A DNA stretch of 64,000 nt from Blastococcus sp. HT6-4. GTDB taxonomy: Bacteria > Actinomycetota > Actinomycetes > Mycobacteriales > Geodermatophilaceae. Location of the stretch: positions 3,906,001-3,970,000 of the forward strand of contig NZ_CP155551.1 in NCBI RefSeq assembly GCF_039679125.1, in the 5' to 3' direction. The position numbers were made by a program, and so were the translations under genes. The notes under the pieces are model-generated. The model searched no databases. It saw only the letters and a list, made by a program, of their open reading frames with translations, and had not been told where the DNA came from. Shown here piece by piece: positions 1 to 64,000 of the stretch. How positions within the stretch are numbered: the first letter of the stretch is position 1; every line of letters begins with the position of its first letter.

Positions 1-567
1 GCCCGCGAACTGGGCATGGCGTCGTCCGCGGTCTACCGCTACGTCCCGAGCCGGGACGACCTGCTGACCCGGCTGATCATCGACGGCTACGACGACCTCG
101 GCGCCGCCGCGGAGGCGGCCGACACCCCGTCCGCGCCGCCCCGGGCCCGCTGGGTCGCCGTCTGCCGCGCGGTCCGGGCCTGGGCCCGTGACCATCCGCA
201 CGAGTACACCCTCCTGTACGGCTCCCCCGTGCCGGGCTACGAGGCACCGGAGGACACCGTGCCGGCGGCGTCGCGCGTAGGCGTCGTCCTCGGCCGGATC
301 CTCGGCGACGCCGCCCGGAGCGGGCAGCTGCCGGAGACGTCCGGGGAGCGGGACCCCTCCCTGATCAGCGACGGCGCGCTGGCCGTCCTGGGCGGCGAGC
401 ACCCGGCGCTGGACGAGGCGGTGCGCGTACGCGCCCTGCTCGCGTGGTCCTCGCTCTTCGGGACCATCAGCTTCGAGCTGTTCGGGCACTTCGTAGGCTC
501 CGTGCAGGACGGCGACCGGTACTTCGACCGGGCGATGACCGACCTGGCCGCCCTCCTCGGCCTGTAG
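1..567 (+). CDS. TetR-family regulator, C-terminal part (5' end outside window)
   Basis: The reading frame is open from base 1, so the true start lies upstream. The first residues (ARELGMASSAVYRYVPSRDD) match the recognition helix and following helix of a TetR HTH: a G-x-x-x-x-x-x-Y-R-Y core and then a helix of the kind that follows in DeoR/TetR proteins. The remaining 150 residues are helical and Ala/Arg-rich. They resemble the WHG/TetR_C ligand-binding domain common in actinobacterial TetR proteins (RWVAVCRAVRAWARDHPHEY). It ends at a TAG, and 78 bp separate it from the next gene. Target and ligand cannot be inferred, because the upstream neighbour usually under its control is not visible. 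Confidence 0.85.
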   Translation, partial: ARELGMASSAVYRYVPSRDDLLTRLIIDGYDDLGAAAEAADTPSAPPRARWVAVCRAVRAWARDHPHEYTLLYGSPVPGYEAPEDTVPAASRVGVVLGRILGDAARSGQLPETSGERDPSLISDGALAVLGGEHPALDEAVRVRALLAWSSLFGTISFELFGHFVGSVQDGDRYFDRAMTDLAALLGL

Positions 568-645
568 CGGCGCCGCCGGGTCCACCCGGGCGGGGAGCCG
601 GCGCGGCGCGGCCGACAGGGCGAGCCGCTGGTCTGCCCGGGAGTT

Positions 646-2466
646 GTGCGGCAGGCTGGACGGGGGACCGCCGCCGGCGGGCAGCAGCGAGGAGGAGCAG
701 TCATCGAGAAGGCCGAGGCCGGCCGGGGCGCGACGCCGACCCCGGACGACGAGGCGCTACCGGGCACCCCCTCGTGGTTCTCGGTGCTGCACGAGTCCTC
801 GTTCATGTTCGCCGCGGTCTGCGACACCGCCGGGACGCTGCTCACCGCCAACCGCCTGGCCATCGAGGGCCGCGGCTTCGACCGCCGCCGACACCTGGGC
901 CGCCCCTTCTGGGAGGCCGGCTGGTGGGCCGGTGACCCGGACGTGGGCGCCACGATCCGCGAGTGGTGCCTGAAGGTGGCCGCCGGCGGTGAACCGGTCC
1001 GCGCGGTCACCAGCTTCTTCCGCGCCGACGGCACGCGGCGCACCGCCGACCTCACCATGCAGCTCGTCCGCGAAGGTGAGCAGCAGGAGTTCCTCCTGGT
1101 CACCGGTCTGGACATCACCGATCGGCTGCAGACCGAGCGGGTCACCGCCGAGGCGCGCGCGGCGGGCATGGAGGCGTCCACGCTGCGCCAGATCGCCACC
1201 GCCCGGGCCCGCGACCTGGAGGTTCTCCGCGAGACGGAGGCCAAGCTCACCCGCGCGCTCGCCATCTCCGAGCGGGTGCTGGCCAACGTGGCCGACGGCA
1301 TCTACGGGCTCGACATCGACGGCCGGGTGGAGTTCCTCAACCCCGCCGCCGCGCGGCTCACCGGGTACCGGCCCGAGGACCAGCTGGGCTGCGACCAGCA
1401 CGCGCTGATCCACGCCCGGCGCCCGGACGGCTCGCCCTACCCACGCGAGGAGTGCCCGGTCTGGCGGGCCCTCCGGACCGGTCGCACCGTGTTCGCCGAC
1501 GACGAGACGTTCTGGCGCAGCGACGGCACGGCGATCCCGGTGGAGATGGTCGTCGTGCCGACGGTGGAGGAGGGCGCGTTCACCGGCGTCGTCGTCTCGT
1601 TCCGCGACCTCACCGACCGGCGGGCCGCCCAGCGGCAGGCGGCCGAGCTCGAGGCGCTCGCCGCCCGCGCCGCGGCCGAACGGGCGCTGTCGGACCGGCT
1701 GCAGCAGTCGCTGCTCACCCCGCCGCCGGAGCCCGACCACCTGCAGATCGCCGTCCGCTACCGCCCGGCCGCGCACGAGGCGCACGTGGGCGGCGACTGG
1801 TACGACGCCTTCCTCCAGCCCGACGGGGCGACCATGCTCGTCATCGGCGACGTCATCGGCCACGACAGCCGCGCGGCCGCGGCGATGGGCCAGGTCCGGG
1901 GGCTCCTGCGCGCCCTCGCCTACGACGACGAGGAGGGGCCCGCGGCCACGCTCACCCGCGTCGAGCACGCCGCCCGGGGGCTCGCGGTCTCGACCATGGC
2001 CACCGGCGTCCTCGCCCGGATCGAGCGCCACCCCGACGCGCCGGACGCCGTCAGCCGCCTCCTCCGCTGGAGCAACGCCGGCCACCTGCCACCGATCCTG
2101 CTGGCGCCCGACGGCACGAGCACGCTGCTCACCACCCCGCCGGAGCTGATGCTGGGCATCGACCCCGACGCCCCGCGCACCGACCACGCCGTCGACCTGC
2201 CCGACGGGTACACCCTCCTGCTGGTCACCGACGGCCTGGTCGAGCGCCGCGACATCGATCTCGACCAGGGCTTCGAACGGCTGCAGGACGCGCTGCGGGA
2301 CCTCGGCGGCACGCCGCTGGAGGAGCTGCTGGACACGGTGCTCGCCCGGCTGCTGCCCGAGGCGGGCGCCGACGACGTCGCGATCGTGGCCGTGCGCACC
2401 TTCCCCGAGGACCGCCCGCGGCCGCCGGAGGCCGGACCCAACCGGCTGCCGCCCGGGATGGGCTGA
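646..2466 (+). CDS. PAS-PAS-PP2C (SpoIIE/RsbU-type) serine phosphatase
   Basis: A cytosolic sensor phosphatase of about 606 residues. PAS/PAC domain 1 spans about residues 38-160, ending in a DITDR PAC signature. A helical linker follows, then PAS 2 at about 205-325, ending DLTDR, and a SpoIIE/PP2C phosphatase at about 360-595. The phosphatase motifs GGDWYDAF (metal-binding Asp), TDGLVERRD and GADDVAIV are all intact. Such proteins dephosphorylate anti-anti-sigma factors in partner-switching control of stress sigma factors. No RsbV/RsbW partner is adjacent; a lone anti-sigma-type ATPase lies at 25101. The start is uncertain. GTG at 646 has no good ribosome site, while a strong GGAGGAG at 691-697 precedes in-frame GTC/ATC codons rather than a standard start. 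Confidence 0.88.
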   Translation: MRQAGRGTAAGGQQRGGAVIEKAEAGRGATPTPDDEALPGTPSWFSVLHESSFMFAAVCDTAGTLLTANRLAIEGRGFDRRRHLGRPFWEAGWWAGDPDVGATIREWCLKVAAGGEPVRAVTSFFRADGTRRTADLTMQLVREGEQQEFLLVTGLDITDRLQTERVTAEARAAGMEASTLRQIATARARDLEVLRETEAKLTRALAISERVLANVADGIYGLDIDGRVEFLNPAAARLTGYRPEDQLGCDQHALIHARRPDGSPYPREECPVWRALRTGRTVFADDETFWRSDGTAIPVEMVVVPTVEEGAFTGVVVSFRDLTDRRAAQRQAAELEALAARAAAERALSDRLQQSLLTPPPEPDHLQIAVRYRPAAHEAHVGGDWYDAFLQPDGATMLVIGDVIGHDSRAAAAMGQVRGLLRALAYDDEEGPAATLTRVEHAARGLAVSTMATGVLARIERHPDAPDAVSRLLRWSNAGHLPPILLAPDGTSTLLTTPPELMLGIDPDAPRTDHAVDLPDGYTLLLVTDGLVERRDIDLDQGFERLQDALRDLGGTPLEELLDTVLARLLPEAGADDVAIVAVRTFPEDRPRPPEAGPNRLPPGMG

Positions 2467-2474
2467 CGGCGCAC

Positions 2475-2512
2475 GACAGCGCCCGCCCCGGAGGACCGGG
2501 ACGGGCGCTGTC
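2475..2512. terminator. Bidirectional hairpin terminator
   Basis: GACAGCGCCCG (2475-2485) pairs with CGGGCGCTGTC (2502-2512). After one C-A mismatch, CCCGG/CCGGG extends the stem around an AGGA loop. It lies between the convergent PP2C gene and the DUF1416 gene, so it can serve both. A run of T is weak, as usual in high-GC actinobacteria. Confidence 0.75.
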
Positions 2513-2545
2513 GGTCGTTCGGCCCCCCGTGAGGAGGGCAGCTTC

Positions 2546-2839
2546 TCAATCGATGACGACGGTGGTCTCGTTCAGCCCGACCTCGGCCGACAGGACCCGC
2601 TCGCCCTTGCCGACCGCGGCCAGCGAGCGCAGCTTCCACGGGCCCGGCGCGGCGAAGAAGCGGAACTCACCCTCGGGGCTGGTGACCACCTCGGCGGTGA
2701 ACTCGTCGGTCGAGTCGAGCAGCCGGACGTAGGCGCCGGCCACCGGAGCCCCGTCGTGCCACACCTGGCCCTGGATGACCGTCTGGGTGTTCAAGTCGAT
2801 CCCGGCGAGGGAACCGCCCTGCTCGGGCGCTGCGCACAT
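2546..2839 (-). CDS. sseC: DUF1416 protein (SseC-like)
   Basis: A 97-residue protein made almost entirely of one beta-sandwich-like DUF1416 domain, with the pattern VIQGQVWHDGAPVAGAYVRLLD ... GEFRFFAAPGPW. The family is known next to thiosulfate sulfurtransferase genes in actinobacteria (SseC beside CysA in M. tuberculosis). Here the ATG lies 6 bp after the rhodanese stop, so the two are an operon and probably translated together. GAGAAG lies upstream of the start. A role in sulfur or thiosulfate metabolism comes from this context; the biochemical function is not known to me. It is the last gene of the minus-strand sulfur operon before the terminator at 2475-2512. Confidence 0.88.
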   Translation of the reverse strand: MCAAPEQGGSLAGIDLNTQTVIQGQVWHDGAPVAGAYVRLLDSTDEFTAEVVTSPEGEFRFFAAPGPWKLRSLAAVGKGERVLSAEVGLNETTVVID

Positions 2840-2845
2840 GTCAGC

Positions 2846-3673
2846 TCACTTCTCGATCGGGACGCCGACGAGCGAGCCGTACTCGACCCAGCTGCCGTCG
2901 TAGTTCTTGACGTCGGTCTTGCCGAGCAGCTCGCGCAGCACGAACCAGGTGTGGCTCGAGCGCTCGCCGATGCGGCAGTAGGCGATGGTCGGCTTGCTCT
3001 CGTCGTAACCCTGCTCGGCGTAGAGCGCCGCGAGCTGCTGGTCGGACTTGAAGGTGCCGTCCTCGTTGGCCGCCTTGCTCCACGGGATGTTGATCGCCGT
3101 GGGGACGTGGCCGGCCTTCTGCGACTGCTCCTGCGGCAGGTGCGCGGGGGCGAGGATCTTGCCGGAGAACTCGTCGGGCGAGCGGACGTCGACGATGTTC
3201 TTGCTGCCGATGGAGGCCACGACCTCGTCGCGGAACGCACGGATCGACAGGTCGGGCTCGCCGGCCTTGTACTGCGTGGCCGGGCGCTCGACGGCGTCCT
3301 TGGACAGCGGACGGCCGTCCAGCTCCCACTTCTTCCGGCCGCCGTCCATGAGCTTCACGTCGGAGTGGCCGTAGATCTTGAAGTACCAGTAGGCGTAGGC
3401 GGCGAACCAGTTGTTGTTGCCGCCGTAGAGGACGACGGTGTCGTCGTTGCCGATGCCCTTGGCCGACATGAGCTCCTCGAAGGCGCTCTTGTCGAGGAAG
3501 TCGCGGCGCAGCGGGTCCTGCAGGTCCTTCTTCCAGTCCAGCTTGACGGCGCCCTCGATGTGGCCGCCGTCGTAGGCGCTGGTGTCCTCGTCGACCTCGA
3601 CGAGGACGATGCCGGGCTGGCCCAGGTGCTCCTGGACCCAGTCCACCGAGACGAGTACGTCGTTACGGCTCAT
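2846..3673 (-). CDS. cysA: Thiosulfate sulfurtransferase (tandem rhodanese), CysA/SseA type
   Basis: 275 residues, the usual length for a two-domain rhodanese. The N-terminal inactive rhodanese domain spans about residues 1-130 (VSVDWVQEHLG, DTVVLYGG). The C-terminal catalytic domain spans about 140-275, with the active-site loop CRIGERSSHTWF, where the Cys carries the persulfide. The protein transfers sulfane sulfur from thiosulfate (or 3-mercaptopyruvate) to cyanide or thiols. The start ATG is preceded by GGAGGA at 9 nt. A short Cys-rich leader peptide lies 145 bp upstream on the same strand, suggesting cysteine-responsive attenuation. The downstream DUF1416 gene is in the same operon. The name follows mycobacterial CysA2/CysA3 usage and is unrelated to the sulfate-permease CysA. 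Confidence 0.93.
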   Translation of the reverse strand: MSRNDVLVSVDWVQEHLGQPGIVLVEVDEDTSAYDGGHIEGAVKLDWKKDLQDPLRRDFLDKSAFEELMSAKGIGNDDTVVLYGGNNNWFAAYAYWYFKIYGHSDVKLMDGGRKKWELDGRPLSKDAVERPATQYKAGEPDLSIRAFRDEVVASIGSKNIVDVRSPDEFSGKILAPAHLPQEQSQKAGHVPTAINIPWSKAANEDGTFKSDQQLAALYAEQGYDESKPTIAYCRIGERSSHTWFVLRELLGKTDVKNYDGSWVEYGSLVGVPIEK

Positions 3674-3818
3674 GGGTGGTGTTCCTCCGGATGATCGGTG
3701 TGCGGTCGGTCGGTCTGGTGGTGCAGGGACGACGCGGATCGCTCAGACCGCGGAAGTCACGGGAGAAAGGGGCATCCCGACGGCGCGGAGAGCGCGTCTG
3801 GACGGCGCGGTGCCGCCC

Positions 3819-3893
3819 TCAGAGGGGCGGACACAGGCAGCTGCCGACGCGGCACAGGTCGACCGTGCGGCGCGAGGTCAGCAGGATGCCCAC
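3819..3893 (-). CDS. Cys-rich leader peptide of the sulfurtransferase operon (24 aa)
   Basis: A GTG-initiated 24-codon frame whose peptide contains LTSRRTVDLCRVGSCLC, with three Cys near the end. It matches the actinobacterial putative leader peptide pattern (LTSRR-x-VDL-x-RV) found in front of sulfur genes. On the minus strand a TACCCT -10 box (3905-3900) stands 6 nt before the GTG, so the message is probably leaderless. It lies between the thioredoxin stop and the rhodanese start. In mycobacteria, comparable Cys-codon upstream frames are reported to repress downstream genes when cysteine is plentiful. The frame and promoter are visible; regulation by cysteine is inferred from the family. 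Confidence 0.75.
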   Translation of the reverse strand: MGILLTSRRTVDLCRVGSCLCPPL

Positions 3894-3899
3894 GACGCG

Positions 3900-3905
3900 A
3901 GGGTA
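3900..3905 (-). promoter_or_regulatory. -10 box for leaderless leader peptide
   Basis: TACCCT read on the minus strand, 6 nt upstream of the leader peptide GTG (3893). This spacing puts the transcription start at or within a base or two of the start codon. It would give the cysA-sseC operon its own promoter immediately after the thioredoxin gene. Confidence 0.55.
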
Positions 3906-3910
3906 TCCGA

Positions 3911-4267
3911 TCACCACCGGTCCCCCGCATGCGCGTCTACCAGAGCCGTCAGCTCCGCCGGCACCGGCGCGCCGCTGCTGCGACCGAGCACCCGGCCGGC
4001 GCGGTCGAGGTAGAACAGCGTGGGCGTGCGCCGGACGTCGAGTGCGCGCACCTCGTCGAGATGGCTCTCCGCGTCGACCTGGACCACGGCCAGTCCGGGA
4101 CGGGTGGCCTGCAGCTGGGCGAGCCGGGCCCGGGTCACGCGGCAGGGGGCGCAGAAGGCGGTCGAGAACTGGACGACCGTGAGCTCCGCATCGGCCGGGC
4201 GCACGCCCAGCCGCTCGAGCACCGCGGCGGTTCCGCCCACACCCACGGTCCGGTCCACCCGCGGCAC
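3911..4267 (-). CDS. Thioredoxin-family protein (ThiX-like)
   Basis: 118 residues with a thioredoxin fold: TVVQFSTAFCAPCRVTRARL carries the redox motif CAPC, followed by VVQVDAES and the cis-Pro strand RRTPTLFYLD. There is no signal peptide, so it is probably cytoplasmic. The active site differs from the canonical WCGPC (FCAPC). It sits 20 bp after the DUF2993 gene and just before the leader peptide and rhodanese. This matches M. tuberculosis ThiX (Rv0816c) beside CysA2, and suggests it reduces a protein of sulfur transfer. The partner is unknown. GTG start at 4267; no strong ribosome site is seen. Confidence 0.85.
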   Translation of the reverse strand: MPRVDRTVGVGGTAAVLERLGVRPADAELTVVQFSTAFCAPCRVTRARLAQLQATRPGLAVVQVDAESHLDEVRALDVRRTPTLFYLDRAGRVLGRSSGAPVPAELTALVDAHAGDRW

Positions 4268-4287
4268 AACCCACCCGGCCGGGCGGG

Positions 4288-4977
4288 CTATTCCGCCGCG
4301 AGCACGGTGTCCACGGCCTCCACCCGGACGTCCACCCCGTCCTCGGCCGGCTGCACCTCGAGCAGGCGCAGGCCGAAGGGCAACTCGATCGGGTAACGGA
4401 GGTCGAGCAGGTCGTTCGCCCGCTCCACGAGCTCGTCGGGCACCGGTAGCCCCGCGCCTGAGGCCCGCTCGACGTCGATGACCAGCTCGTCGCCGTCGAG
4501 GGCCACCGTCCCGGCGGCGGTGAGCGGCACCGAGCGGCCGAGCAGCTCGACGGTGCGGGTGATCCGCAGCCCGTCGCCCTCGCGCCGCAGCACGGTGTCA
4601 CCACCGAGCTCGTCCGAGAGCAGGGCGTAGGACAGCGTCGCCGTGCCGTCGATCCGCTCGACCGGCACCTCCTGCACCTGGCCGGAGAGCACCGCCGACA
4701 GCGGCACCCACACCCCGGTGAGCGCGACCTCGGCCTGCGTGCCCTCGCGCCGGCCCAGCGTCTCGGCGTCCAGCGAGATGCGGACGTCCTCGTACCGGCC
4801 GCCGACCGCCTGGGTGAGGAACGGGAAGCCGCGGATGTCCACATCCGGCGGGCCCGCCAGCGCGCTCTGCGCGGCCAGCTGCCGGGCCACCTGCCCCTCG
4901 GCGATGGCCATGGCGACCCGGTCGGCCAGCACCCCGAGGCCGAGGAGCACGAGCAGGACGACGGCGAGGGCCTTCAC
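4288..4977 (-). CDS. DUF2993 (LmeA-like) envelope protein
   Basis: 229 residues. An N-terminal hydrophobic segment (about residues 2-25, LAVVLLVLLGLGVLADRVA) acts as signal or anchor. The rest is a beta-rich DUF2993 domain with the DIRGFPFLTQAVGGRYEDV signature and repeated ITRTV/LTAAG strands, as expected of a lipid-binding extracytoplasmic fold. The mycobacterial homologue LmeA (Rv0817c) takes part in lipomannan elongation. It has the same neighbours there (thioredoxin one side, GlnR the other), which supports orthology. Substrate here is unknown. The GTG start lies in the second copy of a 14-bp tandem duplication that also holds the stop of the upstream membrane gene. Confidence 0.85.
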   Translation of the reverse strand: MKALAVVLLVLLGLGVLADRVAMAIAEGQVARQLAAQSALAGPPDVDIRGFPFLTQAVGGRYEDVRISLDAETLGRREGTQAEVALTGVWVPLSAVLSGQVQEVPVERIDGTATLSYALLSDELGGDTVLRREGDGLRITRTVELLGRSVPLTAAGTVALDGDELVIDVERASGAGLPVPDELVERANDLLDLRYPIELPFGLRLLEVQPAEDGVDVRVEAVDTVLAAE

Positions 4978-4996
4978 AGGACGGCCTTCACAGGAC
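4969..4996. repeat. 14-bp tandem duplication at a gene junction
   Basis: GGCCTTCACAGGAC occurs twice in direct succession (4969-4982, 4983-4996). On the minus strand each copy holds GTGAAGGCC. The first-transcribed copy provides the TGA stop of the membrane protein gene (4988-4990); the second provides the GTG start of the DUF2993 gene (4975-4977). An ancestral GTGA stop/start overlap appears to have been separated by the duplication. Confidence 0.85.
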
Positions 4997-5812
4997 GGTC
5001 AGGAGGCCGAGGGCGACAGGCGCGCCGGCGGCGAGCGGCAGCACCACCTGGACGGTGCTCGTCGCCCAGGGGGACAGCGTCTCCGCCGCGCCGCCCATGG
5101 CCGTCTCGACGGCGAGATAGCTGCCGGCGACGGCCACCAGCGCGACGACCCCGGCGACGACCGCGCCCGCCGCCAGCGCCCGCAGTGCGCCGAGGTCGGC
5201 GACGTCCCGGGCGGCCCAGGCGGTCGCCGCCCCGGCCAGGACGGCGAGCACCGCCCCCGTGAGGCCGCGGGGCACGCCGACAGCCAGCCGCGGCCGGGGC
5301 AGCACCTGGTCGGTGAGGTGGCCGACCAGGAGGGCGGCGCCGGTGACCAGCGCCGCGACCACCAGGCGCTCCTCGGCCAGGCGGCCGAGGAGCAGGAACG
5401 CGGCGAGGGCGCCGACCGCGGTGAGCAGCACGGCCGACCCGGCGAGCGAGTCGACCAGGGCGTGCCGCGGCGTGCGCAGCATCTGCTGCAGCACGGCGCC
5501 CAGGAATCCGACGCCCAGCACGGCCAGCAGCCCACCCAGGTGCGGCCGCTCCGGGAGCAGCAGCGCGAGGTCGGCCGCGACGGCGGCGGCCGTGCCCACG
5601 GCCAGGGAGGCGGCGAACCCCTGCATCCCGGCGGCGAGCACCCAGGAGAGCACCAGCGCCAGCTGCAGCACCAGGACGGCGGCCAGCGTCCCCACCTCGC
5701 CCAGCGCCGGCGGCAGCCCCGCCAGCAGCCCGGCCGCGACGACCGAGAGCCCGGCGGCCGGGAGGTGGTGCGCCCGGGCCGGCGTCGAGGGGAGGACGGC
5801 GGGGGAACTCAC
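4988..5812 (-). CDS. Polytopic membrane protein of unknown function
   Basis: 274 residues, very rich in Ala, Leu and Val, with about eight or nine predicted membrane segments (for example AAVLVLQLALVLSWVLAAGM and AGAVVAGVVALVAVAGSYLA). I do not recognise a named family or catalytic motif. The gene is divergent from glnR and leads the minus-strand run that continues into DUF2993, thioredoxin and rhodanese. Many actinobacteria have a hypothetical membrane protein at this place. The GTG start at 5812 is followed by a hydrophobic first helix after about 18 residues. A 23-nt inverted repeat lies about 30 bp upstream. Confidence 0.75.
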   Translation of the reverse strand: MSSPAVLPSTPARAHHLPAAGLSVVAAGLLAGLPPALGEVGTLAAVLVLQLALVLSWVLAAGMQGFAASLAVGTAAAVAADLALLLPERPHLGGLLAVLGVGFLGAVLQQMLRTPRHALVDSLAGSAVLLTAVGALAAFLLLGRLAEERLVVAALVTGAALLVGHLTDQVLPRPRLAVGVPRGLTGAVLAVLAGAATAWAARDVADLGALRALAAGAVVAGVVALVAVAGSYLAVETAMGGAAETLSPWATSTVQVVLPLAAGAPVALGLLTVL

Positions 5813-5840
5813 GGACCGATGCTCTCAGAAGCCCGGCCTC

Positions 5841-5863
5841 CGGTCCGCTCGACGAGCGGACCG
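5841..5863. promoter_or_regulatory. 23-nt inverted repeat in the glnR divergent region
   Basis: CGGTCCGCTC-GAC-GAGCGGACCG: perfect 10-bp arms around a 3-nt spacer. It lies about 30 bp upstream of the membrane protein start and 160 bp upstream of glnR. It could be an operator or a 5' UTR hairpin of the minus-strand operon. It is not the GTnAC-type GlnR site. Confidence 0.45.
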
Positions 5864-6020
5864 TCGCCGGAACGGGGACCACCGCACCCCTCGACCGACC
5901 GTGCGCCGACGAGATCCGCCTGGTCGACCAGCACCTCCGCTATCCTGCGAGCTCACCTCGACAGCGTTGTCGTAGGTCCGGCCGGTGCCCCGCCGGCCCC
6001 GGACCCCTGAGGGAGACGAC

Positions 6021-6752
6021 ATGCGACTCGTGCTCATGACCGCGGCGCGGCAGGCCACGACCGAGGTGCTGCCCGCGCTCGGGCTGCTCGGCCACCAGGT
6101 GCGCGTGATGGCCCCGGAGCTCTCCAGCCTCCTGGACGGCGACTCCGGGGACGTGGTCCTCGTCGACGCCCGCCACGATCTGATCCGGGCCCGCACCCTC
6201 TGCGGCCTGCTCTCCTCCACCGGCGTGGCCGCGGCCCTGGTCGCCGTCCTCTCCGAGGGGGGCCTGGTCGCGCTCTCGGCGGACTGGGGGGTCGACGACG
6301 TGCTGCTCGACACCGCCGGCCCCGCCGAGGTCGACGCCCGGCTCAAGTGGGCCACCGCGCGCCGGCTGGCGGCCGCGACGCCCGCCGACGGCGCCGACGG
6401 CGGCGTCACCCAGGCCGGCGAGCTGGTCATCGACGAGCACAGCTACTCGGCGAAGCTGCGCGGCCGCCCGCTCGATCTCACCTACAAGGAGTTCGAGCTG
6501 CTGAAGTACCTGGCCCAGCACCCGGGCCGGGTCTTCTCGCGGGCCCAGCTGCTCCAGGAGATCTGGGGCTACGACTACTTCGGCGGCACCCGCACCGTCG
6601 ACGTCCACGTGCGCCGGCTGCGGGCCAAGCTGGGCACCGAGCACGAGGCGCTCATCGGCACGGTGCGCAACGTGGGCTACAAGCTCGACCAGCAGGTGGC
6701 CGACGCGACCGCCAAGGCCGCCCGGGCGGAGACCGACGCCGAACTGGTCTGA
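6021..6752 (+). CDS. glnR: GlnR, OmpR-type nitrogen regulator
   Basis: 243 residues. The receiver-like domain (about residues 1-115) carries LVDARHDL and CGLLSSTG followed by [13 protein letters not shown]. The winged-helix DNA-binding domain (about 135-225) carries [20 protein letters not shown] and [16 protein letters not shown]. These strings are nearly identical to GlnR of mycobacteria and streptomycetes, an orphan OmpR-type regulator of glnA, amtB and nitrogen assimilation that acts as a dimer without a known kinase. ATG at 6021 has GGGAG at 6 nt, so I chose it over an upstream in-frame GTG. mshD follows after 7 bp, as Rv0818-Rv0819 do in M. tuberculosis. Confidence 0.95.
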
Positions 6753-6759
6753 TGGCCCG

Positions 6760-7659
6760 GTGAGCAACGATCCCGACGTCGCCGAGGTCCTCGCGCTGCT
6801 GCGCGCCGCCACCGCCGCCGACGGGGTGCGCCCGGTCTCCGAGGAGGCCGAGCTCCGCCTGCAGCACCGCTCGCCCGGCGGACGCGACCTCGTCGTCCGC
6901 ACCGGCGACGGCGCCCTGGCCGGCTACGCCCGGATCGACGACGGCACCGCCGAGCTGGTCGTGCACCCCGCCCACCGGCGCCGGGGCCACGGGACGGCGC
7001 TGCTGCGGCAGCTCCTCGATCTGACCGCCGAGCGGCCGCTGAGCATCTGGGCCCACGGGGACCTGCCGGGCTCGGCCGAGCTGCTGGCCCCGCACGGCTT
7101 CACCCGGGCCCGGGTGCTGCTGCAGATGCGCCTGCCGGACCTGACTGCCGCCGCGGTCGACCCGAACCCCGCGCTGCCCGAGGACGTGCGGGTGCTGCCG
7201 TTCCGCCGCGGACGGGACGAGGAGGCGTGGTTGCGGGTCAACGCCCGCGCGTTCGCCTGGCACCCGGAGCAGGGCCGGATGACCCGGGAGGACCTGGAGC
7301 TGCGGGAGGCCGAGCCCTGGTTCGACCCCGAGGGCTTCCTCATGGCCTGGCGCGGGGATCCCCACGCGGACGGCGAGCTGCTGGGCTTCCACTGGACGAA
7401 GGTGCACCCGCCGGGCGACGCCGCCGAGGACGCGGTCGGCGAGATCTACGTGCTGGGCGTGGATCCGGGGGCCCAGGGGCTGCGGCTGGGGCGCGCGCTC
7501 ACCGACCTGGGGCTGGCGCACCTGCGCGGGCGGGGCCTCGGGGAGGTGCTGCTCTACGTCGAGGAGGACAACACCGCGGCCGTCGGGCTCTACGAGGGGC
7601 GCGGGTTCCGGCGGTTCGCGGTGGACGTCGCCTGGCGGCGCGAGCCCGCCGGGGACTGA
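6760..7659 (+). CDS. mshD: Mycothiol synthase (GCN5-type acetyltransferase)
   Basis: 299 residues with two tandem GNAT domains, as in MshD. The N-terminal domain (about 1-140) has VHPAHRRRGHGTALLRQLL. The C-terminal, catalytically competent domain (about 145-299) has EIYVLGVDPGAQGLRLGRAL and LYVEEDNTAAVGLYEGRGF. The central NARAFAWHPEQGRM motif is typical of mycothiol synthases. The enzyme acetylates Cys-GlcN-Ins with acetyl-CoA in the last step of mycothiol biosynthesis. GTG start 7 bp after the glnR stop; probably co-transcribed. Its presence shows that the organism makes mycothiol. Confidence 0.95.
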   Translation: MSNDPDVAEVLALLRAATAADGVRPVSEEAELRLQHRSPGGRDLVVRTGDGALAGYARIDDGTAELVVHPAHRRRGHGTALLRQLLDLTAERPLSIWAHGDLPGSAELLAPHGFTRARVLLQMRLPDLTAAAVDPNPALPEDVRVLPFRRGRDEEAWLRVNARAFAWHPEQGRMTREDLELREAEPWFDPEGFLMAWRGDPHADGELLGFHWTKVHPPGDAAEDAVGEIYVLGVDPGAQGLRLGRALTDLGLAHLRGRGLGEVLLYVEEDNTAAVGLYEGRGFRRFAVDVAWRREPAGD

Positions 7660-7727
7660 GGCCCGAAGGGCGCTCCTGCCCGGATCGTGACCCGCGGCAC
7701 GCATGGTCATCAAGATCCTCAACGCCC

Positions 7728-7749
7728 GTTCATCGACCGTTCACCTCGG
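7728..7749 (+). promoter_or_regulatory. PHO box upstream of pstS
   Basis: Two adjacent 11-nt direct repeats, GTTCATCGACC and GTTCACCTCGG, fit the actinobacterial PhoP-binding PHO box (GTTCACC-type units at 11-nt spacing). The box ends 27 bp before a TAGCGT -10 element, which places it at the -35 region as expected for activation of pstS under phosphate starvation. Confidence 0.8.
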
Positions 7750-7776
7750 TACGGGGAGCACGCCACCTGCGCTCCC

Positions 7777-7782
7777 TAGCGT
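7777..7782 (+). promoter_or_regulatory. pstS promoter -10 box
   Basis: TAGCGT, 60 bp upstream of the pstS start and just downstream of the PHO box. No consensus -35 is seen, which fits an activator-dependent promoter. Confidence 0.55.
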
Positions 7783-7842
7783 CGCTCCCGTCGGTCCAAC
7801 GCTGCCCGGAACGGGTCCGGGCGAATCTCGAGAGGCCCTGAG

Positions 7843-8955
7843 TTGAAGCTCAGCACCAAGACGCGCGCCACCACGCTCTCCGTGGCGCTCGCCAGCACCC
7901 TCGCGCTCGCCGCCTGTGGTGCGTCCAACGAGTCCGAGAACGCCGTGGGCGGCAACGTCAGCAGCAGCGAGGAGTCGCTCAGCGGCACGCTCGTCGGGGC
8001 CGGCGCCAGCAGCCAGCAGGCGGCCATGCAGGGCTGGACCGCGGGGTACAACAGCGTCCAGCCCGACGTGACGGTCAACTACGACCCGGTCGGCTCGGGC
8101 GGCGGCCGGGAGCAGTTCCTCGCCGGCGGCACGGACTTCGCGGGCTCGGACGCCGCGCTGGACGAGGAGGAGCTCGCCCAGGCCGAGGAGCGCTGCGGCA
8201 CCTCGGGGATCTTCGAGCTGGTCAACTACATCGCCCCGATCGCGGTCGTCTACAACCTCGAGGGCGTCGACGAGCTGAACCTCTCCCCCGAGACCCTCGC
8301 CGGGATCTTCAACCAGGAGATCACCAACTGGAACGACCCGGCGATCGCCGCCGACAACCCGGGCGCCACGCTGCCCGACCTGGCCATCACCCCGGTCAAC
8401 CGCGCGGACGACTCCGGCACCACCGAGAACTTCACCGAGTACCTGGCCGCGGCGGCCGGCGAGGCGTGGCCGCACGAGCCGGACGGCGTCTGGCCGGTGC
8501 CCGGCGGCGAGGCCGCCCAGGGCACCTCGGGCGTGGTCAGCGCGGTCGGGGCCGGCGACGGGACCATCGGCTACGCCGACCTGAGCCAGGCCGGCGACCT
8601 CGGCGTGGCGAGCATCGGCGTGGGCGAGGAGTACGTCGCGCCGTCGGCCGAGGCGGCCGCCGCCGTCGTCGAGAACTCCGACCCGATCGAGGGCCGGGGC
8701 GAGTACGACTTCGCCATCGAGCTCGCCCGCGACACGACCGAGTCGGGCAACTACCCGATCGTGCTGGTCAGCTACCACATCGGCTGCATCGAGTACGACG
8801 ACCAGGAGACCGCGGACCTGGTCAAGGACTTCATGGGCTACGTGATCAGCGAGGAGGGCCAGCAGGCCGCGGCCGAGGCCGCCGGCTCGGCACCGATCTC
8901 GGACGGCCTGCGGGAGCAGAACCGGTCGGCGGTCGACGCGATCACCGCTGGGTGA
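7843..8955 (+). CDS. pstS: PstS phosphate-binding lipoprotein
   Basis: 370 residues starting at TTG. The N-terminal signal ends in a lipobox LAAC with the lipidated Cys at residue 25. The PBP-like phosphate-binding domain follows: TLVGAGASSQQAAMQGW, YDPVGSGGGREQFL and NRADDSGTTENFTEYL, which line the phosphate pocket in PstS proteins. It captures orthophosphate outside the membrane and delivers it to PstCA. A PHO box lies upstream. A strong hairpin separates it from pstC and may keep pstS mRNA more abundant than the permease message. Confidence 0.96.
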   Translation: MKLSTKTRATTLSVALASTLALAACGASNESENAVGGNVSSSEESLSGTLVGAGASSQQAAMQGWTAGYNSVQPDVTVNYDPVGSGGGREQFLAGGTDFAGSDAALDEEELAQAEERCGTSGIFELVNYIAPIAVVYNLEGVDELNLSPETLAGIFNQEITNWNDPAIAADNPGATLPDLAITPVNRADDSGTTENFTEYLAAAAGEAWPHEPDGVWPVPGGEAAQGTSGVVSAVGAGDGTIGYADLSQAGDLGVASIGVGEEYVAPSAEAAAAVVENSDPIEGRGEYDFAIELARDTTESGNYPIVLVSYHIGCIEYDDQETADLVKDFMGYVISEEGQQAAAEAAGSAPISDGLREQNRSAVDAITAG

Positions 8956-8971
8956 TCCGGCACCATCATCA

Positions 8972-9010
8972 GTAACGGCCCGGAGCGTCTGAGACGCTCC
9001 GGGCCGTTAC
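8972..9010 (+). terminator. Perfect hairpin between pstS and pstC
   Basis: GTAACGGCCCGGAGCGTCT (8972-8990) is the exact reverse complement of 8992-9010, giving an 18-bp stem with a 3-nt loop. There is no T tract. It lies 17 bp after pstS, so it is probably a partial terminator or an mRNA-stabilising 3' end that sets PstS above PstCAB. Confidence 0.8.
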
Positions 9011-9077
9011 GCCGCCCGCCGCACGCGGGCACCGAGCCCCGACGGGCACCTACCGACGCGCAGCAGACGGAGCAGCG

Positions 9078-10031
9078 GTGACAGTCACCAGTCCCCCGCA
9101 GGAACCGACGGCTCCCCGGGCCGTACGCCGGCCAGGCGACCGGATCTTCGCCGGCAGCGCCAAGGGCGCCGGGATCCTGATCCTCGTCATCCTCGCCGGG
9201 GTGACGCTCTTCCTCCTCGCCGAGTCCTTCCCGGCGCTGACCGCGCCGGCCGAGGAGCTCCCGGGCGAGGGCGGGCTGGTCTCCTACATCTGGCCGCTGA
9301 TCTTCGGCACGCTGCTGTCCGCCGCGATCGCCCTGCTGGTGGCCACGCCGCTGGCGGTGGGCATCGCGCTGTTCATCACCCACTACGCGCCGCGCCGGCT
9401 GGCCCAGGCCCTCGGCTACGTCGTCGACCTCCTCGCCGCGATCCCGAGCATCGTCTACGGGTTCTGGGGCATCTTCTGGCTCGCGCCGCGGCTGGTCCCC
9501 TTCTACCGCTGGCTCGAGGAGAACCTCGGCTTCATCCCGCTGTTCGCCGGCCCGGTCTCGGCCACGGGCCGGACGATGCTCACCATCGGGCTGGTGCTGG
9601 CGGTCATGATCCTGCCGATCGTCAGCGCCATCTCCCGCGAGGTCTTCACCCAGGTGCCCACGCTGCACACGGAGGCCGCGCTCGCCCTGGGCGCCACCCG
9701 CTGGGAGATGATCAAGATGGCGGTCATCCCCTACGGCAAGAGCGGCGTCATCGGTGGCGCCATGCTCGGCCTGGGACGCGCACTGGGCGAGACCATGGCG
9801 GTCGCCATCATCCTCTCCGGCTCGGCCGCCGGGATCACCTTCGCGCTGATCTCCAGCGCCAACCCGCAGACCATCGCGGCCAACATCGCGCTGCAGTTCC
9901 CGGAGTCCACCGGGCTGGACGTGAACACGCTGATCGCCAGCGGCCTGGTGCTGTTCCTGATCACGCTCCTGGTCAACATGCTCGCCCGCTGGATCGTCAA
10001 CCGCCGGGCCGACTTCTCCGGAGCCAACTGA
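9078..10031 (+). CDS. pstC: PstC phosphate ABC transporter permease
   Basis: 317 residues with about six membrane helices. Conserved features of the family are PLAVGIALFITHYAPRR, DLLAAIPSIVYGFWG and the EAA-loop motif EAALALGATRWEMIKMAVIPYGKSG, which contacts the ATPase PstB. With PstA it forms the channel for phosphate import. GTG start with ACGGAG 5 nt upstream. The stop overlaps the pstA start (ATGA), so the two are translationally coupled. Confidence 0.95.
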   Translation: MTVTSPPQEPTAPRAVRRPGDRIFAGSAKGAGILILVILAGVTLFLLAESFPALTAPAEELPGEGGLVSYIWPLIFGTLLSAAIALLVATPLAVGIALFITHYAPRRLAQALGYVVDLLAAIPSIVYGFWGIFWLAPRLVPFYRWLEENLGFIPLFAGPVSATGRTMLTIGLVLAVMILPIVSAISREVFTQVPTLHTEAALALGATRWEMIKMAVIPYGKSGVIGGAMLGLGRALGETMAVAIILSGSAAGITFALISSANPQTIAANIALQFPESTGLDVNTLIASGLVLFLITLLVNMLARWIVNRRADFSGAN

Positions 10032-11116
10032 TGAGCACGTCGATCCAGCAGCGCGAGACCGGGACCGGTTCCCCGAGCGCACCCCCCGAGCGGCGAGGTG
10101 CCGGCCGGCTGCCCCGCTGGGCCCCCTGGGCCGCGTTCGGCGCAGCGCTCGCGCTGGCGGCTCTCCTGGGCGCCCTGACCGGTTCGAACATCGTCCTGCT
10201 GGTCATCTACACCGTCGTCCTGGGCACCGTCCTGCTCTACGTGGCCTCGCGCGTCGTCGAGGGCCGGCGACGGGCCGTGGACCGGCTCGTCACCTGCCTG
10301 GTCGTGTCGGCGTTCGGGATCGCCATGGTGCCGCTGGTGTCCCTCGCCTACGAGGTCATCCGCCGCGGCGCCGAGCGGTTCGACGGCGAGTTCTTCGGCT
10401 CCTCGCTCCTCGGCGTGATCGGTGAGGGCGGCGGCGCCTACCACGCGATCATGGGCACCCTGATCATCACCGCCCTGACGACGTTGATCTCCGTGCCGAT
10501 CGGCCTGATGACCGCCATCTACCTGGTCGAGTACGGCACCGGCAAGCTCAAGCGGTCGATCACCTTCTTCGTCGACGTGATGACCGGCATCCCCTCGATC
10601 GTCGCCGGCCTCTTCGCCTACGCCCTCTTCGTGATCTTCTTCGGCCCGGGTATCCGGCTCGGCATCATGGGCGCCGTGGCGCTGTCGGTGCTGATGATCC
10701 CGGTGGTGGTCCGCTCCGCCGAAGAGGTCCTGAAGCTCGTGCCCAACGAGCTGCGCGAGGCCGCCTACGCCCTCGGCGTGCCGAAGTGGCGCACGATCCT
10801 CAAGGTCGTCATCCCCACGGCGATCGCCGGCCTCGGGACCGGCATCACGCTGGCCATCGCCCGCGTGATCGGCGAGACCGCTCCGCTCCTGGTGACCGTC
10901 GGCATCACCAACGCCACCAACTTCGATCCGTTCGACGGCCGCATGGCCACGCTGCCGGTCTACGCCTACTACCAGCTGACCCAGCCGGGTGTGCCCCCCG
11001 AGTACGCGATCGACCGGGCCTGGACGGCAGCCCTGGTCCTCGTCATGCTGGTCATGGGCCTCAACGTGGTCGCCCGCCTGATCAGCCGCTTCTTCGCCCC
11101 CAAGACCAGTCGCTGA
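10031..11116 (+). CDS. pstA: PstA phosphate ABC transporter permease
   Basis: 361 residues, longer than the usual 280-300 because of an N-terminal cytoplasmic extension of about 30 residues and extra helices. The permease domain carries [31 protein letters not shown] and the EAA loop [23 protein letters not shown]. The start ATG overlaps the pstC stop by one base; pstB follows after 28 bp. It partners with PstC in the phosphate channel. Confidence 0.95.
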
Positions 11117-11144
11117 GCGTCATCCACCCAGGAAGGGACCACCC

Positions 11145-11924
11145 GTGGCCAAGCGCATCGAGGTGTCGGACCTCGACATCTACTACGGCAAGTTCCTCGC
11201 CGTGCAAGGCGTCAACGTCTCGATCGAGCCACGCAGCATCACGGCGCTGATCGGGCCGTCGGGCTGCGGCAAGTCGACGTTCCTGCGCACGCTCAACCGC
11301 ATGCACGAGGTCATCCCCGGCGCGCGGGTGGAGGGCAAGGTCGTCATGGACGGCCAGGACCTCTACGGCTCCGACACCGACCCGGTGACCGTCCGCCGGC
11401 AGATCGGCATGGTCTTCCAGCGGCCCAATCCGTTCCCGACGATGTCCATCTACGACAACGTCGCGGCCGGTATGCGCCTGAACGCCAAGCGGATGAGCAA
11501 GTCGGACACCGACGAGCTCGTCGAGCGCTCGCTGCGCGGGGCCAACCTGTGGGAAGAGGTCAAGGACCGGCTCGACCGGCCCGGCTCGGGGCTGTCCGGC
11601 GGTCAGCAGCAGCGGCTCTGCATCGCCCGCGCCATCGCCGTCGAGCCCGACGTCCTGCTGATGGACGAGCCCTGCTCGGCGCTGGACCCCATCTCCACGC
11701 TCGCCATCGAGGACCTGATGACGGAGCTCAAGGAGCGGTTCACCATCGTCATCGTCACGCACAACATGCAGCAGGCCGCTCGCGTGAGCGAGCAGACCGG
11801 GTTCTTCAACCTCAACGGCGTCGGGCAGCCGGGGCGGCTGATCGAGTTCAACCCGACGGAGAAGATCTTCAGCAATCCCGACCAGAAGGCCACCGAGGAC
11901 TACATCTCCGGTCGCTTCGGCTGA
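11145..11924 (+). CDS. pstB: PstB phosphate ABC transporter ATPase
   Basis: 259 residues, standard length. Walker A is [19 protein letters not shown], the Q-loop is [19 protein letters not shown] (typical of PstB), the ABC signature is [14 protein letters not shown], and Walker B is [13 protein letters not shown]. It powers phosphate import through PstCA. GTG start with AGGAAGGGA. It is the last gene of the operon, followed by a hairpin terminator. The M. tuberculosis counterpart in this position is PhoT (Rv0820), a PstB paralogue. Confidence 0.96.
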
Positions 11925-11944
11925 GTCGCCGCACCCGCCCGGCC

Positions 11945-11975
11945 AGGACCCCGCCCCCACCAGGGGCGGGGTCCT
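11945..11975. terminator. Terminator after pstB
   Basis: AGGACCCCGCCCC (11945-11957) pairs perfectly with GGGGCGGGGTCCT (11963-11975); 13-bp stem, 5-nt loop. It ends the pst operon and stands before the convergent LCP gene. Confidence 0.8.
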
Positions 11976-12027
11976 GCTCGTTCCGGGGCCTTGTCTCAGC
12001 CGCGGACCGGCTCTCCGGGCGGCTGGA

Positions 12028-14040
12028 TCAGGCGCAGCTGACCGGCTCGGCCGCTGCCGGCTCGGGCGCCACGGCCGTCGCCTCGGTCTGCAGCTGCGCG
12101 GGCGCCGGCCCGCCGATCTCCACCGGGACGACCGAGGAGTAGCCCGGGCCGATCACCAGCTGCACCGCCGACGGCCCGATGGAGTCACTCTGCTCGACGA
12201 CCGCACCCGGGACCGCGGCCGCCACGGTGCGGGCCTGCTCGAGCGCCGCGGGGCCGTGCCGTACGACGCTCTGGGTGACCGTGCCGAGCTCGTTGCCGAC
12301 CGCGCCCACGGTGAAGCCCTGGCCGCGGAGAGCATCGGCCACCGTCGCGGCGAGGCCCGTCGTCGCCGTGCCGTTGAGGACGTCCACGGTGATCTCCGCG
12401 GGGGCGGCGGTGAGCGGCTCGGGGCCGGCCGGGGCCTCCGGCGCCGGTTCCACGGCGACCTCGGGCGGAGCGGTCTGCGCGGCCCGTTGCGCCTCGAGCA
12501 CCTCGGCCGGGAGCCGTGTGCCGTCGATGACCTCGTCGAACACCGCGCGCGTGGCGGCGCGGTCCAGCACCACGTACGCCTGGTCGGTGCCGGCCGGCAC
12601 GTAGCCGACCTGGGCCACCGGCAGCCCGGCCCGCTGGACGGCGTCCCCGGACAGGTCGCCCAGCGCGCCGGCGACCACGCGCAGGTCACCCAGGGTGGTC
12701 TGCGCGTCCAGGGTGAGGGCGTCGGAGGCGCGGGTGAGGAAGCGTGCCAGGCGCACCGGGTCGAGCAGCGTGTCGGCCGACATCGCCGTCCGCAGCGTGG
12801 AGGTGAGCAGACGCTGGGCCCGCTCCGCGACGGCCGCACCGGCCACGTCAGCACCCGCGTCCCCCGGCTCCAGGAAGCCGGAGGCGTCGTCCGCCGACAG
12901 CTCGGAGGGGCCGGCCGGCGGGGGGACGGCCGCGGCGGCGACCGCGTCGGAGGGCACCACGCAGACCGGGACGCCACCGAGGGCCTCCACCATGCCCGGC
13001 ACGCCGGCGAGGTCGACGCCGAGGTAGTGGTCGATCCGCAGCCCGGAGAGCTGCTGGACCGCTCGGACGGCGCATGCCGGCCCGCCGTCCAGCAGCGAGC
13101 TCGCGAACGCCTCAGTGACCGGGTTGCGCAGCTCGCCGTCCGAGGTGCGGCAGGCCGGTGTGTCCACCAGCGCGGTGGGCGGGATGCTCACCAGCACGGC
13201 GCGCTCGCGGTCGGCCGACAACGAGACCACCTGCGTGGCCACGGAGGCCGTACCGGTCTGGCCGGGGATCCCGTTGCTCACGACGAGGTAGGTCTCCGAG
13301 CCGTCCTGCAGTCGAGGGGCCAGCACCTCGGGCCCGTCGAGGGCCAGTGCCTCGACGCGGTCGATGCGCTGGTCGACGTAGAAGTACAGGCCCAGGTGGT
13401 ACAGGACGATCACGCCGACGATCCCTGCCAGGGCGATCCCCGCCCGCACCAGCCGTCGCCGCCCGGGACTCCGCGGCGGACGGTCGACGGACGGCCGACG
13501 ACGGCGGGAACCCGCCGGCGGCGGTGGCGGTGCCAGACCCGGCAGGGGCGGGACGGGGCCGCTGCGTCGCGAGGGCCGCTCCTCCGGAGCCCACGCGGCC
13601 GGCCCGGGAGTGGGCACCGGCGGCAGCCCCGGCTGCACCTGCGGCGGGCCCGGTTGCGCGGCGGGCACCGGCGGGACCCCGGGTCGGGCAGCGCCGGACT
13701 CCTGGGGACGCGCGACCGGCCGTGCGGCCGGCACCGGCGGCAGCCCCGCTCGGACGGCGGGTGCATCGCCGGGTGCAGCGGCGGGCGCGGGGGAGCCGGC
13801 GGAGGCGGCGGAGGCGGCGGTGGCACCCCGGCCGGCGCGTGGTGCCACCGACGGGGTGGCCTCGCCACGGCGGGCGGCGCGTCGGCTGCCCACCGCGCTC
13901 CCCTGCCGGGCGATCAGCTGCTCGACGGTCACCGGCTCGGCGCCCCCGCCGCCGCCCGCGCGCCCGCGACGGGTGCGGCCGGGGAGGTCGCGGTCGCCCG
14001 CGCCGTCCCTCGTCGGCTGATCACCCACAGGTGTCGACAC
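12028..14040 (-). CDS. Atypical LytR-CpsA-Psr protein with LytR_C domain and Pro-rich N-terminus
   Basis: About 670 residues from the GTG at 14040. The first ~190 residues are a low-complexity cytoplasmic tail rich in Pro, Ala and Arg, with repeated GLPPVP/GVPPVP elements. One membrane helix follows at about 198-222 (IALAGIVGVIVLYHLGLYFY), then an extracytoplasmic LCP-like domain (about 240-540; HYLGVDLAGVPGMVEALGGV). A LytR_C domain closes the protein at about 545-640 (ITVDVLNGTATTGLAATVADAL). LCP proteins attach polymers to peptidoglycan. The usual pyrophosphate-binding Arg/Asp motifs near the domain start look degenerate here, so ligase activity is uncertain. A TATCGT -10 box lies about 37 bp upstream. 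It is divergent from the coiled-coil repeat gene. Confidence 0.8.
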   Translation of the reverse strand: MSTPVGDQPTRDGAGDRDLPGRTRRGRAGGGGGAEPVTVEQLIARQGSAVGSRRAARRGEATPSVAPRAGRGATAASAASAGSPAPAAAPGDAPAVRAGLPPVPAARPVARPQESGAARPGVPPVPAAQPGPPQVQPGLPPVPTPGPAAWAPEERPSRRSGPVPPLPGLAPPPPPAGSRRRRPSVDRPPRSPGRRRLVRAGIALAGIVGVIVLYHLGLYFYVDQRIDRVEALALDGPEVLAPRLQDGSETYLVVSNGIPGQTGTASVATQVVSLSADRERAVLVSIPPTALVDTPACRTSDGELRNPVTEAFASSLLDGGPACAVRAVQQLSGLRIDHYLGVDLAGVPGMVEALGGVPVCVVPSDAVAAAAVPPPAGPSELSADDASGFLEPGDAGADVAGAAVAERAQRLLTSTLRTAMSADTLLDPVRLARFLTRASDALTLDAQTTLGDLRVVAGALGDLSGDAVQRAGLPVAQVGYVPAGTDQAYVVLDRAATRAVFDEVIDGTRLPAEVLEAQRAAQTAPPEVAVEPAPEAPAGPEPLTAAPAEITVDVLNGTATTGLAATVADALRGQGFTVGAVGNELGTVTQSVVRHGPAALEQARTVAAAVPGAVVEQSDSIGPSAVQLVIGPGYSSVVPVEIGGPAPAQLQTEATAVAPEPAAAEPVSCA

Positions 14041-14076
14041 CTTCTCGTCGTCCGCACGTCCGTGTCCCGTCGTCCC

Positions 14077-14082
14077 ACGATA
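14077..14082 (-). promoter_or_regulatory. -10 box of the LCP gene
   Basis: TATCGT on the minus strand, about 37 bp before the GTG at 14040, giving a short 5' UTR. Assigned by resemblance to the TAnnnT consensus only. Confidence 0.4.
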
Positions 14083-14169
14083 CGGGCGGCCGGCCGTCCG
14101 CCACGCCGACGCGCGGCAACGACCGGTCGTGACGCAGGCAATCGAATGGTGGCCCACGGGCGGAGTGCG

Positions 14170-14175
14170 TAGCGT
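14170..14175 (+). promoter_or_regulatory. -10 box for a leaderless message
   Basis: TAGCGT 7 nt upstream of the GTG at 14183. The spacing implies that transcription begins at the start codon, and it supports 14183 over an upstream in-frame GTG at 14129. Confidence 0.6.
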
Positions 14176-14182
14176 TTCCGCG

Positions 14183-15247
14183 GTGCGCCTGCCTTCCGTC
14201 CCCGGCCCCTCCGACGTCGCGGCCCTGGTGGGAGGTGTGCGCGACGGCATGAGCGAGGTCCTCGCCCTCGTTCCGCGTGTGGCCGGCGCGCTCGGGCAGC
14301 TGGAAGGGCTGCTGGGCCGCGTGTCGAAGCTGGTCGACCGGGCGGAGGAGATCGTCGACCGGGCGGACGTGGCGATCACCGGTCTGGATGCCACCCGGAT
14401 CGCCGCCGACGAGGCGATCGTCGCCGTCGGCCGGACCCGGATCGCCGCGGACGAGGCGATCGTCGCCGTCGGCCGGACCCGGATCGCCGCGGACGAGGCC
14501 GTCGACGCCGTGGGCCTCACCCGCGCCAAAGCCGACGACGCCATCGACGCCATGGGCCACACCCGCGCCAAAGCCGACGACGCCATCGACGCCATGGGCC
14601 ACACCCGCGCCAAAGCCGACGACGCCATCGACGCCATGGGCCACACCCGCGCCAAAGCCGACGACGCCATCGACGCCATGGGCCACACCCGCGCCAAAGC
14701 CGACGACGCCATCGACGCCATGGGCCACACCCGCGCCAAAGCCGACGACGCCATCGACGCCATGGGCCACACCCGCGCCAAAGCCGACGACGCCATCGAC
14801 GCCATGGGCCACACCCGCGCCAAGGCCGACGAGGCGGTCGAGCAGGCCCGGGGCACCACCGCTCGTGCCGAGGGCATCGTCGGCCGGACGGAGGGGCTGG
14901 TGGGGCGGATCGAGCCGATCGTCACCGACTACGAGCCGGCCCTGACCGCCCTCGCCCCGGCGATCCGCCGACTGGCCGCCACCTTCGACGCGTCCGAGGT
15001 CGACGCGCTTATCACGCTCATCGACCGGCTGCCCCAGCTGGTCACGCACCTGGACGAGGACATCCTCCCCGTGCTGGAGGGCCTCGAGAGCGTCGGCACC
15101 GACGTCCACGACCTGGTCGACACGGTCCAGGACATGCGTCAGATCGTGAAGGGCTTCCCCGGCTCGAAGCTGTTCCGCCGGCGCGGCGCGGAGGAGATCG
15201 CGGACGGCGAGGCGCGGGAGAGAGAAGCGGAGGGCGCCGGCTCCTGA
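14183..15247 (+). CDS. Long helical coiled-coil protein with perfect 14-residue repeats
   Basis: 354 residues, no signal peptide or membrane segment. The N-terminus (residues 1-70) is helical. Residues about 71-215 are tandem 14-residue units (two heptads each): three TRIAADEA-type units, then seven identical TRAKADDAIDAMGH units and one diverged unit. The C-terminal half (DALITLIDRLPQLVTHLDEDILPVLEGLESV) is amphipathic helix, and the tail is charged. The 14-residue period predicts a rod-like coiled coil, similar in style to apolipoprotein or tail-fibre helices. No enzymatic motif; function unknown. It starts leaderless from TAGCGT and shares its intergenic region with the LCP gene, suggesting a cell-envelope or cytoskeletal role (inference). 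Confidence 0.8.
   Translation: MRLPSVPGPSDVAALVGGVRDGMSEVLALVPRVAGALGQLEGLLGRVSKLVDRAEEIVDRADVAITGLDATRIAADEAIVAVGRTRIAADEAIVAVGRTRIAADEAVDAVGLTRAKADDAIDAMGHTRAKADDAIDAMGHTRAKADDAIDAMGHTRAKADDAIDAMGHTRAKADDAIDAMGHTRAKADDAIDAMGHTRAKADDAIDAMGHTRAKADEAVEQARGTTARAEGIVGRTEGLVGRIEPIVTDYEPALTALAPAIRRLAATFDASEVDALITLIDRLPQLVTHLDEDILPVLEGLESVGTDVHDLVDTVQDMRQIVKGFPGSKLFRRRGAEEIADGEAREREAEGAGS
14393..14842 (+). repeat. 42-bp in-frame minisatellite
   Basis: Three related 42-bp units occupy 14393-14518. Seven base-for-base identical units starting ACCCGCGCCAAAGCCGACGA follow at 14519-14560, 14561-14602, 14603-14644, 14645-14686, 14687-14728, 14729-14770 and 14771-14812. A partial diverged unit begins at 14813. 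Identity at silent positions points to recent expansion or gene conversion. There are no spacers, so this is not a CRISPR array. Confidence 0.95.
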
Positions 15248-15262
15248 GCCGGCGCCCTCCGC
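15227..15262. terminator. Terminator overlapping the stop codon
   Basis: GCGGAGGGCGCCGGCTC (15227-15243) pairs with GAGCCGGCGCCCTCCGC (15246-15262). The TGA of the coiled-coil gene lies at the hairpin tip (15245-15247), so the last codons form the left arm. It serves convergent genes on both sides. Confidence 0.8.
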
Positions 15263-15296
15263 CTCGGACGCGGTCGGGTCGACCGCGGCGCCGGGG

Positions 15297-15740
15297 CTAT
15301 GCGCCCGGGCCCGGCCCGGTCTCCGTCGGGTAGCCGAGGGCCCGCGCGACGTCGCCGATCCGCTCGAACGTCTCACCCTCGGGGAGCCGCTGCAGCTCTG
15401 CCACGACGGCGTCGGGCGCCCGGCTGTCCCGCGCCGCCTCGACGAGGTCGTCGCGGCTGCCGGGGAAGGGCTCACGGGTCAGCCAGCGCGCCAGCTCCGC
15501 GCGGGCGACGACGGCGTCGTCGGTCATCCCCACCGGCGTGCCGCCGACGAGGGTGCCGGCCGGGTCGGCGTCGACGTCGGGGTCGCCCTCGGCGACCGGC
15601 TCGACCTCGCGCCACTCGTGCGCCCGGGTGGCCCGCTCGGCCTTCATCATCCCCTGCGTCTCGTGCTCGAGCTCCTCGTCGAGCCGCGGGTTGTGCTTGG
15701 TGCTGCGCGAGCCGGCGAATTCGCCTGGGGACTCGGTCAC
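15297..15740 (-). CDS. DUF2795-type small protein
   Basis: 147 residues, acidic and hydrophilic, with no membrane segment. The C-terminal ~60 residues (LARWLTREPFPGSRDDLVEAARDSRAPDAVV and ERIGDVARALGY) match the DUF2795 pattern of a small helical domain found widely in actinobacteria. The N-terminal half (TKHNPRLDEELEHETQGMMK) is charged and probably disordered. GTG start with CAGGAGG 6 nt upstream. The neighbouring minus-strand gene encodes a DUF2945 protein; both types often sit among general-stress genes. Function unknown. Confidence 0.8.
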   Translation of the reverse strand: MTESPGEFAGSRSTKHNPRLDEELEHETQGMMKAERATRAHEWREVEPVAEGDPDVDADPAGTLVGGTPVGMTDDAVVARAELARWLTREPFPGSRDDLVEAARDSRAPDAVVAELQRLPEGETFERIGDVARALGYPTETGPGPGA

Positions 15741-15759
15741 GTGTGCCTCCTGGTGTTCG

Positions 15760-15778
15760 GGCCCGGCACCGCCGGGCC
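15760..15778 (-). terminator. Small hairpin between DUF2945 and DUF2795 genes
   Basis: GGCCCGGC-ACC-GCCGGGCC: 8-bp GC stem and 3-nt loop, placed 20 bp after the DUF2945 stop on the minus strand. Possibly a weak terminator. Confidence 0.5.
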
Positions 15779-15797
15779 GTGGATCGTCCGCGAGGGG

Positions 15798-16004
15798 TCA
15801 GGCCTCGTCGAGCGCGCTCGGCTTGTGCACCGCGGTGCGCCCGCTCTTGTCGCTGCGGACCTCGTACTGCGGGTCGTCCTCACTGGCGCGCACGGTGCGG
15901 CCGGATGCCTCGGTGTCGGAGGTGATCTTCCGTTCCACCGTGCCCTCGGTCGTGCTCCCGTGGCTGTTCCAGGTGACGTGGTCACCCTTCTTCAGGTCGG
16001 ACAT
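15798..16004 (-). CDS. DUF2945 (hypervirulence-associated TUDOR-like) protein
   Basis: 68 residues: KKGDHVTWNSHGSTTEGTVERKITSD, followed by a RTVRASEDDPQYEVRSDKSG segment. This is the SH3/TUDOR-like DUF2945 domain, full length for the family (60-75 residues). The fold suggests nucleic-acid or protein binding, but no role is established that I know of. ATG at 16004 with GGGGAGAGG just upstream. The next gene on the plus strand is divergent. Confidence 0.85.
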   Translation of the reverse strand: MSDLKKGDHVTWNSHGSTTEGTVERKITSDTEASGRTVRASEDDPQYEVRSDKSGRTAVHKPSALDEA

Positions 16005-16094
16005 CGCCTCTCCCCGGCTCGCGGACGGTGCTGTTCTGCCGTGCCCCCGGCGACCCCCGGGCACACATCGGTCGGCCGCGACCGCGGGCACACC

Positions 16095-16100
16095 TAGGCT
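16095..16100 (+). promoter_or_regulatory. -10 box, leaderless SIP gene
   Basis: TAGGCT 8 nt before the GTG at 16109. It supports this start over in-frame upstream codons. Confidence 0.55.
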
Positions 16101-16108
16101 GGGCCGAC

Positions 16109-16903
16109 GTGACCTCTCCCGACGGCGCCGTCTTCACCGACGGCCTGCGACCGGTCGACGTCCTCACGGTCGTCGCGGTCACCGACGTGACCCCCTCGGT
16201 GCGCCGGGTGACCCTGTCCGGGGACGCCGCCGTCGTGGCCGCGGCCGGGCCCACCGTGAACCTGCTCGTGCCGCGGGTGGACGACCCGGACCCGCGCTGG
16301 CCGCGGATCCAGCGGGACGGCCGGATCGTGTGGCCCGAGGGGAGCCACGGCATCGCGCTGCGCAGCTACACCGCACGCCGGCAGGACCCGGCCGCGGGCG
16401 AGGTGGACATCGACTTCGTCCTGCACGGCGACGGCCCGGCCGCCGCCTGGGCCGCCGCGGCGCGGCCGGGCGCGCTGCTCGGGATCGCCGGTGCCGCCTC
16501 GCTGGCCGAGCGACCGGCCCGGTGGCTGCTGCTCGTCGCCGACGAGACCGCGCTGCCGGCCGTGAGCCGCATCCTCGCCGCCGCGGCACCGGACACGACG
16601 GGGGTCGCCTTCCTGGAGGTGGCCGGCCCGGAGGAGGAGCAGCCGCTCCCCGCGCCCGCCGGGGTCGCCGTGCACTGGCTGCACCGCGGGGCGACCGCTC
16701 CCGGGGAGAGCACCCTGCTGACCGATGCCGTCGCCGGCCTCGATCGGCCGCCGGGCGACGACGTGTTCGCCTGGGTGGGCGCCGAGTCCGCGGCCGTCCG
16801 GGCGATCCGCGCGGACCTGCGCGGGCGCTGGGGTCTCGGCCGCGCGCAGCACCACGCGATCGGCTACTGGCGCCGCGGCCGCTCCATGGCCCCCGCCGGC
16901 TGA
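16109..16903 (+). CDS. Siderophore-interacting protein (ViuB-type FAD ferric reductase)
   Basis: 264 residues, typical of the SIP family. The N-terminal FAD-binding barrel has LRSYTARRQDP (family R-x-Y-T flavin motif) followed by EVDIDFVLHGD. The C-terminal NAD(P)H domain has LLLVADETALPAVSRIL and ends in a GYWRRG tail typical of SIPs. These enzymes reduce ferric siderophores in the cytoplasm. No siderophore synthesis or uptake genes and no recognisable IdeR box are adjacent, so it seems to stand alone. A -10 box 8 nt before GTG suggests a leaderless message. Followed by a large inverted repeat. Confidence 0.9.
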   Translation: MTSPDGAVFTDGLRPVDVLTVVAVTDVTPSVRRVTLSGDAAVVAAAGPTVNLLVPRVDDPDPRWPRIQRDGRIVWPEGSHGIALRSYTARRQDPAAGEVDIDFVLHGDGPAAAWAAAARPGALLGIAGAASLAERPARWLLLVADETALPAVSRILAAAAPDTTGVAFLEVAGPEEEQPLPAPAGVAVHWLHRGATAPGESTLLTDAVAGLDRPPGDDVFAWVGAESAAVRAIRADLRGRWGLGRAQHHAIGYWRRGRSMAPAG

Positions 16904-16916
16904 CCGCTCCGCTCCA

Positions 16917-16976
16917 GGCATAGGAAGCTATGCCTATGGATTCCGGGTCGGAACCACAGGCATAGCTTCCTATGCC
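16917..16976. repeat. AT-rich nested inverted repeat
   Basis: GGCATAGGAAGCTATGCCT (16917-16935) is the exact reverse complement of 16958-16976; 19-bp arms around 22 nt. Each arm is itself a palindrome (GGCATAG-4nt-CTATGCC), and the spacer holds TTCCG-GGT-CGGAA. The block is much richer in A/T than its surroundings. It may be a terminator of the SIP gene, a paired operator, or a REP-like element. Confidence 0.8.
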
Positions 16977-17086
16977 GATGGGGCCGGGGCGGTGGCGATG
17001 ACCGGCGTCGGCGCAGACGCAGCGCTCCCAGGTGCTTCACAGGTAGCGTCCAGTCCCACCGCAGCCGGACCCCCGATCCTCGGGGC

Positions 17087-17851
17087 ATGACCACCGCATC
17101 GGCACACGCGACCGGAGGAGCAGTGTCCGGGAACCAGCCCACCGGGCGCACGGCCCCGGAGGCCCGCCTGCTCGTGGTGGACGACGAGCCGAACATCCGC
17201 GAACTGCTCTCCGCGAGCCTGCGCTACGCCGGGTTCGAGGTGGCCACGGCCGCCGACGGCCAGCAGGCCCTGTCGATGGCCGCCTCGTTCCACCCCGACC
17301 TGCTGGTGCTCGACGTGATGATGCCCGGGCTCGACGGCTTCGGCGTCGTCCGGCGCCTGCGCGAGACGGGCCGGCACACCCCGGTGCTGTTCCTGACCGC
17401 CCGGGACGCGCCGGAGGACAAGATCTCGGGGCTGACCCTCGGTGGCGACGACTACGTGACCAAGCCGTTCAGCCTGGACGAGGTCGTCGCCCGCATCCGG
17501 GCGGTGCTGCGGCGCACCAGCGGTGCGCAGCGCGCCGCCGAGGCGCCGCGGCTGACCTTCGCCGACATCGAGCTCGACGAGGAGACCCACGAGGTCATCA
17601 AGGCCGGGGAGGTCATCAGCCTCTCCCCCACCGAGTTCAAGCTGCTGCGCTACCTCATGGCCAACGCCGGGCGGGTGCTGTCGAAGGCGCAGATCCTCGA
17701 CCACGTGTGGAACTACGACTTCAACGGTGAGGCCAACGTCGTGGAGTCCTACATCTCCTACCTGCGCCGGAAGATCGACACCACCGAGCCCCGCCTGCTC
17801 CAGACCATCCGCGGGGTCGGCTACACCCTCCGGCTGCCGCGCGGTACGTGA
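17087..17851 (+). CDS. phoP: PhoP-like response regulator (OmpR family)
   Basis: 254 residues. The receiver domain (about 27-140) has the acidic pair VVDDE, the phospho-acceptor VLDVMMPG, the LTARD switch Thr and the YVTKPF Lys. The winged-helix domain (about 160-250) has SPTEFKLLRYLMANAGRVLSK and VVESYISYLRRKID. These strings closely follow M. tuberculosis PhoP. There PhoP governs lipid, acid and redox responses; phosphate control is by SenX3-RegX3, so the name does not prove phosphate sensing here. Its stop overlaps the start of the kinase gene (GTGA). The ATG at 17087 was kept. An internal GTG at 17123 has GGAGGAG but only 2-nt spacing. Confidence 0.88.
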   Translation: MTTASAHATGGAVSGNQPTGRTAPEARLLVVDDEPNIRELLSASLRYAGFEVATAADGQQALSMAASFHPDLLVLDVMMPGLDGFGVVRRLRETGRHTPVLFLTARDAPEDKISGLTLGGDDYVTKPFSLDEVVARIRAVLRRTSGAQRAAEAPRLTFADIELDEETHEVIKAGEVISLSPTEFKLLRYLMANAGRVLSKAQILDHVWNYDFNGEANVVESYISYLRRKIDTTEPRLLQTIRGVGYTLRLPRGT

Positions 17852-19332
17852 GCCGGGCACGACGCAGCCGCGTCCCGCTGCGGGTCACCCTGGTCGCTCT
17901 GCTGGTGGCCCTGGTGGCCGTCGCCCTGGCCGCGACCGGGTTCGCGGCGACGTCCCTGCTCAAGGACTACCTGCAGGACCAGCGCGACGCCGAGCTCGTC
18001 GCGGAGGCGCGCTACTACGACGACGCGCCCGGGCTCCTCGATGCCTGCATGGACCCACCACCCAGGCCGCAGCCGAACCGGACCTACGTCGCGTGCCTGG
18101 CGCCCGGCGACGACGCCCCGGTCGTCCTCGCCGGACCGGACCGGCGCGGCCTCGGCCTGCCCGAGCTGACGCCGTCCGTCGTCGACGGCCTCCGTGGCGG
18201 CGCCGGCCCCACCACCGTGGATTCCAGCGGCCGGACCACCTGGCGTGTGGCGGCGGAGGAGCTCCCCGCGGGGTGGACGGTCGTCGTCGGCAGCGACGGG
18301 GGCGGCGACGAGGCCGCCATCGGCCGCCTGGTCGCGATCGAGCTCGTCGTGGGGCTCATCGTCCTGACGCTCCTCGGCGCCGCCGGCTACCTGCTCGTCC
18401 GCAACTCGCTGCGGCCGCTGGCCGAGGTGGAGCGCACCGCCGCGGCCATCGCCGCGGGCGACCTCTCCCAGCGCGTGCCGGAGGGTGACGAGCGCACCGA
18501 GGTGGGGCGGCTGTCGACGGCGCTCAACGGGATGCTCGCCCGGATCGAGAGCGCCTTCCGCGCCCAGCAGGCGTCGGAGGAGCAGGCGCGGGGTTCCGAG
18601 CAGCGGATGCGCCGCTTCGTCGCCGACGCCAGCCACGAGCTGCGCACGCCGCTGACGTCGATCCGGGGCTTCGCCGAGCTGTACCGCCAGGGCGCCGCTC
18701 GCTCCGAGGAGGACGTCGCCCGGCTGATGCAGCGGATCGAGGCCGAGGGCGGCCGGATGGGCCTACTGGTCGAGGACCTGCTGCTGCTGGCCCGCATGGA
18801 CCAGCAGCGACCGCTGGCGACGGCGCCGGTGGACCTGGCAGCGGTCGCCGGCGACGCCGTGCACGACGCGCGGGCGGTGCAGCCCGACCGGCCCATCGCG
18901 CTGCACCTCGACGAGTCGCTCACCGACGCGCCGGTGGTCCGCGGGGACGAGAGCCGGCTGCGCCAGGTGGTGGGCAACCTGGTGACCAACGCCCTCACGC
19001 ACACGCCGCCGGGCACCCGGGTGCAGGTCTCGGTGGCGCAGGACCCGGCCCACGACGACGTGCTGCTGCTGCGCGTGGCCGACGACGGCCCGGGCATGGC
19101 CGCCGAGGACGCGGCGCGGGCGTTCGAGCGGTTCTACCGCGCGGACGCCTCCCGTACCCGCGCCGCGGGCGGGACCGGCCTCGGCCTGTCGATCGTCTCC
19201 TCGCTCGCCGCGGCCCACGGTGGCTCCGCCGATCTGCGCACCGCACCGGGCGCGGGTGTGACCGTCACCGTCCGCCTGCCCCGCGGCGGCCCGGACGGCG
19301 GCCCGGCCGGGGGTGCCGCGCGGCCGCGCTGA
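17848..19332 (+). CDS. Sensor histidine kinase (PhoR-like)
   Basis: 494 residues. TM1 is at about 10-35 (VTLVALLVALVAVALAATG), an extracytoplasmic sensor at about 36-160, and TM2 at about 165-190 (LVVGLIVLTLLGAAGYLLV). HAMP follows (LRPLAEVERTAAAIAAGDLS), then HisKA with DASHELRTPLTSIRGF (phospho-His near residue 264). The ATPase domain has the N box NLVTNALTHTP, G1 DDGPGM and G2 GTGLGLSIV. All catalytic elements are intact. It overlaps the regulator gene by 4 bp and so forms a two-component pair with it. The signal is unknown. The hot-dog gene begins 22 bp after its stop and may be co-transcribed. Confidence 0.92.
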   Translation: MSRARRSRVPLRVTLVALLVALVAVALAATGFAATSLLKDYLQDQRDAELVAEARYYDDAPGLLDACMDPPPRPQPNRTYVACLAPGDDAPVVLAGPDRRGLGLPELTPSVVDGLRGGAGPTTVDSSGRTTWRVAAEELPAGWTVVVGSDGGGDEAAIGRLVAIELVVGLIVLTLLGAAGYLLVRNSLRPLAEVERTAAAIAAGDLSQRVPEGDERTEVGRLSTALNGMLARIESAFRAQQASEEQARGSEQRMRRFVADASHELRTPLTSIRGFAELYRQGAARSEEDVARLMQRIEAEGGRMGLLVEDLLLLARMDQQRPLATAPVDLAAVAGDAVHDARAVQPDRPIALHLDESLTDAPVVRGDESRLRQVVGNLVTNALTHTPPGTRVQVSVAQDPAHDDVLLLRVADDGPGMAAEDAARAFERFYRADASRTRAAGGTGLGLSIVSSLAAAHGGSADLRTAPGAGVTVTVRLPRGGPDGGPAGGAARPR

Positions 19333-19354
19333 GCGGCCCTGGGACGATCCCGCG

Positions 19355-20074
19355 GTGACGACGAACGACGGCGGCCTCGACGGCGGGGCCCCTGACGCCG
19401 GGCTGCTGGCCGCGGCCGAGGACCTCGCTGCGGCGCTGCGCGAGCTGATCGAGCTCTCGGCGACCACCACCGCCGGGGCTGCCGAGGTGGCCTCCGCCGC
19501 CGAGCTGGTGCGGTCCGCCGCCGAGCGGATCGAGGGGCCGCGCCGGCCGCTGACCCAGCTGCCACCCCTGGACGACCGCGCGCGTGGCCGCCGGGTGTTC
19601 AACCCGGTGAGCGGTTCGGCCAGCGGCATCGCACCGCCGCTGCGCTTCGTCCGCGAGGACGGCGTCGTCTCCGCCGTGGCCACCCTCGGGGCGGCCTACG
19701 AGGGCCCGCCGACCTTCCTGCACGGCGGCATGAGCGCGCTGTTCATGGACCAGGTGCTCGGGGACACCGCCGCCGTCAACGGGCTGTGGGGCATGACCGC
19801 GCACCTGGAGCTGGACTACCGGGGGCCGGTGCCGCTCGGTCGGCCGCTGCGCTTCCGCGGCTGGGTCGAGGAGACGGTGGGCCGCAAGTCGGTCATCGCC
19901 GGCTCGATCGCGCTCGACGACGCGCCGGACCGGCCGCTCGTCGAGGCTCGGGGGGTGTTCGTCATGCCGCGGCCGGAAAAGCTGGCGGCCTACTTCGGCT
20001 CGGTCACCGACGTCTCCGGCACGCACCGCCCGCCGGGCAACGCCGGCGACGCCAACGCCGTCGAGCGGGGCTGA
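19355..20074 (+). CDS. PaaI-type hot-dog thioesterase
   Basis: 239 residues. A variable helical N-terminal segment (about 1-85, Ala/Glu-rich) precedes a hot-dog domain (about 90-225). The domain has YEGPPTFLHGGMSALFMDQVLG, where the HGG turn marks the thioesterase active helix, then LELDYRGPVPLGRPLRFRG and a VEARGVFV strand. It probably hydrolyses acyl- or aryl-CoA thioesters; the substrate is not evident. GTG at 19355, 22 bp after the kinase stop. cysQ begins 5 bp after its TGA, so the genes are in one transcription unit even if the functions are unrelated. Confidence 0.85.
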   Translation: MTTNDGGLDGGAPDAGLLAAAEDLAAALRELIELSATTTAGAAEVASAAELVRSAAERIEGPRRPLTQLPPLDDRARGRRVFNPVSGSASGIAPPLRFVREDGVVSAVATLGAAYEGPPTFLHGGMSALFMDQVLGDTAAVNGLWGMTAHLELDYRGPVPLGRPLRFRGWVEETVGRKSVIAGSIALDDAPDRPLVEARGVFVMPRPEKLAAYFGSVTDVSGTHRPPGNAGDANAVERG

Positions 20075-20079
20075 ACGCC

Positions 20080-20817
20080 GTGCGCACCGACGTCGAGGTC
20101 GCCGCACTCGCCGCCCGGGCGGCGGCCGAGGCGCTGCTGCCGCTCCGCTCGTCGGGGCTGTCCGGCCGGCAGTTGGGCGACGTCGGGGACGCGGCCGGTC
20201 AGCGCGCGATCGCCGGCGTGCTCGCGGCCGAGCGGTCCGGTGACGCCGTCTTCAGCGAGGAGGCCACCGACGACGCCCGGCGGTTGTCGGCCGACCGGGT
20301 CTGGATCGTCGACCCGCTCGACGGCACCCGGGAGTACGGGGACCCCGAGCGCGCCGACTGGGCCGTGCACGTGGCGCTGTGGGTCCGGGGGGAGCTGTCG
20401 GCCGCCGCCGTCGCCCTGCCGGCGCTGGGCGAGGTGCACGTCACCGACCCGGCGCCCGCACTGCCCGCCCGCCCGGACGGACCGGTCCGGATCGCCGTCA
20501 GCCGGACCCGCCCGCCGGCCGAGGCCGAGGCGGTGGCCGCCGCGCTCGGTGGCCGGCTGGTCCCGCTGGGCTCGGCCGGGTACAAGACGCTGGCCGTCGT
20601 CCGCGGGGAGGTCGACGCCTACGTGCACTCCGGCGGCATGTACCAGTGGGACTCCGCCGCGCCGGTGGCGATCGCCCGCGCCGCGGGGCTGGTGACCTGC
20701 CGGCTCGACGGCTCCCCACTGGTCTACAACCGGCCCGATCCCTCGCTCCCGGACCTCGTCGTCAGCCGCCCGGAGCTGGCCGACCGGGTGCTGGCTGCGG
20801 CCGGCGCCGCGCGATAG
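20080..20817 (+). CDS. cysQ: 3'-phosphoadenosine 5'-phosphate phosphatase (CysQ)
   Basis: 245 residues of the inositol-monophosphatase-like superfamily. Metal-binding motif 1 is FSEEATDD, motif 2 is WIVDPLDGTREYG, and the C-terminal motif is YQWDSAAPVAIARAAG. CysQ removes the 3'-phosphate from PAP (and PAPS), keeping sulfate assimilation from stalling. It lies 81 bp before cysD on the same strand, which supports the assignment over inositol phosphatase. GTG start at 20080, right after the thioesterase stop. Confidence 0.9.
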   Translation: MRTDVEVAALAARAAAEALLPLRSSGLSGRQLGDVGDAAGQRAIAGVLAAERSGDAVFSEEATDDARRLSADRVWIVDPLDGTREYGDPERADWAVHVALWVRGELSAAAVALPALGEVHVTDPAPALPARPDGPVRIAVSRTRPPAEAEAVAAALGGRLVPLGSAGYKTLAVVRGEVDAYVHSGGMYQWDSAAPVAIARAAGLVTCRLDGSPLVYNRPDPSLPDLVVSRPELADRVLAAAGAAR

Positions 20818-20898
20818 CGGACACTGGACGGGAATCCCCACCATGCCGATCGGGTTTGTGCACGTCGAACCGGTCCCGAGTCCCTGGAGCTTCCGCGC

Positions 20899-21807
20899 GT
20901 GACGACCCCCGACTACCGGCTGAGCCAGCTGGAGACGCTGGAGGCCGAGTCCATCCACGTCCTCCGTGAGGTGGTCGCCGAGCTCGAGCGGCCGGTGCTG
21001 CTGTTCTCCGGCGGCAAGGACTCCATCGTGATGCTCGAGCTGGCCCGGAAGGCGTTCGCCCCGGCCCGCATCCCGTTCCCCGTCATGCACGTGGACACCG
21101 GGCTGAACTTCCCCGAGGTGCTGGAGTTCCGCGACAAGCGGGTGGCCGAGCTCGGCGTGCAGCTGGTCGTCGCCTCCGTGCCCGACGCGATCGCCGCGGG
21201 CACGGTCAAGGAGGAGCCCAACGGCTCGCGCAACCGGATCCAGACGCCGGTGCTGCTCGACGCGGTGGAGGAGCACGGTTTCACCGCGCTGTTCGGCGGC
21301 GCCCGCCGCGACGAGGACAAGGCCCGCGCGAAGGAGCGAGTCTTCTCCTTCCGCGACGAGTTCGGCCAGTGGGACCCGAAGAACCAGCGCCCCGAGCTCT
21401 GGGACCTCTACAACGGCCGCATCCATCTCGGCGAGTCGATCCGGGTCTTCCCGCTGTCGAACTGGACCGAGCTCGACATCTGGCAGTACATCGCCCACGA
21501 GCAGATCGCGATCCCGGAGCTGTACCTCGCGCAGGAGCGCGAGGTCGTGGAGCGCCAGGGCATGCTCTACGCGGTCAACGAGTTCATCCGGCCCCGCGAC
21601 GGCGAGCAGGTCCGCCGGGAGAGCGTCCGCTACCGCACCGTCGGGGACGCCAACCTGACCGCGGCCGTGCCGTCCACCGCGACGACGGTCCACGAGGTCA
21701 TCGCCGAGATCGCGGTGACCCGGATGACCGAGCGCGGGGCGACGCGGGGCGACGACAAGGTGAGCGACGCCGCCATGGAGGACCGGAAGAAGGAGGGCTA
21801 CTTCTGA
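20899..21807 (+). CDS. cysD: Sulfate adenylyltransferase subunit 2
   Basis: 302 residues, standard length. The PP-loop SGGKDSIVMLELA binds ATP. Other family strings are MHVDTGLNFPEVLEFRD, FGGARRDEDKARAKER, PLSNWTELDIWQYI and RYRTVGDANLTAAVPS. With CysN it activates sulfate to adenosine 5'-phosphosulfate. GTG start; GGAG lies 12 nt upstream. A 20-codon frame (20843-20902) ends in a TGA overlapping the start. The partner cysN starts 283 bp later instead of abutting, because a small opposite-strand gene occupies the gap. Confidence 0.96.
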   Translation: MTTPDYRLSQLETLEAESIHVLREVVAELERPVLLFSGGKDSIVMLELARKAFAPARIPFPVMHVDTGLNFPEVLEFRDKRVAELGVQLVVASVPDAIAAGTVKEEPNGSRNRIQTPVLLDAVEEHGFTALFGGARRDEDKARAKERVFSFRDEFGQWDPKNQRPELWDLYNGRIHLGESIRVFPLSNWTELDIWQYIAHEQIAIPELYLAQEREVVERQGMLYAVNEFIRPRDGEQVRRESVRYRTVGDANLTAAVPSTATTVHEVIAEIAVTRMTERGATRGDDKVSDAAMEDRKKEGYF

Positions 21808-22022
21808 TGCCCGCCCGCCTTCCGACGGCGGCGCCACAGGGCCACCAGCACGCGAGCCACCACGGCGAGCAGCACCAGGCCGGTGATCCAGCCCGCCACC
21901 TCCGGCGTGCCGGCGGGTTCACCGGCCACCAGCGTGCAGAGCCACTCGGTGGCCGCGAAGCCCACGACGTAGCCCACGACGACCACCATCAGCGCGGGCA
22001 CCGCCGCGACCAGCACGAACAT
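21798..22022 (-). CDS. Small two-helix membrane protein, antisense between cysD and cysN
   Basis: 74 residues. Helix 1 is about 2-28 (VLVAAVPALMVVVVGYVVGF) and helix 2 about 45-64 (ITGLVLLAVVARVLVALW), followed by a basic tail RRRRKAGG. The ATG at 22022 has GGAGAGG 6 nt upstream, a good ribosome site on the minus strand, so the frame is unlikely to be chance. Its last 10 bp overlap the end of cysD. It interrupts the usually compact cysDN pair. Family and role not recognised; a positive-inside tail suggests both ends are cytoplasmic. Confidence 0.65.
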   Translation of the reverse strand: MFVLVAAVPALMVVVVGYVVGFAATEWLCTLVAGEPAGTPEVAGWITGLVLLAVVARVLVALWRRRRKAGGHQK

Positions 22023-22090
22023 GCGGTCCTCTCCGGGGGGTCGGGTTCCAGCGTCCGCCCTCCCGCCGTCGCCTGCCAGGAGAACTCCCG

Positions 22091-23431
22091 ATGACCCCCG
22101 TCGACAGCGCGGACACCGCCGCCCACACCCCGATCGACGTCCACTCCCCCGCCGCGGAGGCGGCCGCCGAGATCGCGACGGCGCGCAAGGACATCCTGCG
22201 GATCGCCACCGCCGGGTCGGTCGACGACGGCAAGAGCACCCTCATCGGCCGGCTGCTCTACGACAGCAAGGCCGTGTTCGAGGACCAGTACGAGGCGGTC
22301 GAGCGGGCCAGCGCCGGTGGCGACTACGTGAACCTGGCGCTGCTCACCGACGGGCTGCGCGCCGAGCGCGAACAGGGCATCACCATCGACGTCGCCTACC
22401 GGTACTTCGCCACCCCCCGGCGCACGTTCATCCTGGCCGACACCCCCGGCCACGTTCAGTACACGCGGAACATGGTCACCGGCGCCTCCACCGCCGACCT
22501 GGCGATCGTGCTGGTCGACGCCCGCAAGGGCATGGTCGAGCAGAGCCGCCGGCACGCGTTCCTCGCCTCGCTGCTGCGGGTGCCACACCTGGTCGTCGCG
22601 GTCAACAAGATGGACCTCGTCGACTGGTCGGAGGACGTCTACGAGTCCATCCGCGACGAGTTCACCGCCTTCGCCGCCAAGCTCGAGGTCCCCGACCTCA
22701 CCGTCGTCCCGATCTCGGCGCTGCACGGCGACAACGTCGTCCGCCGGTCCGAGCACACCCCCTGGTACCAGGGCTCCTCGCTGCTGCACCACCTCGAGCA
22801 CGTGCACGTCGCCAGCGACCGCAACCTCGTCGACGTCCGCTTCCCGGTGCAGTACGTGATCCGCCCGCAGTCCGACGCGCACCACGACTACCGGGGCTAC
22901 GCCGGGACGGTCGCCAGCGGGGTGCTGCGGCCGGGGGACGAGGTGCAGGTGCTGCCCAGCGGGCTGACGACGACGATCGCCGGCATCGACGGCCCGCGCG
23001 GCCCGGTGGACGAGGCCTTCGCCCCGATGTCGGTGACCGTGCGGCTCGCCGACGATCTCGACGTCTCCCGCGGCGACCTGATCTGCCGGCCGGCGAACGC
23101 CCCGCACGTGGTCCAGGACCTCGACGCGCTGGTGTGCTGGATGACCGACGAGCCGCTGCGCCCGCGCCAGCGTCTGGCCGTCAAGCACACGACCCGCAGC
23201 GTGCGGGCGGTGGTGAAGGACGTGCAGTACCGGCTCGACGTCAACACGCTGCACCGCGAGCCGGAGATCGGCGAGCTCGGCCTCAACGACATCGGCCGGG
23301 TGCGGCTGCGCACCACCCAGCCGCTGTTCGTCGACGAGTACTCCCGCAACCGGGTGACCGGCCGGTTCATCCTCGTCGACGAGGCGACCAACGCCACGGT
23401 CGGCGCCGGGATGCTGGTCCCGGGCAGCTAG
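22091..23431 (+). CDS. cysN: Sulfate adenylyltransferase subunit 1 (GTPase)
   Basis: 446 residues. The GTPase domain carries G1 AGSVDDGKSTLIGRLLYDSK, switch EQGITIDVAYRYF, DTPGH and NKMDLVDW, followed by two EF-Tu-like beta-barrel domains. GTP hydrolysis drives APS formation with CysD. There is no C-terminal APS-kinase (CysC) domain, unlike mycobacterial CysNC (about 600 residues), and no cysC nearby. Either cysC lies elsewhere or sulfate is reduced from APS directly. ATG start; CAGGAG is 7 nt upstream. Its TAG shares the palindrome CTAG with the stop of the convergent P450 gene. Confidence 0.95.
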   Translation: MTPVDSADTAAHTPIDVHSPAAEAAAEIATARKDILRIATAGSVDDGKSTLIGRLLYDSKAVFEDQYEAVERASAGGDYVNLALLTDGLRAEREQGITIDVAYRYFATPRRTFILADTPGHVQYTRNMVTGASTADLAIVLVDARKGMVEQSRRHAFLASLLRVPHLVVAVNKMDLVDWSEDVYESIRDEFTAFAAKLEVPDLTVVPISALHGDNVVRRSEHTPWYQGSSLLHHLEHVHVASDRNLVDVRFPVQYVIRPQSDAHHDYRGYAGTVASGVLRPGDEVQVLPSGLTTTIAGIDGPRGPVDEAFAPMSVTVRLADDLDVSRGDLICRPANAPHVVQDLDALVCWMTDEPLRPRQRLAVKHTTRSVRAVVKDVQYRLDVNTLHREPEIGELGLNDIGRVRLRTTQPLFVDEYSRNRVTGRFILVDEATNATVGAGMLVPGS

Positions 23432-24777
23432 CGCAGGACCACCGGCAGCACCTCGAAGCCACGGAGGGTCTGCAGGTTCCGGCGCACCGGCCGGCCGGCC
23501 ACCCGCAGGCCGGGGAAGCGCTCGCTCAGCGCCTGCAGACCGATGGCGCCCTCGAGCCGGGCCAGCCCCGCACCCAGGCAGTAGTGGATGCCGCCGGAGA
23601 AGGCCAGGTGCTCGCGGGCGTTGGCCCGGGTGATGTCGAAGCGCTGCGGGTCGGGGAAGACCTCGGGGTCCCGGTTGGCCGCGCCCAACAGGAGCGTGAC
23701 CCGGGTGCCGGCGGCGACGGTGCGCCCGCCCAGCTCGACCTCCGCACGGGCCGACCGGCCGGTGAGCTGCACGGGGCTGTCGAGGCGGAGCACCTCCTCC
23801 ACCGCGGCCTCCCAGCCGGCCGGCTCGGCGCGCAGCGCGTCCCACTGCCCACGGTGGGCGTCGAGCAGCACGACGGCGTTGCCGAGCAGGTTGACCGTCG
23901 TCTCGAACCCGGCGCCGAGGAGCAGCAGCACGGTGGCGTGCAGCTCCCGGTCGGTGAGGGCCTCCTCCGGCGGCAGCGTGACCAGCCGGCTGACCAGGTC
24001 CTCGCCGGGGTCCCGCCGCAGCCGCGCGAAGTGGTCGCCGAGGAACTCGTGCATGTCCCGCAGCGCTCGCTCCGCGACGAGGTAGCGGCGCAGCGGCAGG
24101 CCGGGGTCCAGCGTGGCCGCCGCCGCTGCGCCCCAGCGCAGGAAGTCCTCCCGGCGGGCGACGGGGACGCCCAGCAGATCGGCGATCACCAGGACCGGGA
24201 GCTGGGCGGCGTAGGCCTCGACCAGGTCGACGGTCCCGGCCCGGCGCGCCAGGTCGTCCAGCAGGCGCTCGGCGGTGCGCCGGATCGTCGGTTCGAACGC
24301 CGCCGTCGCCCGTGGCGTGAAGGCGCGGCTGACCAGCCGGCGGAAGCGGGTGTGGTCCGGCGGGTCGACGACCAGCATGGACGGCGGCTCGGCGACCCCG
24401 GCCGCCGCCGGGTCGTCGCCGAACCTCAGCGCCCAGCGGATCGTCCGGGGCGCACCCGAACGATCCCAACCGACGCCGAACCGGTCGCTGCGCAGCACCT
24501 GCTGGGCGACGGCGTGCGACGTCGTCACCAGGCCGAGGCTGCTGGCCGACAACGGCCCACGGGCACGGACCTGCTCGTACAGCCCGTAGGGCTGCTCACG
24601 CAGGGCGGGGTCGCGCATCAGGCGGCCGATCGGGTCGCCCCGGCGGGCGCTGCGGGAGAGGTAGACCGCCGGCAGACCGTGCCGGACGGCCCAGCGCGCC
24701 GCTGTCCGGGCGGGCCGGGTCAGCGGCCCCAGCGGACCGGTCACCGGGGCCGGTCGCGTCGCTGGTGTGGCGCTCAT
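23428..24777 (-). CDS. Cytochrome P450
   Basis: 449 residues, soluble bacterial class I size. The I-helix is LLLGAGFETTVNL (acid/alcohol pair E-T), the K-helix E-x-x-R is EEVLRLDSP, and the heme loop is FSGGIHYCLGAGLARLEG with the axial Cys near residue 400. An N-terminal PVTGPLGPLTRPARTAARW segment precedes the fold. It belongs broadly with actinobacterial CYP monooxygenases; the substrate is unknown, and no ferredoxin or reductase gene is adjacent. The start could be GTG 24780 or ATG 24777. It overlaps cysN by 4 bp at the stops. Confidence 0.93.
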   Translation of the reverse strand: MSATPATRPAPVTGPLGPLTRPARTAARWAVRHGLPAVYLSRSARRGDPIGRLMRDPALREQPYGLYEQVRARGPLSASSLGLVTTSHAVAQQVLRSDRFGVGWDRSGAPRTIRWALRFGDDPAAAGVAEPPSMLVVDPPDHTRFRRLVSRAFTPRATAAFEPTIRRTAERLLDDLARRAGTVDLVEAYAAQLPVLVIADLLGVPVARREDFLRWGAAAAATLDPGLPLRRYLVAERALRDMHEFLGDHFARLRRDPGEDLVSRLVTLPPEEALTDRELHATVLLLLGAGFETTVNLLGNAVVLLDAHRGQWDALRAEPAGWEAAVEEVLRLDSPVQLTGRSARAEVELGGRTVAAGTRVTLLLGAANRDPEVFPDPQRFDITRANAREHLAFSGGIHYCLGAGLARLEGAIGLQALSERFPGLRVAGRPVRRNLQTLRGFEVLPVVLR

Positions 24778-24810
24778 CACCGCAGTCTGTCAGCGCCCAC
24801 CCCGACGCGG

Positions 24811-24845
24811 CACCGCCCCCGTCCCGGAGCGGGGCGGGGGCGGTG
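24811..24845 (-). terminator. Terminator after the 54-aa gene
   Basis: CACCGCCCCCG (24811-24821) pairs with CGGGGGCGGTG (24835-24845), with a further CCC/GGG inside. It lies 16 bp beyond the stop of the minus-strand 54-residue gene and upstream of the P450 start, so it separates these transcripts. Confidence 0.7.
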
Positions 24846-24860
24846 CGGAGATGCGGGGTC

Positions 24861-25025
24861 TCAGGCCTGGTCGGTCGGCGCCGGCGCGGCGCCCGGGTCG
24901 CCGTCCCAGTCCTTGCCCGCGACGTCGGCGTTCTCCGAGGCGCTGTCGGTCTGGCCCGCGACGGTCTCGATCATCTCCTCGTCGGAGACGTTCTCACCGG
25001 CAGCATGGGTGTTCGGCTCGCTCAT
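24861..25025 (-). CDS. Small acidic protein (54 aa)
   Basis: A 54-residue frame: MSEPNTHAAGENVSDEEMIE at the start, GKDWDGDPGAAPAPTDQA at the end. It is hydrophilic, strongly acidic and probably disordered, with no Cys. The ATG at 25025 is preceded by GGAAGGGAC, a good ribosome site, and the stop is followed by a terminator. These signals support a real gene despite its length. It lies just downstream of an anti-sigma-type ATPase gene, separated by a 20-nt palindrome. Function unknown. Confidence 0.7.
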   Translation of the reverse strand: MSEPNTHAAGENVSDEEMIETVAGQTDSASENADVAGKDWDGDPGAAPAPTDQA

Positions 25026-25061
25026 CGCGCAGTCCCTTCCTTCGGCTGGCTTCCTCCTCGC

Positions 25062-25081
25062 CGGTCCCCGATCGGGGACCG
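25062..25081. promoter_or_regulatory. 20-nt perfect palindrome
   Basis: CGGTCCCCGATCGGGGACCG: folds to an 8-bp stem with a GATC loop. Located 20 bp after the stop of the ATPase gene and 37 bp before the small acidic gene (both minus strand). It could be a terminator of the first or an operator of the second. Confidence 0.55.
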
Positions 25082-25100
25082 TGGCAAACCAGCCGGTGGG

Positions 25101-25490
25101 TCACAGCCGGGGCGGCCGGAGCTCGAACCAGACCCGCTTGCCGTCGCGGTGGTCCTCGCAGCCCCACCGGTCGGCCAGCGCCTCGACCATGAGCATCCCG
25201 CGGCCGCGCGGCCGGTCGGCGGAGAACTGCTGGACGACCGGGCGGCGGGGCGAGCAGTCGACGACGGCCAGCCGCAGCCAGTCGTCGGAGAGCGTGGCCT
25301 CCAGGGTCAGGCAGTCGCTCCCGCCCACGTGGTCCACGACGTTGGCGACCAGTTCGGTGACCAGCAGCGCCGCTTCGCCGTGGTCCTGCCGGGCCCCCCA
25401 CGCCTGGAGCAGCACACCCACCAGGCGACGGGCCCCCGGCACGCTGGCGGCGACCGGCGGCAGGTCCGTGCTCGCGGTGAGGGTCGACAT
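25101..25490 (-). CDS. Anti-sigma-factor-type serine kinase/ATPase (RsbW-like HATPase)
   Basis: 129 residues forming one GHKL ATPase domain: N box LLVTELVANVVDHVGG, G1-region VVDCSPRRP and G2 DRPRGRGMLMVEALADRWG. The length and WGCEDHRDGKRVWFEL tail are typical of the many stand-alone RsbW/SpoIIAB-like proteins of actinobacteria. Such proteins bind a sigma factor or phosphorylate an anti-anti-sigma factor. The PP2C phosphatase at 646 could counteract such a kinase, but that link is speculative. ATG at 25490; ribosome site weak. Confidence 0.85.
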   Translation of the reverse strand: MSTLTASTDLPPVAASVPGARRLVGVLLQAWGARQDHGEAALLVTELVANVVDHVGGSDCLTLEATLSDDWLRLAVVDCSPRRPVVQQFSADRPRGRGMLMVEALADRWGCEDHRDGKRVWFELRPPRL

Positions 25491-25566
25491 GCTGGTGTCC
25501 GTTTCTGCCGGCGGTGGAAGCGGTGCCCCCGTGCCGCAGCAGCGGCCAGAGCCCTGCACGCGGATA

Positions 25567-25580
25567 AGTTGCGGGCAACT
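25567..25580. promoter_or_regulatory. Palindrome AGTTGC-GG-GCAACT
   Basis: A 6-2-6 perfect inverted repeat in the 203-bp divergent region between the ATPase gene and the HTH gene. Further TTGC/GCAA elements lie at about 25602-25616 and 25628-25633. Possible operator of the adjacent HTH protein. Confidence 0.45.
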
Positions 25581-25693
25581 ATCTACCGACGACGGCACAT
25601 GCGCAACCCCTATTGCACCCCAGGTGTGTTGCGGCGATGCTCGTGCCGGTCGCGCCGTCGCGCGCGGCTGCCCGCCCCGCCCAGGAGAGGACC

Positions 25694-26062
25694 ATGCGCG
25701 CGTCCGACCATTCCGCCGACGACGTGACGCTCCAGGCGCTCGAGCAGCTGATCACCTGTCTCGGCGCGAGCGTCGACGAGCTGCAGCGGGCTCAGGCCCG
25801 GGCCGAGCAGCTCCTGGCCGACCGCCGAGCGGGCCGCCCCTGGCTGGATCTGGTGACCGAGGAGGCCCGCCCCCTGGTCGTGGAGAGCGTCTCGTCGGTG
25901 CTGTCCGCACTCGCCGGCGCAGGACACGACTGGCGCCGGGAGGAGGCGGCGGCGCTGCGACGCGAGGAGGTGAGCATCAACCGGATCGCCGCCCTGTTCG
26001 GCGTCACCCGCCAGCGCATCTCCGCTCTCCTCCGCGAGTCCCGCGACGACCCGACCGCCTGA
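25694..26062 (+). CDS. Small HTH protein of unknown family
   Basis: 122 residues. The N-terminal two thirds is helical (QALEQLITCLGASVDELQRAQ and PLVVESVSSVLSALAG). The C-terminus holds a helix-turn-helix: LRREEVSINRIAALFGVTRQRISALLRES, with a G-V-T-R-Q-R-I recognition helix. It is therefore likely a DNA-binding regulator. It resembles small helix-turn-helix proteins common in this actinobacterial group, but I cannot name a characterised family. ATG at 25694 has AGGAGAGG 4 nt upstream. Palindromic GTTGC elements precede it. It converges on the helicase gene. Confidence 0.75.
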   Translation: MRASDHSADDVTLQALEQLITCLGASVDELQRAQARAEQLLADRRAGRPWLDLVTEEARPLVVESVSSVLSALAGAGHDWRREEAAALRREEVSINRIAALFGVTRQRISALLRESRDDPTA

Positions 26063-26093
26063 CCTCCCCCGGGCGGTCGAGCGCACGACGTGC

Positions 26094-29000
26094 TCAGGGC
26101 AGCAGCGCGTCGATCGCCTTGTAGATGCGCTGCTCCGAGACCGGGCGCGGCGTGCCGACGCCCTGGGCGAACAACCCGACCCGCAGCTCCTCGACCATCC
26201 AGCGGATCCGCGTGACCGGGTCGTCGGGCGCTCCGGTCGGTGGCACCTGCCGCCGAAGCTGCTCGAACTCGGCCGTCACCGCGGCGACCTGCTGCATCCC
26301 CAGCTCGTCCCGGGCGGCGTTGGCCGGGAGCTTCTCCAGCCGACGGGACATGGCCGTGAGGTAGCGCACGACGTCGGGCAGCCGCCTGCGTCCGGTGGCG
26401 GCCACGAAGCCGCGGTGCAGGAGCCCGGTCATCTGCCGGCGCAGGTCGGCGACGGCCGCCTCCGGCACCCGGCGGGCCGGCGCGGCGCCGATCGCCACCG
26501 CCGTCTCCCGCGCCTGCGTGAGCACCGCCTCGACCCGGCCCACGGTGTCGGTGGTCAGGTGGAGCAGCTGCCCCTTCGCCGCCGCCACGAGCGCGTCGAA
26601 GGCCGCCTGATCGTGCGGCGGGCCACCGGCGGCGGCGATCAGCTCGTCGGCGGCGGCGTCCACGCAGTCGGCGACGAGGTCGGGGATCTCCCCGTCGGGG
26701 TTGAACTGCAGGGCCAGCCGGGTGGCCGGCCGGAGCCCCTTGACCACCTGCTTGACCGGCGAACCCGCGACCAGCACCAGCAGCCGCCGCGCCCCGCGCC
26801 AGGACAGCCGGGTGGCCTCGGCCTCGGTCGGCACCACGCGGACGCCGACGGTCGCGCCCTCGTCCACCAGCGCCGGGTACGCGGTCACCACGTGCGATCC
26901 GCGGCGCACCTCCACCGTCCGCGGCAGCGTGCCGACGTCCCAGGTGGTCAGACCGGTGCGTTCCAGCTCGGACGCGGCCCGCGCCAGGCTGGCCCGCGCC
27001 TGGGGGGCGACCTGCGCCTTCAGCGCCGCGAGGTCCTTGCCGGTGGCCAGCGGCCGGTGCTGGTCGTCGAGCACCCGGAACGTGGCGCGCAGGTGGTCGG
27101 GCACCTGGTCCGGCTGCCAGGCGTCGGGCGGGACGACCACGGCCGCCGCCCGCCGGAGCTCCCGCTCCAGGGCTGGCAGCAACGGCTCCCCGGGGTCGAC
27201 GTTCGGCAGCACGGCCCGGACCCGGTCCGGGATCGGGACCAGGGCCCGGCGCAGCTGCTTGGGGAGCGTGCGCAGCAGCGCGGTCACCAGCTCCTCCCGC
27301 AGGCCGGGCACCGTGAAGGCCAGGGACTCCCCGGAGGTCCGCTGCGCGACGCTGTCGAGGACGCCGAGCGGCACGTCGACCGTCACGCCGTCCTCGGCCG
27401 CGCCGGGCGCGAAGGCGTAGGACAGCGGCAGGGTGAGCCCCTGGGTCAGGCGCACCTCGTCGGGGTAGTCGTCGGGGCGGACCTCGGCCGCGACGGCGGC
27501 GTTGGTCAGCATCTCCGGGGTGAAGGTGAGCAGCTCCGGCTGTCGGTGCCGGGCCTGCTTCCACCAGCGGTCGAAGTGCCGGGTGGAGACGACGTCGGCG
27601 GGGATGCGCGCGTCGTAGAGCTCGAACAGCGTCTCGTCGTCGACGGCGATGTCCCGCCGCCGGGCACGCTCCTCCAGCGCCGCCACCTGCTCGATGGCCC
27701 GCTGGTTCTCGGCCCAGAAGCGGTGATGGGTGGTCCACTCCCCCTGCACCAGCGCGTGCCGGATGAACAGCTCCCGGGAGACGACCGGGTCGATCGAGCC
27801 GTACTGCACCCGCCGGCCGACGACGAGCGGCAGCCCGTAGAGCGTGACCCGCTCGGTGGCGACGACGGAGCCGCGCTTGGCGTCCCACCGGGGCTCGGAG
27901 TACTGCCGCTTGACCAGGTGCTCGGCGAGCTTCTCCACGGTCTCGGGATCGATCCGTGCGACGGTGCGGGCGAACAGCCGGCTGGTCTCGACCAGCTCGG
28001 CGGCCACCACCCAGCGCGGCGGTTTCTTCGCGAGCGGGGTACCGGGAGCGATCACGAAGCGGGTGTTCCGGGTGCCCAGGTACTCGCGGCCGGGGCGCTT
28101 GTCCCCCTTCGCCTGCTCGACCTGGAGCCCGACGTGGGAGAGCAGCCCGGCCAGCAGGGCGGCGTGGATGCCCCGCTCGTCCGGCTCGGCGGCCGGCTCG
28201 CCGACCGTCATGCCGAGCCGCCGGGCGGTGCCGCGGAGCTGCCCGTGCAGGTCCTGCCACTCCCGGATGCGCAGGTAGTGCAGGAACTCCCGCTTGACCG
28301 TGCGGCGGAACTGGTTGCCGCTCAACGCGTCGGCCTGCTCGCCGAGGTACCGCCACAGGTTGAGCAGGGCCAGGAAGTCGGAGTTCTCGTCGGCGAACCG
28401 GGCGTGCATCTGGTCCGCGGCCTGCTGGTGCTCGGTCGGCCGCTCGCGCGGGTCCTGGATGGTCAGGCCCGCGGCGATGACGAGGACCTCGTCGAGCACG
28501 CCCCGCTTGTCGGCCTCGACCACCATCCGCGCCATCCGGGGGTCCAGCGGCAGCGCGGCCAGCGCCCGGCCGGTCTCGGTGAGCTTCCCGTGCTCGTCCA
28601 GGGCGTGCAGCTCCTCCAGCAGCGCCAGGCCGTCGGCGACGGCGCGGCGGTCGGGGGGATCCACGAACGGAAAGTCCTCGACGGCGCCCAGGTCCAGGGC
28701 GGCCATCTGGAGCAGCACCGAGGCCAGGTTGGTGCGCAGGATCTCCGGGTCGGTGAACTCCGGCCGGCTGTCGAAGTCGGCCTCGGTGTACAGCCGGATC
28801 GCGATGCCCGGGCCGAGCCGGCCGCACCGGCCGGAGCGCTGGCGGGCCGAGGCCTGGCTCACCGGCTCGATGGGCAGCCGCTGGACCTTGGTCCGATGGC
28901 TGTACCGGGAGATGCGGGCGGTGCCCGGGTCGATCACGTAGCGGATCCCCGGAACCGTCAGTGACGTCTCGGCCACGTTGGTCGAGAGCACGACCCGCCG

Positions 29001-30038
29001 TCCGGCGTGCGGCGCGAAGACCTTGTGCTGGTCGGCGGCCGACAGCCGCGAGTACAGCGGGACGACCTCCGTGCCCGGCATCGCGCGCTCGGCCAGGGCG
29101 TCCTGGGTGTCGCGGATCTCCCGCTCGCCCGCGAGGAAGACCAGGACGTCGCCCGGGCCCTCGGCCACCAGTTCGTCGACGGCGTCGAGGATCGCGCTGA
29201 CCTGGTCGCGGTCGGGGTCGGCGTCCTCGTCGTCGGAGTCCACGACCGGTCGGTAGCGGACCTCGACCGGATAGGTGCGGCCGCTGACCTCGACCACCGG
29301 GGCGCCGGAGAAGTGTGCGGCCACCCGCTCGACGTCGATCGTCGCCGAGGTGATGACCAGCTTGAGGTCGGGCCGCTTCGGCAGCAGCTGGGCCAGGTAG
29401 CCCAGCAGGAAGTCGATGTTGAGGCTCCGCTCGTGGGCCTCGTCGAGGATGATCGTGTCGTACTGGCGGAGCAGCCGGTCGTGCGCGATCTCGGCGAGCA
29501 GCACGCCGTCGGTCATCAGCTTGACCAGCGTCGAGTCCGACACCTGGTCGTTGAACCGCATCTTGTAGCCGACGGCCTCGCCCAGCGGCGTGCCCAGCTC
29601 CTCGGCGATCCGCTCCGCGACGCTCCGGGCGGCGATGCGGCGCGGCTGGGTGTGCCCGATCCGCCCGCGCACGCCCCGCCCGAGCTCGAGGGCGATCTTG
29701 GGCAGCTGGGTCGTCTTGCCCGACCCGGTCTCGCCGGCCACGACGACGACCTGGGCGTCGCGCAGCGCCGCGGCGATGTCGTCCCGTCGCCCGCTGACCG
29801 GCAGGTCCTCGGGATAGCTGATCGCCGGGACGGCGGCGCGGCGGCGCGCGATCCGCTCCTCGGCGGCGGCGACGTCGGCCTCGATCCGCTCCCGCTGCCG
29901 CGCACGGGCCTGCGGGTCGCGCGTCTTCCGCAACCCGTCCAGGCGGCGGCGCAGCCGGTGCTCGTCGGCCAGGGTGAGGTCCGGAAGGCGATCCCGGAGG
30001 TCGTCGCGCGCCCGGACGGCGTCTGGCGGGGCACTCAC
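26094..30038 (-). CDS. hrpA: ATP-dependent RNA helicase HrpA (DEAH box)
   Basis: About 1,314 residues, the normal length for HrpA. After a helical N-terminus, motif I GETGSGKTTQLPK is near residue 100. Then come TQPRRIAARSVAERIAEE, DEAH motif ILDEAHERSLN, SAT motif VITSATID and motif VI QRSGRCGRLGPG. HA2 and OB-fold regions follow, and a long C-terminal DUF3418 domain runs from about residue 700. HrpA unwinds RNA; in other bacteria it is linked to mRNA processing and to rescue of stalled ribosomes. GTG at 30038 was chosen because homologues begin with a similar MSAPPDAVRARDDLR-like helix; a GAGAGG lies 13 nt upstream. Divergent from the marR operon. Confidence 0.93.
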   Translation of the reverse strand: MSAPPDAVRARDDLRDRLPDLTLADEHRLRRRLDGLRKTRDPQARARQRERIEADVAAAEERIARRRAAVPAISYPEDLPVSGRRDDIAAALRDAQVVVVAGETGSGKTTQLPKIALELGRGVRGRIGHTQPRRIAARSVAERIAEELGTPLGEAVGYKMRFNDQVSDSTLVKLMTDGVLLAEIAHDRLLRQYDTIILDEAHERSLNIDFLLGYLAQLLPKRPDLKLVITSATIDVERVAAHFSGAPVVEVSGRTYPVEVRYRPVVDSDDEDADPDRDQVSAILDAVDELVAEGPGDVLVFLAGEREIRDTQDALAERAMPGTEVVPLYSRLSAADQHKVFAPHAGRRVVLSTNVAETSLTVPGIRYVIDPGTARISRYSHRTKVQRLPIEPVSQASARQRSGRCGRLGPGIAIRLYTEADFDSRPEFTDPEILRTNLASVLLQMAALDLGAVEDFPFVDPPDRRAVADGLALLEELHALDEHGKLTETGRALAALPLDPRMARMVVEADKRGVLDEVLVIAAGLTIQDPRERPTEHQQAADQMHARFADENSDFLALLNLWRYLGEQADALSGNQFRRTVKREFLHYLRIREWQDLHGQLRGTARRLGMTVGEPAAEPDERGIHAALLAGLLSHVGLQVEQAKGDKRPGREYLGTRNTRFVIAPGTPLAKKPPRWVVAAELVETSRLFARTVARIDPETVEKLAEHLVKRQYSEPRWDAKRGSVVATERVTLYGLPLVVGRRVQYGSIDPVVSRELFIRHALVQGEWTTHHRFWAENQRAIEQVAALEERARRRDIAVDDETLFELYDARIPADVVSTRHFDRWWKQARHRQPELLTFTPEMLTNAAVAAEVRPDDYPDEVRLTQGLTLPLSYAFAPGAAEDGVTVDVPLGVLDSVAQRTSGESLAFTVPGLREELVTALLRTLPKQLRRALVPIPDRVRAVLPNVDPGEPLLPALERELRRAAAVVVPPDAWQPDQVPDHLRATFRVLDDQHRPLATGKDLAALKAQVAPQARASLARAASELERTGLTTWDVGTLPRTVEVRRGSHVVTAYPALVDEGATVGVRVVPTEAEATRLSWRGARRLLVLVAGSPVKQVVKGLRPATRLALQFNPDGEIPDLVADCVDAAADELIAAAGGPPHDQAAFDALVAAAKGQLLHLTTDTVGRVEAVLTQARETAVAIGAAPARRVPEAAVADLRRQMTGLLHRGFVAATGRRRLPDVVRYLTAMSRRLEKLPANAARDELGMQQVAAVTAEFEQLRRQVPPTGAPDDPVTRIRWMVEELRVGLFAQGVGTPRPVSEQRIYKAIDALLP

Positions 30039-30177
30039 GGGCGGGCTCGCGTTCCTCTCGGGTCGACAGGGGTACCGACGGGTCGCCCCACCGGGGACGA
30101 CCAGGGGCCACCACCCAGGATCGCACTGCCGGGCGGCGACGCGGGCCAGGTGCCTCGAATCACCATCCGTGCACGGT

Positions 30178-30210
30178 GCAACTGGTTGCTTGCACTGCAC
30201 AACGGGTTGT
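30178..30210 (+). promoter_or_regulatory. Paired MarR operator
   Basis: Two 12-nt palindromes of the same design, GCAAC-TG-GTTGC (30178-30189) and ACAAC-GG-GTTGT (30199-30210). Their centres are 21 bp apart, two helical turns, so bound dimers would face the same side. They cover the -35 (TTGCTT, 30186-30191) and abut the -10 (TAGTGT, 30210-30215) of the marR-MFS operon, as expected for autorepression. Confidence 0.7.
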
Positions 30211-30215
30211 AGTGT
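30210..30215 (+). promoter_or_regulatory. -10 box of the marR-MFS operon
   Basis: TAGTGT, 18 bp after a TTGCTT -35 element and about 30 bp upstream of the marR ATG. Confidence 0.55.
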
Positions 30216-30244
30216 GCACCTGTTTCCACCGTCCTTGGAGTCCC

Positions 30245-30778
30245 ATGTCGCCCTCGTCCCCGGACGCGGCCTCCGGCGCCGATCGGCTCGCCGCCGTGGC
30301 TGCGCTCTCGGAGCAGCTCCCCCGGTTCATGCGGGTGGTGCACGCCCTGAAAGCCCAGCTCGCCGGCCCGGACTCGCGGGACCGCGCCGCCCTGGTGCTG
30401 CTCTTCCCACTGGCCCGGCAGGGTCCGCTCCGGCAGAGCGCACTCGCCGAGCTCGTGCACGCCGACCCCTCCACGGTCAGCCGGCACGTCGCCGCCCTCG
30501 TGGACGAGGGCCTGGTCCGCCGGGTGGCCGACGAGACCGACGGCCGCGCCAGCCGCCTGGTCGTCACCGAGGCCGGCCACGCGGCGCTGGACTCGCTGCG
30601 CGCCGAGCGGACGGCCCACCTCGAGCAGGTGACCGCCGACTGGGACCCGACCGACCTCGCCACGCTCACCACCCTCTTCGGGCGACTCGTCGACGACATC
30701 GCGGCCGGCCTGCCCGGAACCGCCGCGGAGCCCGCCCCCACGCGAACGACCACCGACCAGCCGAGAGAGAACCGATGA
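30245..30778 (+). CDS. MarR-family repressor
   Basis: 177 residues. The winged-helix core is visible: LLFPLARQGPLRQSALAELV, VHADPSTVSRHVAALVDEGLVRRVAD (recognition helix), wing ETDGRASRLVVTEAG, then a C-terminal dimerisation helix. ATG at 30245 has TTGGAG 4 nt upstream. It overlaps the next gene, an EmrB/QacA-type efflux pump, by 4 bp (ATGA). It therefore very probably represses its own operon through the paired palindromes upstream and is released by an efflux substrate. The ligand is unknown. Confidence 0.92.
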   Translation: MSPSSPDAASGADRLAAVAALSEQLPRFMRVVHALKAQLAGPDSRDRAALVLLFPLARQGPLRQSALAELVHADPSTVSRHVAALVDEGLVRRVADETDGRASRLVVTEAGHAALDSLRAERTAHLEQVTADWDPTDLATLTTLFGRLVDDIAAGLPGTAAEPAPTRTTTDQPRENR

Positions 30779-32547
30779 GCCAGTCCACCCGCACCACCGC
30801 GGCCGTCCGCCGGGACGCCCGCGCCGCGGCCGCCGCCCCGGATGCCGGCGGCAGCTTCACCCACCGGCAGATCGTCACGATCCTGGCCGGGCTCATGGTC
30901 GCGATGTTCCTGGCCGCGCTGGACCAGACCGTGGTGGCGACGGCGATCCGGACGATCGCCGACGACCTGCAGGGCTACGACCTCCAGGCCTGGGCGACGA
31001 CGGCCTTCCTGATCACCTCCACGATCTCCACCCCGCTGTACGGGAAGCTCTCCGACATCTACGGACGACGGCCGTTCTACCTGTTCGCGATCCTCGTCTT
31101 CGTGGTCGGCTCGGCGCTGTGCGGCCTCGCCGACTCGATGTACCAGCTGGCCGCCTACCGGGCGGTCCAGGGCATCGGTGCCGGGGGCCTGATGTCGCTC
31201 GCGCTGGCGATCATCGGGGACATCGTCCCGCCGCGGCAGCGGTCGCGGTACCAGGGCTACTTCATGGCCGTCTTCGGCACCTCGAGCGTGCTCGGCCCGG
31301 TCATCGGGGGCTTCTTCGCCGGCCACGACTCGATCCTCGGCGTGGACGGCTGGCGCTGGATCTTCTGGATCAACGTGCCGCTCGGCGTGCTCGCCTTCGC
31401 CGCCGTGTGGCGGGTGCTGCACCTCCCGCACGAGCGCCGAGAGCACCGGATCGACTGGCCCGGCGCCCTGGCGCTGATCGCCTTCCTCGTCCCACTGCTG
31501 GTCGTGGCCGAGCAGGGCCGCACGTGGGGCTGGGCATCGTCGGGCGCCCTCACCTGCTACGTCATCGGCGCCATCGGCTTCGTGCTGTTCGTGCTGGCGG
31601 AGCGGGCGTACCGCGACGACGCGCTGCTGCCGCTGCGGCTGTTCCGCAACCGCAGCTTCGCCGTCAGCGGCATCGGCAGCGCGGTCATGGGCGCCGGCAT
31701 GTTCGGCGGCCTGCTGCTGCTCCCGCAGTACCTGCAGATCGTGCAGGGCTCCAGCGCCACGGTCGCCGGCCTGCAGATGATCCCGCTCGTGGGCGGCATC
31801 ATGGTCGGGGCGCTGAGCTCGGGCATCGCCATCTCGAAGACCGGCAGGTACAAGGTGTTCCCGCTGGTCGGCATCGCCCTGATGGTGGTCGCGCTGCTGT
31901 CGCTGTCCTTCCTCGTCGGCGCCGACACCTCCATCCTGGTGCTGATGCCGTTCATGGTCCTGCTGGGCCTGGGGCTCGGGTTCAACTTCCAGCCGGTGAT
32001 CCTCGCCGTCCAGAACGCCGTCTCCCCCCGGGAGATGGGCGTGGCCACCTCGTCGGTGACCTTCTTCCGCCAGATGGGCGGCACGATCGGGACGGCGGCC
32101 TTCCTGTCGATCCTGTTCACCCGGCTGCCCCAGGACATCGGGGACGCCGTCCAGGAGACGGTGCGGGCGAACCCGGAGCTGGCGCCGCAGTTCCAGCAGC
32201 TGGGCGCCGGCAGCGGTGACATCCTCGACGACACCTCTTTCATCCAGGAGCTACCCGCCGCCCTGGCCGAGCCGTTCAAGGTCGGCTTCTCGAACTCGAT
32301 CGACCTGGTGTTCCTCATCGCCGCCGGCGTCGTGGCGATCGGGTTCTTCGTCTTCCTGTTCCTGCCGGAGCTGGCGCTGAGCGACAAGTCCGGCATCCAG
32401 GCCCGGCAGGGCGCGGCGGCCGGGACGGCGACGAGCGACCCGGACGACCCGGCCGAGGAGGCGACCGAGGCCGTCGGCGCCGCGGCCCCGACCTCCGTGC
32501 CCCCGCCGGTGGGCCAGCCGGGCGACCGCCCCGACGCGCCCCGCTGA
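30775..32547 (+). CDS. MFS drug efflux transporter (DHA2, EmrB/QacA type)
   Basis: 590 residues with 14 predicted membrane helices. The DHA2 motif C-like region is AALDQTVVATAIRTIADDLQG, motif A is GKLSDIYGRRPFYL, and the loop motif is YRAVQGIGAGGLMSLALAIIGDIV. A long hydrophilic C-terminal tail (about 50 residues, Ala/Asp/Glu/Pro-rich) follows the last helix. These pumps export drugs or toxic lipophilic compounds by proton antiport. Translationally coupled to marR. A 12-bp terminator follows. The DUF222/HNH gene on the opposite strand has an open frame that runs through its 3' half. Confidence 0.93.
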   Translation: MSQSTRTTAAVRRDARAAAAAPDAGGSFTHRQIVTILAGLMVAMFLAALDQTVVATAIRTIADDLQGYDLQAWATTAFLITSTISTPLYGKLSDIYGRRPFYLFAILVFVVGSALCGLADSMYQLAAYRAVQGIGAGGLMSLALAIIGDIVPPRQRSRYQGYFMAVFGTSSVLGPVIGGFFAGHDSILGVDGWRWIFWINVPLGVLAFAAVWRVLHLPHERREHRIDWPGALALIAFLVPLLVVAEQGRTWGWASSGALTCYVIGAIGFVLFVLAERAYRDDALLPLRLFRNRSFAVSGIGSAVMGAGMFGGLLLLPQYLQIVQGSSATVAGLQMIPLVGGIMVGALSSGIAISKTGRYKVFPLVGIALMVVALLSLSFLVGADTSILVLMPFMVLLGLGLGFNFQPVILAVQNAVSPREMGVATSSVTFFRQMGGTIGTAAFLSILFTRLPQDIGDAVQETVRANPELAPQFQQLGAGSGDILDDTSFIQELPAALAEPFKVGFSNSIDLVFLIAAGVVAIGFFVFLFLPELALSDKSGIQARQGAAAGTATSDPDDPAEEATEAVGAAAPTSVPPPVGQPGDRPDAPR

Positions 32548-32582
32548 TCACCCACCCCGGGGACGCCCCTCGGCGGCACACC

Positions 32583-32614
32583 GACGGCCCCTCCCGGCAC
32601 CCGGAGGGGCCGTC
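32583..32614. terminator. Bidirectional terminator between MFS and HNH genes
   Basis: GACGGCCCCTCC (32583-32594) pairs perfectly with GGAGGGGCCGTC (32603-32614), 8-nt loop. It lies 36 bp after the MFS stop and 13 bp before the expected stop of the HNH gene in the alternative frame (32627). Confidence 0.8.
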
Positions 32615-32626
32615 GTGCGCCTGAGC

Positions 32627-33914
32627 TCAGGCCAGCGGCCGACCGGGCCTGACGAGGTCGACTCGTGCGTGAGCGTTCGGGTTCTGCGGTGAGGCGGGGG
32701 AGGATGAGGATCTCGGTGCCGTCGGGCCGGTAGGCGTGCCATCGGCCGCTGGTATCTCGTTCGATCCGGAAGCCGTGGTGGACCTTGGTGTGGTGGCGTT
32801 CGCACAGCAGCCCTGAGTTCTCCAGCGAGGTCTCTCCGCCGTCGGCCCAGTGCACGAGGTGGTGGACGTCGCACCAGGAGGCGGGGGCGTCGCAGCCGGC
32901 GAACACGCATCCCCGGTCGCGGTACTCCACCGCGCGGCGCAGGGCCGGCGGGACCACCCGGTGCCGGCGGCCCAGGTCCAGGAGCTCGCCGTCGGGGCCG
33001 ATGACGATCCGGGAGACGTTGCCGTCACACGCCAGCCACCGGGCGCGGGCGGCGGAGATCGTCGCCCCGAACCCGGTGGTGGCCGCGCCCGGTCCGGTGG
33101 CGGGGTCGACCAGGTCGGTGAGGTCGATCCGGACGATGACGTGCGGCTTGTGGGTGCGCAGAACCGGCAGGGCGCCCGAGGCGAGCTGGTTGTCGCACAG
33201 CTGGACCAGGGCGTCGGCGGACTGCTGGGCGCGGGTGCGCGTGTCCCCGGCCGGGCGGGATGCCTGCACGATCGACTCCACCGCGGCCTGGAACTTCTCA
33301 CCGCCGACGGCATCCAGGTCGAACCGGCCGGTAATGCTGCCGTCGGCGTGCCGGACCACCACCAGCGACCGGCCCTCGGTCGGATCGGGTTCGGGGCCGT
33401 CGGGGTCGAGCCGGGCCAGGTAGTGCTGCACCACCTGGCGCAGTTCGTCCAGCGGGCGGGCCGCGGCCACCTCGGCCAACGTCGCGTCGACCCCGGCCAG
33501 CTCCACGTCCTGCGCCTGCGCGGCCGCCACGTTCCGCGGTGCGGCGACCGGGGCGATCACCGCGACCTGCTCGGCGGTGATCGCGCCCACGGCGGCGGCC
33601 TCGGCCACCGCCGGCAGCTCGGCGAGCGCCCGTCCGGAGCGCACCATCCGCGACGCCGCCGCGGGGGACAGCCGGGCGTGCCCGCGCAGCCAGGAGGTCA
33701 TCGCCTTCTGCCCGTCGTGCTCGGCGGCGGAGGTGACCTCGCACTCCCGCACCGTGCGGGTGACCTCCGCCGCCAGCCGGTTCTGCGCGGTCAGCAGCGG
33801 CCGCAGCCGGTCGAGCAGCTGTGAGCCGAACCGACCGGACAGGTCCTCGGCCGCCAGGTCGTCCAGCGCGGCCGTCAACCGATCCAGCGCATCACCCGCA
33901 GCCGTCGAACGCAC
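32627..33914 (-). CDS. DUF222/HNH endonuclease-like protein, frameshifted near its 3' end
   Basis: The frame from GTG 33914 encodes a DUF222 domain (about residues 5-280; LLTAQNRLAAEVTRTVRE, ARLSPAAASRMVRSGRAL). An HNH motif follows at about 325-385 (CVFAGCDAPASWCDVHHLVHW ... LLCERHHTKVHH). These are the repeated 13E12-like proteins of actinobacteria; nuclease activity is presumed. The conserved sequence ends near DGTEILILPRL. The same frame then stays open to 31557, antisense to the MFS gene and through the terminator. A neighbouring frame stops at 32627, just short of the terminator, where homologues of about 430 residues would end. A 1-nt shift between about 32640 and 32720 is the likely explanation. 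Leaderless TAGTCT box 6 nt before the GTG. Confidence 0.75.
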
Positions 33915-33920
33915 GTACGA

Positions 33921-33926
33921 AGACTA
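33921..33926 (-). promoter_or_regulatory. -10 box, leaderless HNH gene
   Basis: TAGTCT on the minus strand, 6 nt before the GTG at 33914. Confidence 0.5.
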
Positions 33927-34051
33927 CCGGGATCGATCTCTGCCGACAACCCGAAACCGCAGGTCAACGCCGTGAAACGCCGCCGAAGCGCAGGGCAGCG
34001 ATCGCATTCACTGGCCGGACACCCGCAGCGGGCATCGGGTGTCTCCCGCCC

Positions 34052-35221
34052 TCAGGGCTGGAAGACCGCGCGCACGCAGCCGTCCTCCTTCTCCTTGAAC
34101 ATCCGGTAGCCGCGGGGGGCCTCGGCGAGCGGCATGACGTGCGTGGCCAGGTGCTCGGTGACCAGCTCGTCGCGCTGCATGCGCTCGAGCAACTCCGGGA
34201 TGTAGCGCTGGGCGTGGACCTGCGCGCCGCGCAGCGTCAGCCCCTTGTTCATCGCCGCCCCGAGCGGGAACTTGTCCACCATCGCGGCGAACACCCCGAG
34301 GGTGAACACGCTCCCGCCCTTGCGGCAAGCCATGATCGCCTCGCGCACCGCCGTCGGCCGGTCGGTCTGCAGCCGCAGCTGCTGCTTGACCTGGTCGTAG
34401 ATCCCGGGCGCACCGGGGGCGTGCGCCTCCATCCCGACGGCCTCGATGCAGACGTCCGGGCCCCGCCCGCCGGTGCGCTCGCGAAGCTCCGCGACGACGT
34501 CGGTGGCCGTGTAGTCCACCGCCTCGGCGCCCACGTGATCGCGCACCTGCGCCAGGCGCTCGGGGATCCGGTCGATGACGACCACCTGCGCGGCGCCCAG
34601 CAGCATCGCTGCGCGCGCGGCCATCTGGCCCACCCCGCCGGCGCCCCAGACCGCGACGACGTCACCGGGCCGGGTGCCCCCGAGGTGCGCGCCCATCCAC
34701 CCGGTCGAGGCGGCGTCGGAGGCGAACAGTGCACGGGTGTCCGAGACGCCCTCGGGCACGACGAAGGTGCCGACGTCGGCATAGGGCACCCGCATGTACT
34801 CGGCGTGGCTGCCGGCGTAGCCCCCCATGGCGTGCGAGTAGCCGAAGCAGCCACCGGGGCTCTGACCCCACAGCCCCTCGGTGATCCCCGGGTCCGGGTT
34901 GCCGTTGTCGCACAGCGAGAAGAGCTCCTGCCGGCAGTACCAGCAGTTGCCGCAGGCGGCGAACGGCGCGACGACGACGCGGTCGCCGACCTTCCGGTGC
35001 TTCACGGCCTTGCCGACCTCGGCGACGTCGCCGATGAACTCGTGGCCCAGGACGTCACCGGCCCGCATGAACGGGATGTACCCGCCGAGCAGGTGCAGGT
35101 CGGTGCCGCAGGTGACGCTCTGCCGGATCTCCAGGATCACGTCGTGGTCGTTGAGGATCCGCGGTTCGGGGACGTCCTCCACCGACACCTCGTCCACCCC
35201 GGTCCAGGTCGCCGCCTTCAC
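34052..35221 (-). CDS. Zinc-dependent alcohol dehydrogenase (medium chain)
   Basis: 389 residues. The catalytic-zinc region is VTCGTDLHLLGG and GHEFIGDVAEVG (Cys and His-Glu ligands). The structural-zinc lobe is CGNCWYCRQELFSLC. The nucleotide-binding GxGxxG is VWGAGGVGQMAARAA, followed by VVVIDRIPERL (acidic residue favouring NAD). The insert CIEAVGMEAHAPG and overall length fit the glutathione-independent formaldehyde-dehydrogenase-like branch of Zn-ADHs. The substrate is not certain. The GTG start overlaps the stop of an upstream 151-residue gene (GTGA), so the two are coupled. Confidence 0.9.
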   Translation of the reverse strand: MKAATWTGVDEVSVEDVPEPRILNDHDVILEIRQSVTCGTDLHLLGGYIPFMRAGDVLGHEFIGDVAEVGKAVKHRKVGDRVVVAPFAACGNCWYCRQELFSLCDNGNPDPGITEGLWGQSPGGCFGYSHAMGGYAGSHAEYMRVPYADVGTFVVPEGVSDTRALFASDAASTGWMGAHLGGTRPGDVVAVWGAGGVGQMAARAAMLLGAAQVVVIDRIPERLAQVRDHVGAEAVDYTATDVVAELRERTGGRGPDVCIEAVGMEAHAPGAPGIYDQVKQQLRLQTDRPTAVREAIMACRKGGSVFTLGVFAAMVDKFPLGAAMNKGLTLRGAQVHAQRYIPELLERMQRDELVTEHLATHVMPLAEAPRGYRMFKEKEDGCVRAVFQP

Positions 35222-35673
35222 AGCACGCCCTCCTCGTCCGCCCGCTCCGTCATCCCCGCGAGCGCGGCACCCTGCGGCGTCGGCTCGCGGTGGCCGTGCG
35301 GCTGCGGGTCGACCCGGAGGACCTCACCGGTCTCGAGCCGCTGCTTGGCCTCCCGCAGCGCGGCGCGCAGCTCACCGATCTCCTCGTCCGACGGCGTCCC
35401 GCGGAACCGCGCCGCGAGCTCGGTGCCCTTCTCGCCAGGGGCCGCCCCGACACGCACCTCGACGCGGTCGCCGAACCGGTCCAGCGGAGGCGGCGGCGCC
35501 TCGGGGGTCCCGACACGGTCCGGGGACCGGAGCACGGTGACCGCGCGCCAGCGCCGGGCTGCGGTGGCCGGGTCGTCGGTGACCGACGCCTGGCCCACCC
35601 CCGGCAGGCGGACGTGCTGCAGCGTGCCCAGCAGGGCGCTCCCCGCACGGCTGGCGATGGCTCGTAGTTCCAC
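35218..35673 (-). CDS. Conserved hypothetical protein, possible cyclase/SRPBCC-like
   Basis: 151 residues. ASVTDDPATAARRWRAVTVLRSPDRVG and DRVEVRVGAAPGEKGTELAARFRG suggest a strand-rich core. The C-terminal part is a helix (EEIGELRAALREAKQRLETGEVLRV) and a charged tail. Phrases such as RWRAVTVLR-x-P resemble the first strand of SRPBCC (polyketide cyclase/CoQ10-binding-like) proteins that often precede Zn-ADHs in actinobacteria, but I cannot confirm the family. GTG at 35673 with GAGGAG 6 nt upstream. Coupled to the ADH gene by a 4-bp overlap, so the two products probably act together. Confidence 0.7.
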   Translation of the reverse strand: MELRAIASRAGSALLGTLQHVRLPGVGQASVTDDPATAARRWRAVTVLRSPDRVGTPEAPPPPLDRFGDRVEVRVGAAPGEKGTELAARFRGTPSDEEIGELRAALREAKQRLETGEVLRVDPQPHGHREPTPQGAALAGMTERADEEGVL

Positions 35674-35736
35674 GCGTGCTCCTCGGTCGACGGCGGGGTC
35701 GGGACCTACCCCTGCCAGGCCGTCGGGGAACCGGCC

Positions 35737-35742
35737 TAGTGT
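35737..35742 (+). promoter_or_regulatory. -10 box of the acyl-CoA dehydrogenase gene
   Basis: TAGTGT, about 43 bp upstream of the GTG at 35785; it predicts a 5' UTR of roughly 36 nt. Confidence 0.45.
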
Positions 35743-35784
35743 GAGGTGGTTCGCACCCGCCGAAGCACCCGCGCTGGAGACCTC

Positions 35785-37578
35785 GTGCCGTCGTCGCTGA
35801 TCCTGTCCCGCCGTGACCTGGACTTCCTGCTGCACGAGTGGCTCGACGCCGAGTCGCTGACCAAGCGGTCGCGGTTCGCCGAGCACTCGCGCGAGACGTT
35901 CGACGCGGTGCTCGACCTCGCGGAGCAGATCGCCACCGAGCACTTCGCGCCGCACAACCGCACGGCCGACGAGAACGAGCCGCGGATGGTCGACGGCAAG
36001 GTGGAGATGATCCCCGAGGTCGCCCGGGCGCTGAAGGTGTTCGCCGAGGCGGGCCTGATGGCCGGCGAGTTCGACGAGGAGTTCGGCGGCATGCAGCTGC
36101 CGCACGTCGTCGGCCAGGCGGTGTTCGCCTGGTTCAAGGCGGCCAACGTGGGCACCTCGGCCTACCCGTTCCTGACCATGGCCAACGCCCGCCTGCTGCT
36201 CACGCACGGCAGCCGCGAGCAGATCGACACCTACGTGGCGCCGGAGATCGAGGGCCGCTGGTTCGGCACCATGGCCCTGTCCGAGCCGCAGGCCGGCTCG
36301 TCGCTGGCCGACATCACCACCAAGGCGGTGCCGCAGGACGACGGCACCTACCGGCTGAGCGGCAACAAGATGTGGATCTCCGGCGGCGACCACGAGCTGA
36401 CCGAGAACATCGTCCACCTGGTCCTGGCCAAGATCCCCGGCGGCCCGCCCGGCGTGAAGGGCATCTCGCTGTTCATCGTGCCGAAGTTCCTGGTGAACGA
36501 GGACGGTTCGCTCGGCGAGCGCAACGACGTCGTCCTCGCCGGGCTCAACCACAAGATGGGCTATCGCGGGACGACGAACACCCTGCTGAACTTCGGCGAG
36601 GGCGTGCACACCCCGGGCGGGCAGGCGGGCGCGGTGGGCTACCTCGTGGGCGAGCCGCACCGCGGCCTGACCTACATGTTCACCATGATGAACGAGGCGC
36701 GGATCGGCGTCGGCGTGGGCGCGACCGTCCTCGGCTACACCGGTTACCTGCACGCACTGGAGTACGCGCGCACCCGCACCCAGGGCCGCCCGCCCGCGGG
36801 CAAGGACCCCGCCTCGCCGATGGTGCCGATCATCGAGCACACCGACGTCCGCCGGATGCTGCTGGCCGCCAAGTCCTACGTCGAGGGCGGCATGGCCCTC
36901 GGTCTGTACTGCGCCCGCCTCGTGGACGAGGAGCAGACCGCCGAGACCGAGGAGGAGCGGGCCCGCGCCCACCTGCTGCTGGAGATGCTCACGCCGATCG
37001 CCAAGGCGTGGCCGTCCCAGTGGGGCCCGGTCGCCGACGACCTGGCGATCCAGGTGCACGGCGGCTACGGCTACACCCGCGACTACCCGGTCGAGCAGTT
37101 CTACCGGGACAACCGGCTGAACCCGATCCACGAGGGCACCCAGGGCATCCAGTCGCTGGACCTGCTCGGCCGCAAGGTGGTCATGCGGGACGGCGCCGGG
37201 CTGGCCCTGCTCGGCGAGACGATCACGGCGACGACGGCCCGCGCCGCCGGCACCCAGTGGGCCGGGTTCGCCGCCGACCTCGACGCCGCCGTCGCTCGCA
37301 TGGCATCGGTCACCGCGACCCTGTGGGGGGCCGGGGACCCGGACGTCACCCTGGCCAACTCGCACGTCTACCTGGAGGCCGCCGGGCACCTCGTCGTCGG
37401 CTGGCTCTGGCTGGAGCAGGCGCTGGCGGCCGAGAACGGCAGCACCGACTTCCACGAGGGCAAGCGCGCCGCGGCCCGCTACTTCTGGCGCTGGGAGCTC
37501 CCCCGCACCCGCGCCCAGTTCGACCTGCTGGAGTCGCTGGACCGCACCGTCCTCGACACCCGGGACGCCTGTCTCTGA
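35785..37578 (+). CDS. Acyl-CoA dehydrogenase, large (about 600-aa) DmdC/FadE5-like type
   Basis: 597 residues, longer than the usual 380-residue ACAD because of N- and C-terminal extensions. N-terminal helical domain, then the middle-domain motif [19 protein letters not shown] and [19 protein letters not shown]. The C-terminal FAD domain has [30 protein letters not shown], with the E-G-T catalytic region, and a final helical domain (from about residue 475). The size and segments fit 3-methylmercaptopropionyl-CoA dehydrogenase-like or FadE5-like enzymes, so the acyl substrate is open. GTG 35785 has GGAGA 4 nt upstream; an in-frame GTG at 35746 is closer to the -10 and less likely. Confidence 0.9.
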
Positions 37579-37627
37579 GCGAGGCCCTCCCTGCCCGGGA
37601 GGGATCGTCGGCCGAGGCCGCACAGCA

Positions 37628-37663
37628 CGGCGCCCCGCCCTCCGTGCGGAGGACGGGGCGCCG
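37628..37663. terminator. Bidirectional hairpin terminator
   Basis: CGGCGCCCCG (37628-37637) pairs with CGGGGCGCCG (37654-37663); after one mismatch CCTCC/GGAGG extends the stem. Located between the acyl-CoA dehydrogenase gene and the convergent 53-residue gene. Confidence 0.7.
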
Positions 37664-37687
37664 TCGCGTGCTGGGGTGCTGCGGGGC

Positions 37688-37849
37688 TCAGGCCCGGACG
37701 GCCTCGGAGGCGTTCTGCCGGCCGCTCGAGGCGCGGGTCGCCGCCCGCTTCTCCTGCTCGTACCGAGCGGTGGACTGCGTGCCCATGGCAATGACCAGGG
37801 CCGTCAGGACCAGGAAGCCCAGCAGGGTCACGGCCGCCCACAACATCAT
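37688..37849 (-). CDS. Small single-span membrane protein (53 aa)
   Basis: A 53-residue frame. One membrane helix (residues about 3-22, MLWAAVTLLGFLVLTALVIAMG) is followed by a basic, hydrophilic tail TQSTARYEQEKRAATRASS. ATG at 37849 has GAGGAGAG 7 nt upstream, a good ribosome site, and a terminator lies beyond its stop. The STARYEQEK string recalls the STARYEFER after the membrane helix of the protein at 52261, so both may belong to one short-anchor type found in this genome. Function unknown. Confidence 0.7.
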   Translation of the reverse strand: MMLWAAVTLLGFLVLTALVIAMGTQSTARYEQEKRAATRASSGRQNASEAVRA

Positions 37850-38051
37850 CAGATCGCTCTCCTCAGTACTCCGGGTATCGCCGCCGGGTCAGGGGCTGGC
37901 GGCACGTCGTCGAGCCACTCTTCCCCCGTTCCACGCCGTCTCAATCGTCCGATCCGGCACTTCACCTGACGGGGTGTGAGGCGGAACACAAGAACGGCTG
38001 CCCGGGGCCGCGCCGTCCCGGGGTGTCCGGGGCTCGTGGTCTGATCAGCGG

Positions 38052-39557
38052 GTGTCCGACCCCACAGCCGCCACGGCAGCCCGGGCCGGAACCCGTCCCG
38101 GGGCGCTGATCCTCGCGCTGTCGCTCGGCGTGACGACGCTGTCGCTCCTGCAGAGCCTGGTCGTCCCCGCGCTGGGCCGGATCGAGGACCAGCTCGACGT
38201 CTCGGCCGCCGCCGCCGGGTGGGTGCTCACCGCGAACCTGCTCGCCGCGGCCGTCCTCACCCCCGTGCTCGGCCGGCTCGGCGACCTCCGGGGCGAGCGG
38301 CCCGTCATCCTCGGCATCCTCGTGGTCGTCTCGCTCGGCACCCTGCTGGCGATCGTGACGACGTCGCTGCCGCTGCTGCTCGTCGCCCGCGTGCTGCAGG
38401 GCGCCTCCTACGGCCTGTTCCCCCTGTCGATCAGCGTGCTGCGCCGCGAGCTGCCCGAGGCGCGGCTCAGCGTGGCGATGTCGATCGTCAGCAGCACCCT
38501 CGCCGTCGGCGGGGTGGCCGGACTCGTGGCGACCGGGCTGCTCACCGGGAACGGCGGCGACTACCGGCACCCCTTCTGGATCGGGCTCGCCGTCGCACTG
38601 CTGTCCCTGGCGCTCACCGCGTGGCTGCTGCCGGCCCGTCCGGTCACCGGGAGCGGCACGGTCGACTGGTGGGGCGCGATCGTGCTCGGGGCCGGCCTGG
38701 TGCTCCTGCTGCTGCCGGTCTCGCAGGGCCACCGCTGGGGGTGGGCGTCCCCGGCCACCCTCGGCTGCCTGGCCGGAGCCGTGGTGGTGCTCGCCGGCTG
38801 GGTGGTGCTGCAACGGCGCACCGCACAGCCGCTCGTCCGCCCCGCCATGCTCGCCGACCGGCGCACCGTCGTGCCGAACGTGGCCGGGCTCATGACCGGC
38901 ATCGCCCTGTTCGCCTCGTTCCTCGCCGTCCTGCAGTACGTGCAGGCGCCGCCGGAGATCACCGGGTACGGCTTCGGGGCCAGCGTGCTGGAGGCGGCGG
39001 TGGTCTACCTGCTGCCCGGCGGCGTCGTCGGCATCGTCGTGGCGCCGTTCGCCGGCCGGGTCGTCGGCCGGTTCGGCGCCCTGCCCACCCTGGCCGCCGG
39101 GGCGCTGTCCGGGGTCGCCGGGTTCGGCGTGCTGGCCGGGCTGCGCGGGGAGCCGTGGCTGGTGATCGTCGCCGGCATCCTCACCCAGTTGTCCGTCACC
39201 GTCGCCTACGCCGCGCTCCCCGCCCTGGTCGTCGACGCGGTGCACGAGGAGGAGACCGGGGTCGCGAACGCGGTGAACTCGATCGCCCGCTCGGTCGGCC
39301 AGGCGCTGGGCAGCACCCTCGCCGTCACCCTGATCGCCGGGAGCATCGACCCGGCCACCGGCTTGCCGCGGGCCGTCGCCTTCACCCTGGTGGCGCTCAT
39401 CGGGGTGGTCTCCACCGCGATCGTCGTGGCCGTGGCGCTCCTGGCGATGTTCGGCGACCGGCGACGGGCTGCCCGGCGGGGTCCCGACCCGCTGACCGAC
39501 GTGGAACAGGCCACCGCCGGCGCCGGGGAGTGGTCACCGGTCTCGGGCATCCGCTGA
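38052..39557 (+). CDS. MFS permease (DHA2-like)
   Basis: 501 residues with about 14 membrane helices: LSLGVTTLSLLQSLVVPALGRIEDQLD, motif A GRLGDLRGERPVIL, and a central ARVLQGASYGLFPLSISVLRRELPE segment. The C-terminal tail is short and acidic. The architecture fits the EmrB/QacA family, but no regulator or binding partner lies next to it and the substrate is unknown. GTG start at 38052; no strong ribosome site. It stands about 200 bp from the divergent small membrane gene. Confidence 0.88.
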   Translation: MSDPTAATAARAGTRPGALILALSLGVTTLSLLQSLVVPALGRIEDQLDVSAAAAGWVLTANLLAAAVLTPVLGRLGDLRGERPVILGILVVVSLGTLLAIVTTSLPLLLVARVLQGASYGLFPLSISVLRRELPEARLSVAMSIVSSTLAVGGVAGLVATGLLTGNGGDYRHPFWIGLAVALLSLALTAWLLPARPVTGSGTVDWWGAIVLGAGLVLLLLPVSQGHRWGWASPATLGCLAGAVVVLAGWVVLQRRTAQPLVRPAMLADRRTVVPNVAGLMTGIALFASFLAVLQYVQAPPEITGYGFGASVLEAAVVYLLPGGVVGIVVAPFAGRVVGRFGALPTLAAGALSGVAGFGVLAGLRGEPWLVIVAGILTQLSVTVAYAALPALVVDAVHEEETGVANAVNSIARSVGQALGSTLAVTLIAGSIDPATGLPRAVAFTLVALIGVVSTAIVVAVALLAMFGDRRRAARRGPDPLTDVEQATAGAGEWSPVSGIR

Positions 39558-39651
39558 CGCATTCGGGCGACACGCCGCGGCACTCGGCATGGAACCGATC
39601 CGTGCGGGGCATCGGGGGATGCGACCGCACCCCATGTCCGGAGGACTCTCC

Positions 39652-40692
39652 ATGGCCCGACCCACCGGCTCGTCCAGCCGCACCGCGGCGGACACCCGCT
39701 TCCACGGCAACCGTGCCGCGACCGACCCCGCACCCGACGACGACGTCGTCAACGGAACACGGGCCGACTACGCCCCGACCGGCGCCGACACCGGCACCGG
39801 AACGGGCGCGACGGTCAAGCGCGCCGCCAAGGAGTTCAGCGAAGACGGCATGACCGACTGGGCCGCCTCGCTGACGTACTACGGCGTGCTGGCCCTCTTC
39901 CCCGCGCTCACCGCCCTGGCGGCCATCGCGGGCATCTTCACCACCCCGCAGCAGCTCACCGACGCGCTGACCGCGGTGGTGCCCCAGTCCGCGGCGGAGA
40001 CCCTCAACCCGGTCATCGAGGACATCGCGGGCAACAACAGCGCGGCCGGCTTCGCCCTCGTGCTCGGTCTCATCGGTGCGCTGTGGACCGCGTCCGGCTA
40101 CGTCGGGGCGTTCACCCGCGCGGCGAACGTCGTCTACGAGACGCCCGAAGGCCGCAAGTTCTTGAAGCTGAAGCCGCTGCAGCTGCTGATCACCCTGGTC
40201 GGCATCCTGTTCGCGGCGCTGATCGTCGCCATGCTCGTGCTCAGCGGGCCGGTGGTCGACGCGGTCGCCCAGGCGATCGGCCTGGGCGACACCGCCCTGA
40301 CCGTCTGGACCTGGGCCAAGTGGCCGGTCATCCTCGTCGTCCTGGCGCTGATGATCGCCGTGCTCTACTACTCGACCCCGAACGTGAAGCTGCGCGGGTT
40401 CAAGTTCATCAGCCCCGGCGCCGCCGTGGCCATCGTGGTCGCGGTCGTCGCCTCGGCGCTGTTCGCGTTCTACGTGGCCAACTTCGGCAACTACAACGCC
40501 ACCTACGGCGCGCTCGCCGGCGTGGTGATCTTCCTGATCTGGTTCTGGCTGATCAACCTCGCCCTGCTCTTCGGCATCGAGTTCGACGCCGAGATGGAGC
40601 GGAGCAAGGAGCTGAAGGACGGCGTCCCGCGGGCCGACAAGGAGATCCAGCTCGACGCCCGCGACGAGCCGAAGGACCAGCAGACGACGTAA
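39652..40692 (+). CDS. YihY/BrkB-family inner-membrane protein
   Basis: 346 residues. A disordered N-terminus of about 55 residues leads into KRAAKEFSEDGMTDWAASLTYYGVLALFPALTALA, the hallmark N-terminal motif of YihY/BrkB. About six membrane helices follow (e.g. FALVLGLIGALWTASGYVGAF and YGALAGVVIFLIWFWLINLALLFGIEFDAE, a family-typical C-terminal motif). A charged tail KELKDGVPRADKEIQLD closes it. The family is sometimes annotated as ribonuclease BN, an old misassignment; its role is unclear. ATG at 39652 chosen for GGAGGA 7 nt upstream. A strong terminator follows. Confidence 0.93.
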   Translation: MARPTGSSSRTAADTRFHGNRAATDPAPDDDVVNGTRADYAPTGADTGTGTGATVKRAAKEFSEDGMTDWAASLTYYGVLALFPALTALAAIAGIFTTPQQLTDALTAVVPQSAAETLNPVIEDIAGNNSAAGFALVLGLIGALWTASGYVGAFTRAANVVYETPEGRKFLKLKPLQLLITLVGILFAALIVAMLVLSGPVVDAVAQAIGLGDTALTVWTWAKWPVILVVLALMIAVLYYSTPNVKLRGFKFISPGAAVAIVVAVVASALFAFYVANFGNYNATYGALAGVVIFLIWFWLINLALLFGIEFDAEMERSKELKDGVPRADKEIQLDARDEPKDQQTT

Positions 40693-40710
40693 GCGCGGAC
40701 TGCACGCAGC

Positions 40711-40741
40711 ACGGCCCCCTCCCGATCCGGGAGGGGGCCGT
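40711..40741. terminator. Terminator after the YihY gene
   Basis: ACGGCCCCCTCCCG (40711-40724) pairs with CGGGAGGGGGCCGT (40728-40741); 14-bp stem, 3-nt loop, then TCTCGT. It also stands just past the end of the convergent hemerythrin gene, so it may act for both. Confidence 0.85.
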
Positions 40742-40746
40742 TCTCG

Positions 40747-41454
40747 TCAGCGGCTGGTCGGCGGCCCATCGCCCCGGCGGGCGAGCGGCACCCGCTCGAC
40801 GACGCCGGCGACGGCGGCCAGGCCCTGGCTCACCGCCCGGCCGACCGGGGCGAACCGGTCCGGCACGCGGCGGACGCCCGCGTCGACGACGTCGCGGGTG
40901 CGGTCGACGAGCGTCAACGGCAGGCCCGAGAGGGCGTTGCCCGGTGGCCGGCGGGAGACGGTGGGGTGCGGCCGCGTCGGGGACACGCGGCGCACGATCG
41001 CCCAGCGGCGGCCCAGCGCGCGGAGCTCCCCGGGGGTGAGCCGCTCCTGCAGCCGGGGGAACAGCACGTCCTCCTCGTCGCGCGCGTCCTCCCGGAGCAC
41101 CTCGGCGAGCCGAGCCAGCCGCTCGGGACGGCGCGGGTCGTCGAGCCCGTCCCGCTCGAGGGCGCTGACCAGCTCGTTGACCTCCTGGTGCTCCTCCTCG
41201 ACCTGGCGGGTGAGCTGGTCGCCGTCGGGCAGGACGCGACGGAGCACCGGCCACAGCACCACCTCCTCGGCGAACGCGTGGCTGAAGACCAGCCTGTCCA
41301 GGCGCGTCAGCACCTCCTCCTGGGCGGTGCCGGTGGTGGTGCCGAGCTCGTGCAGCAGGCGCTCGAGCTCGGCGTGGTCGCGGCGCTGGTGGACGAGCAC
41401 GCTGGCGTGCCCGCCGAGCTCCGCGATGGTCTGGTCGGCGATGGATCGGGTCAC
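40747..41454 (-). CDS. Hemerythrin HHE-domain protein
   Basis: 235 residues. The N-terminal 150 residues form a four-helix HHE domain: VLVHQRRDHAELERLLHEL, FSHAFAEEVVLWPVLRR (H-x-x-x-E), VEEEHQEVNELV and EDARDEEDVLFPRL. The His and Glu residues are placed to bind a di-iron centre for O2 or redox sensing. The C-terminal ~80 residues (SRRPPGNALSGLPLTLVDRTRDVVDAGVRR) are basic and of unknown role. GTG start at 41454. Divergent from an acyl-CoA dehydrogenase gene. Confidence 0.88.
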   Translation of the reverse strand: MTRSIADQTIAELGGHASVLVHQRRDHAELERLLHELGTTTGTAQEEVLTRLDRLVFSHAFAEEVVLWPVLRRVLPDGDQLTRQVEEEHQEVNELVSALERDGLDDPRRPERLARLAEVLREDARDEEDVLFPRLQERLTPGELRALGRRWAIVRRVSPTRPHPTVSRRPPGNALSGLPLTLVDRTRDVVDAGVRRVPDRFAPVGRAVSQGLAAVAGVVERVPLARRGDGPPTSR

Positions 41455-41597
41455 GGGAGCCTCCGGGGGTCACGGGTGGGCGACCTCCTGCCCGATCCGC
41501 CGCCCGCCCATGCCCGGGGGCCGCCCCGACCCCGGTTGCGCGGGGACCCCACGGGTAGGTGCCCCGCACAGTTCCCCGCCGAGGAGGCAGCACCGCG

Positions 41598-42779
41598 ATG
41601 AGCGACCGGTCGACGATCACGTCGGACTTCTACGACCTCGAGGCCCTGCTCGACGACGACGACCGGGCGCTGCTGCACCGGGTGCGCGGGTTCATGGACG
41701 AGCAGGTCGAACCGATCATCAACGAGTACTGGACGCGAGCGGAGTTCCCGCACCAGCTCATCCCGGCCATGGCCGAGCTGGGCATCGCCGGCACCTCGAT
41801 CCAGGGGTACGGCTGCCGGGGCCGCTCGCCGCTGCTCGACGGGATGATCTCCATGGAGCTGTCCAAGGGCGACCCCTCGATCTCCACGTTCATGGGCGTC
41901 CACGGCGGCCTGGCCATGGGGTCGATCTACCTCTGCGGCTCCGAGGAGCAGAAGGAGCGCTGGCTGCCGGCCATGGCCCGCATGGAGCTGATCGGCGCGT
42001 TCGGGCTCACCGAGCCCGAGCACGGCTCCGACGTGGCCCGCGGCCTGCAGACGACGTGCCGGCGGGACGGCGACTCCTGGGTGCTCGACGGCGAGAAGAA
42101 GTGGATCGGCAACGCCAGCTTCGCCGACCTGACCATCATCTGGGCCCGGGACGTCGACACCGAGCGGGTGCTCGGCTTCGTCGTCGAAGCGGGGACACCG
42201 GGCTTCACCACCGTGAACCTCGAGGACAAGATCGCGCTGCGCGTGGTGCAGAACGCGCACATCACCCTCGCGGGCGTCCGGGTGCCCGAGGAGAACCGGC
42301 TGCAGGAGGCGCACAGCTTCCGCGAGACCGCCGACGTGCTGCGGATGACCCGCGCCGGCGTCGCCTGGTCGGCCGTGGGCTGCTCCCGCGGGGCCTACGA
42401 GCACGCCCTGCGCTACGCCCTGGGGCGGGAGCAGTTCGGCCAGCCGATCGTGGAGTTCCAGCTCGTGCAGGACCTGCTGGTGCGCATGCTCGGCAACATC
42501 ACCTCCTCGGTGGCGATGTGCGCCCGCCTGTCGCAGCTGCAGGGCGCAGGGACGATGACCGACGAGCAGGCGTCGCTGGCCAAGGCCTTCTGCACCATGC
42601 GGATGCGCGAGACCGTCGGCTGGGCCCGCGAGCTCATGGGCGGCAACGGCATCCTGCTGGAGAACCACGTGGGCCGCTACGTCGCCGACGCCGAGGCCAT
42701 CTACTCCTACGAGGGCACCCGCGAGGTGAACACGCTGATCGTCGGCCGGGGCGTGACCGGCGCCAGCGCCATCGTCTGA
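41598..42779 (+). CDS. Acyl-CoA dehydrogenase (glutaryl-CoA dehydrogenase-like)
   Basis: 393 residues, standard ACAD length. The middle domain has FGLTEPEHGSDVARGLQTTCRRDGD and GEKKWIGNASFADLTIIWARD. The C-terminal domain has FQLVQDLLVRMLGNITSS and the catalytic-Glu region IYSYEGTREVNTLIVGR, with E in the GCDH-type position. The EKKWIGN/ADLTIIWAR strings resemble the glutaryl-CoA branch, but the substrate arginine was not verified. ATG at 41598 with GAGGAGG 10 nt upstream. PhaC follows 120 bp later on the same strand, so products may feed the PHA pool (inference). Confidence 0.9.
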   Translation: MSDRSTITSDFYDLEALLDDDDRALLHRVRGFMDEQVEPIINEYWTRAEFPHQLIPAMAELGIAGTSIQGYGCRGRSPLLDGMISMELSKGDPSISTFMGVHGGLAMGSIYLCGSEEQKERWLPAMARMELIGAFGLTEPEHGSDVARGLQTTCRRDGDSWVLDGEKKWIGNASFADLTIIWARDVDTERVLGFVVEAGTPGFTTVNLEDKIALRVVQNAHITLAGVRVPEENRLQEAHSFRETADVLRMTRAGVAWSAVGCSRGAYEHALRYALGREQFGQPIVEFQLVQDLLVRMLGNITSSVAMCARLSQLQGAGTMTDEQASLAKAFCTMRMRETVGWARELMGGNGILLENHVGRYVADAEAIYSYEGTREVNTLIVGRGVTGASAIV

Positions 42780-42899
42780 GCCATCGGCCCGCACGGCCTG
42801 CCGGGGCCGGTGCCCTGTGGTTGAGTGGGACAGGTCACAACCGCGTCTCGGGAGACGGCGCCGCCGCGTCCCGGGGCAGCGCGCCGAAGGAGAACCGCG

Positions 42900-44663
42900 A
42901 TGGCCCAGCCTGCGACCGAACCGGCCCGGACGGCGTCGGCTCCCCCGCCCGGGCGCCCCGACAGCGCGCCCGCCGCCGGCGCCCCCGAGGAGGCGGTGGA
43001 GGCGGCGACGGGCCTGGACATGGTGCTCGTCGACGCCGCCTCCGGGCCGCTGCGCCGGCTGGTGCCGCCGGCGGGGACCGCGTTGCGGTTCGGCGCCGCG
43101 CTGGCCCGCCGGCCCGACACGGTCGCCCGCCGCGGCGGTGAGCTGGCCCGGGAGCTCGGGAAGGTCGCGCTCGGCCGCTCCGAGCTGGCACCGGGCAAGA
43201 AGGACAAGCGGTTCGCCGACCCCGCCTGGAGCGGCAACCCGCTGCTCAAGCGCACCATGCAGGCGCACCTGGCGACGGCGCGGGTGGCCTGGGAGCTGAT
43301 CGAGGACGCCGACCTCGACTGGCAGGACGACGAGCGGATCCGCTTCACCGCCACGAACCTCGTCGACGCGCTGGCCCCCAGCAACGTCCCGGTCCTCAAC
43401 CCGCTGTCCCTGAAGGCGGTGATCGACACCGGCGGGGCCAGCGCCCTCAAGGGCCTGCGGCGCATGCTCTCCGACCTGACGAGCCCGCCGCGGGTGCCGT
43501 CGATGGTGGAGCCGGACGCGTTCACCGTCGGCGAGGACCTGGCGGTCACCCCGGGGGCCGTGGTCTTCCGCACCGACGTCTTCGAGCTCATCCAGTACCG
43601 GCCCACGACGGAGACCGTCCGGTCGGTGCCGCTGGTGATCGTGCCGCCGACGATCAACAAGTACTACATCACCGACCTCGCACCCGGCCGCAGCATCGTG
43701 GAGCACTACGTGGCCGGCGGCCAGCAGGTGTTCATGATCGTGTGGCGCAACCCCGACGAGCGGCACGCCGACTGGGGCCTGGACACCTACGGCCAGGCGG
43801 TGCTGGACGCGATGGACGCCGTCGAGCGGATCACCGGCCAGGAGCAGGCGAGCGTCCAGGCCTTCTGCTCCGGCGGGATCATCACCGCGATGGTGCTGGC
43901 GCACCTGGCCGCCACCGGACGGCAGGACCGCGTCCGCTCGGCCAGCTACGCCGTCACCGTCCTCGACTGGGAACGCGCCGGCACCATGTCCGCGCTCATG
44001 GACCCCGAGGCCGTCCAGGCCGCCATCGAGCGCTCGCGGCGGAAGGGCTACCTCGACGGCGCCCAGCTGGCCGAGGTGTTCGCCTGGCTGCGCCCCAACG
44101 ACCTGATCTGGAACTACTGGGTCAACAACTACCTGCAGGGCAAGCCGCCGCCGAACTTCGACATCCTCTTCTGGAACGCCGACACGACCCGGATGAGCGC
44201 GGCCCTGCACCGCGACTTCATCGAGGTGGCGCTGGGCAACGCGCTGACCGAACCGGGCCGGGCCGGCATGCTCGGCTCGCCGGTGGACCTCTCGGCGGTC
44301 ACCGTCGACTCCTACGTCACCGCGGGCATCGCCGACCACCTCTGCCCGTGGCAGGCCTGCTACCGGACGACCCAGCTCGTCGGGGGCGAGAGCCGGTTCG
44401 TGCTCTCGACCAGCGGGCACATCGCCTCGCTGGTCAACCCGCCGGGCAATCCGAAGTCGACGTTCCAGGTGGCGTCCTCCACCCCGCCAGACCCGCAGGA
44501 GTGGCTGCGGCAGGCCGAGACGGTGCAGGGCTCCTGGTGGCCCGACTACGTGGCGTGGCTCGGCGAGCGGTCGGGCGAGGAGATCCCCGCCCCCCAGCAG
44601 CTGGGGGGCAACGGTCTCGAGCCGCTGGCCGACGCCCCGGGGACGTATGTCTTCGACAAGTAG
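42900..44663 (+). CDS. phaC: Polyhydroxyalkanoate synthase (class I PhaC)
   Basis: 587 residues. The N-terminal region has RFADPAWSGNPLLKRTMQAH. The alpha/beta-hydrolase core has PLVIVPPTINKYYITDLAPGRSIVEH, a family string. The nucleophile motif is QAFCSGGI, with Cys at about residue 323 but Ala where the PhaC box G-x-C-x-G has its first Gly. The Asp is in YVTAGIADHLCPWQ (about 479) and the His in STSGHIASLVNPPGNPK (about 507), so the Cys-Asp-His triad is present. It polymerises (R)-3-hydroxyacyl-CoA into storage granules. ATG with AAGGAGAA 5 nt upstream. It overlaps the PHA depolymerase gene by 17 bp. No phasin or phaA/phaB is seen. Confidence 0.9.
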   Translation: MAQPATEPARTASAPPPGRPDSAPAAGAPEEAVEAATGLDMVLVDAASGPLRRLVPPAGTALRFGAALARRPDTVARRGGELARELGKVALGRSELAPGKKDKRFADPAWSGNPLLKRTMQAHLATARVAWELIEDADLDWQDDERIRFTATNLVDALAPSNVPVLNPLSLKAVIDTGGASALKGLRRMLSDLTSPPRVPSMVEPDAFTVGEDLAVTPGAVVFRTDVFELIQYRPTTETVRSVPLVIVPPTINKYYITDLAPGRSIVEHYVAGGQQVFMIVWRNPDERHADWGLDTYGQAVLDAMDAVERITGQEQASVQAFCSGGIITAMVLAHLAATGRQDRVRSASYAVTVLDWERAGTMSALMDPEAVQAAIERSRRKGYLDGAQLAEVFAWLRPNDLIWNYWVNNYLQGKPPPNFDILFWNADTTRMSAALHRDFIEVALGNALTEPGRAGMLGSPVDLSAVTVDSYVTAGIADHLCPWQACYRTTQLVGGESRFVLSTSGHIASLVNPPGNPKSTFQVASSTPPDPQEWLRQAETVQGSWWPDYVAWLGERSGEEIPAPQQLGGNGLEPLADAPGTYVFDK

Positions 44664-45471
44664 CCCGGAGGTCGTGCGCAGCCTGACCGTCGGCGGCCGC
44701 ACGCTGCGGGTGGCGGTGCGGCCGGGTACCGACGACGCGGTGCCCCCGCTGCTGCTGATGAACGGCATCGGCGCCAGCCTGGAGGTGCTGCAGCCGTTCG
44801 TGGACGCCCTCGACGCCCGGCGGACGGTGATCCGCTTCGACGTGCCCGGCGTGGGTGGGTCGCCACGCCCCGTCGTCCCCTACGTGCTGTCCACGCTGAC
44901 CCCGGTGGTGACCGGGGTGCTCACCCGGCTCGGCTACGACCAGCCGGTCGACGTCCTCGGCCTGTCCTGGGGCGGCGGGCTGGCCCAGCAGTTCGCCGTG
45001 CAGCACCGGCGGCGCTGCCGGCGGCTGGTGCTGGCCGCGACGGGGACCGGGACGCTGATGGTGCCGGCGCACCCGCGGGTGCTGGCGCGGATGCTCACCC
45101 CGCGCCGGCACCGTGACCCGGCGTACGCCCGGGAGATCGCCGGGCTGATCTACGGCGGCACGATGCGCACCGACCCGGAGCGGGCCGCGCAGGCGCTGCA
45201 CTCGCACACGCGGGTCGGGCCCCGGCGCGGCTACTACTACCAGCTGGCGGCGAGCACCGGCTGGAGCAGCCTGCCGTTCCTCCGGCTGATCCGGCAGCCG
45301 ACGCTGGTCATCGCCGGCGACGACGACCCGATCATCCCGGTGGTGAACGCACGCGTCATGGCCCGGCTGATCCCCCGCGCCCAGCTGCACGTCTACCGGG
45401 GCGGGCACATCGCGCTGATCACCGAGGCCGAGGAGCTGGCCCCGGTGATCGAGGACTTCCTCGACGCCTGA
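44647..45471 (+). CDS. phaZ: Intracellular PHA depolymerase-like alpha/beta hydrolase
   Basis: 274 residues. The oxyanion-region string is LLLMNGIGASLEVLQPFVDALD, the nucleophile elbow is VLGLSWGGGLAQQFAVQHRRR (Ser about residue 107), and the acid and His regions are IAGDDDPIIPVVNARVM and YRGGHIALITEAEEL. The GLSWGG box, NGIGA start and length match medium-chain-length PHA depolymerases (PhaZ) of Pseudomonas-like phaC-Z-C loci. Its start lies 17 bp inside phaC in another frame, so the two are translationally coupled: synthesis and breakdown of the polymer in one unit. Polymer chain length is not proven. Confidence 0.85.
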   Translation: MSSTSSPEVVRSLTVGGRTLRVAVRPGTDDAVPPLLLMNGIGASLEVLQPFVDALDARRTVIRFDVPGVGGSPRPVVPYVLSTLTPVVTGVLTRLGYDQPVDVLGLSWGGGLAQQFAVQHRRRCRRLVLAATGTGTLMVPAHPRVLARMLTPRRHRDPAYAREIAGLIYGGTMRTDPERAAQALHSHTRVGPRRGYYYQLAASTGWSSLPFLRLIRQPTLVIAGDDDPIIPVVNARVMARLIPRAQLHVYRGGHIALITEAEELAPVIEDFLDA

Positions 45472-45480
45472 CCCGGTGGC

Positions 45481-47463
45481 TCAGCCGGCGCGCGTCCGGG
45501 TCTCCAGGTGCCGCTCGAACTTCTGCAGGACGTCGTCGATCAGCTGGGCGTGGGTGTAGTTCATGACGTCGTAGCCGGCCTCCTCGGACTCCCGGTCCCC
45601 GGCGCCGAGGCGGACGTCGAGCCGCGAGTCCGGCGCGTCCGCCCACGGGCGGGACGCCTGACCGGGCTGGATCCGGTAGCGGAAGGGGGCGCCGCCGTCG
45701 ACCTCCGCCGTCAGCTCCACGGAGCGGCTCCCGGAGTCGTCCACGACCCAGCGGGCATCGGACGCGAGGTTGCGGGCCCGCAGCTCGGCCGCCGCGTCGC
45801 CCAGGGCCGGCCGGGCGGTCTCGGAGAGGTACTGGGCGGCCCGCTCCCGGCCGCTGGGGACCGGCGCGCGGCGGCGTCGCAACCGCGCCCGCCGCCGGGC
45901 ACGGGGCCGGCGGGAGGGCAGGACACCGTGCCGGCCGGCGGCCCGGTCGGCCTCGTTCCGCAGTGCCCGGTACAGGCCGACCATCACCAGCACCATCACG
46001 AAGCCGAACGGCAGCCCCATGATGATGGTCGCGTTCTGCAGCGCCGGCACGCCACCGACCACGAGCATCGCCGCGGTCAGGACGCCGGTGGCGAACGCCC
46101 AGACGATCCGCACCCCGGCGGACGCGTCGTCCTGCGGCCGAGCCAGCCGCGAGGAGAGGTTCGCCATCACCAGCGCGCCCGAGTCGGCCGACGTCACGTA
46201 GAACAGCAGACCGACGAACGTCGCGATCGCGGCGACGAACAGGAAGGCCGGGTACTCCGCGAGCAGCGTGTAGAAGCCCCGCTCCGGGGTGTTCATCGCC
46301 GTCTCGCCGAACGCCGCGTCCCCCTGCCGGATGCGGTCGATGGCGCTGTTCCCGAAGATCGACACCCACATGAGGATGTAGCTGAACGGCAGGAGCAGCG
46401 TGCCCGCGACGAACTGCCGGATCGTCCGTCCCCGTGAGATCCGGGCGAGGAAGAGCCCGACGAAGGAGGCCCAGGCGATCCACCACGCCCAGAAGAACAG
46501 CGTCCAGCCGTTGAGCCACTCGTCCGGCCGGTCGTAGGCGAAGGTCTGCATGGTCAGCCCGGGGAAGCTGCTCACGAAGTCGCCGACGTTGAGCACCAGC
46601 GCGTTGAGCAGGAAAGCGGTGTTGCCGGTGACGAGGACGAAGCCGGCCAGGCCCAGGGCGAGGACGACGTTCAGCTGCGAGAGCCGCTTGATCCCCCGGT
46701 CCACCCCGCTCACCGCGGAGACCGTGGCCACGCCCACGGCGAGCGCGATCAGGCCGAGCTGCGCGGCCCGCCCCTCGGGGATGCCGAACAGCACGAAGAG
46801 CCCGTAGTTCAGCTGCACGACGCCGATGCCGAGCGAGGTGGCGACGCCGAAGATCGTCCCGAGCACGGCCGCGATGTCCACCCCGTCGCCCAACGGGCCG
46901 TGCACGCGCCGGCCGAAGATCGGGTAGAGCACCGAGCGGATGGCCAGCGGCATGTTCATGCGGTAGGCGAAGTAGGCCAGCGCCATCCCCATCAGCGCGT
47001 ACATGCCCCAGCCGTTGACGCCGTAGTGGAACAGCGTCCACACCGTGGCCTCGCGGGCCGCCTCGACCGTCTCCCCCTCCCCGACCGGCGGGGCGAGGTA
47101 CTGCGTCACCGGCTCGGCGACGGCGAAGAACATCAGGTCGGTGCCGATCCCGGCGGCGAAGAGCATCGACGCCCAGGCGAAGGTGCTGTACTCCGGGGCG
47201 GAGTGCTCGGGGCCGAGCTTCACCCGCCCGTACCGGGAGAACGCGATGGCCAGCACGAAGACGAGCACGGCGGTGGCGAAGGCGATGTAGAACCAGCCGA
47301 ACCACTCCGACGTCCAGCCCACCAGCGAGCCGATGGTGCCGGCGGCGGAGACCGGGCTGGACATCGCCCAGAGGGCGACGAGCAGGACGCCGGCGACCGA
47401 GCCGTAGAAGACCGGGCGCTTCAGCCCGTTGCCCTGTTCACGACGTTCGTTGTCCGCATCCAC
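45481..47463 (-). CDS. BCCT-family transporter (choline/betaine, BetT-like)
   Basis: About 660 residues. Twelve membrane helices, with FAWASMLFAAGIGTDLMFFAVAEP, NYGLFVLFGIPEG, FFWAWWIAWASFVGLFLARISRGRTIRQF (signature Trp/Arg motif of BCCT) and FYVTSADSGALVMAN. A cytoplasmic C-terminal domain of about 140 residues follows, as in BetT-type osmoregulated transporters. It probably imports choline or a betaine with Na+ or H+ in response to osmotic stress. GTG 47463 chosen to give about 15 residues before the first helix. It is convergent with phaZ, leaving a 9-bp gap. Confidence 0.92.
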   Translation of the reverse strand: MDADNERREQGNGLKRPVFYGSVAGVLLVALWAMSSPVSAAGTIGSLVGWTSEWFGWFYIAFATAVLVFVLAIAFSRYGRVKLGPEHSAPEYSTFAWASMLFAAGIGTDLMFFAVAEPVTQYLAPPVGEGETVEAAREATVWTLFHYGVNGWGMYALMGMALAYFAYRMNMPLAIRSVLYPIFGRRVHGPLGDGVDIAAVLGTIFGVATSLGIGVVQLNYGLFVLFGIPEGRAAQLGLIALAVGVATVSAVSGVDRGIKRLSQLNVVLALGLAGFVLVTGNTAFLLNALVLNVGDFVSSFPGLTMQTFAYDRPDEWLNGWTLFFWAWWIAWASFVGLFLARISRGRTIRQFVAGTLLLPFSYILMWVSIFGNSAIDRIRQGDAAFGETAMNTPERGFYTLLAEYPAFLFVAAIATFVGLLFYVTSADSGALVMANLSSRLARPQDDASAGVRIVWAFATGVLTAAMLVVGGVPALQNATIIMGLPFGFVMVLVMVGLYRALRNEADRAAGRHGVLPSRRPRARRRARLRRRRAPVPSGRERAAQYLSETARPALGDAAAELRARNLASDARWVVDDSGSRSVELTAEVDGGAPFRYRIQPGQASRPWADAPDSRLDVRLGAGDRESEEAGYDVMNYTHAQLIDDVLQKFERHLETRTRAG

Positions 47464-47521
47464 CGGGCGGATGGTGGCACACCCTGCCGCCTGCGGCTCG
47501 GTGAGCGCCCATCGGCGCCGC

Positions 47522-49045
47522 TCATCCCCCGGGGCGGCCCCGGCCCGGGGTGAACGTCCGCCGGACCCGGCTCCAGCGGTCGGGGGTGCGTTCGGCGTCG
47601 AGCAGCTCGGTCGCGGCCAGCGCGCGGTCGACCACGTGCTGGGGCGGCGGCTCGAACGGCCGCAGCGACCGGCCGGTCGTGGTGCGCAGGCTGTCGACCG
47701 CGCGGACGAGCGACCCACCGGATGCCCCGACCGCGGCGGCCACCGCGGCGGGTTCGACCCCGAGGTGCTCGCCGAGCAGACGGTGGCGCATCCGGACGAC
47801 GACCCCGGCGAGCCCGGCGCGGCCGGGGTCGTCCGGACGCGCCTCGACGGTGAGGTCGCACTCGGTGTCCAGGCCCATGGAGCGGTTGTTCAGGTTCGAG
47901 CTGCCGATCCGCATCAGCCGGTCGTCGACCAGCAGCACCTTCGCGTGCACGTACACCGGCCGGCCGCCTTCGGTCACCGGCACGTACATCCGGAAGCGGT
48001 CGTGGACGTCGGCCTGCCGGACCATCGCGAGCAACCGGGCGCGGGCGGCGCCCATGGCCTTCTCCTCGAGCCATCCCTCCGCCGACTCCGGGGTCACGAG
48101 GACGAACTCCGGGCCGTCGGCCTCGCCCAGCCGCTCGGCGATCGCCTCCGCGATCCGACGGTTGGCGAAGTACTGGGCCTCGATGTAGACGGTCTCCCGG
48201 GCGGCCGCGATCGCGGCCAGCCACAGCAGCTCGACCTCGTGCACCAGGTCGTCGCCGCCGTGCCGCGGGCGGGTGCGCGAGATCGCGACGTCGACGTCGG
48301 TCAGCAGCGGCTCCACCTCCGGGGGCCAGCACGGTTCGGCCCCCTCGACCGGGTCCAGTCGCCGGCCGGTGCCGCTCTCCCACCGGGCGCGCGCCAGATC
48401 ACCCAGCGCCCGTGCGGCGGGGCCGGAGACCAGGCTCGTCACGTCGTGCCAGGGGCCGGTCGGGCGGGGCGAGTGCGGCCGGTGCCGGTGCCGGTGCCAG
48501 TCGAGGTGGTCGGAGGTGTCCCACCGGTCGGCCGTGACGTCGATGCCGCCGGCGAAGGCGAGGCAGTCGTCGATGACGACGATCTTCTGGTGGTGCGCGG
48601 CGCCCAGCGGATGGTGGTGGTCGACGGCGAACCTGAGCCGCTCGTGCGTCCGGCGGCGGAGCAGCGGAACGGGGAGCACCCCGCGCCGCAGCGACTCCAG
48701 CATCCCCATCCCCCACTGGAGGACCCCGATCTCCAGGTCGGGGTTGGCCCGCACGGCCGCCTCGAGCACCCGGACCAGCCGGTCGTCCCGCGCCCGGCCG
48801 GGCGTGCGGGGATCCATCCGGATCCGGGGCTCGAAGTCCCAGCCGATGAACAGCACCCGGCGCTCCGCGCGCAGGACCGCCTGCTTGAGGACGGCGAAGT
48901 AGTCGGCGGCGTCGACGAAGATCGCGTACCGGTCCGCCCGCTCGATCCGCCAGCACGTCTCGCCGGGCACCAGGACCGTGTCGTACCCGACCCGCGGGAT
49001 CGTCCGCCCCGCGCCGTCCGGTGCCGTGGTTCCGGCGTCAGCCAC
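47522..49045 (-). CDS. Phospholipase D-family protein (two HKD motifs)
   Basis: 507 residues. The first HKD motif is AAHHQKIVVIDDCLAFAGGID, the second is VYVHAKVLLVDDRLMRIGSSNLNNRSMG; both His-x-Lys-x4-Asp sets are intact. The RRVLFIGWDFEPRI start and GLDTECDL end are typical of phospholipase D/cardiolipin-synthase-like transphosphatidylases. There is no signal peptide or membrane helix, so it is probably cytoplasmic or membrane-associated. Lipid substrate unknown. GTG at 49045 has GGGAGG 5 nt upstream. It lies 58 bp from the BCCT gene start; a joint transcript is possible. Confidence 0.9.
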   Translation of the reverse strand: MADAGTTAPDGAGRTIPRVGYDTVLVPGETCWRIERADRYAIFVDAADYFAVLKQAVLRAERRVLFIGWDFEPRIRMDPRTPGRARDDRLVRVLEAAVRANPDLEIGVLQWGMGMLESLRRGVLPVPLLRRRTHERLRFAVDHHHPLGAAHHQKIVVIDDCLAFAGGIDVTADRWDTSDHLDWHRHRHRPHSPRPTGPWHDVTSLVSGPAARALGDLARARWESGTGRRLDPVEGAEPCWPPEVEPLLTDVDVAISRTRPRHGGDDLVHEVELLWLAAIAAARETVYIEAQYFANRRIAEAIAERLGEADGPEFVLVTPESAEGWLEEKAMGAARARLLAMVRQADVHDRFRMYVPVTEGGRPVYVHAKVLLVDDRLMRIGSSNLNNRSMGLDTECDLTVEARPDDPGRAGLAGVVVRMRHRLLGEHLGVEPAAVAAAVGASGGSLVRAVDSLRTTTGRSLRPFEPPPQHVVDRALAATELLDAERTPDRWSRVRRTFTPGRGRPGG

Positions 49046-49185
49046 CCTCGCCTCCCGTCCGGGAGCGTGGCGACGGCCTCCGGCCGGGGCGTGGCCGGAA
49101 GGCGCGACGGTCGTTCACGCCGGGGAGTCTGCCCCAGCCCGACGGCCGAGGGCATCGGTGATCACCCGGCCGTGGGGTCGCCGCC

Positions 49186-49204
49186 GCCCGACCGGTCGTC
49201 GGGC
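49186..49204 (-). terminator. Short hairpin after the GGDEF-EAL gene
   Basis: GCCCGAC-CGGTC-GTCGGGC: 7-bp stem, 5-nt loop, just beyond the stop of the minus-strand cyclic-di-GMP gene. Weak. Confidence 0.45.
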
Positions 49205-49207
49205 CGG

Positions 49208-51883
49208 TCAGCTCGCACCTGCCCTCGCCCCCGTGCGCAGCAGCGCACCGGCCTCGGCGGCCCGCATCGGCCGGTGGATCAGGTAGCCCTGCGCCTGGTC
49301 GCAGGCCTGCTCCTTGAGGCGGGCCAGCTGGGCGGGCTCCTCCACGCCCTCGGCGACGACGGTGAGCCCGAACGTGTGCGCCGCCCGGATCATCAGCGCG
49401 ACCAGCTCGCGGTGGGCGGGCTCGGCCGAGGCGACGAAGCTCCGGTCGATCTTGAGCGTGTCCACGGGCATGTTCCGCAACTGCCCGATGGAGGTGTAGC
49501 CGGTCCCGAAGTCGTCGATGGCGATGGCGACGCCCATGGCCCGCAGCTCGGTGAGGTGGTCGAAGGCGACGGGGTCGTCCACGAGCACGGTCTCGGTGAC
49601 CTCGAGGACGAGCAGCCGGGCCGGCAACCCGGAGGCTTCCAGCGCATCGGCGACGTCGGCGACGATCCGCCGGTCGGCGAGGTGCCGCCCGGAGATGTTC
49701 ACCGCCACGGTGGCCTCGGGCCGGCCGGGCACCGCCGGGCAGCCGGCCCGCCACTCGGCGAGCTGGCGGGTCGCCTCCCGCAGCACCCAGCGGTCGACGT
49801 CGCCGATGAGGCGGGAGCCCTCCGCCACCGGGATGAACTCGTCCGGCGGGACCATGCCCACGCCCGGGCGCTCCCAGCGGATCAGGGCCTCGTAGCCCGC
49901 CAGCCGGCCGCGCGCCACGTCGACGACCGGCTGGTAGTGCAGCTCCATCTCCCCGTTCGCCAGGCCGTGCAGGATGGCGGCCTCGAGCTCGGTCCGCCGG
50001 CTGAGCTGGGCCCGCAGTGCCTCGTCGAAGATCTCCGCCCGGCCGCGGCCGTGTGCCTTGGCCCGGTACGCGGCGGTGTCGGCCTCGGCGAACAGGACGT
50101 CGGCATCGGTGCCGCCGTCCCGGCTGACGGCCACGCCGACGCTGGCGCCGACGCGCACGGCGGTGTTTCCACCGAGCGTGATCGGTTCGCTGACCGAGGC
50201 GATCAGCCGGTCGGCGAGCTGGAGCAGGTCGTGCTCGCTGTGCACCGGTTCGACGAGCACGACGAACTCGTCGCCCCCGAGGCGGCACACGACGTCCCCG
50301 GGCCGCACGGCGTCGCGCAGCCGCCGGGAGACCTCCCGGAGGACCTCGTCGCCCACGGCGTGGCCGTGGGCGTCGTTGACGGCCTTGAACGCGTCGAGGT
50401 CGACGAACAGGAGCCCGGTCATCTCGCCGGCCCGCCGGCCGCGGTGCAGGGCGGAGGTCACGAGCGTGACCGCCTGGGCGCGGTTGGGCAGTTCGGTGAG
50501 CGGGTCGTGGGTCGCCTGGTGGGCGAGGGCGAACTGCAGCTCCTCGCGCTGGCGCACCGAGTGGACGATCTGCTTGACCGAGGCGTGGACGACCTCGCCC
50601 AGCGGGCCGGGAAGGGGCTGGTCGAGCAGCGCGTCGTCCAGGTCGCCGCGGGCCACGGCCTGGGCCTGGGCCTGGATCCGGCGCAGCCCGGCGACGGCGG
50701 CGCCCAGGGCGGCCGAGACGGTGCGCACCTCACGGGGGCCGGCGACCTCGACCTCGACCAGGGAGCCCTGGCTGATCTCCGTGGCCTGGCCGGCGAGCAG
50801 CCGCAGGGCCCGGGCGACGCTGCGTCCCAGCAGGACCGCCCCGAGCAGCGAGCCGGCGAGGAGGCCGCCACCGAGCACGAGGACGAGCTGCAGGCTGTCG
50901 TTGGCGCGCTCCCGGTCGGCGGCCGCGAGGGCCTGGGCCTCGCCGGCAGCCGTCTCCACCAGGCCGGTGAGCATGGCGTTGCGCTCCTGCCCCCCGAGCA
51001 GCAGGGAGGCCAGCTCGGTGATCGGCAGGTGGCGGACGGGGTTGCCGGAGAGCCCTCCGGCCATCGCCCCTTCCACCCGGGACACCACGGAGGACGTGCG
51101 GACCTCGTCCCACGCGACCCGCAGCGACTCCTGGGAGAGGGTCTGCATCTGGCGCCGCACGTCGAGGTAGTCCAGCCAGACCGTCTGCCAGGCCGTGCGC
51201 GAGCCGATCAGCTCGTCGCCGCCGCCCCCGAGGAGCGAGCCGAGGAACAGCGGCAGCTGCCGGCTCGCGCTCTGCGCCAGCTGCGCGATGGTCTGCACGT
51301 CGCGGATGGCCCGCAGGGTCGCACCCGGGATCCCCTGCGAGGTCGCGGCCGCGGCGGCCGCGATCTCCGCGTGCATCAGGTCGTTGGAGACGGTCAGGAA
51401 CTCCATGTAGACGCCTTCGACGTCGAGCGCGCCGGCGTCGCTGCCGGCACGCAGGACCGCGAGGTCCTCGGCGGCACGCTCGGCCGCGTCCTCGCCCACC
51501 GAACCGGCGGGCACCATGGCCAGCGCCAGGTCGGTGACCTCCCGGGCGCGCTGGGCCTCGGCGAACGCGGTCTTCCGCTGGGCCTGCAGCAGGAAGTCCG
51601 GCAGCCCGAGGGCGGCCGCGGCCGCCGGGTTCTCGATCACCCGCAGCGACAGGACGGGCATCATCTCCTGCTCGACCGCGCTCCGTGCCGCGTCCAGCAG
51701 GGCGAGCGTCCGCACGGCCTGCTCGGCCCGTTCGGCGCCCGCCGCCTCCGCTGCCCGCGCCTGGGCGGCGGCGGCCGCGAGGACGACCACACCGATGAGC
51801 GGGAGCAGCACGAGGGCGGTCAGGTACCGCCACAGCGGTGCACCGCGCCGCCGGCCGTGGCCCGCTGCCCGGATGATTCGCAC
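49208..51883 (-). CDS. Membrane GGDEF-EAL protein (cyclic-di-GMP turnover)
   Basis: About 891 residues from GTG 51883. TM1 is at about 15-40 (RYLTALVLLPLIGVVVLAAA). A helical extracytoplasmic sensor of about 290 residues follows, then TM2 at about 330-355 and a HAMP-like linker. GGDEF has LPNRAQAVTLV and CRLGGDEFVVLVEP (active site intact). EAL has GYEALIRWERPGVGMVPPDEFIPVAE, a VNISGRHLADRR segment and AIDDFGTGYTSIGQLRNM (metal-binding acids present). So the protein may both make and break c-di-GMP. Starts 45 nt or more upstream are possible. No PilZ protein is adjacent. Confidence 0.92.
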   Translation of the reverse strand: MRIIRAAGHGRRRGAPLWRYLTALVLLPLIGVVVLAAAAAQARAAEAAGAERAEQAVRTLALLDAARSAVEQEMMPVLSLRVIENPAAAAALGLPDFLLQAQRKTAFAEAQRAREVTDLALAMVPAGSVGEDAAERAAEDLAVLRAGSDAGALDVEGVYMEFLTVSNDLMHAEIAAAAAATSQGIPGATLRAIRDVQTIAQLAQSASRQLPLFLGSLLGGGGDELIGSRTAWQTVWLDYLDVRRQMQTLSQESLRVAWDEVRTSSVVSRVEGAMAGGLSGNPVRHLPITELASLLLGGQERNAMLTGLVETAAGEAQALAAADRERANDSLQLVLVLGGGLLAGSLLGAVLLGRSVARALRLLAGQATEISQGSLVEVEVAGPREVRTVSAALGAAVAGLRRIQAQAQAVARGDLDDALLDQPLPGPLGEVVHASVKQIVHSVRQREELQFALAHQATHDPLTELPNRAQAVTLVTSALHRGRRAGEMTGLLFVDLDAFKAVNDAHGHAVGDEVLREVSRRLRDAVRPGDVVCRLGGDEFVVLVEPVHSEHDLLQLADRLIASVSEPITLGGNTAVRVGASVGVAVSRDGGTDADVLFAEADTAAYRAKAHGRGRAEIFDEALRAQLSRRTELEAAILHGLANGEMELHYQPVVDVARGRLAGYEALIRWERPGVGMVPPDEFIPVAEGSRLIGDVDRWVLREATRQLAEWRAGCPAVPGRPEATVAVNISGRHLADRRIVADVADALEASGLPARLLVLEVTETVLVDDPVAFDHLTELRAMGVAIAIDDFGTGYTSIGQLRNMPVDTLKIDRSFVASAEPAHRELVALMIRAAHTFGLTVVAEGVEEPAQLARLKEQACDQAQGYLIHRPMRAAEAGALLRTGARAGAS

Positions 51884-52043
51884 GATTCCGTATCGGCATC
51901 GCCGGGCACGCCTTGAGGAAGCCACCCACCCCCTTCGGGTCGGTCGCTCCGGGGACGGGTGGTCAGGGAGTTCACAGCCGTCCGCCCGGGGAATGTCAGA
52001 CCCGGCCGCGATGCTCGGCGGGACTCCAGCCCCGAAGGGAACC
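51884..52043. other. Intergenic region without clear gene
   Basis: About 160 bp upstream of the GGDEF-EAL gene. No stronger gene than the small frame at 52044 is seen, and no clear -35/-10 pair was identified. It probably holds the promoter of the minus-strand gene. Confidence 0.4.
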
Positions 52044-52184
52044 GTGCCCGACATGCCCGACCGCCCCACCCGCTCGACCCCGGCGGCGATCTCGCCGGCC
52101 GCCCGCCGTCTGCCGGCGAGGTTGCGCGGCCGCCCCACCCTCGTGGTGCCACCCGCGTCGAGCGCCCCCGCACTCCGGCCCTGA
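52044..52184 (+). CDS. Possible small basic protein (46 aa), weak
   Basis: A frame of 46 residues rich in Pro, Arg, Ala (DMPDRPTRSTPAAISPAARR, LRGRPTLVVPPASSAPALRP). GAAGGGAACC precedes the GTG at 5 nt, the only positive signal. There is no known family and composition like that of the surrounding high-GC DNA, so it may be chance. It lies in the gap between two minus-strand genes. Confidence 0.25.
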   Translation: MPDMPDRPTRSTPAAISPAARRLPARLRGRPTLVVPPASSAPALRP

Positions 52185-52260
52185 CGCACGGCCGGCGCCG
52201 CGGCCGGCGCCCGGCGGCGCCCCGCCACCGGCGACGGCGGCCTCCGGCTCCCGCCCGCGC

Positions 52261-53115
52261 TCATCGGGGCGACGTGGTCACCAGGTGGGCTCCGGTGGAT
52301 CCCACCTCCTCGACCGGGAAGCCCAGCTGCCGCAGCACCGTGACGACGGCGGTGGTCATGGTCCGCTGCACCGCGGCGTCGGCCGCCGCGCCCCGCACCT
52401 GCTGCAGGCTCATCCGGTCGTGCTGACGCCAGGTGACGACGACGCCCAGGCCGGCCGGATGCGGCGTCAGGCAGACCCCGCCGGCGCCGTCCGGCCCGTC
52501 GCAGTCGTGCAGCGCCAGGCCTGCCTCGAGCACCGCCGCGGTCACCTCGACCGCCAGCGTGGTCAGCGCGTCGTCGTCGTCGGAGACGTACGGGTCCCAG
52601 TCCTCGGGGAGCCGGTCCAGCTGGTGCCCGAGCTCGGCCAGCCAGCTGCGCTCCTGCGGCGACTGCCGCCGGACCACGGAACCGTCGGGACGGCGCACGC
52701 CGTAGACGGCACGCGCGCTGTCCAGCCCACTGCCGGACACGGCCGCCCAGTCGGCCTCGAGCGAGTCGGCGAACGGGCCCGCCAGCGCCGTCCCCTCCAG
52801 CTCGTCGACCAGCCACCAGGCCGTGGCCGCCGGGCCGTCGGCGAGCCGGCGCCCGGCCGGGTGGGTGGCCAGGCCCACGGCCGTCCGCTCGGGGGCGGAG
52901 CGCTCCCGGCCCTCGCCACCACCGGCCGGCCGGCCGGCCGCACCCATCGGTGCCTCCGTCCGCTCCGGCGGGGCCTCGTGGAGCTGCCGCGCCGGCACGT
53001 GGTTGCGCTCGAACTCGTAGCGCGCCGTGGAGCTGGCACCCAGGACGACGATCAGCGCGATCAGCCCGAGGCAGCCCAGCATCGGGGCCACGACCGCCAC
53101 CAGCTCACCAGGCAC
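52261..53115 (-). CDS. Membrane-anchored hypothetical protein (284 aa)
   Basis: 284 residues from GTG 53115. An N-terminal membrane helix (MLGCLGLIALIVVLGA) is followed by STARYEFERNHVPARQLHE and a disordered stretch. A soluble domain with LVDELEGTALAGPFADSLEADWAAVSG, an RSWLAELGHQLDRLPEDWDPYVSDDDD segment and VVVTWRQHDRMSLQQVRG follows. No family recognised. GGGGG lies 6 nt before this start; it overlaps the preceding 74-residue gene by 11 bp, so the two are likely coupled. The anchor-plus-STARYE design is shared with the 53-residue protein at 37688. Confidence 0.65.
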   Translation of the reverse strand: MPGELVAVVAPMLGCLGLIALIVVLGASSTARYEFERNHVPARQLHEAPPERTEAPMGAAGRPAGGGEGRERSAPERTAVGLATHPAGRRLADGPAATAWWLVDELEGTALAGPFADSLEADWAAVSGSGLDSARAVYGVRRPDGSVVRRQSPQERSWLAELGHQLDRLPEDWDPYVSDDDDALTTLAVEVTAAVLEAGLALHDCDGPDGAGGVCLTPHPAGLGVVVTWRQHDRMSLQQVRGAAADAAVQRTMTTAVVTVLRQLGFPVEEVGSTGAHLVTTSPR

Positions 53116-53329
53116 GCCAGGCCCCCTGCGGTCCCGCACCCCAGGACGACGCCCACCGCGACAGCTCCTGCACGCGCGTGGTCCACGGCGGGCTCGGGGG
53201 CCCGGCCGGCCGCGGCGGTGCGACGGGTTCGTCAGCCATCAGGTCGAGCAGCAGGGCCAGACCGTCGCCGTCGAGCTCGTCGTCGAGGTGGGTGGAGGGA
53301 TGGTGGACGGGAACCGCGGTCGCGTGCAC
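53105..53329 (-). CDS. Small hypothetical protein (74 aa)
   Basis: 74 residues. It starts HATAVPVHHPSTHLDDELDG, then an acidic-hydrophobic LALLLDLMADEP and a Pro-rich, Trp-rich end (PPWTTRVQELSRWASSWG). GTG at 53329 has GAGGAG 5 nt upstream, a strong site. It overlaps the start of the 284-residue gene by 11 bp and thus probably forms an operon with it. Family not recognised. Confidence 0.55.
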   Translation of the reverse strand: MHATAVPVHHPSTHLDDELDGDGLALLLDLMADEPVAPPRPAGPPSPPWTTRVQELSRWASSWGAGPQGAWRAW

Positions 53330-53590
53330 AGGTACTCCTCGCAGGTGCTGCTCCGCGGCTGGGGAAGCGCCGCGGACGACCCGAAGGCTAGGTCCGGACG
53401 AGCTGCGGGACGGCCGCCCGGACGGCCTCGGGAACCGGCCCGTGTCCCATTCGTTGCGGAGGGCTTCCCGGGGGTCGGACGACCCGTCTTCCACGGCGAC
53501 GACCTGTCGACAAGGCGGCCGGTTCCGAGCGTGGAACGGCCGATCCGGCGGCCGGTCACTCCGCCCGGCCGGCGGCGCGCCGGCGTGTCG

Positions 53591-54157
53591 TCAGCCGGCT
53601 GCGGCCAGGAATCCGAGCACGCGCTCCCGCACCAGCGCCGCGGCCACCGCGTCGTGGTCGGGCAGGCTCCGGTCGGTGAACAGGTGCCGGTCGCCGGGGT
53701 AGAGGAACAACTCCGCGCCGTCGATCCGCGCGGCGAGGGCCCAGGCGACGTCGACGTCCCCCCGTTCATCGGCGTCCATCGTGTGGATCTGCACCGGGAC
53801 GCCGTGGGGCCAGGTGTCCCCGAGCTCCCCCAAGGGGACGGCGGCGTGCATCAGCACCGCTGCGGCCGCGCCCGGCCGGGTCTGGGCGAACAACTGCGCC
53901 GGCAGCACCCCGAGGGAGAACCCCGCGTAGACGAGGCGTTCCGGAAGGCCCTCGACGGCGGCCCGGGCACGCTCGACGACGGTGTCGAACCCGACCGCCT
54001 GCACGTGGGCCATGCCGTCGTCGAGGGAGCCGAACGTGCGGCCGTCGTACAGGTCGGGGGTGTGCACCACGTGCCCCGCCGCCCGCAGCTCGTCGGCGAA
54101 GGCCACGCACCCGGCCGTGAGCCCCTGCGCGTGGTGGAACAGCACCAGCTCCGCCAT
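53591..54157 (-). CDS. Dienelactone-hydrolase-family protein
   Basis: 188 residues, a short alpha/beta hydrolase. AELVLFHHAQGLTAGCVAFADEL begins the fold, VYAGFSLGVLPAQLFAQTRPG holds the nucleophile Ser in place of the Cys usual in dienelactone hydrolases, VQIHTMDADERGD carries the Asp and LYPGDRHLFTD the His. So the triad looks like Ser-Asp-His, which suggests an esterase rather than a classical dienelactone hydrolase. Substrate unknown. A TAGCGT box sits 6 nt before the ATG: leaderless. Confidence 0.88.
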   Translation of the reverse strand: MAELVLFHHAQGLTAGCVAFADELRAAGHVVHTPDLYDGRTFGSLDDGMAHVQAVGFDTVVERARAAVEGLPERLVYAGFSLGVLPAQLFAQTRPGAAAAVLMHAAVPLGELGDTWPHGVPVQIHTMDADERGDVDVAWALAARIDGAELFLYPGDRHLFTDRSLPDHDAVAAALVRERVLGFLAAAG

Positions 54158-54163
54158 GCCTGC

Positions 54164-54169
54164 ACGCTA
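54164..54169 (-). promoter_or_regulatory. -10 box, leaderless hydrolase gene
   Basis: TAGCGT on the minus strand, 6 nt before the ATG at 54157. Confidence 0.55.
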
Positions 54170-54212
54170 GCTGCGCGGTACGACATGACCGACGCCGAGA
54201 ACGCCGACCGGG

Positions 54213-54285
54213 TGGGCCCCGTGGGGATCGAACCCACAACCCGCGGATTAAAAGTCCGCTGCTCTGCCAGTTGAGCTAGAGGCCC
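54213..54285 (-). tRNA. tRNA-Lys (anticodon TTT)
   Basis: 73 nt on the minus strand. The acceptor GGGCCTC pairs with GGGGCCC (one G-U), discriminator A. D-arm TAGCTCAACTGGCAGAGC; anticodon stem GCGGA/TCCGC with loop CTTTTAA, so the anticodon is TTT, which reads AAA and AAG. The T-arm has GTTCGATCC. The CCA end is not encoded. Confidence 0.95.
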
Positions 54286-54543
54286 GGTGGGTGCAGGAAA
54301 CCCTCCGGAGATCCACGCGACGACGCACGAGGCCTACGGCCGCCTCGCGACCCCGGTGCCAGGCTACCGCCGGGCACTGCGCCCACCCGATGGACGCGGG
54401 TCCGCGGCGGGCGGCCGGGCAGCCGCCGCGGCGACCAGCACGGTGACGGGGATGCCCGGCCCGGGACCGTTCGCTCCGATGTCACCGGAAGAGCACTCGT
54501 GAGGTCCGCACTGCAACGTGTCCGGCTGGACGAGGATGGCGCA

Positions 54544-54927
54544 ATGGACGTCCTGAGCAGCCGCACCCTCCTGCGACCGTCGGATCCGCGACGGTCGCAG
54601 TCGTTCTACCGCGACGTCCTCGGGCTGGCGGTGTACCGCGAGTTCGGCCCGGCGGAGCATCCGGGGGTCGTCTTCTTCCTCGGGAACGGACTGCTCGAGG
54701 TGTCCGGTCAGGCGGAGCAGAGCCCCGAGGGGCTGGCGCTGTGGCTGCAGGTCCGGGACGTCGTCGCCGAGCACCATCGGCTCGCGGCGGCTGGCGTGAC
54801 CGTCGTCCAGCCGCCCCGGCTCGAGCCATGGGGGCTGGTCGAGATGTGGATCGAGGATCCCGACGGGGTCCGGATCGCTCTGGTCGAGATCCCCCACGAC
54901 CATCCGCTGCGCCGCGACCAGCGCTGA
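54544..54927 (+). CDS. VOC-family (glyoxalase-like) protein
   Basis: 127 residues, one vicinal-oxygen-chelate unit of two beta-alpha-beta-beta-beta modules: RRSQSFYRDVLGLAVYREFG (typical start), VVFFLGNGLLEVSG, WLQVRDVVAEHHRLAAAGVTVVQPP and WIEDPDGVRIALVEIP. These proteins bind metal with residues from both modules; roles include glyoxalase, resistance proteins and dioxygenases, and this one cannot be placed. ATG at 54544 with GAGGA 8 nt upstream. Confidence 0.88.
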   Translation: MDVLSSRTLLRPSDPRRSQSFYRDVLGLAVYREFGPAEHPGVVFFLGNGLLEVSGQAEQSPEGLALWLQVRDVVAEHHRLAAAGVTVVQPPRLEPWGLVEMWIEDPDGVRIALVEIPHDHPLRRDQR

Positions 54928-55014
54928 GTTCGCGACCGGCCGGCGCTCACCCGGCAGGGGTGAAGGTGCCCACACCGGTACCGCATCAGCAGGCCGATCG
55001 CGCCGGTCATAGCC

Positions 55015-55020
55015 TTGACA
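55015..55020 (+). promoter_or_regulatory. Possible -35 element upstream of mqo
   Basis: An exact TTGACA, rare in this sequence, 132 bp before the mqo start. The facing -10 is poor (GTGATC at 20-bp spacing), so the assignment is weak. Confidence 0.3.
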
Positions 55021-55151
55021 CCGGTTCTCCCGACCACGCGGTGATCGAGTTCACAAGCCCGCGGTCGCACGTACCGGCCACTTTCGGCCGACGATCGAAA
55101 GCAAAGCGCGAGCGCCGCAGTGCCTCGCTGAGCACAGCCAGAGAGGCAGAC

Positions 55152-56651
55152 GTGACTTCCGAGCGCAGCGTTCCCGACAGCGCGAACCCCGACGTCGTAC
55201 TCGTCGGGGGCGGCATCATGAGCGCCACCCTGGCGGAGCTGCTGCGCGTCGTCGCCCCCGAGTGGAGCGTCGCCGTTTTCGAGTCGGGCAGCGCCGTCGC
55301 CGGCGAGAGCTCCGGCCCCTGGAACAACGCCGGCACCGGGCACGCCGCCCTCTGCGAGCTCAACTACACGCCCGCGGGCCCTGACGGCCAGGTCGACCCG
55401 ACCAAGGCCGTCACGATCAACGAGCAGTTCCAGGTCTCCCGGCAGTTCTGGTCGCACCTCGTGCGCGGCGGCCTGACCGGGTCCCCGAAGGACTTCATCA
55501 CCCCGGTCCCCCACCTGAGCTTCGTCACGGGCGAGAACGGGCGCCGGTACATGCGCAACCGGCACGCCGCGCTCGCCGCCCAGCCCGTGTTCGAGGGGCT
55601 CGAGTACACCGACAGCCCGGCCGTGATGGCCGAGTGGCTGCCGCTGATGATGGAGGGCCGCGACCCCGAGCAGATCGTCGCCGCCACCCGCTCCGTCGCC
55701 GGCACCGACGTCAACTTCGGCGCCCTCACCCGCCTCATGCTCGACGACGTCGCCGGCCACGGGGTCGACGTCCACGTGAACCAGCGGGTTGAGGGCCTGG
55801 AGAAGGAGACCGACGGGCGCTGGAAGGTGACCGTGCGCGACACCGTCTCCGGAGAGCGCCTGACCCTGCGCACCCGGTTCGTCTTCGTCGGCGCCGGTGG
55901 CGGCGCCCTGCCGCTCCTGCAGAAGGCCGGCATCCCGGAGATCCGCGGCTTCGGCGGGTTCCCCGTCAGCGGCATGTTCCTGCGCACGCGGTCGCCCGAA
56001 CTGGTGGCCCGACACCAGGCCAAGGTCTACGGGCAGGCCGCCGTCGGCGCCCCGCCCATGTCGGTCCCGCACCTCGACCTCCGCCTCATCGACGGCGACC
56101 ACTCCCTGATGTTCGGCCCCTACGCCGGCTTCTCGCCCAAGTTCCTCAAGGCCGGGTCGATGTTCGACCTGCCCAAGAGCGTCAAGCCCAACAACCTGGG
56201 CTCGATGCTGGGCGTCGCCCGCACCGAGATGGCGCTGACCAAGTACCTGGTGGGCGAGCTGCTCCAGTCGCGCTCGGCCCGGCACCGCACGCTGGAGGGC
56301 TTCGTGCCCACCGCCGAGCAGGACGACTGGGACATGGTCACCGCCGGCCAGCGGGTCCAGGTCATCAAGCAGGACCCGAAGAGCGGCAAGGGCGTCCTGC
56401 AGTTCGGCACCGAGCTCATCGTCGGGGGCGACGGCAGCATCGCCGGCCTCCTCGGCGCCTCCCCCGGCGCCTCGACCGCCGTGTCCGCGATGCTCACCCT
56501 GCTCGAGCGCTGCTTCCCGCAGCGCATCGACGCCTGGCGCCCGCTGCTGCAGCAGGCCATCCCGTCCTACGGCCACTCGCTGAACGCGGAACCGGCGCTG
56601 CTCGCGCAGGTCCGCACCGACACGATGCAGACCCTCGAGCTCAACGGCTGA
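55152..56651 (+). CDS. mqo: Malate:quinone oxidoreductase
   Basis: 499 residues, full length for Mqo. FAD-binding VVLVGGGIMSATLAELL, then SGPWNNAGTGHAALCELNYTP (strong family signature), GRRYMRNRHAALAAQP, PSYGHSLN and GLLGASPGASTAVSAML near the end. The enzyme oxidises malate to oxaloacetate and passes electrons to the quinone pool, at the membrane face, as part of the TCA cycle. GTG at 55152 with GAGAGGCAG just upstream. It stands alone, with a perfect 17-bp terminator after it. Confidence 0.96.
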   Translation: MTSERSVPDSANPDVVLVGGGIMSATLAELLRVVAPEWSVAVFESGSAVAGESSGPWNNAGTGHAALCELNYTPAGPDGQVDPTKAVTINEQFQVSRQFWSHLVRGGLTGSPKDFITPVPHLSFVTGENGRRYMRNRHAALAAQPVFEGLEYTDSPAVMAEWLPLMMEGRDPEQIVAATRSVAGTDVNFGALTRLMLDDVAGHGVDVHVNQRVEGLEKETDGRWKVTVRDTVSGERLTLRTRFVFVGAGGGALPLLQKAGIPEIRGFGGFPVSGMFLRTRSPELVARHQAKVYGQAAVGAPPMSVPHLDLRLIDGDHSLMFGPYAGFSPKFLKAGSMFDLPKSVKPNNLGSMLGVARTEMALTKYLVGELLQSRSARHRTLEGFVPTAEQDDWDMVTAGQRVQVIKQDPKSGKGVLQFGTELIVGGDGSIAGLLGASPGASTAVSAMLTLLERCFPQRIDAWRPLLQQAIPSYGHSLNAEPALLAQVRTDTMQTLELNG

Positions 56652-56693
56652 TCCGCAGCCACCCGGCCGTACGCAGGGGGCCACCGCTTCCCT

Positions 56694-56738
56694 GACGCCC
56701 GGGTGACCGGCCCCGCACGGACCGGTCACCCGGGCGTC
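56694..56738. terminator. Terminator after mqo
   Basis: GACGCCCGGGTGACCGG (56694-56710) pairs perfectly with CCGGTCACCCGGGCGTC (56722-56738), 17 bp, 11-nt loop. The last two bases overlap the stop of the opposite-strand 32-residue gene, so it may be shared by both. Confidence 0.85.
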
Positions 56739-56835
56739 AGATCACGTTCAGGACCATCAGCAGGATCAGCGTCAGCACGGCCGAGATCAGCAGGGAGCCC
56801 AGGCAGCCCAACCGGCTGGAGAAGAGGAAGAACAT
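56737..56835 (-). CDS. Very small membrane protein (32 aa)
   Basis: A 32-residue frame: FLFSSRLGCLGSLLISAV followed by LTLILLMVLNVI, a single hydrophobic helix after a short polar start. It resembles short actinobacterial membrane peptides with an F-S-x-R-x-G-C-x-G-S-L motif that I recall from annotations. GGGGGAGG directly precedes the ATG (spacing near zero), so initiation is not ideal. The stop codon overlaps the mqo terminator. Function unknown. Confidence 0.5.
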   Translation of the reverse strand: MFFLFSSRLGCLGSLLISAVLTLILLMVLNVI

Positions 56836-57238
56836 CCTCCCCCGGTGCCCGCCGGGCCCCCGCACCTACACCTCGTGTGCGGCGGGTCACCGGGGCCGGC
56901 CGCGGACCACCCGTTCAGGGGATCGCCGGGGACGGCTCCGGTTACGTACGGTCATCACCACACCGGTCGGGGCGCGACACCGCAGTCCTGACCGCCGAAC
57001 CGTCCGTCTGCGCCCACGCGCCGGCGGGTACGACCCCGGCCCGGCTGACCCGTTCCCCCCGGGCGGCCGGGCCGGCTACTTTCCCGGCACCCGGCGCCCC
57101 GCACCTCCTGCGCCCCGCACCTCCGGCACCCGACACCTCCGGCCCCCGCGGGCGGTCCTCAGCCCCCGCGCTCGCACACCCGCGCGACCAGGTCGGTGAG
57201 CGCCCGGCGCAGCTCGACCGCGACCCGGCCCCGGGCGG
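56836..57238. other. Intergenic region, no clear gene
   Basis: About 400 bp between the 32-residue gene and the DUF2231-Rieske gene. No convincing coding frame. It contains a decayed tandem repeat of three 16-bp units (57094-57141, GCGCCCCGCACCTCCT type) and a TTACGTAC at about 56942. Confidence 0.5.
57094..57141. repeat. Three 16-bp tandem repeats
   Basis: Units GCGCCCCGCACCTCCT (57094-57109), GCGCCCCGCACCTCCG (57110-57125) and GCACCCGACACCTCCG (57126-57141), increasingly diverged. Confidence 0.6.
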
Positions 57239-58114
57239 TCAGCGATGGCGGCTGGGCACCCGGGCCTTCACCCGGCCGGCCTCCATGCGGATCACCAGCT
57301 TCTCCTGCGGGTTGGCCGCCGGGCCGCGCCGCGGCTGGCCGTCGTCGAGGTCGAACGCGGACCCGTGCCACGGGCACACCAGGCACTCGCTGCCGCGCAC
57401 CGTCTCGACCACTCCTTCGTCGAGCGGACCCGACAGGTGCGAGCAGGCGCCCACGAACACGTCGACCCGCGCCCCGCGACGGACCACGGCCAGCGGCACC
57501 GACATGCTGCTGCCCTTCCCGGTGCGCATCGTCGGCCGGCCCTCCGGCAGGTCGTCCAGCGGCCCGAGGTCGATCCAGTCCGTCGACAGGGCACGCACCG
57601 CCGTCGCGGCGTGCGAGGCACCGGAGGACTGCGCGTAGGACATGTGGCCGCCGATCGCCGCGGACCCGCCGGCGACGCTCAGACCGCCGTAGGCCAGCAC
57701 CCGCCCGAGCGTGCCGCGGCCCTGCGCCCGGGCGACCAGCGAGCCGACGTAGAGCCCGAGGGCCGCGGTGTTCATCAGCGCGTGCAGCGCCCCCAGCCGG
57801 CGGACCCCGGAGCCCTGCTCCGACCAGTCGGCCGCCCCGGACAGCGCGGCCGGGACGGCGACGACCACACCGGTGCCGATCAGCGCCGTCGCCGCCGGCC
57901 GCAGCGGCGGGATCGCGTCGAGCAGGCCGGCGGACACCCAGCTCCCCACGGGAACCTGCACCAGCACCGGGTGCAGCGGGTGCCCCAGCCACGTCCCGTG
58001 CAGCACGTCCTTGACCGCGCTGGGCATGCCCTGGACGGCACGCCGCGCGGGCTCGATCGCCTTGTCGAACGCCGACACGTCCGCGATGCGGTCCAGGAAC
58101 CCCATGAGACTCAT
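57239..58114 (-). CDS. DUF2231 membrane protein fused to a Rieske [2Fe-2S] domain
   Basis: 291 residues. The N-terminal DUF2231 part (about 40-180) has four membrane helices, with VLHGTWLGHPLHPVLVQVPVGSW, a family marker. The C-terminal Rieske domain (about 190-285) has ACSHLSGPLDEGVV and CLVCPWHGSAFDL, so both Cys-x-His pairs are present. The fusion suggests a membrane-bound redox protein that passes electrons through the 2Fe-2S centre; partner unknown. ATG 58114, with an internal ATG nine bases on. The gene stands alone, divergent from gtrA-like 58279. Confidence 0.92.
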   Translation of the reverse strand: MSLMGFLDRIADVSAFDKAIEPARRAVQGMPSAVKDVLHGTWLGHPLHPVLVQVPVGSWVSAGLLDAIPPLRPAATALIGTGVVVAVPAALSGAADWSEQGSGVRRLGALHALMNTAALGLYVGSLVARAQGRGTLGRVLAYGGLSVAGGSAAIGGHMSYAQSSGASHAATAVRALSTDWIDLGPLDDLPEGRPTMRTGKGSSMSVPLAVVRRGARVDVFVGACSHLSGPLDEGVVETVRGSECLVCPWHGSAFDLDDGQPRRGPAANPQEKLVIRMEAGRVKARVPSRHR

Positions 58115-58278
58115 GGGCGCCCCCTACCCCGGTGTCCCCGGCACGATGCCCCGCCTGCACGGGGAACCAGCGGGAACCCTGCCGTGCGATGCACAGGTGA
58201 CCGTGAGGAAGGACACGGGTGAGCCACAGGTCGCCCCGGCATGGTCAGGGGTGACAAGGGCATTGCCGAGGAGGAGCC

Positions 58279-58848
58279 TTGACCCCGCTCACCACTTCCC
58301 GCTCACCCGCCCCACGAAGGACCCCCGTGACCTGCCCGTCCCTGCTCCGCCGCCACCACGCGGCCGAGTCCGTCGGCGACCTGCCGCGGACGACGGCGCA
58401 GTGGCCGCAGGAGCGCGAGCCGGGCATCGCCGCTCGCCTGCGCCGGGACGACACGACGGCGCAGTTCGTGCGGTTCGTCCTCGTCGGGGGAGTCACCACC
58501 GTCGTCTACGCGCTGCTGTTCGTCGCGCTGGGCGGCTGGCGCGGCTACCTGACCGCACACCTGGTGGCGACGGCGGTCTCCACGGTGCTGGCCAACGAAC
58601 TGCACCGCCGGCTGACCTTCCACGCCGACGAGCGGGTGCACTGGTTCACCGCGCAGTGGGAGGCCGGCGGCGTCACGGTCGTCGGTCTGCTGGCCACGAG
58701 CAGCGCCCTGGGCTGGCTCCACGCCGTCACCGACGGCACCCACGCGGGTCTGCAGATCGCGACCGTCGTGACGGTCACCGCCGTCATCGGCCTCATGCGG
58801 TTCCTGGCGCTGCGCTGGATCTTCCGCCCGGCGCCGGCGACGGCGTAG
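58279..58848 (+). CDS. GtrA-family membrane protein
   Basis: 189 residues. A cytoplasmic N-terminus of about 60 residues precedes FVRFVLVGGVTTVVYALLFVAL, the GtrA start motif. The remaining helices include VATAVSTVLANELHRRLTF (family N-x-x-x-R-R-x-x-F motif) and a final FLALRWIFRP. GtrA-like proteins are thought to move lipid-linked sugars across the membrane. TTG start at 58279 selected because GAGGAGGAG lies 3-5 nt upstream. An in-frame GTG at 58327 is a fallback. Confidence 0.88.
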   Translation: MTPLTTSRSPAPRRTPVTCPSLLRRHHAAESVGDLPRTTAQWPQEREPGIAARLRRDDTTAQFVRFVLVGGVTTVVYALLFVALGGWRGYLTAHLVATAVSTVLANELHRRLTFHADERVHWFTAQWEAGGVTVVGLLATSSALGWLHAVTDGTHAGLQIATVVTVTAVIGLMRFLALRWIFRPAPATA

Positions 58849-58893
58849 GGGCTCGCCCGACGCGCCCATCCCCGGCTCCTCACCGGTTGTCGC

Positions 58894-58899
58894 TAGCCT
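58894..58899 (+). promoter_or_regulatory. -10 box, leaderless metallophosphoesterase gene
   Basis: TAGCCT, 7 nt before the ATG at 58907. Confidence 0.55.
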
Positions 58900-58906
58900 C
58901 GTCGCG

Positions 58907-60445
58907 ATGAGCGAGCCCAGCACGCCGACCTCCCCGTGGCCGGGTCGCACCCGACTGGCGGGGCGGTGGGCCGCCCGCCTCGCCCTCGCGCTCGGCGGCG
59001 CGCTCGTGGCCGTCCTGCTCCTCGCCCGCGTCTCGGCGCCGATCGGGCCGTTCGACGCCACCCTCGCCTTCCGCCCTGCGGCGGGCGGCGCCGAGGTCGC
59101 CGTCCCACCGCTGGGATCGCTCGCCGTCGACGTCTACGACGGCCCGCTCCGGCTGGACATCTCCCTGGAGCGGGTCGACCGGGAGCGGGTCGAGCTCCTC
59201 GCCACCGACCCCGTGCGGCTGGCCGGCGTCGTCGACCAGGTGACCGAGGACCTGAGGTCCGCCGTCGTCCGGCTGGTGTGGGTGACCGTGCTGGTCGCGC
59301 TCGGCGGCGCGGCGCTCACCTCGTGGGCGGTGCTGCGCCGCCGTCGGGAACCCCTGATCGCCGCGGGGCTCACCACGGTCCTGCTGGCCACCACGGGCGC
59401 CCTCGGAGCCGCCACCTGGCGCCCGGAGGCGCTGTCCCAGCCCACGTACACGGGCCTGCTCGTGAACGCCAACAGCCTGATCGGCAGCGCCGAGGACATC
59501 ATCGCCCGGTTCGACGCCTACCGGGCCTCGCTGGAGGACCTGGTGGCCAACGTGGGCACCCTGTACTCGACGCTGGCCGCCCTGCCCGCGCCGACGGGTG
59601 GGATCGACTCGGTGGCGCTGCTGCACGTCTCCGACATCCACCTCAACCCGTCCGGCTTCGACCTCGTCCGCCAGGTGGTCGAGAAGTTCGACGTCGACGG
59701 CGTCCTCGACACCGGCGACCTCACCGACTGGGGCAGTGAGCCGGAGAACCGCCTGATCACCGCGGTGGGCGACATCGACGTCCCCTACGTCTACATCCGC
59801 GGCAACCACGACTCGGCGGTGACCGCCGCCATCCTCGCCGCCCAGCCCAACGTCACGGTGCTCGACGACTCCGCGGTCACCGTCGCGGGCATCCGCGTCG
59901 TCGGCACCCCCGATCCCCGCTTCACGCCCGACAAGAGCACCGGCGACGACGACGCCTCGCCCGACCTCCTGGAGGCGTCCGGCGAGGAACTGGCGGACTT
60001 CGTCCGGACGCTGCCGGAGCCGCCGGCGGTCGCGCTCGTGCACGACCCGAAGCAGGCCGCTCCCCTGGACGGCCTCGCCCCGTTGGTGCTCGCCGGGCAC
60101 ACCCACGAGCGGAAGATCGAGCGGCTGTCCGACGACACGCTGCTGATGGTGCAGGGCTCCACCGGCGGCGCCGGGCTGCGCGCACTGGAGGGCGAGTACC
60201 CCGAGCCCCTCACGTGCACCGTGCTCTACTTCGACCCGTCGACCGGGGCGTTGCAGGCCTACGACGAGATCACCCTGGGCGGGCTCGGGTCCACGGAGGT
60301 GACCGTGCAGCGTGTCCTCGTGTCGGCCGACGCGGGCGGCAGCGAAGCGGCGGTCGCTCCCGCCGAGGGCGGTGCCGCGACGCCCGGGACCCCGGGCCCC
60401 GGCACCGTCGACGGCGCGGTCGACCCGGCCTCCCCGCCGGGATGA
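58907..60445 (+). CDS. Membrane-anchored metallophosphoesterase
   Basis: 512 residues. TM1 at about 25-45 (LALALGGALVAVLLLARV), an extracytoplasmic segment, TM2 at about 125-145 (WVTVLVALGGAALTSWAVL) and possibly TM3 at about 150-168. The catalytic domain at about 240-460 has the full motif set: HVSDIHLNPSGF, DTGDLTDWG, IRGNHDS, and AGHTHERK. The Asp, His and Asn metal ligands are present. A Gly/Ala/Pro-rich tail of about 45 residues follows. Substrate (nucleotide, lipid or teichoic-type phosphate) unknown. Leaderless start. Confidence 0.9.
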   Translation: MSEPSTPTSPWPGRTRLAGRWAARLALALGGALVAVLLLARVSAPIGPFDATLAFRPAAGGAEVAVPPLGSLAVDVYDGPLRLDISLERVDRERVELLATDPVRLAGVVDQVTEDLRSAVVRLVWVTVLVALGGAALTSWAVLRRRREPLIAAGLTTVLLATTGALGAATWRPEALSQPTYTGLLVNANSLIGSAEDIIARFDAYRASLEDLVANVGTLYSTLAALPAPTGGIDSVALLHVSDIHLNPSGFDLVRQVVEKFDVDGVLDTGDLTDWGSEPENRLITAVGDIDVPYVYIRGNHDSAVTAAILAAQPNVTVLDDSAVTVAGIRVVGTPDPRFTPDKSTGDDDASPDLLEASGEELADFVRTLPEPPAVALVHDPKQAAPLDGLAPLVLAGHTHERKIERLSDDTLLMVQGSTGGAGLRALEGEYPEPLTCTVLYFDPSTGALQAYDEITLGGLGSTEVTVQRVLVSADAGGSEAAVAPAEGGAATPGTPGPGTVDGAVDPASPPG

Positions 60446-60456
60446 CCCCGTCCTCC

Positions 60457-60462
60457 TAGGGT
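60457..60462 (+). promoter_or_regulatory. -10 box, leaderless lipoprotein gene
   Basis: TAGGGT, 6 nt before the ATG at 60469. Confidence 0.55.
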
Positions 60463-60468
60463 GACGGC

Positions 60469-60801
60469 ATGTCGTCGACGACCCGCACCCACCGGCTCGC
60501 CGGGGGACTGCTCGCCGCAGGCCTGTCGCTGGCCTCCCTCGCCGGGTGCAGCCTCTCCTCCGAGAACGTCTCCTGCTCGACCTCGTCGTGCACGGTGACC
60601 CTGTCCGACGCGGGAGCCGAGGCCGACATCTTCGGCACCACGGTCTCGTTCGGGGGCACGGAGGACGGCCGCGCCTCGCTCACCGTCGGCGGGACCAGCG
60701 TGTCCTGCGGTGAGGGCGAGAGCCTCAGCGCAGGTCCGCTGCAGGTCTCCTGCTCCAGCGTCACCGGGGACTCCGTCCAGCTGACGGCGACGCTGGGCTA
60801 A
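60469..60801 (+). CDS. Small lipoprotein of unknown function
   Basis: 110 residues. The signal has RTHRLAGGLLAAGLSLASLAGC with a good lipobox LAGC (lipid Cys about residue 27). The mature part is Ser/Thr/Gly-rich with Cys pairs at VSCSTSSCTVTL and VSCGEGES, plus a late VSCSSVTG. These suggest disulfides in a small beta protein. No family recognised. TAGGGT 6 nt before ATG; the start is probably leaderless. It sits 23 bp after the metallophosphoesterase stop. Confidence 0.82.
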   Translation: MSSTTRTHRLAGGLLAAGLSLASLAGCSLSSENVSCSTSSCTVTLSDAGAEADIFGTTVSFGGTEDGRASLTVGGTSVSCGEGESLSAGPLQVSCSSVTGDSVQLTATLG

Positions 60802-60841
60802 CCGTGAGCCCGGCCGGGGACGGCCCACCGGCCGCTCTCGT

Positions 60842-61420
60842 TCAGCCCTCGTGGGTGACCTCGACGACCACCCGGGCCGGGTCCTCCAGCAGGTAGACGC
60901 GGAACGGCGCCTGCGTCCCGGTCCCGACGAACGCCGTCGTCGTGCCCTCGTACGTCGCCCCGAAGACGACCTCCTCGACGGCCCCGGTGCCCGTGCCCGT
61001 CAGCGGCCCGCCCGCGTACTCCTCGACACCCGTGTCGAAGGGGTAGCCGGCACCGGTGATCCGCACCTGCAGGACGGCGTTCCCGGCCACCTCCACCGGC
61101 CGGCCGCTGCCGGGGGCCGACGCCTCGTCGACGTACCGGACGTCCCAGCCGGGCACGCCGGTGCCACCGGTCTCGAAGACCAGCCGGTCGTGGCCCTCGT
61201 GCCCGCCGAGGCGCACGTCGCGCACGGTGACGCGGGCGTCGGCGGACGGATCGGCGGTCTCGGCCCCGGTGTCGCCGTCGGAGGGCGCCTGCGGCACGGA
61301 GGACCCCGACGCCTGCTCGACGCCCGCGCCGGAACCGTCCCCACCCTGAGCCGCGCAGCCGGAGAGGAGGAGCAGCGACGTCACGAGAGCGGGGACGACC
61401 ACCGCGGAGCCAGTTCGCAC
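60842..61420 (-). CDS. Lipoprotein with AMIN-like domain
   Basis: 192 residues. The signal VVVPALVTSLLLLSGCAAQ has lipobox LSGC. An acidic Ser/Gly/Asp linker follows. The C-terminal domain (about 60-190) has VTVRDVRLGGHEGHDRLVFETGG, WDVRYVDEASAPGSG and PFRVYLLEDPARVVVEVTH, an AMIN-like pattern of beta strands common in secreted actinobacterial proteins and probably binding cell wall. Convergent with the previous lipoprotein gene. GTG start at 61420. Confidence 0.85.
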   Translation of the reverse strand: MRTGSAVVVPALVTSLLLLSGCAAQGGDGSGAGVEQASGSSVPQAPSDGDTGAETADPSADARVTVRDVRLGGHEGHDRLVFETGGTGVPGWDVRYVDEASAPGSGRPVEVAGNAVLQVRITGAGYPFDTGVEEYAGGPLTGTGTGAVEEVVFGATYEGTTTAFVGTGTQAPFRVYLLEDPARVVVEVTHEG

Positions 61421-61474
61421 GGGGACACCCTCGCACCCGGGGGACCCCCCGTCGGAGGAGGCGCGGCGGGCATG

Positions 61475-61480
61475 TATTGT
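61475..61480 (+). promoter_or_regulatory. Possible -10 for the tRNA cluster
   Basis: TATTGT, about 25 nt before tRNA-Glu. No good -35 is visible. Confidence 0.35.
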
Positions 61481-61504
61481 TCTCGCTGCCCCCGGCGAAC
61501 ACGA

Positions 61505-61577
61505 GCCCCCATCGTCTAGCGGTCCAGGACGCCGCCCTTTCAAGGCGGTAGCACGGGTTCGAACCCCGTTGGGGGCA
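61505..61577 (+). tRNA. tRNA-Glu (anticodon TTC)
   Basis: 73 nt. Acceptor GCCCCCA pairs with TGGGGGC, discriminator A. The anticodon loop CTTTCAA in stem CCGCC/GGCGG gives TTC, reading GAA and GAG. T-arm GGTTCGAACC. First of a Glu-Asp-Phe cluster. CCA not encoded. Confidence 0.95.
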
Positions 61578-61591
61578 CGCACGATCAGCAA

Positions 61592-61665
61592 GGCCCTGTA
61601 GCGCAGTTGGTTAGCGCGCCGCCCTGTCACGGCGGAGGTCGCGGGTTCGAGTCCCGTCAGGGTCG
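61592..61665 (+). tRNA. tRNA-Asp (anticodon GTC)
   Basis: 74 nt. Acceptor GGCCCTG pairs with CAGGGTC, discriminator G, as expected for Asp. The anticodon loop CTGTCAC in stem CCGCC/GGCGG gives GTC. T-arm GGGTTCGAGTCCC. 14 bp after tRNA-Glu. Confidence 0.95.
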
Positions 61666-61691
61666 CTTCCCCGGGTGGAGACACCCGGGAG

Positions 61692-61765
61692 GGGCAGGTA
61701 GCTCAGTCGGTACGAGCGCTCGCCTGAAAAGCGAGAGGTCGGCGGTTCGACCCCGCCCCTGCCCA
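61692..61765 (+). tRNA. tRNA-Phe (anticodon GAA)
   Basis: 74 nt. Acceptor GGGCAGG pairs with CCTGCCC, discriminator A. The anticodon loop CTGAAAA in stem CTCGC/GCGAG gives GAA. T-arm GGCGGTTCGACCCCGCC. Last in the Glu-Asp-Phe cluster, 26 bp after tRNA-Asp. Confidence 0.95.
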
Positions 61766-61777
61766 CACTCTCTGGAT

Positions 61778-61801
61778 CGGGCCCGGCATCCGCCGGGCCC
61801 G
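61778..61801. terminator. Terminator after the tRNA cluster
   Basis: CGGGCCCGGC (61778-61787) pairs with GCCGGGCCCG (61792-61801), 4-nt loop, then TTCG. Also stands past the end of the convergent glycosyltransferase gene. Confidence 0.75.
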
Positions 61802-61811
61802 TTCGCGTTCC

Positions 61812-62843
61812 TCAGGCCCAGCCGCGGTCGGCGGCGACCTGCGCGTAGACGTCGGCGTGCACCTGCTGCACCGCGGCCCGCTGCTCGAGCCGCCATGCCC
61901 GGTCCGCCGGTCGCGGCATGGGCCGGGTGAGCGCCGCGCCGATCGCCGCGGCGAGCGAGACCCCGTCCAGGCCCCCGCACCGGTCGTGCCCGTAGAGCAC
62001 GACCTCCGACCACTGGTCGCCGAACCAGCCGCAGCTGGGCGCCACCACACCGGTACCGACGTCGCGGCAGATCTCCAGGTCGCGGGAGTGGCTGCCGCAC
62101 CGCTCGGCCACGACGGCCACGTGCAGCTGCTGCAGCTGGGCCGCCCGGTCAGCGGCGCGGTAGCGCACCAGTTCGAACTCACCGGCGTCGGCCAGCTCGG
62201 TGACGGCCGGGACCGGCACCGTCGTCTCGTCGACGAGGACGCGCAGCCGGCCGCCGCCCGACACCGCGCCCGACAGCGCCGCCCGCACCAGCCCGGTGGG
62301 ATCGGGAACGGCCGGGGACGGCGGGCCCAGCAACACCCCCACGAGGCCGCGCTCGGCGCCCAGGTCGGGATCGGGGGTGACGATCGAAGGATGGGCGACG
62401 ACGATCGCCGTCCGCCCGTACCTCCCGGCGATCTCGTCGGCCGCGCCGGGGGTGAGGGTCAGCACCACCTCGGCGGTCGCCAGCACCGCGGCCAGGTGCG
62501 CGTCGGACCGGGAGGCCAGGGCCTGGTGCGGGTCGCTCAGCTGGTGGACCGTGACCACGAGCGGGATGCCCAGCCGCTGCAGCTCCTCGGTCCAGACCTC
62601 CAGCTCCGCGGTGGCGAGGTCGGCGTGGCCGACGTGCAGGTGCACCACGTCGACGTCGCCGGCCTGCGCGGCCAGGTGAGCGACGTCCAGCCACGGGCTC
62701 GGCTCGCTCGCACGCCCCACCGGCATCACGCCGTCCGGGAGGACGGCGGTGACGTAGGGGTCGGCGCCCGGGATCGAGAGCACCCGCAGACCGGCCCACG
62801 GCATCGTGGGCAGCCCTGGGTGCCGGGTCTCTGCGTGGCTCAC
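61812..62843 (-). CDS. Glycosyltransferase-like protein (GT-B, family 4/1 type)
   Basis: 343 residues. The N-terminal half resembles a GT-B Rossmann domain: LRVLSIPGADPYVTAVLPDG, DVVHLHVGHADLATAELEVW, IPLVVTVHQLSDPHQA and VVLTLTPGAADEIAGRYGRTAIVVAHPS (H-x-P-S end). The C-terminal half has weaker similarity. These strings are typical of actinobacterial family 4/1 transferases of cell-envelope sugars. The E-x7-E donor motif is not clear, so activity is uncertain. GTG start at 62843. Confidence 0.75.
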   Translation of the reverse strand: MSHAETRHPGLPTMPWAGLRVLSIPGADPYVTAVLPDGVMPVGRASEPSPWLDVAHLAAQAGDVDVVHLHVGHADLATAELEVWTEELQRLGIPLVVTVHQLSDPHQALASRSDAHLAAVLATAEVVLTLTPGAADEIAGRYGRTAIVVAHPSIVTPDPDLGAERGLVGVLLGPPSPAVPDPTGLVRAALSGAVSGGGRLRVLVDETTVPVPAVTELADAGEFELVRYRAADRAAQLQQLHVAVVAERCGSHSRDLEICRDVGTGVVAPSCGWFGDQWSEVVLYGHDRCGGLDGVSLAAAIGAALTRPMPRPADRAWRLEQRAAVQQVHADVYAQVAADRGWA

Positions 62844-63012
62844 GCGGTGGTGCGTCTCCTCGTGCGGTCGAGTCCTGCGACAGCACGACGGTGCCGCTCG
62901 ACGTCCTCAGGACCTGGCCGCGGGTCTCGAGCCGGTCCGGTCCGTCCTACCCCATGGCTGCCCGCCCCAACCGGTGATCAACTCCATCGGGTGAGGTGGC
63001 GCGTCCATCCTG

Positions 63013-63702
63013 TCACCGGTTCCGCGGATGTCCGAGCAGGCGTGCGGCGGCATAGGCGGGCTCCCGGAAGCGGGCCATCGGACCGTCGGCCGACAGGCCC
63101 GGGGGCGCATGGCGCACCGCGTCGAAGCGGACGGCCGGATCCAGCGGCTCCCGCGGCCCGGTGGTGCGCAGCCGCGCGAACGGTCGCCACTCCCCCAGCC
63201 CGACGGCCGCCGCGAGCGTGAAGGAGAGCGTCCCGTCCGCGGCCCCGGCGGCGACCGCACCGGGTTCGGTGGGCACCTCGGCGCGCTCGGGCAGGGCCGC
63301 CAGGCGCACCGGACCGGCGGCCGACCGGTAGGCCATGATCGAGCTGTGGGTCGCCGCCCCGTCGACACGGGGGACCGGCACCAGGCGGGTCAGCGGCCCC
63401 CGGCCGGTCGTCGAGAGCAGGAGATCCACGTGGCTGCCGCCCTCGGCGGGAAGCCGTATCGCCAGGCCCAGCACGTCGGGGAGCGGAGCCGGGAGCCCGG
63501 CCCCGCGGGAGAGCCGGACGAGTGCCGGATCGGTGCGCTGCTGGTCCAGCCACGGGACGCCGAACGGCGGCGTGCCGCCGCGCCGCTCCAGCACCGCGTC
63601 GAGGACGGCGCCCCGGGGATGGATGGGTCTGCCGCGCCACCGCGCCACGGCGCCCATCGGCACCGCCACCAGCCGACCGGCGGTCTCGGCCAGACTCCCC
63701 AC
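63013..63702 (-). CDS. Hypothetical protein, possibly catalase-fold related
   Basis: 229 residues, soluble. It begins ETAGRLVAVPMGAVARWRGRPIHPRG, then ALVRLSRGAGLPAPLPDVLGLAIRLP, which recalls the first strands of catalase-like proteins (PD-x-x-G-x-A-x-R), and ends with a helical tail rich in Arg. The usual heme ligands of catalases (His and distal Asn, proximal Tyr) are not evident. So it is a hypothetical protein. GTG at 63702 with GAGGGGGG about 6 nt upstream. It lies downstream of a divergent region shared with the last gene. Confidence 0.65.
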   Translation of the reverse strand: MGSLAETAGRLVAVPMGAVARWRGRPIHPRGAVLDAVLERRGGTPPFGVPWLDQQRTDPALVRLSRGAGLPAPLPDVLGLAIRLPAEGGSHVDLLLSTTGRGPLTRLVPVPRVDGAATHSSIMAYRSAAGPVRLAALPERAEVPTEPGAVAAGAADGTLSFTLAAAVGLGEWRPFARLRTTGPREPLDPAVRFDAVRHAPPGLSADGPMARFREPAYAAARLLGHPRNR

Positions 63703-63884
63703 GACGCCCCCCTCGGTCCCGCGACGGCGACTGCCTACCCCCTCCGGCGCACCGGCTATGCAGGCGGAACGCGGCCCGTTACCGTGGGCCGGGTCGGTCG
63801 CCGGAGCGAAGTCTGCGCATGTCGGCGGTGATCTTCAGAGACATCTGCCCGGCCGGTCCCGGTGACACGGAACAGTCCTCCCCC

Positions 63885-63890
63885 TACGCT
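63885..63890 (+). promoter_or_regulatory. -10 box, leaderless start of the last gene
   Basis: TACGCT, 6 nt before the ATG at 63897. Confidence 0.55.
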
Positions 63891-63896
63891 GAGTAC

Positions 63897-64000
63897 ATGC
63901 TCTCGACGCTCCTGGTCATCGGCGGTGTGCTGGTCGGTCTTCTCGTGCTGCTGGCCGTGATCGTGAGCCTGAGTGCCCGCCCGGCGACGGTCACCCGCGG
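63897..64000 (+). CDS. Membrane protein, N-terminal fragment (runs off the window)
   Basis: The first 34 codons of an open frame: an N-terminal membrane helix (LLVIGGVLVGLLVLLAVIVS) and then SARPATVTR. The rest lies beyond the window end. A TACGCT box 6 nt upstream of the ATG predicts a leaderless message. No family can be assigned from this fragment. Confidence 0.6.
   Translation, partial: MLSTLLVIGGVLVGLLVLLAVIVSLSARPATVTR

Follow-up and report, generated by a model that had tools for sequence, protein, structure and literature searches.

The window, a stretch of 64,000 nucleotides, contained a leader ORF with genes for an LmeA-like and a thioredoxin-like protein before it and genes for a rhodanese and a DUF1416 protein behind it. 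The upstream thioredoxin-like protein (3911..4267, minus strand) matched PF00085 (E 1.9e-8). On the minus strand too, the rhodanese, a two-domain sulfurtransferase of 275 amino acids (2846..3673), matched PF00581 in two stretches (E 4.4e-34), and the DUF1416 protein of 97 amino acids (2546..2839) matched PF07210 (E 2.3e-38). Direct reading placed a Shine-Dalgarno (SD) sequence for the rhodanese, GGAGGA, at 3683..3688 on the same strand. There were no Rfam matches in 2400-4400. Near the rhodanese locus, on the plus strand at 6760-7659, was mycothiol synthase MshD (TIGR03448, 312 bits), which makes a cysteine-derived thiol, and a GlnR-like regulator (5985-6749) adjoins it.

The leader ORF (3819..3893, minus strand) was identified by direct reading and by a family match. 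It runs for 24 codons and a stop, from a GTG at 3893-3891 to a TGA at 3821-3819, and encodes the peptide VGILLTSRRTVDLCRVGSCLCPPL. Its Cys codons are codon 14, TGC (3854-3852), codon 19, TGC (3839-3837), and codon 21, TGT (3833-3831), and 145 nt separate its stop from the rhodanese ATG at 3673. A -10-like hexamer, TACCCT (3900..3905, minus strand), precedes the GTG by a 6-nt spacer, CGCGTC, so that 3819-3905 comprises the leader ORF and the -10 box; the stop codon of the thioredoxin-like gene is 5 nt before the box. The original prediction had described just such a minus-strand frame, with three Cys near its end and a -10 box 6 nt before its GTG, and direct reading confirmed both the frame and the box. 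The hexamer is a putative promoter, and its spacing to the GTG predicts a leaderless mRNA that starts on the GTG. The frame is already open far upstream, for 341 codons of G+C-rich DNA (4844-3819), so openness by itself proves nothing.

The leader peptide matched the NCBIfam model NF042933 (leader_Ms5788A) at 41.7 bits (E 6.7e-11). Because this is under the curated cut-off of 45 bits, the leader is treated here as an Ms5788A-like positional homologue and not as a model-defined member. Against the broader model NF042934 (cis_reg_atten) the peptide scored 29.1 bits, above the cut-off of 27 bits, and 27.2 bits in a genome search. When the Ms5788A model was run against six frames of the whole genome there was one clear match, the window leader (E 5.3e-8; next 0.44). 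It lies before a rhodanese/DUF1416 locus, as expected of the Ms5788A family. By sequence and position, the window leader corresponds to the cysteine leader ORF of mycobacteria, Ms5788A, as its positional homologue. Leaders of this kind have already been described and are not a new proposal (Shell 2015; Canestrari 2020). Shell 2015 (PMC4633059) reported an ORF with a cluster of Cys codons upstream of mycobacterial cysA2/Msmeg_5788, found it occupied by ribosomes in M. smegmatis, and speculated on attenuation. Papers that cite Canestrari 2020 state that such ORFs control downstream translation via cysteine-dependent attenuation (PMC9031893), that M. tuberculosis has six predicted cysteine-responsive regulatory ORFs (PMC9094748), and that cysteine genes of M. 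smegmatis are under translation attenuation (PMC13236596). The expectation that the peptide belongs to a family found before actinobacterial sulfur genes was borne out.

Comparison with the Ms5788A/cysA2 (Rv0815c) leader showed a related peptide (the NF042933 match), Cys codons near the end, a start position that fits a leaderless mRNA, and the same type of locus, rhodanese plus DUF1416, to which many relatives add DUF4395. The window differs in that its Cys codons are not consecutive (C-R-V-G-S-C-L-C) and in that its locus has neither DUF4395 nor a modelled release of the next SD. The Ms4527A-type leader, which according to Shell 2015 precedes nirA in mycobacteria, has the broad cis_reg_atten pattern in common with the window leader but belongs to another subfamily and locus, and the window peptide scores 19 bits there. 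Two further Cys leader candidates were seen in the genome: MTRTTMLLLVSRLHVDLLRVCTAACPAC (L002, C1:981131-981187, minus strand) before a TauE/SafE sulfite-exporter-like permease, and MTDRGALLVARLHIDLALVSSAACRAAR (L167, C1:844843-844896, minus strand) before a sulfite/nitrite reductase. Both score under the curated cut-offs and are weaker than the window leader. At least one cis_reg_atten match was found in 56 of the 57 genomes of the bacterial family at E 0.01, and in 52 of the 57 above the cut-off. Among 296 genomes of the phylum, 23 had a match to the Ms5788A model at E 1e-4 and 10 exceeded the 45-bit cut-off, so the strict Ms5788A family is not universal in the phylum.

A rhodanese above threshold was found in 54 of the 57 genomes of the bacterial family, at 57 places in total, of which 56, the window's own included, were examined and one partial place was left out. 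The leader was present at 52 of the 56 loci, the window included, and three of the four loci that had no leader were second rhodanese copies. The leader start was GTG in 48 cases and ATG in four, and was preceded by TANNNT at a distance of 6 nt, as in the window, in 43 of the 52 loci, 7 nt in eight and 8 nt in one, against a background rate for TANNNT of about 0.0004 per position. The family match, the occurrence at 52 of 56 loci and the fixed spacing of TANNNT together confirm, by comparison of sequences, that the leader ORF is real. The conservation in related genomes on which the original prediction depended was found for the peptide and for the first and last Cys codons, which were kept in all 52 leaders. 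The middle Cys was kept in 41 and was S, T or A in the other 11, so three Cys are not required. The Cys pattern is shifted at the leader ends of L017, L018, L019 and L023, which read GS(S/T)RCPAC; the middle Cys is lost and a new Cys is the last codon. Among the best 80 of at least 584 named actinobacterial rhodanese loci, a regular expression found a leader at 68; it may overlook divergent leaders among the 12 without a match, one of which (L110) has no upstream DNA. The nearest named rhodanese loci put the organism in the Blastococcus/Geodermatophilus/Modestobacter group.

Conservation at third codon positions was 0.82 in the leader ORF and 0.82 in the rhodanese genes, and so was not raised in the leader. 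Within the window's clade of five loci, identity was 92-94% over the -10 box and spacer, the ORF, and a hairpin just past the stop, 87% over the next segment up to the start of a DUF4395 relic described below, and 77% over the remaining spacer. Third positions in this clade were 88% identical in the leader ORF and 86% in the rhodanese, which indicates that the leader is kept about like coding sequence and not better.

A hairpin, GCACGG-UCGAC-CUGUGC (3852..3868, minus strand), is predicted inside the leader ORF, with the consensus GCRCRG-N5-CUGUGY over the codons R-T-V-D-L-C. Its six pairs are possible in 117 of 120 loci (52 from the bacterial family and 68 named ones; a few, such as L022/L066 and L031/L070, look like one genome counted twice), through invariance or G-U pairs; no double compensation was found in the 120. 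V is preceded by a codon, in most cases for Thr or Ala, whose third base is a purine in 120 of 120 loci. Where this codon encodes Thr in the bacterial family, it is ACA in 44 of 47 cases, while Thr ACA was used 0 times in 554 in the neighboring rhodanese genes, and the last leader Cys is TGT in all 52 family loci. Support for a putative intra-ORF RNA hairpin thus comes from this avoidance of the common codon and not from double compensation, and since overall third-position conservation is not raised, a nucleotide constraint is claimed for the hairpin codons only. A DNA operator at the same place was considered; the one-arm changes, being compatible with G-U, suit RNA better, but double compensation is missing. 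The original prediction had proposed seeking a conserved hairpin in the region among relatives, and hairpins are present in the region.

A DUF4395-type frame lies between leader and rhodanese in 30 of the 52 family loci, where the gap between the two is 491-604 nt; one representative matched PF14340 (E 8e-46), and the frame in L043 looks shifted. DUF4395 starts 46-59 nt past the leader stop, or 95-96 nt in L058 and L061, and the codons past the last Cys (GGCCTCC, GACCTTC, GACTCCC) mirror the DUF4395 SD (GGAGGCC, GAAGGTC, GGGAGTC). Canestrari et al. reportedly described in 2020 a masked ribosome-binding site that is released by stalled ribosomes. The helix of leader tail and DUF4395 SD was taken from a fold of the L039 sequence alone. 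It was counted in 20 of the 30 loci, leaving aside L058, L061 and eight others that have long ORFs or belong to the same genus. In these 20 aligned loci, 81% of cells were paired, compared with 77% in shuffled alignments, both sides had changed in 13 cells compared with 5.6 (0 of 500 shuffles reached 13), and the covariation score was 0.251 compared with 0.171. Paired cells and covariation score, though not pair types, were highest at zero slide; the helix beats its slid versions partly because the structure came from one of the loci. Shuffles were not beaten in the number of helix pairs with a double change (four of seven, compared with 2.8 shuffled, reached by 114 of 500) or in further pair types (seven, compared with 8.9 shuffled, reached by 500 of 500). 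Duplexes of each locus's own leader tail and DUF4395 SD stood at -11.14 in the 30 loci, compared with -9.16 when permuted (sd 0.39; 0 of 20000 permutations); these P values ignore kinship, for which a test with one locus per distinct tail is a partial remedy, and with the 17 distinct tails the duplexes stood at -11.0 compared with -8.99 (sd 0.52; 0 of 20000). The post-stop hairpin also covaries in the DUF4395-bearing relatives.

Folding gave mixed results. RNAalifold on 28 of the 30 DUF4395-type leaders returned another fold of 22 pairs, none covarying, in which the SD helix was absent. A genus with longer ORFs probably misaligns here, and the result counts against the proposed structure. Single-sequence folds contained the SD helix in L039, L033, L014 and L044 and did not contain it in L010, and the fold of L033 was no stabler than shuffles (z 0.13). 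With a ribosome modelled on the last Cys codon, the mean cost of opening the DUF4395 SD in the 30 loci fell from 7.0 to 5.2 kcal/mol. The drop was at least 1 kcal/mol in 19 loci (10.4 to 4.7 in L039, 8.1 to 2.3 in L036) and did not reach that size in the other 11; in six of these (L022, L026, L028, L035, L046, L051) the cost rose by at least 0.9. A modelled ribosome on an early codon gave a mean of 6.6, and one on the stop codon 5.2, equal to the Cys stall. Six mycobacterial loci were tried and two without an SD by pattern were dropped; in all four that were testable, stalling at any Cys codon from the second onward lowered the SD cost from 6.7-10.2 to 2.1-5.7, while the first Cys codon gave no drop. 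Covariation and the stall model together support attenuation of translation by SD unmasking in the DUF4395-bearing relatives.

In transcription attenuators of the trp/ilv type, a leader peptide holds codons of the amino acid that is sensed. The window leader shares this property and differs from these attenuators in that no intrinsic terminator (G+C hairpin plus U-run) was found in 3600-4000, nor was a sigma-70 pattern. As to the downstream signals that the original prediction had the leader expose or hide, the evidence in relatives points to a masked SD and attenuation of translation.

In 22 of the 52 family loci, leader and rhodanese have no full DUF4395 gene between them. These 22 span six genera, and in four of the six there are other loci that retain DUF4395. 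The window is one such locus, and a genome search found no DUF4395 in its genome. By-eye comparison with relatives suggests that ATGCCCCTTTCTCCCGTGACT and on (3743..3775, minus strand) is what remains of the start region of the lost DUF4395. Its frames, from an ATG (10 codons) or a GTG (five codons), end at a common TGA 69 nt before the rhodanese ATG, and the old SD position now reads GGGATG. In L031, L040, L021, L027 and L060, DUF4395 is down to frames of 21-75 codons right before the rhodanese, with the start kept and in several cases the last codons too. By eye, L031 and L040 have lost the middle of the gene but keep its start and its tail codons, and the L060 relic frame ends at the rhodanese SD. 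In the predicted fold of the window, the last leader codons, CCGCCC, pair with GGGCGG just past the stop, within the post-stop segment GGGCGGC...GCCGUCC (3800..3818, minus strand) whose homologous hairpin covaries in relatives, and the first leader codons, GGGCAUCC, pair with GGGAUGCC at the relic start.

From these observations the window leader is probably an Ms5788A-type cysteine leader ORF of a thioredoxin/rhodanese/DUF1416 locus with its sensing half intact. The leaderless mRNA would begin on the GTG, at the predicted transcription start, and a shortage of Cys-tRNA would slow the ribosome at the UGC and UGU codons. Where relatives have leader ORF, DUF4395, rhodanese and DUF1416 in this order, the DUF4395 SD pairs with the codons right past the last Cys; a ribosome stalled at Cys would cover these masking codons and free the DUF4395 start, so that the operon is translated at low cysteine. 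In the window's lineage DUF4395 is gone while the leader ORF and the relic start remain. The output on the rhodanese may then be indirect: instead of unmasking an SD, translation would protect the leader transcript against early termination, probably by Rho. This last step, an indirect output on rhodanese, is put forward tentatively, at somewhat less than even confidence. The leader may reach the rhodanese by polarity, by re-targeting, by relay, or not at all. The original prediction that the leader links rhodanese and DUF1416 levels to cysteine is upheld for the presence of a Cys leader, and weakened by the absence of DUF4395 and of a modelled unmasking of the rhodanese SD.

Rather unlikely, but the strongest of the other explanations, is that the leader has outlived its target, so that the Cys ORF still senses cysteine while the rhodanese uses its own strong SD without leader control. 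Across the 22 loci without DUF4395 the rhodanese SD is on average unresponsive to modelled stalling (mean cost 6.1 to 6.2), pairing of leader tail and rhodanese SD is not clearly specific to lineage when compared with permuted pairs (P 0.077), and the ORF in the window's clade is conserved no better than the rhodanese. On the other hand, the first and last Cys codons are kept in all 22 of these loci, and the region from the -10 box through the post-stop hairpin is more alike in the window's clade than the spacer past the relic start. A related view, also doubtful, is that an attenuator has outlived its target with the Cys leader kept and DUF4395 lost, some of the losses leaving short relic frames that still carry the former SD and start, and that the sensor may drive the next gene by relay translation or polarity.

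Direct re-targeting, by which the leader would now mask the rhodanese SD and stalling would free it, is improbable. The isolated duplex of leader tail and rhodanese SD has -10.2 kcal/mol in the window and up to -14.1 in relatives, but it is absent from the window's predicted fold, its lineage specificity is unclear as noted above, and the modelled cost of opening the rhodanese SD stays at 6.8 to 6.9 kcal/mol on stalling. This modelled release of nil is weak as a negative, since the same model misses 11 of the 30 loci whose helix group covaries.

Slightly less probable still is a relay, in which translation would continue from the relic DUF4395 start and lead ribosomes on to the rhodanese. The relic frame overlaps the rhodanese ATG in L011, L015 and L041, runs into that ATG in the same frame in L008, L013 and L032, and stops 12-67 nt short of it in L021, L027, L031, L040 and L060. 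Stalling made the relic start easier to open by at least 1 kcal/mol in six of the 14 loci tested (L021, L027, L032, L040, L041, L060). DNA this rich in G+C often has open frames by chance, however, and the relic frame of the window stops 69 nt short of the rhodanese after five or 10 codons; its start stays closed on modelled stalling (9.9 to 12.1), as do those of four clade mates. A chance reading frame, which the 341 open codons in G+C-rich DNA would allow, is extremely improbable and is refuted by the family E-values, the 52 of 56 loci and the fixed -10 spacing.

The unusual point of the Ms5788A-type leader in the window seems to be that the sensor is retained and its ancestral target is absent. 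The analysis extends a cysteine switch known from mycobacteria to this bacterial family and adds comparative support for a masked-SD mechanism. The natural losses, which keep the sensor without the gene behind it, offer a system for asking how the remainder of an operon is controlled by its leader ORF. A link to cysteine would also help to place DUF4395 and DUF1416, two domains of unknown function. If the proposed history is true, deletion of a gene alone could re-wire the outputs of an attenuator.
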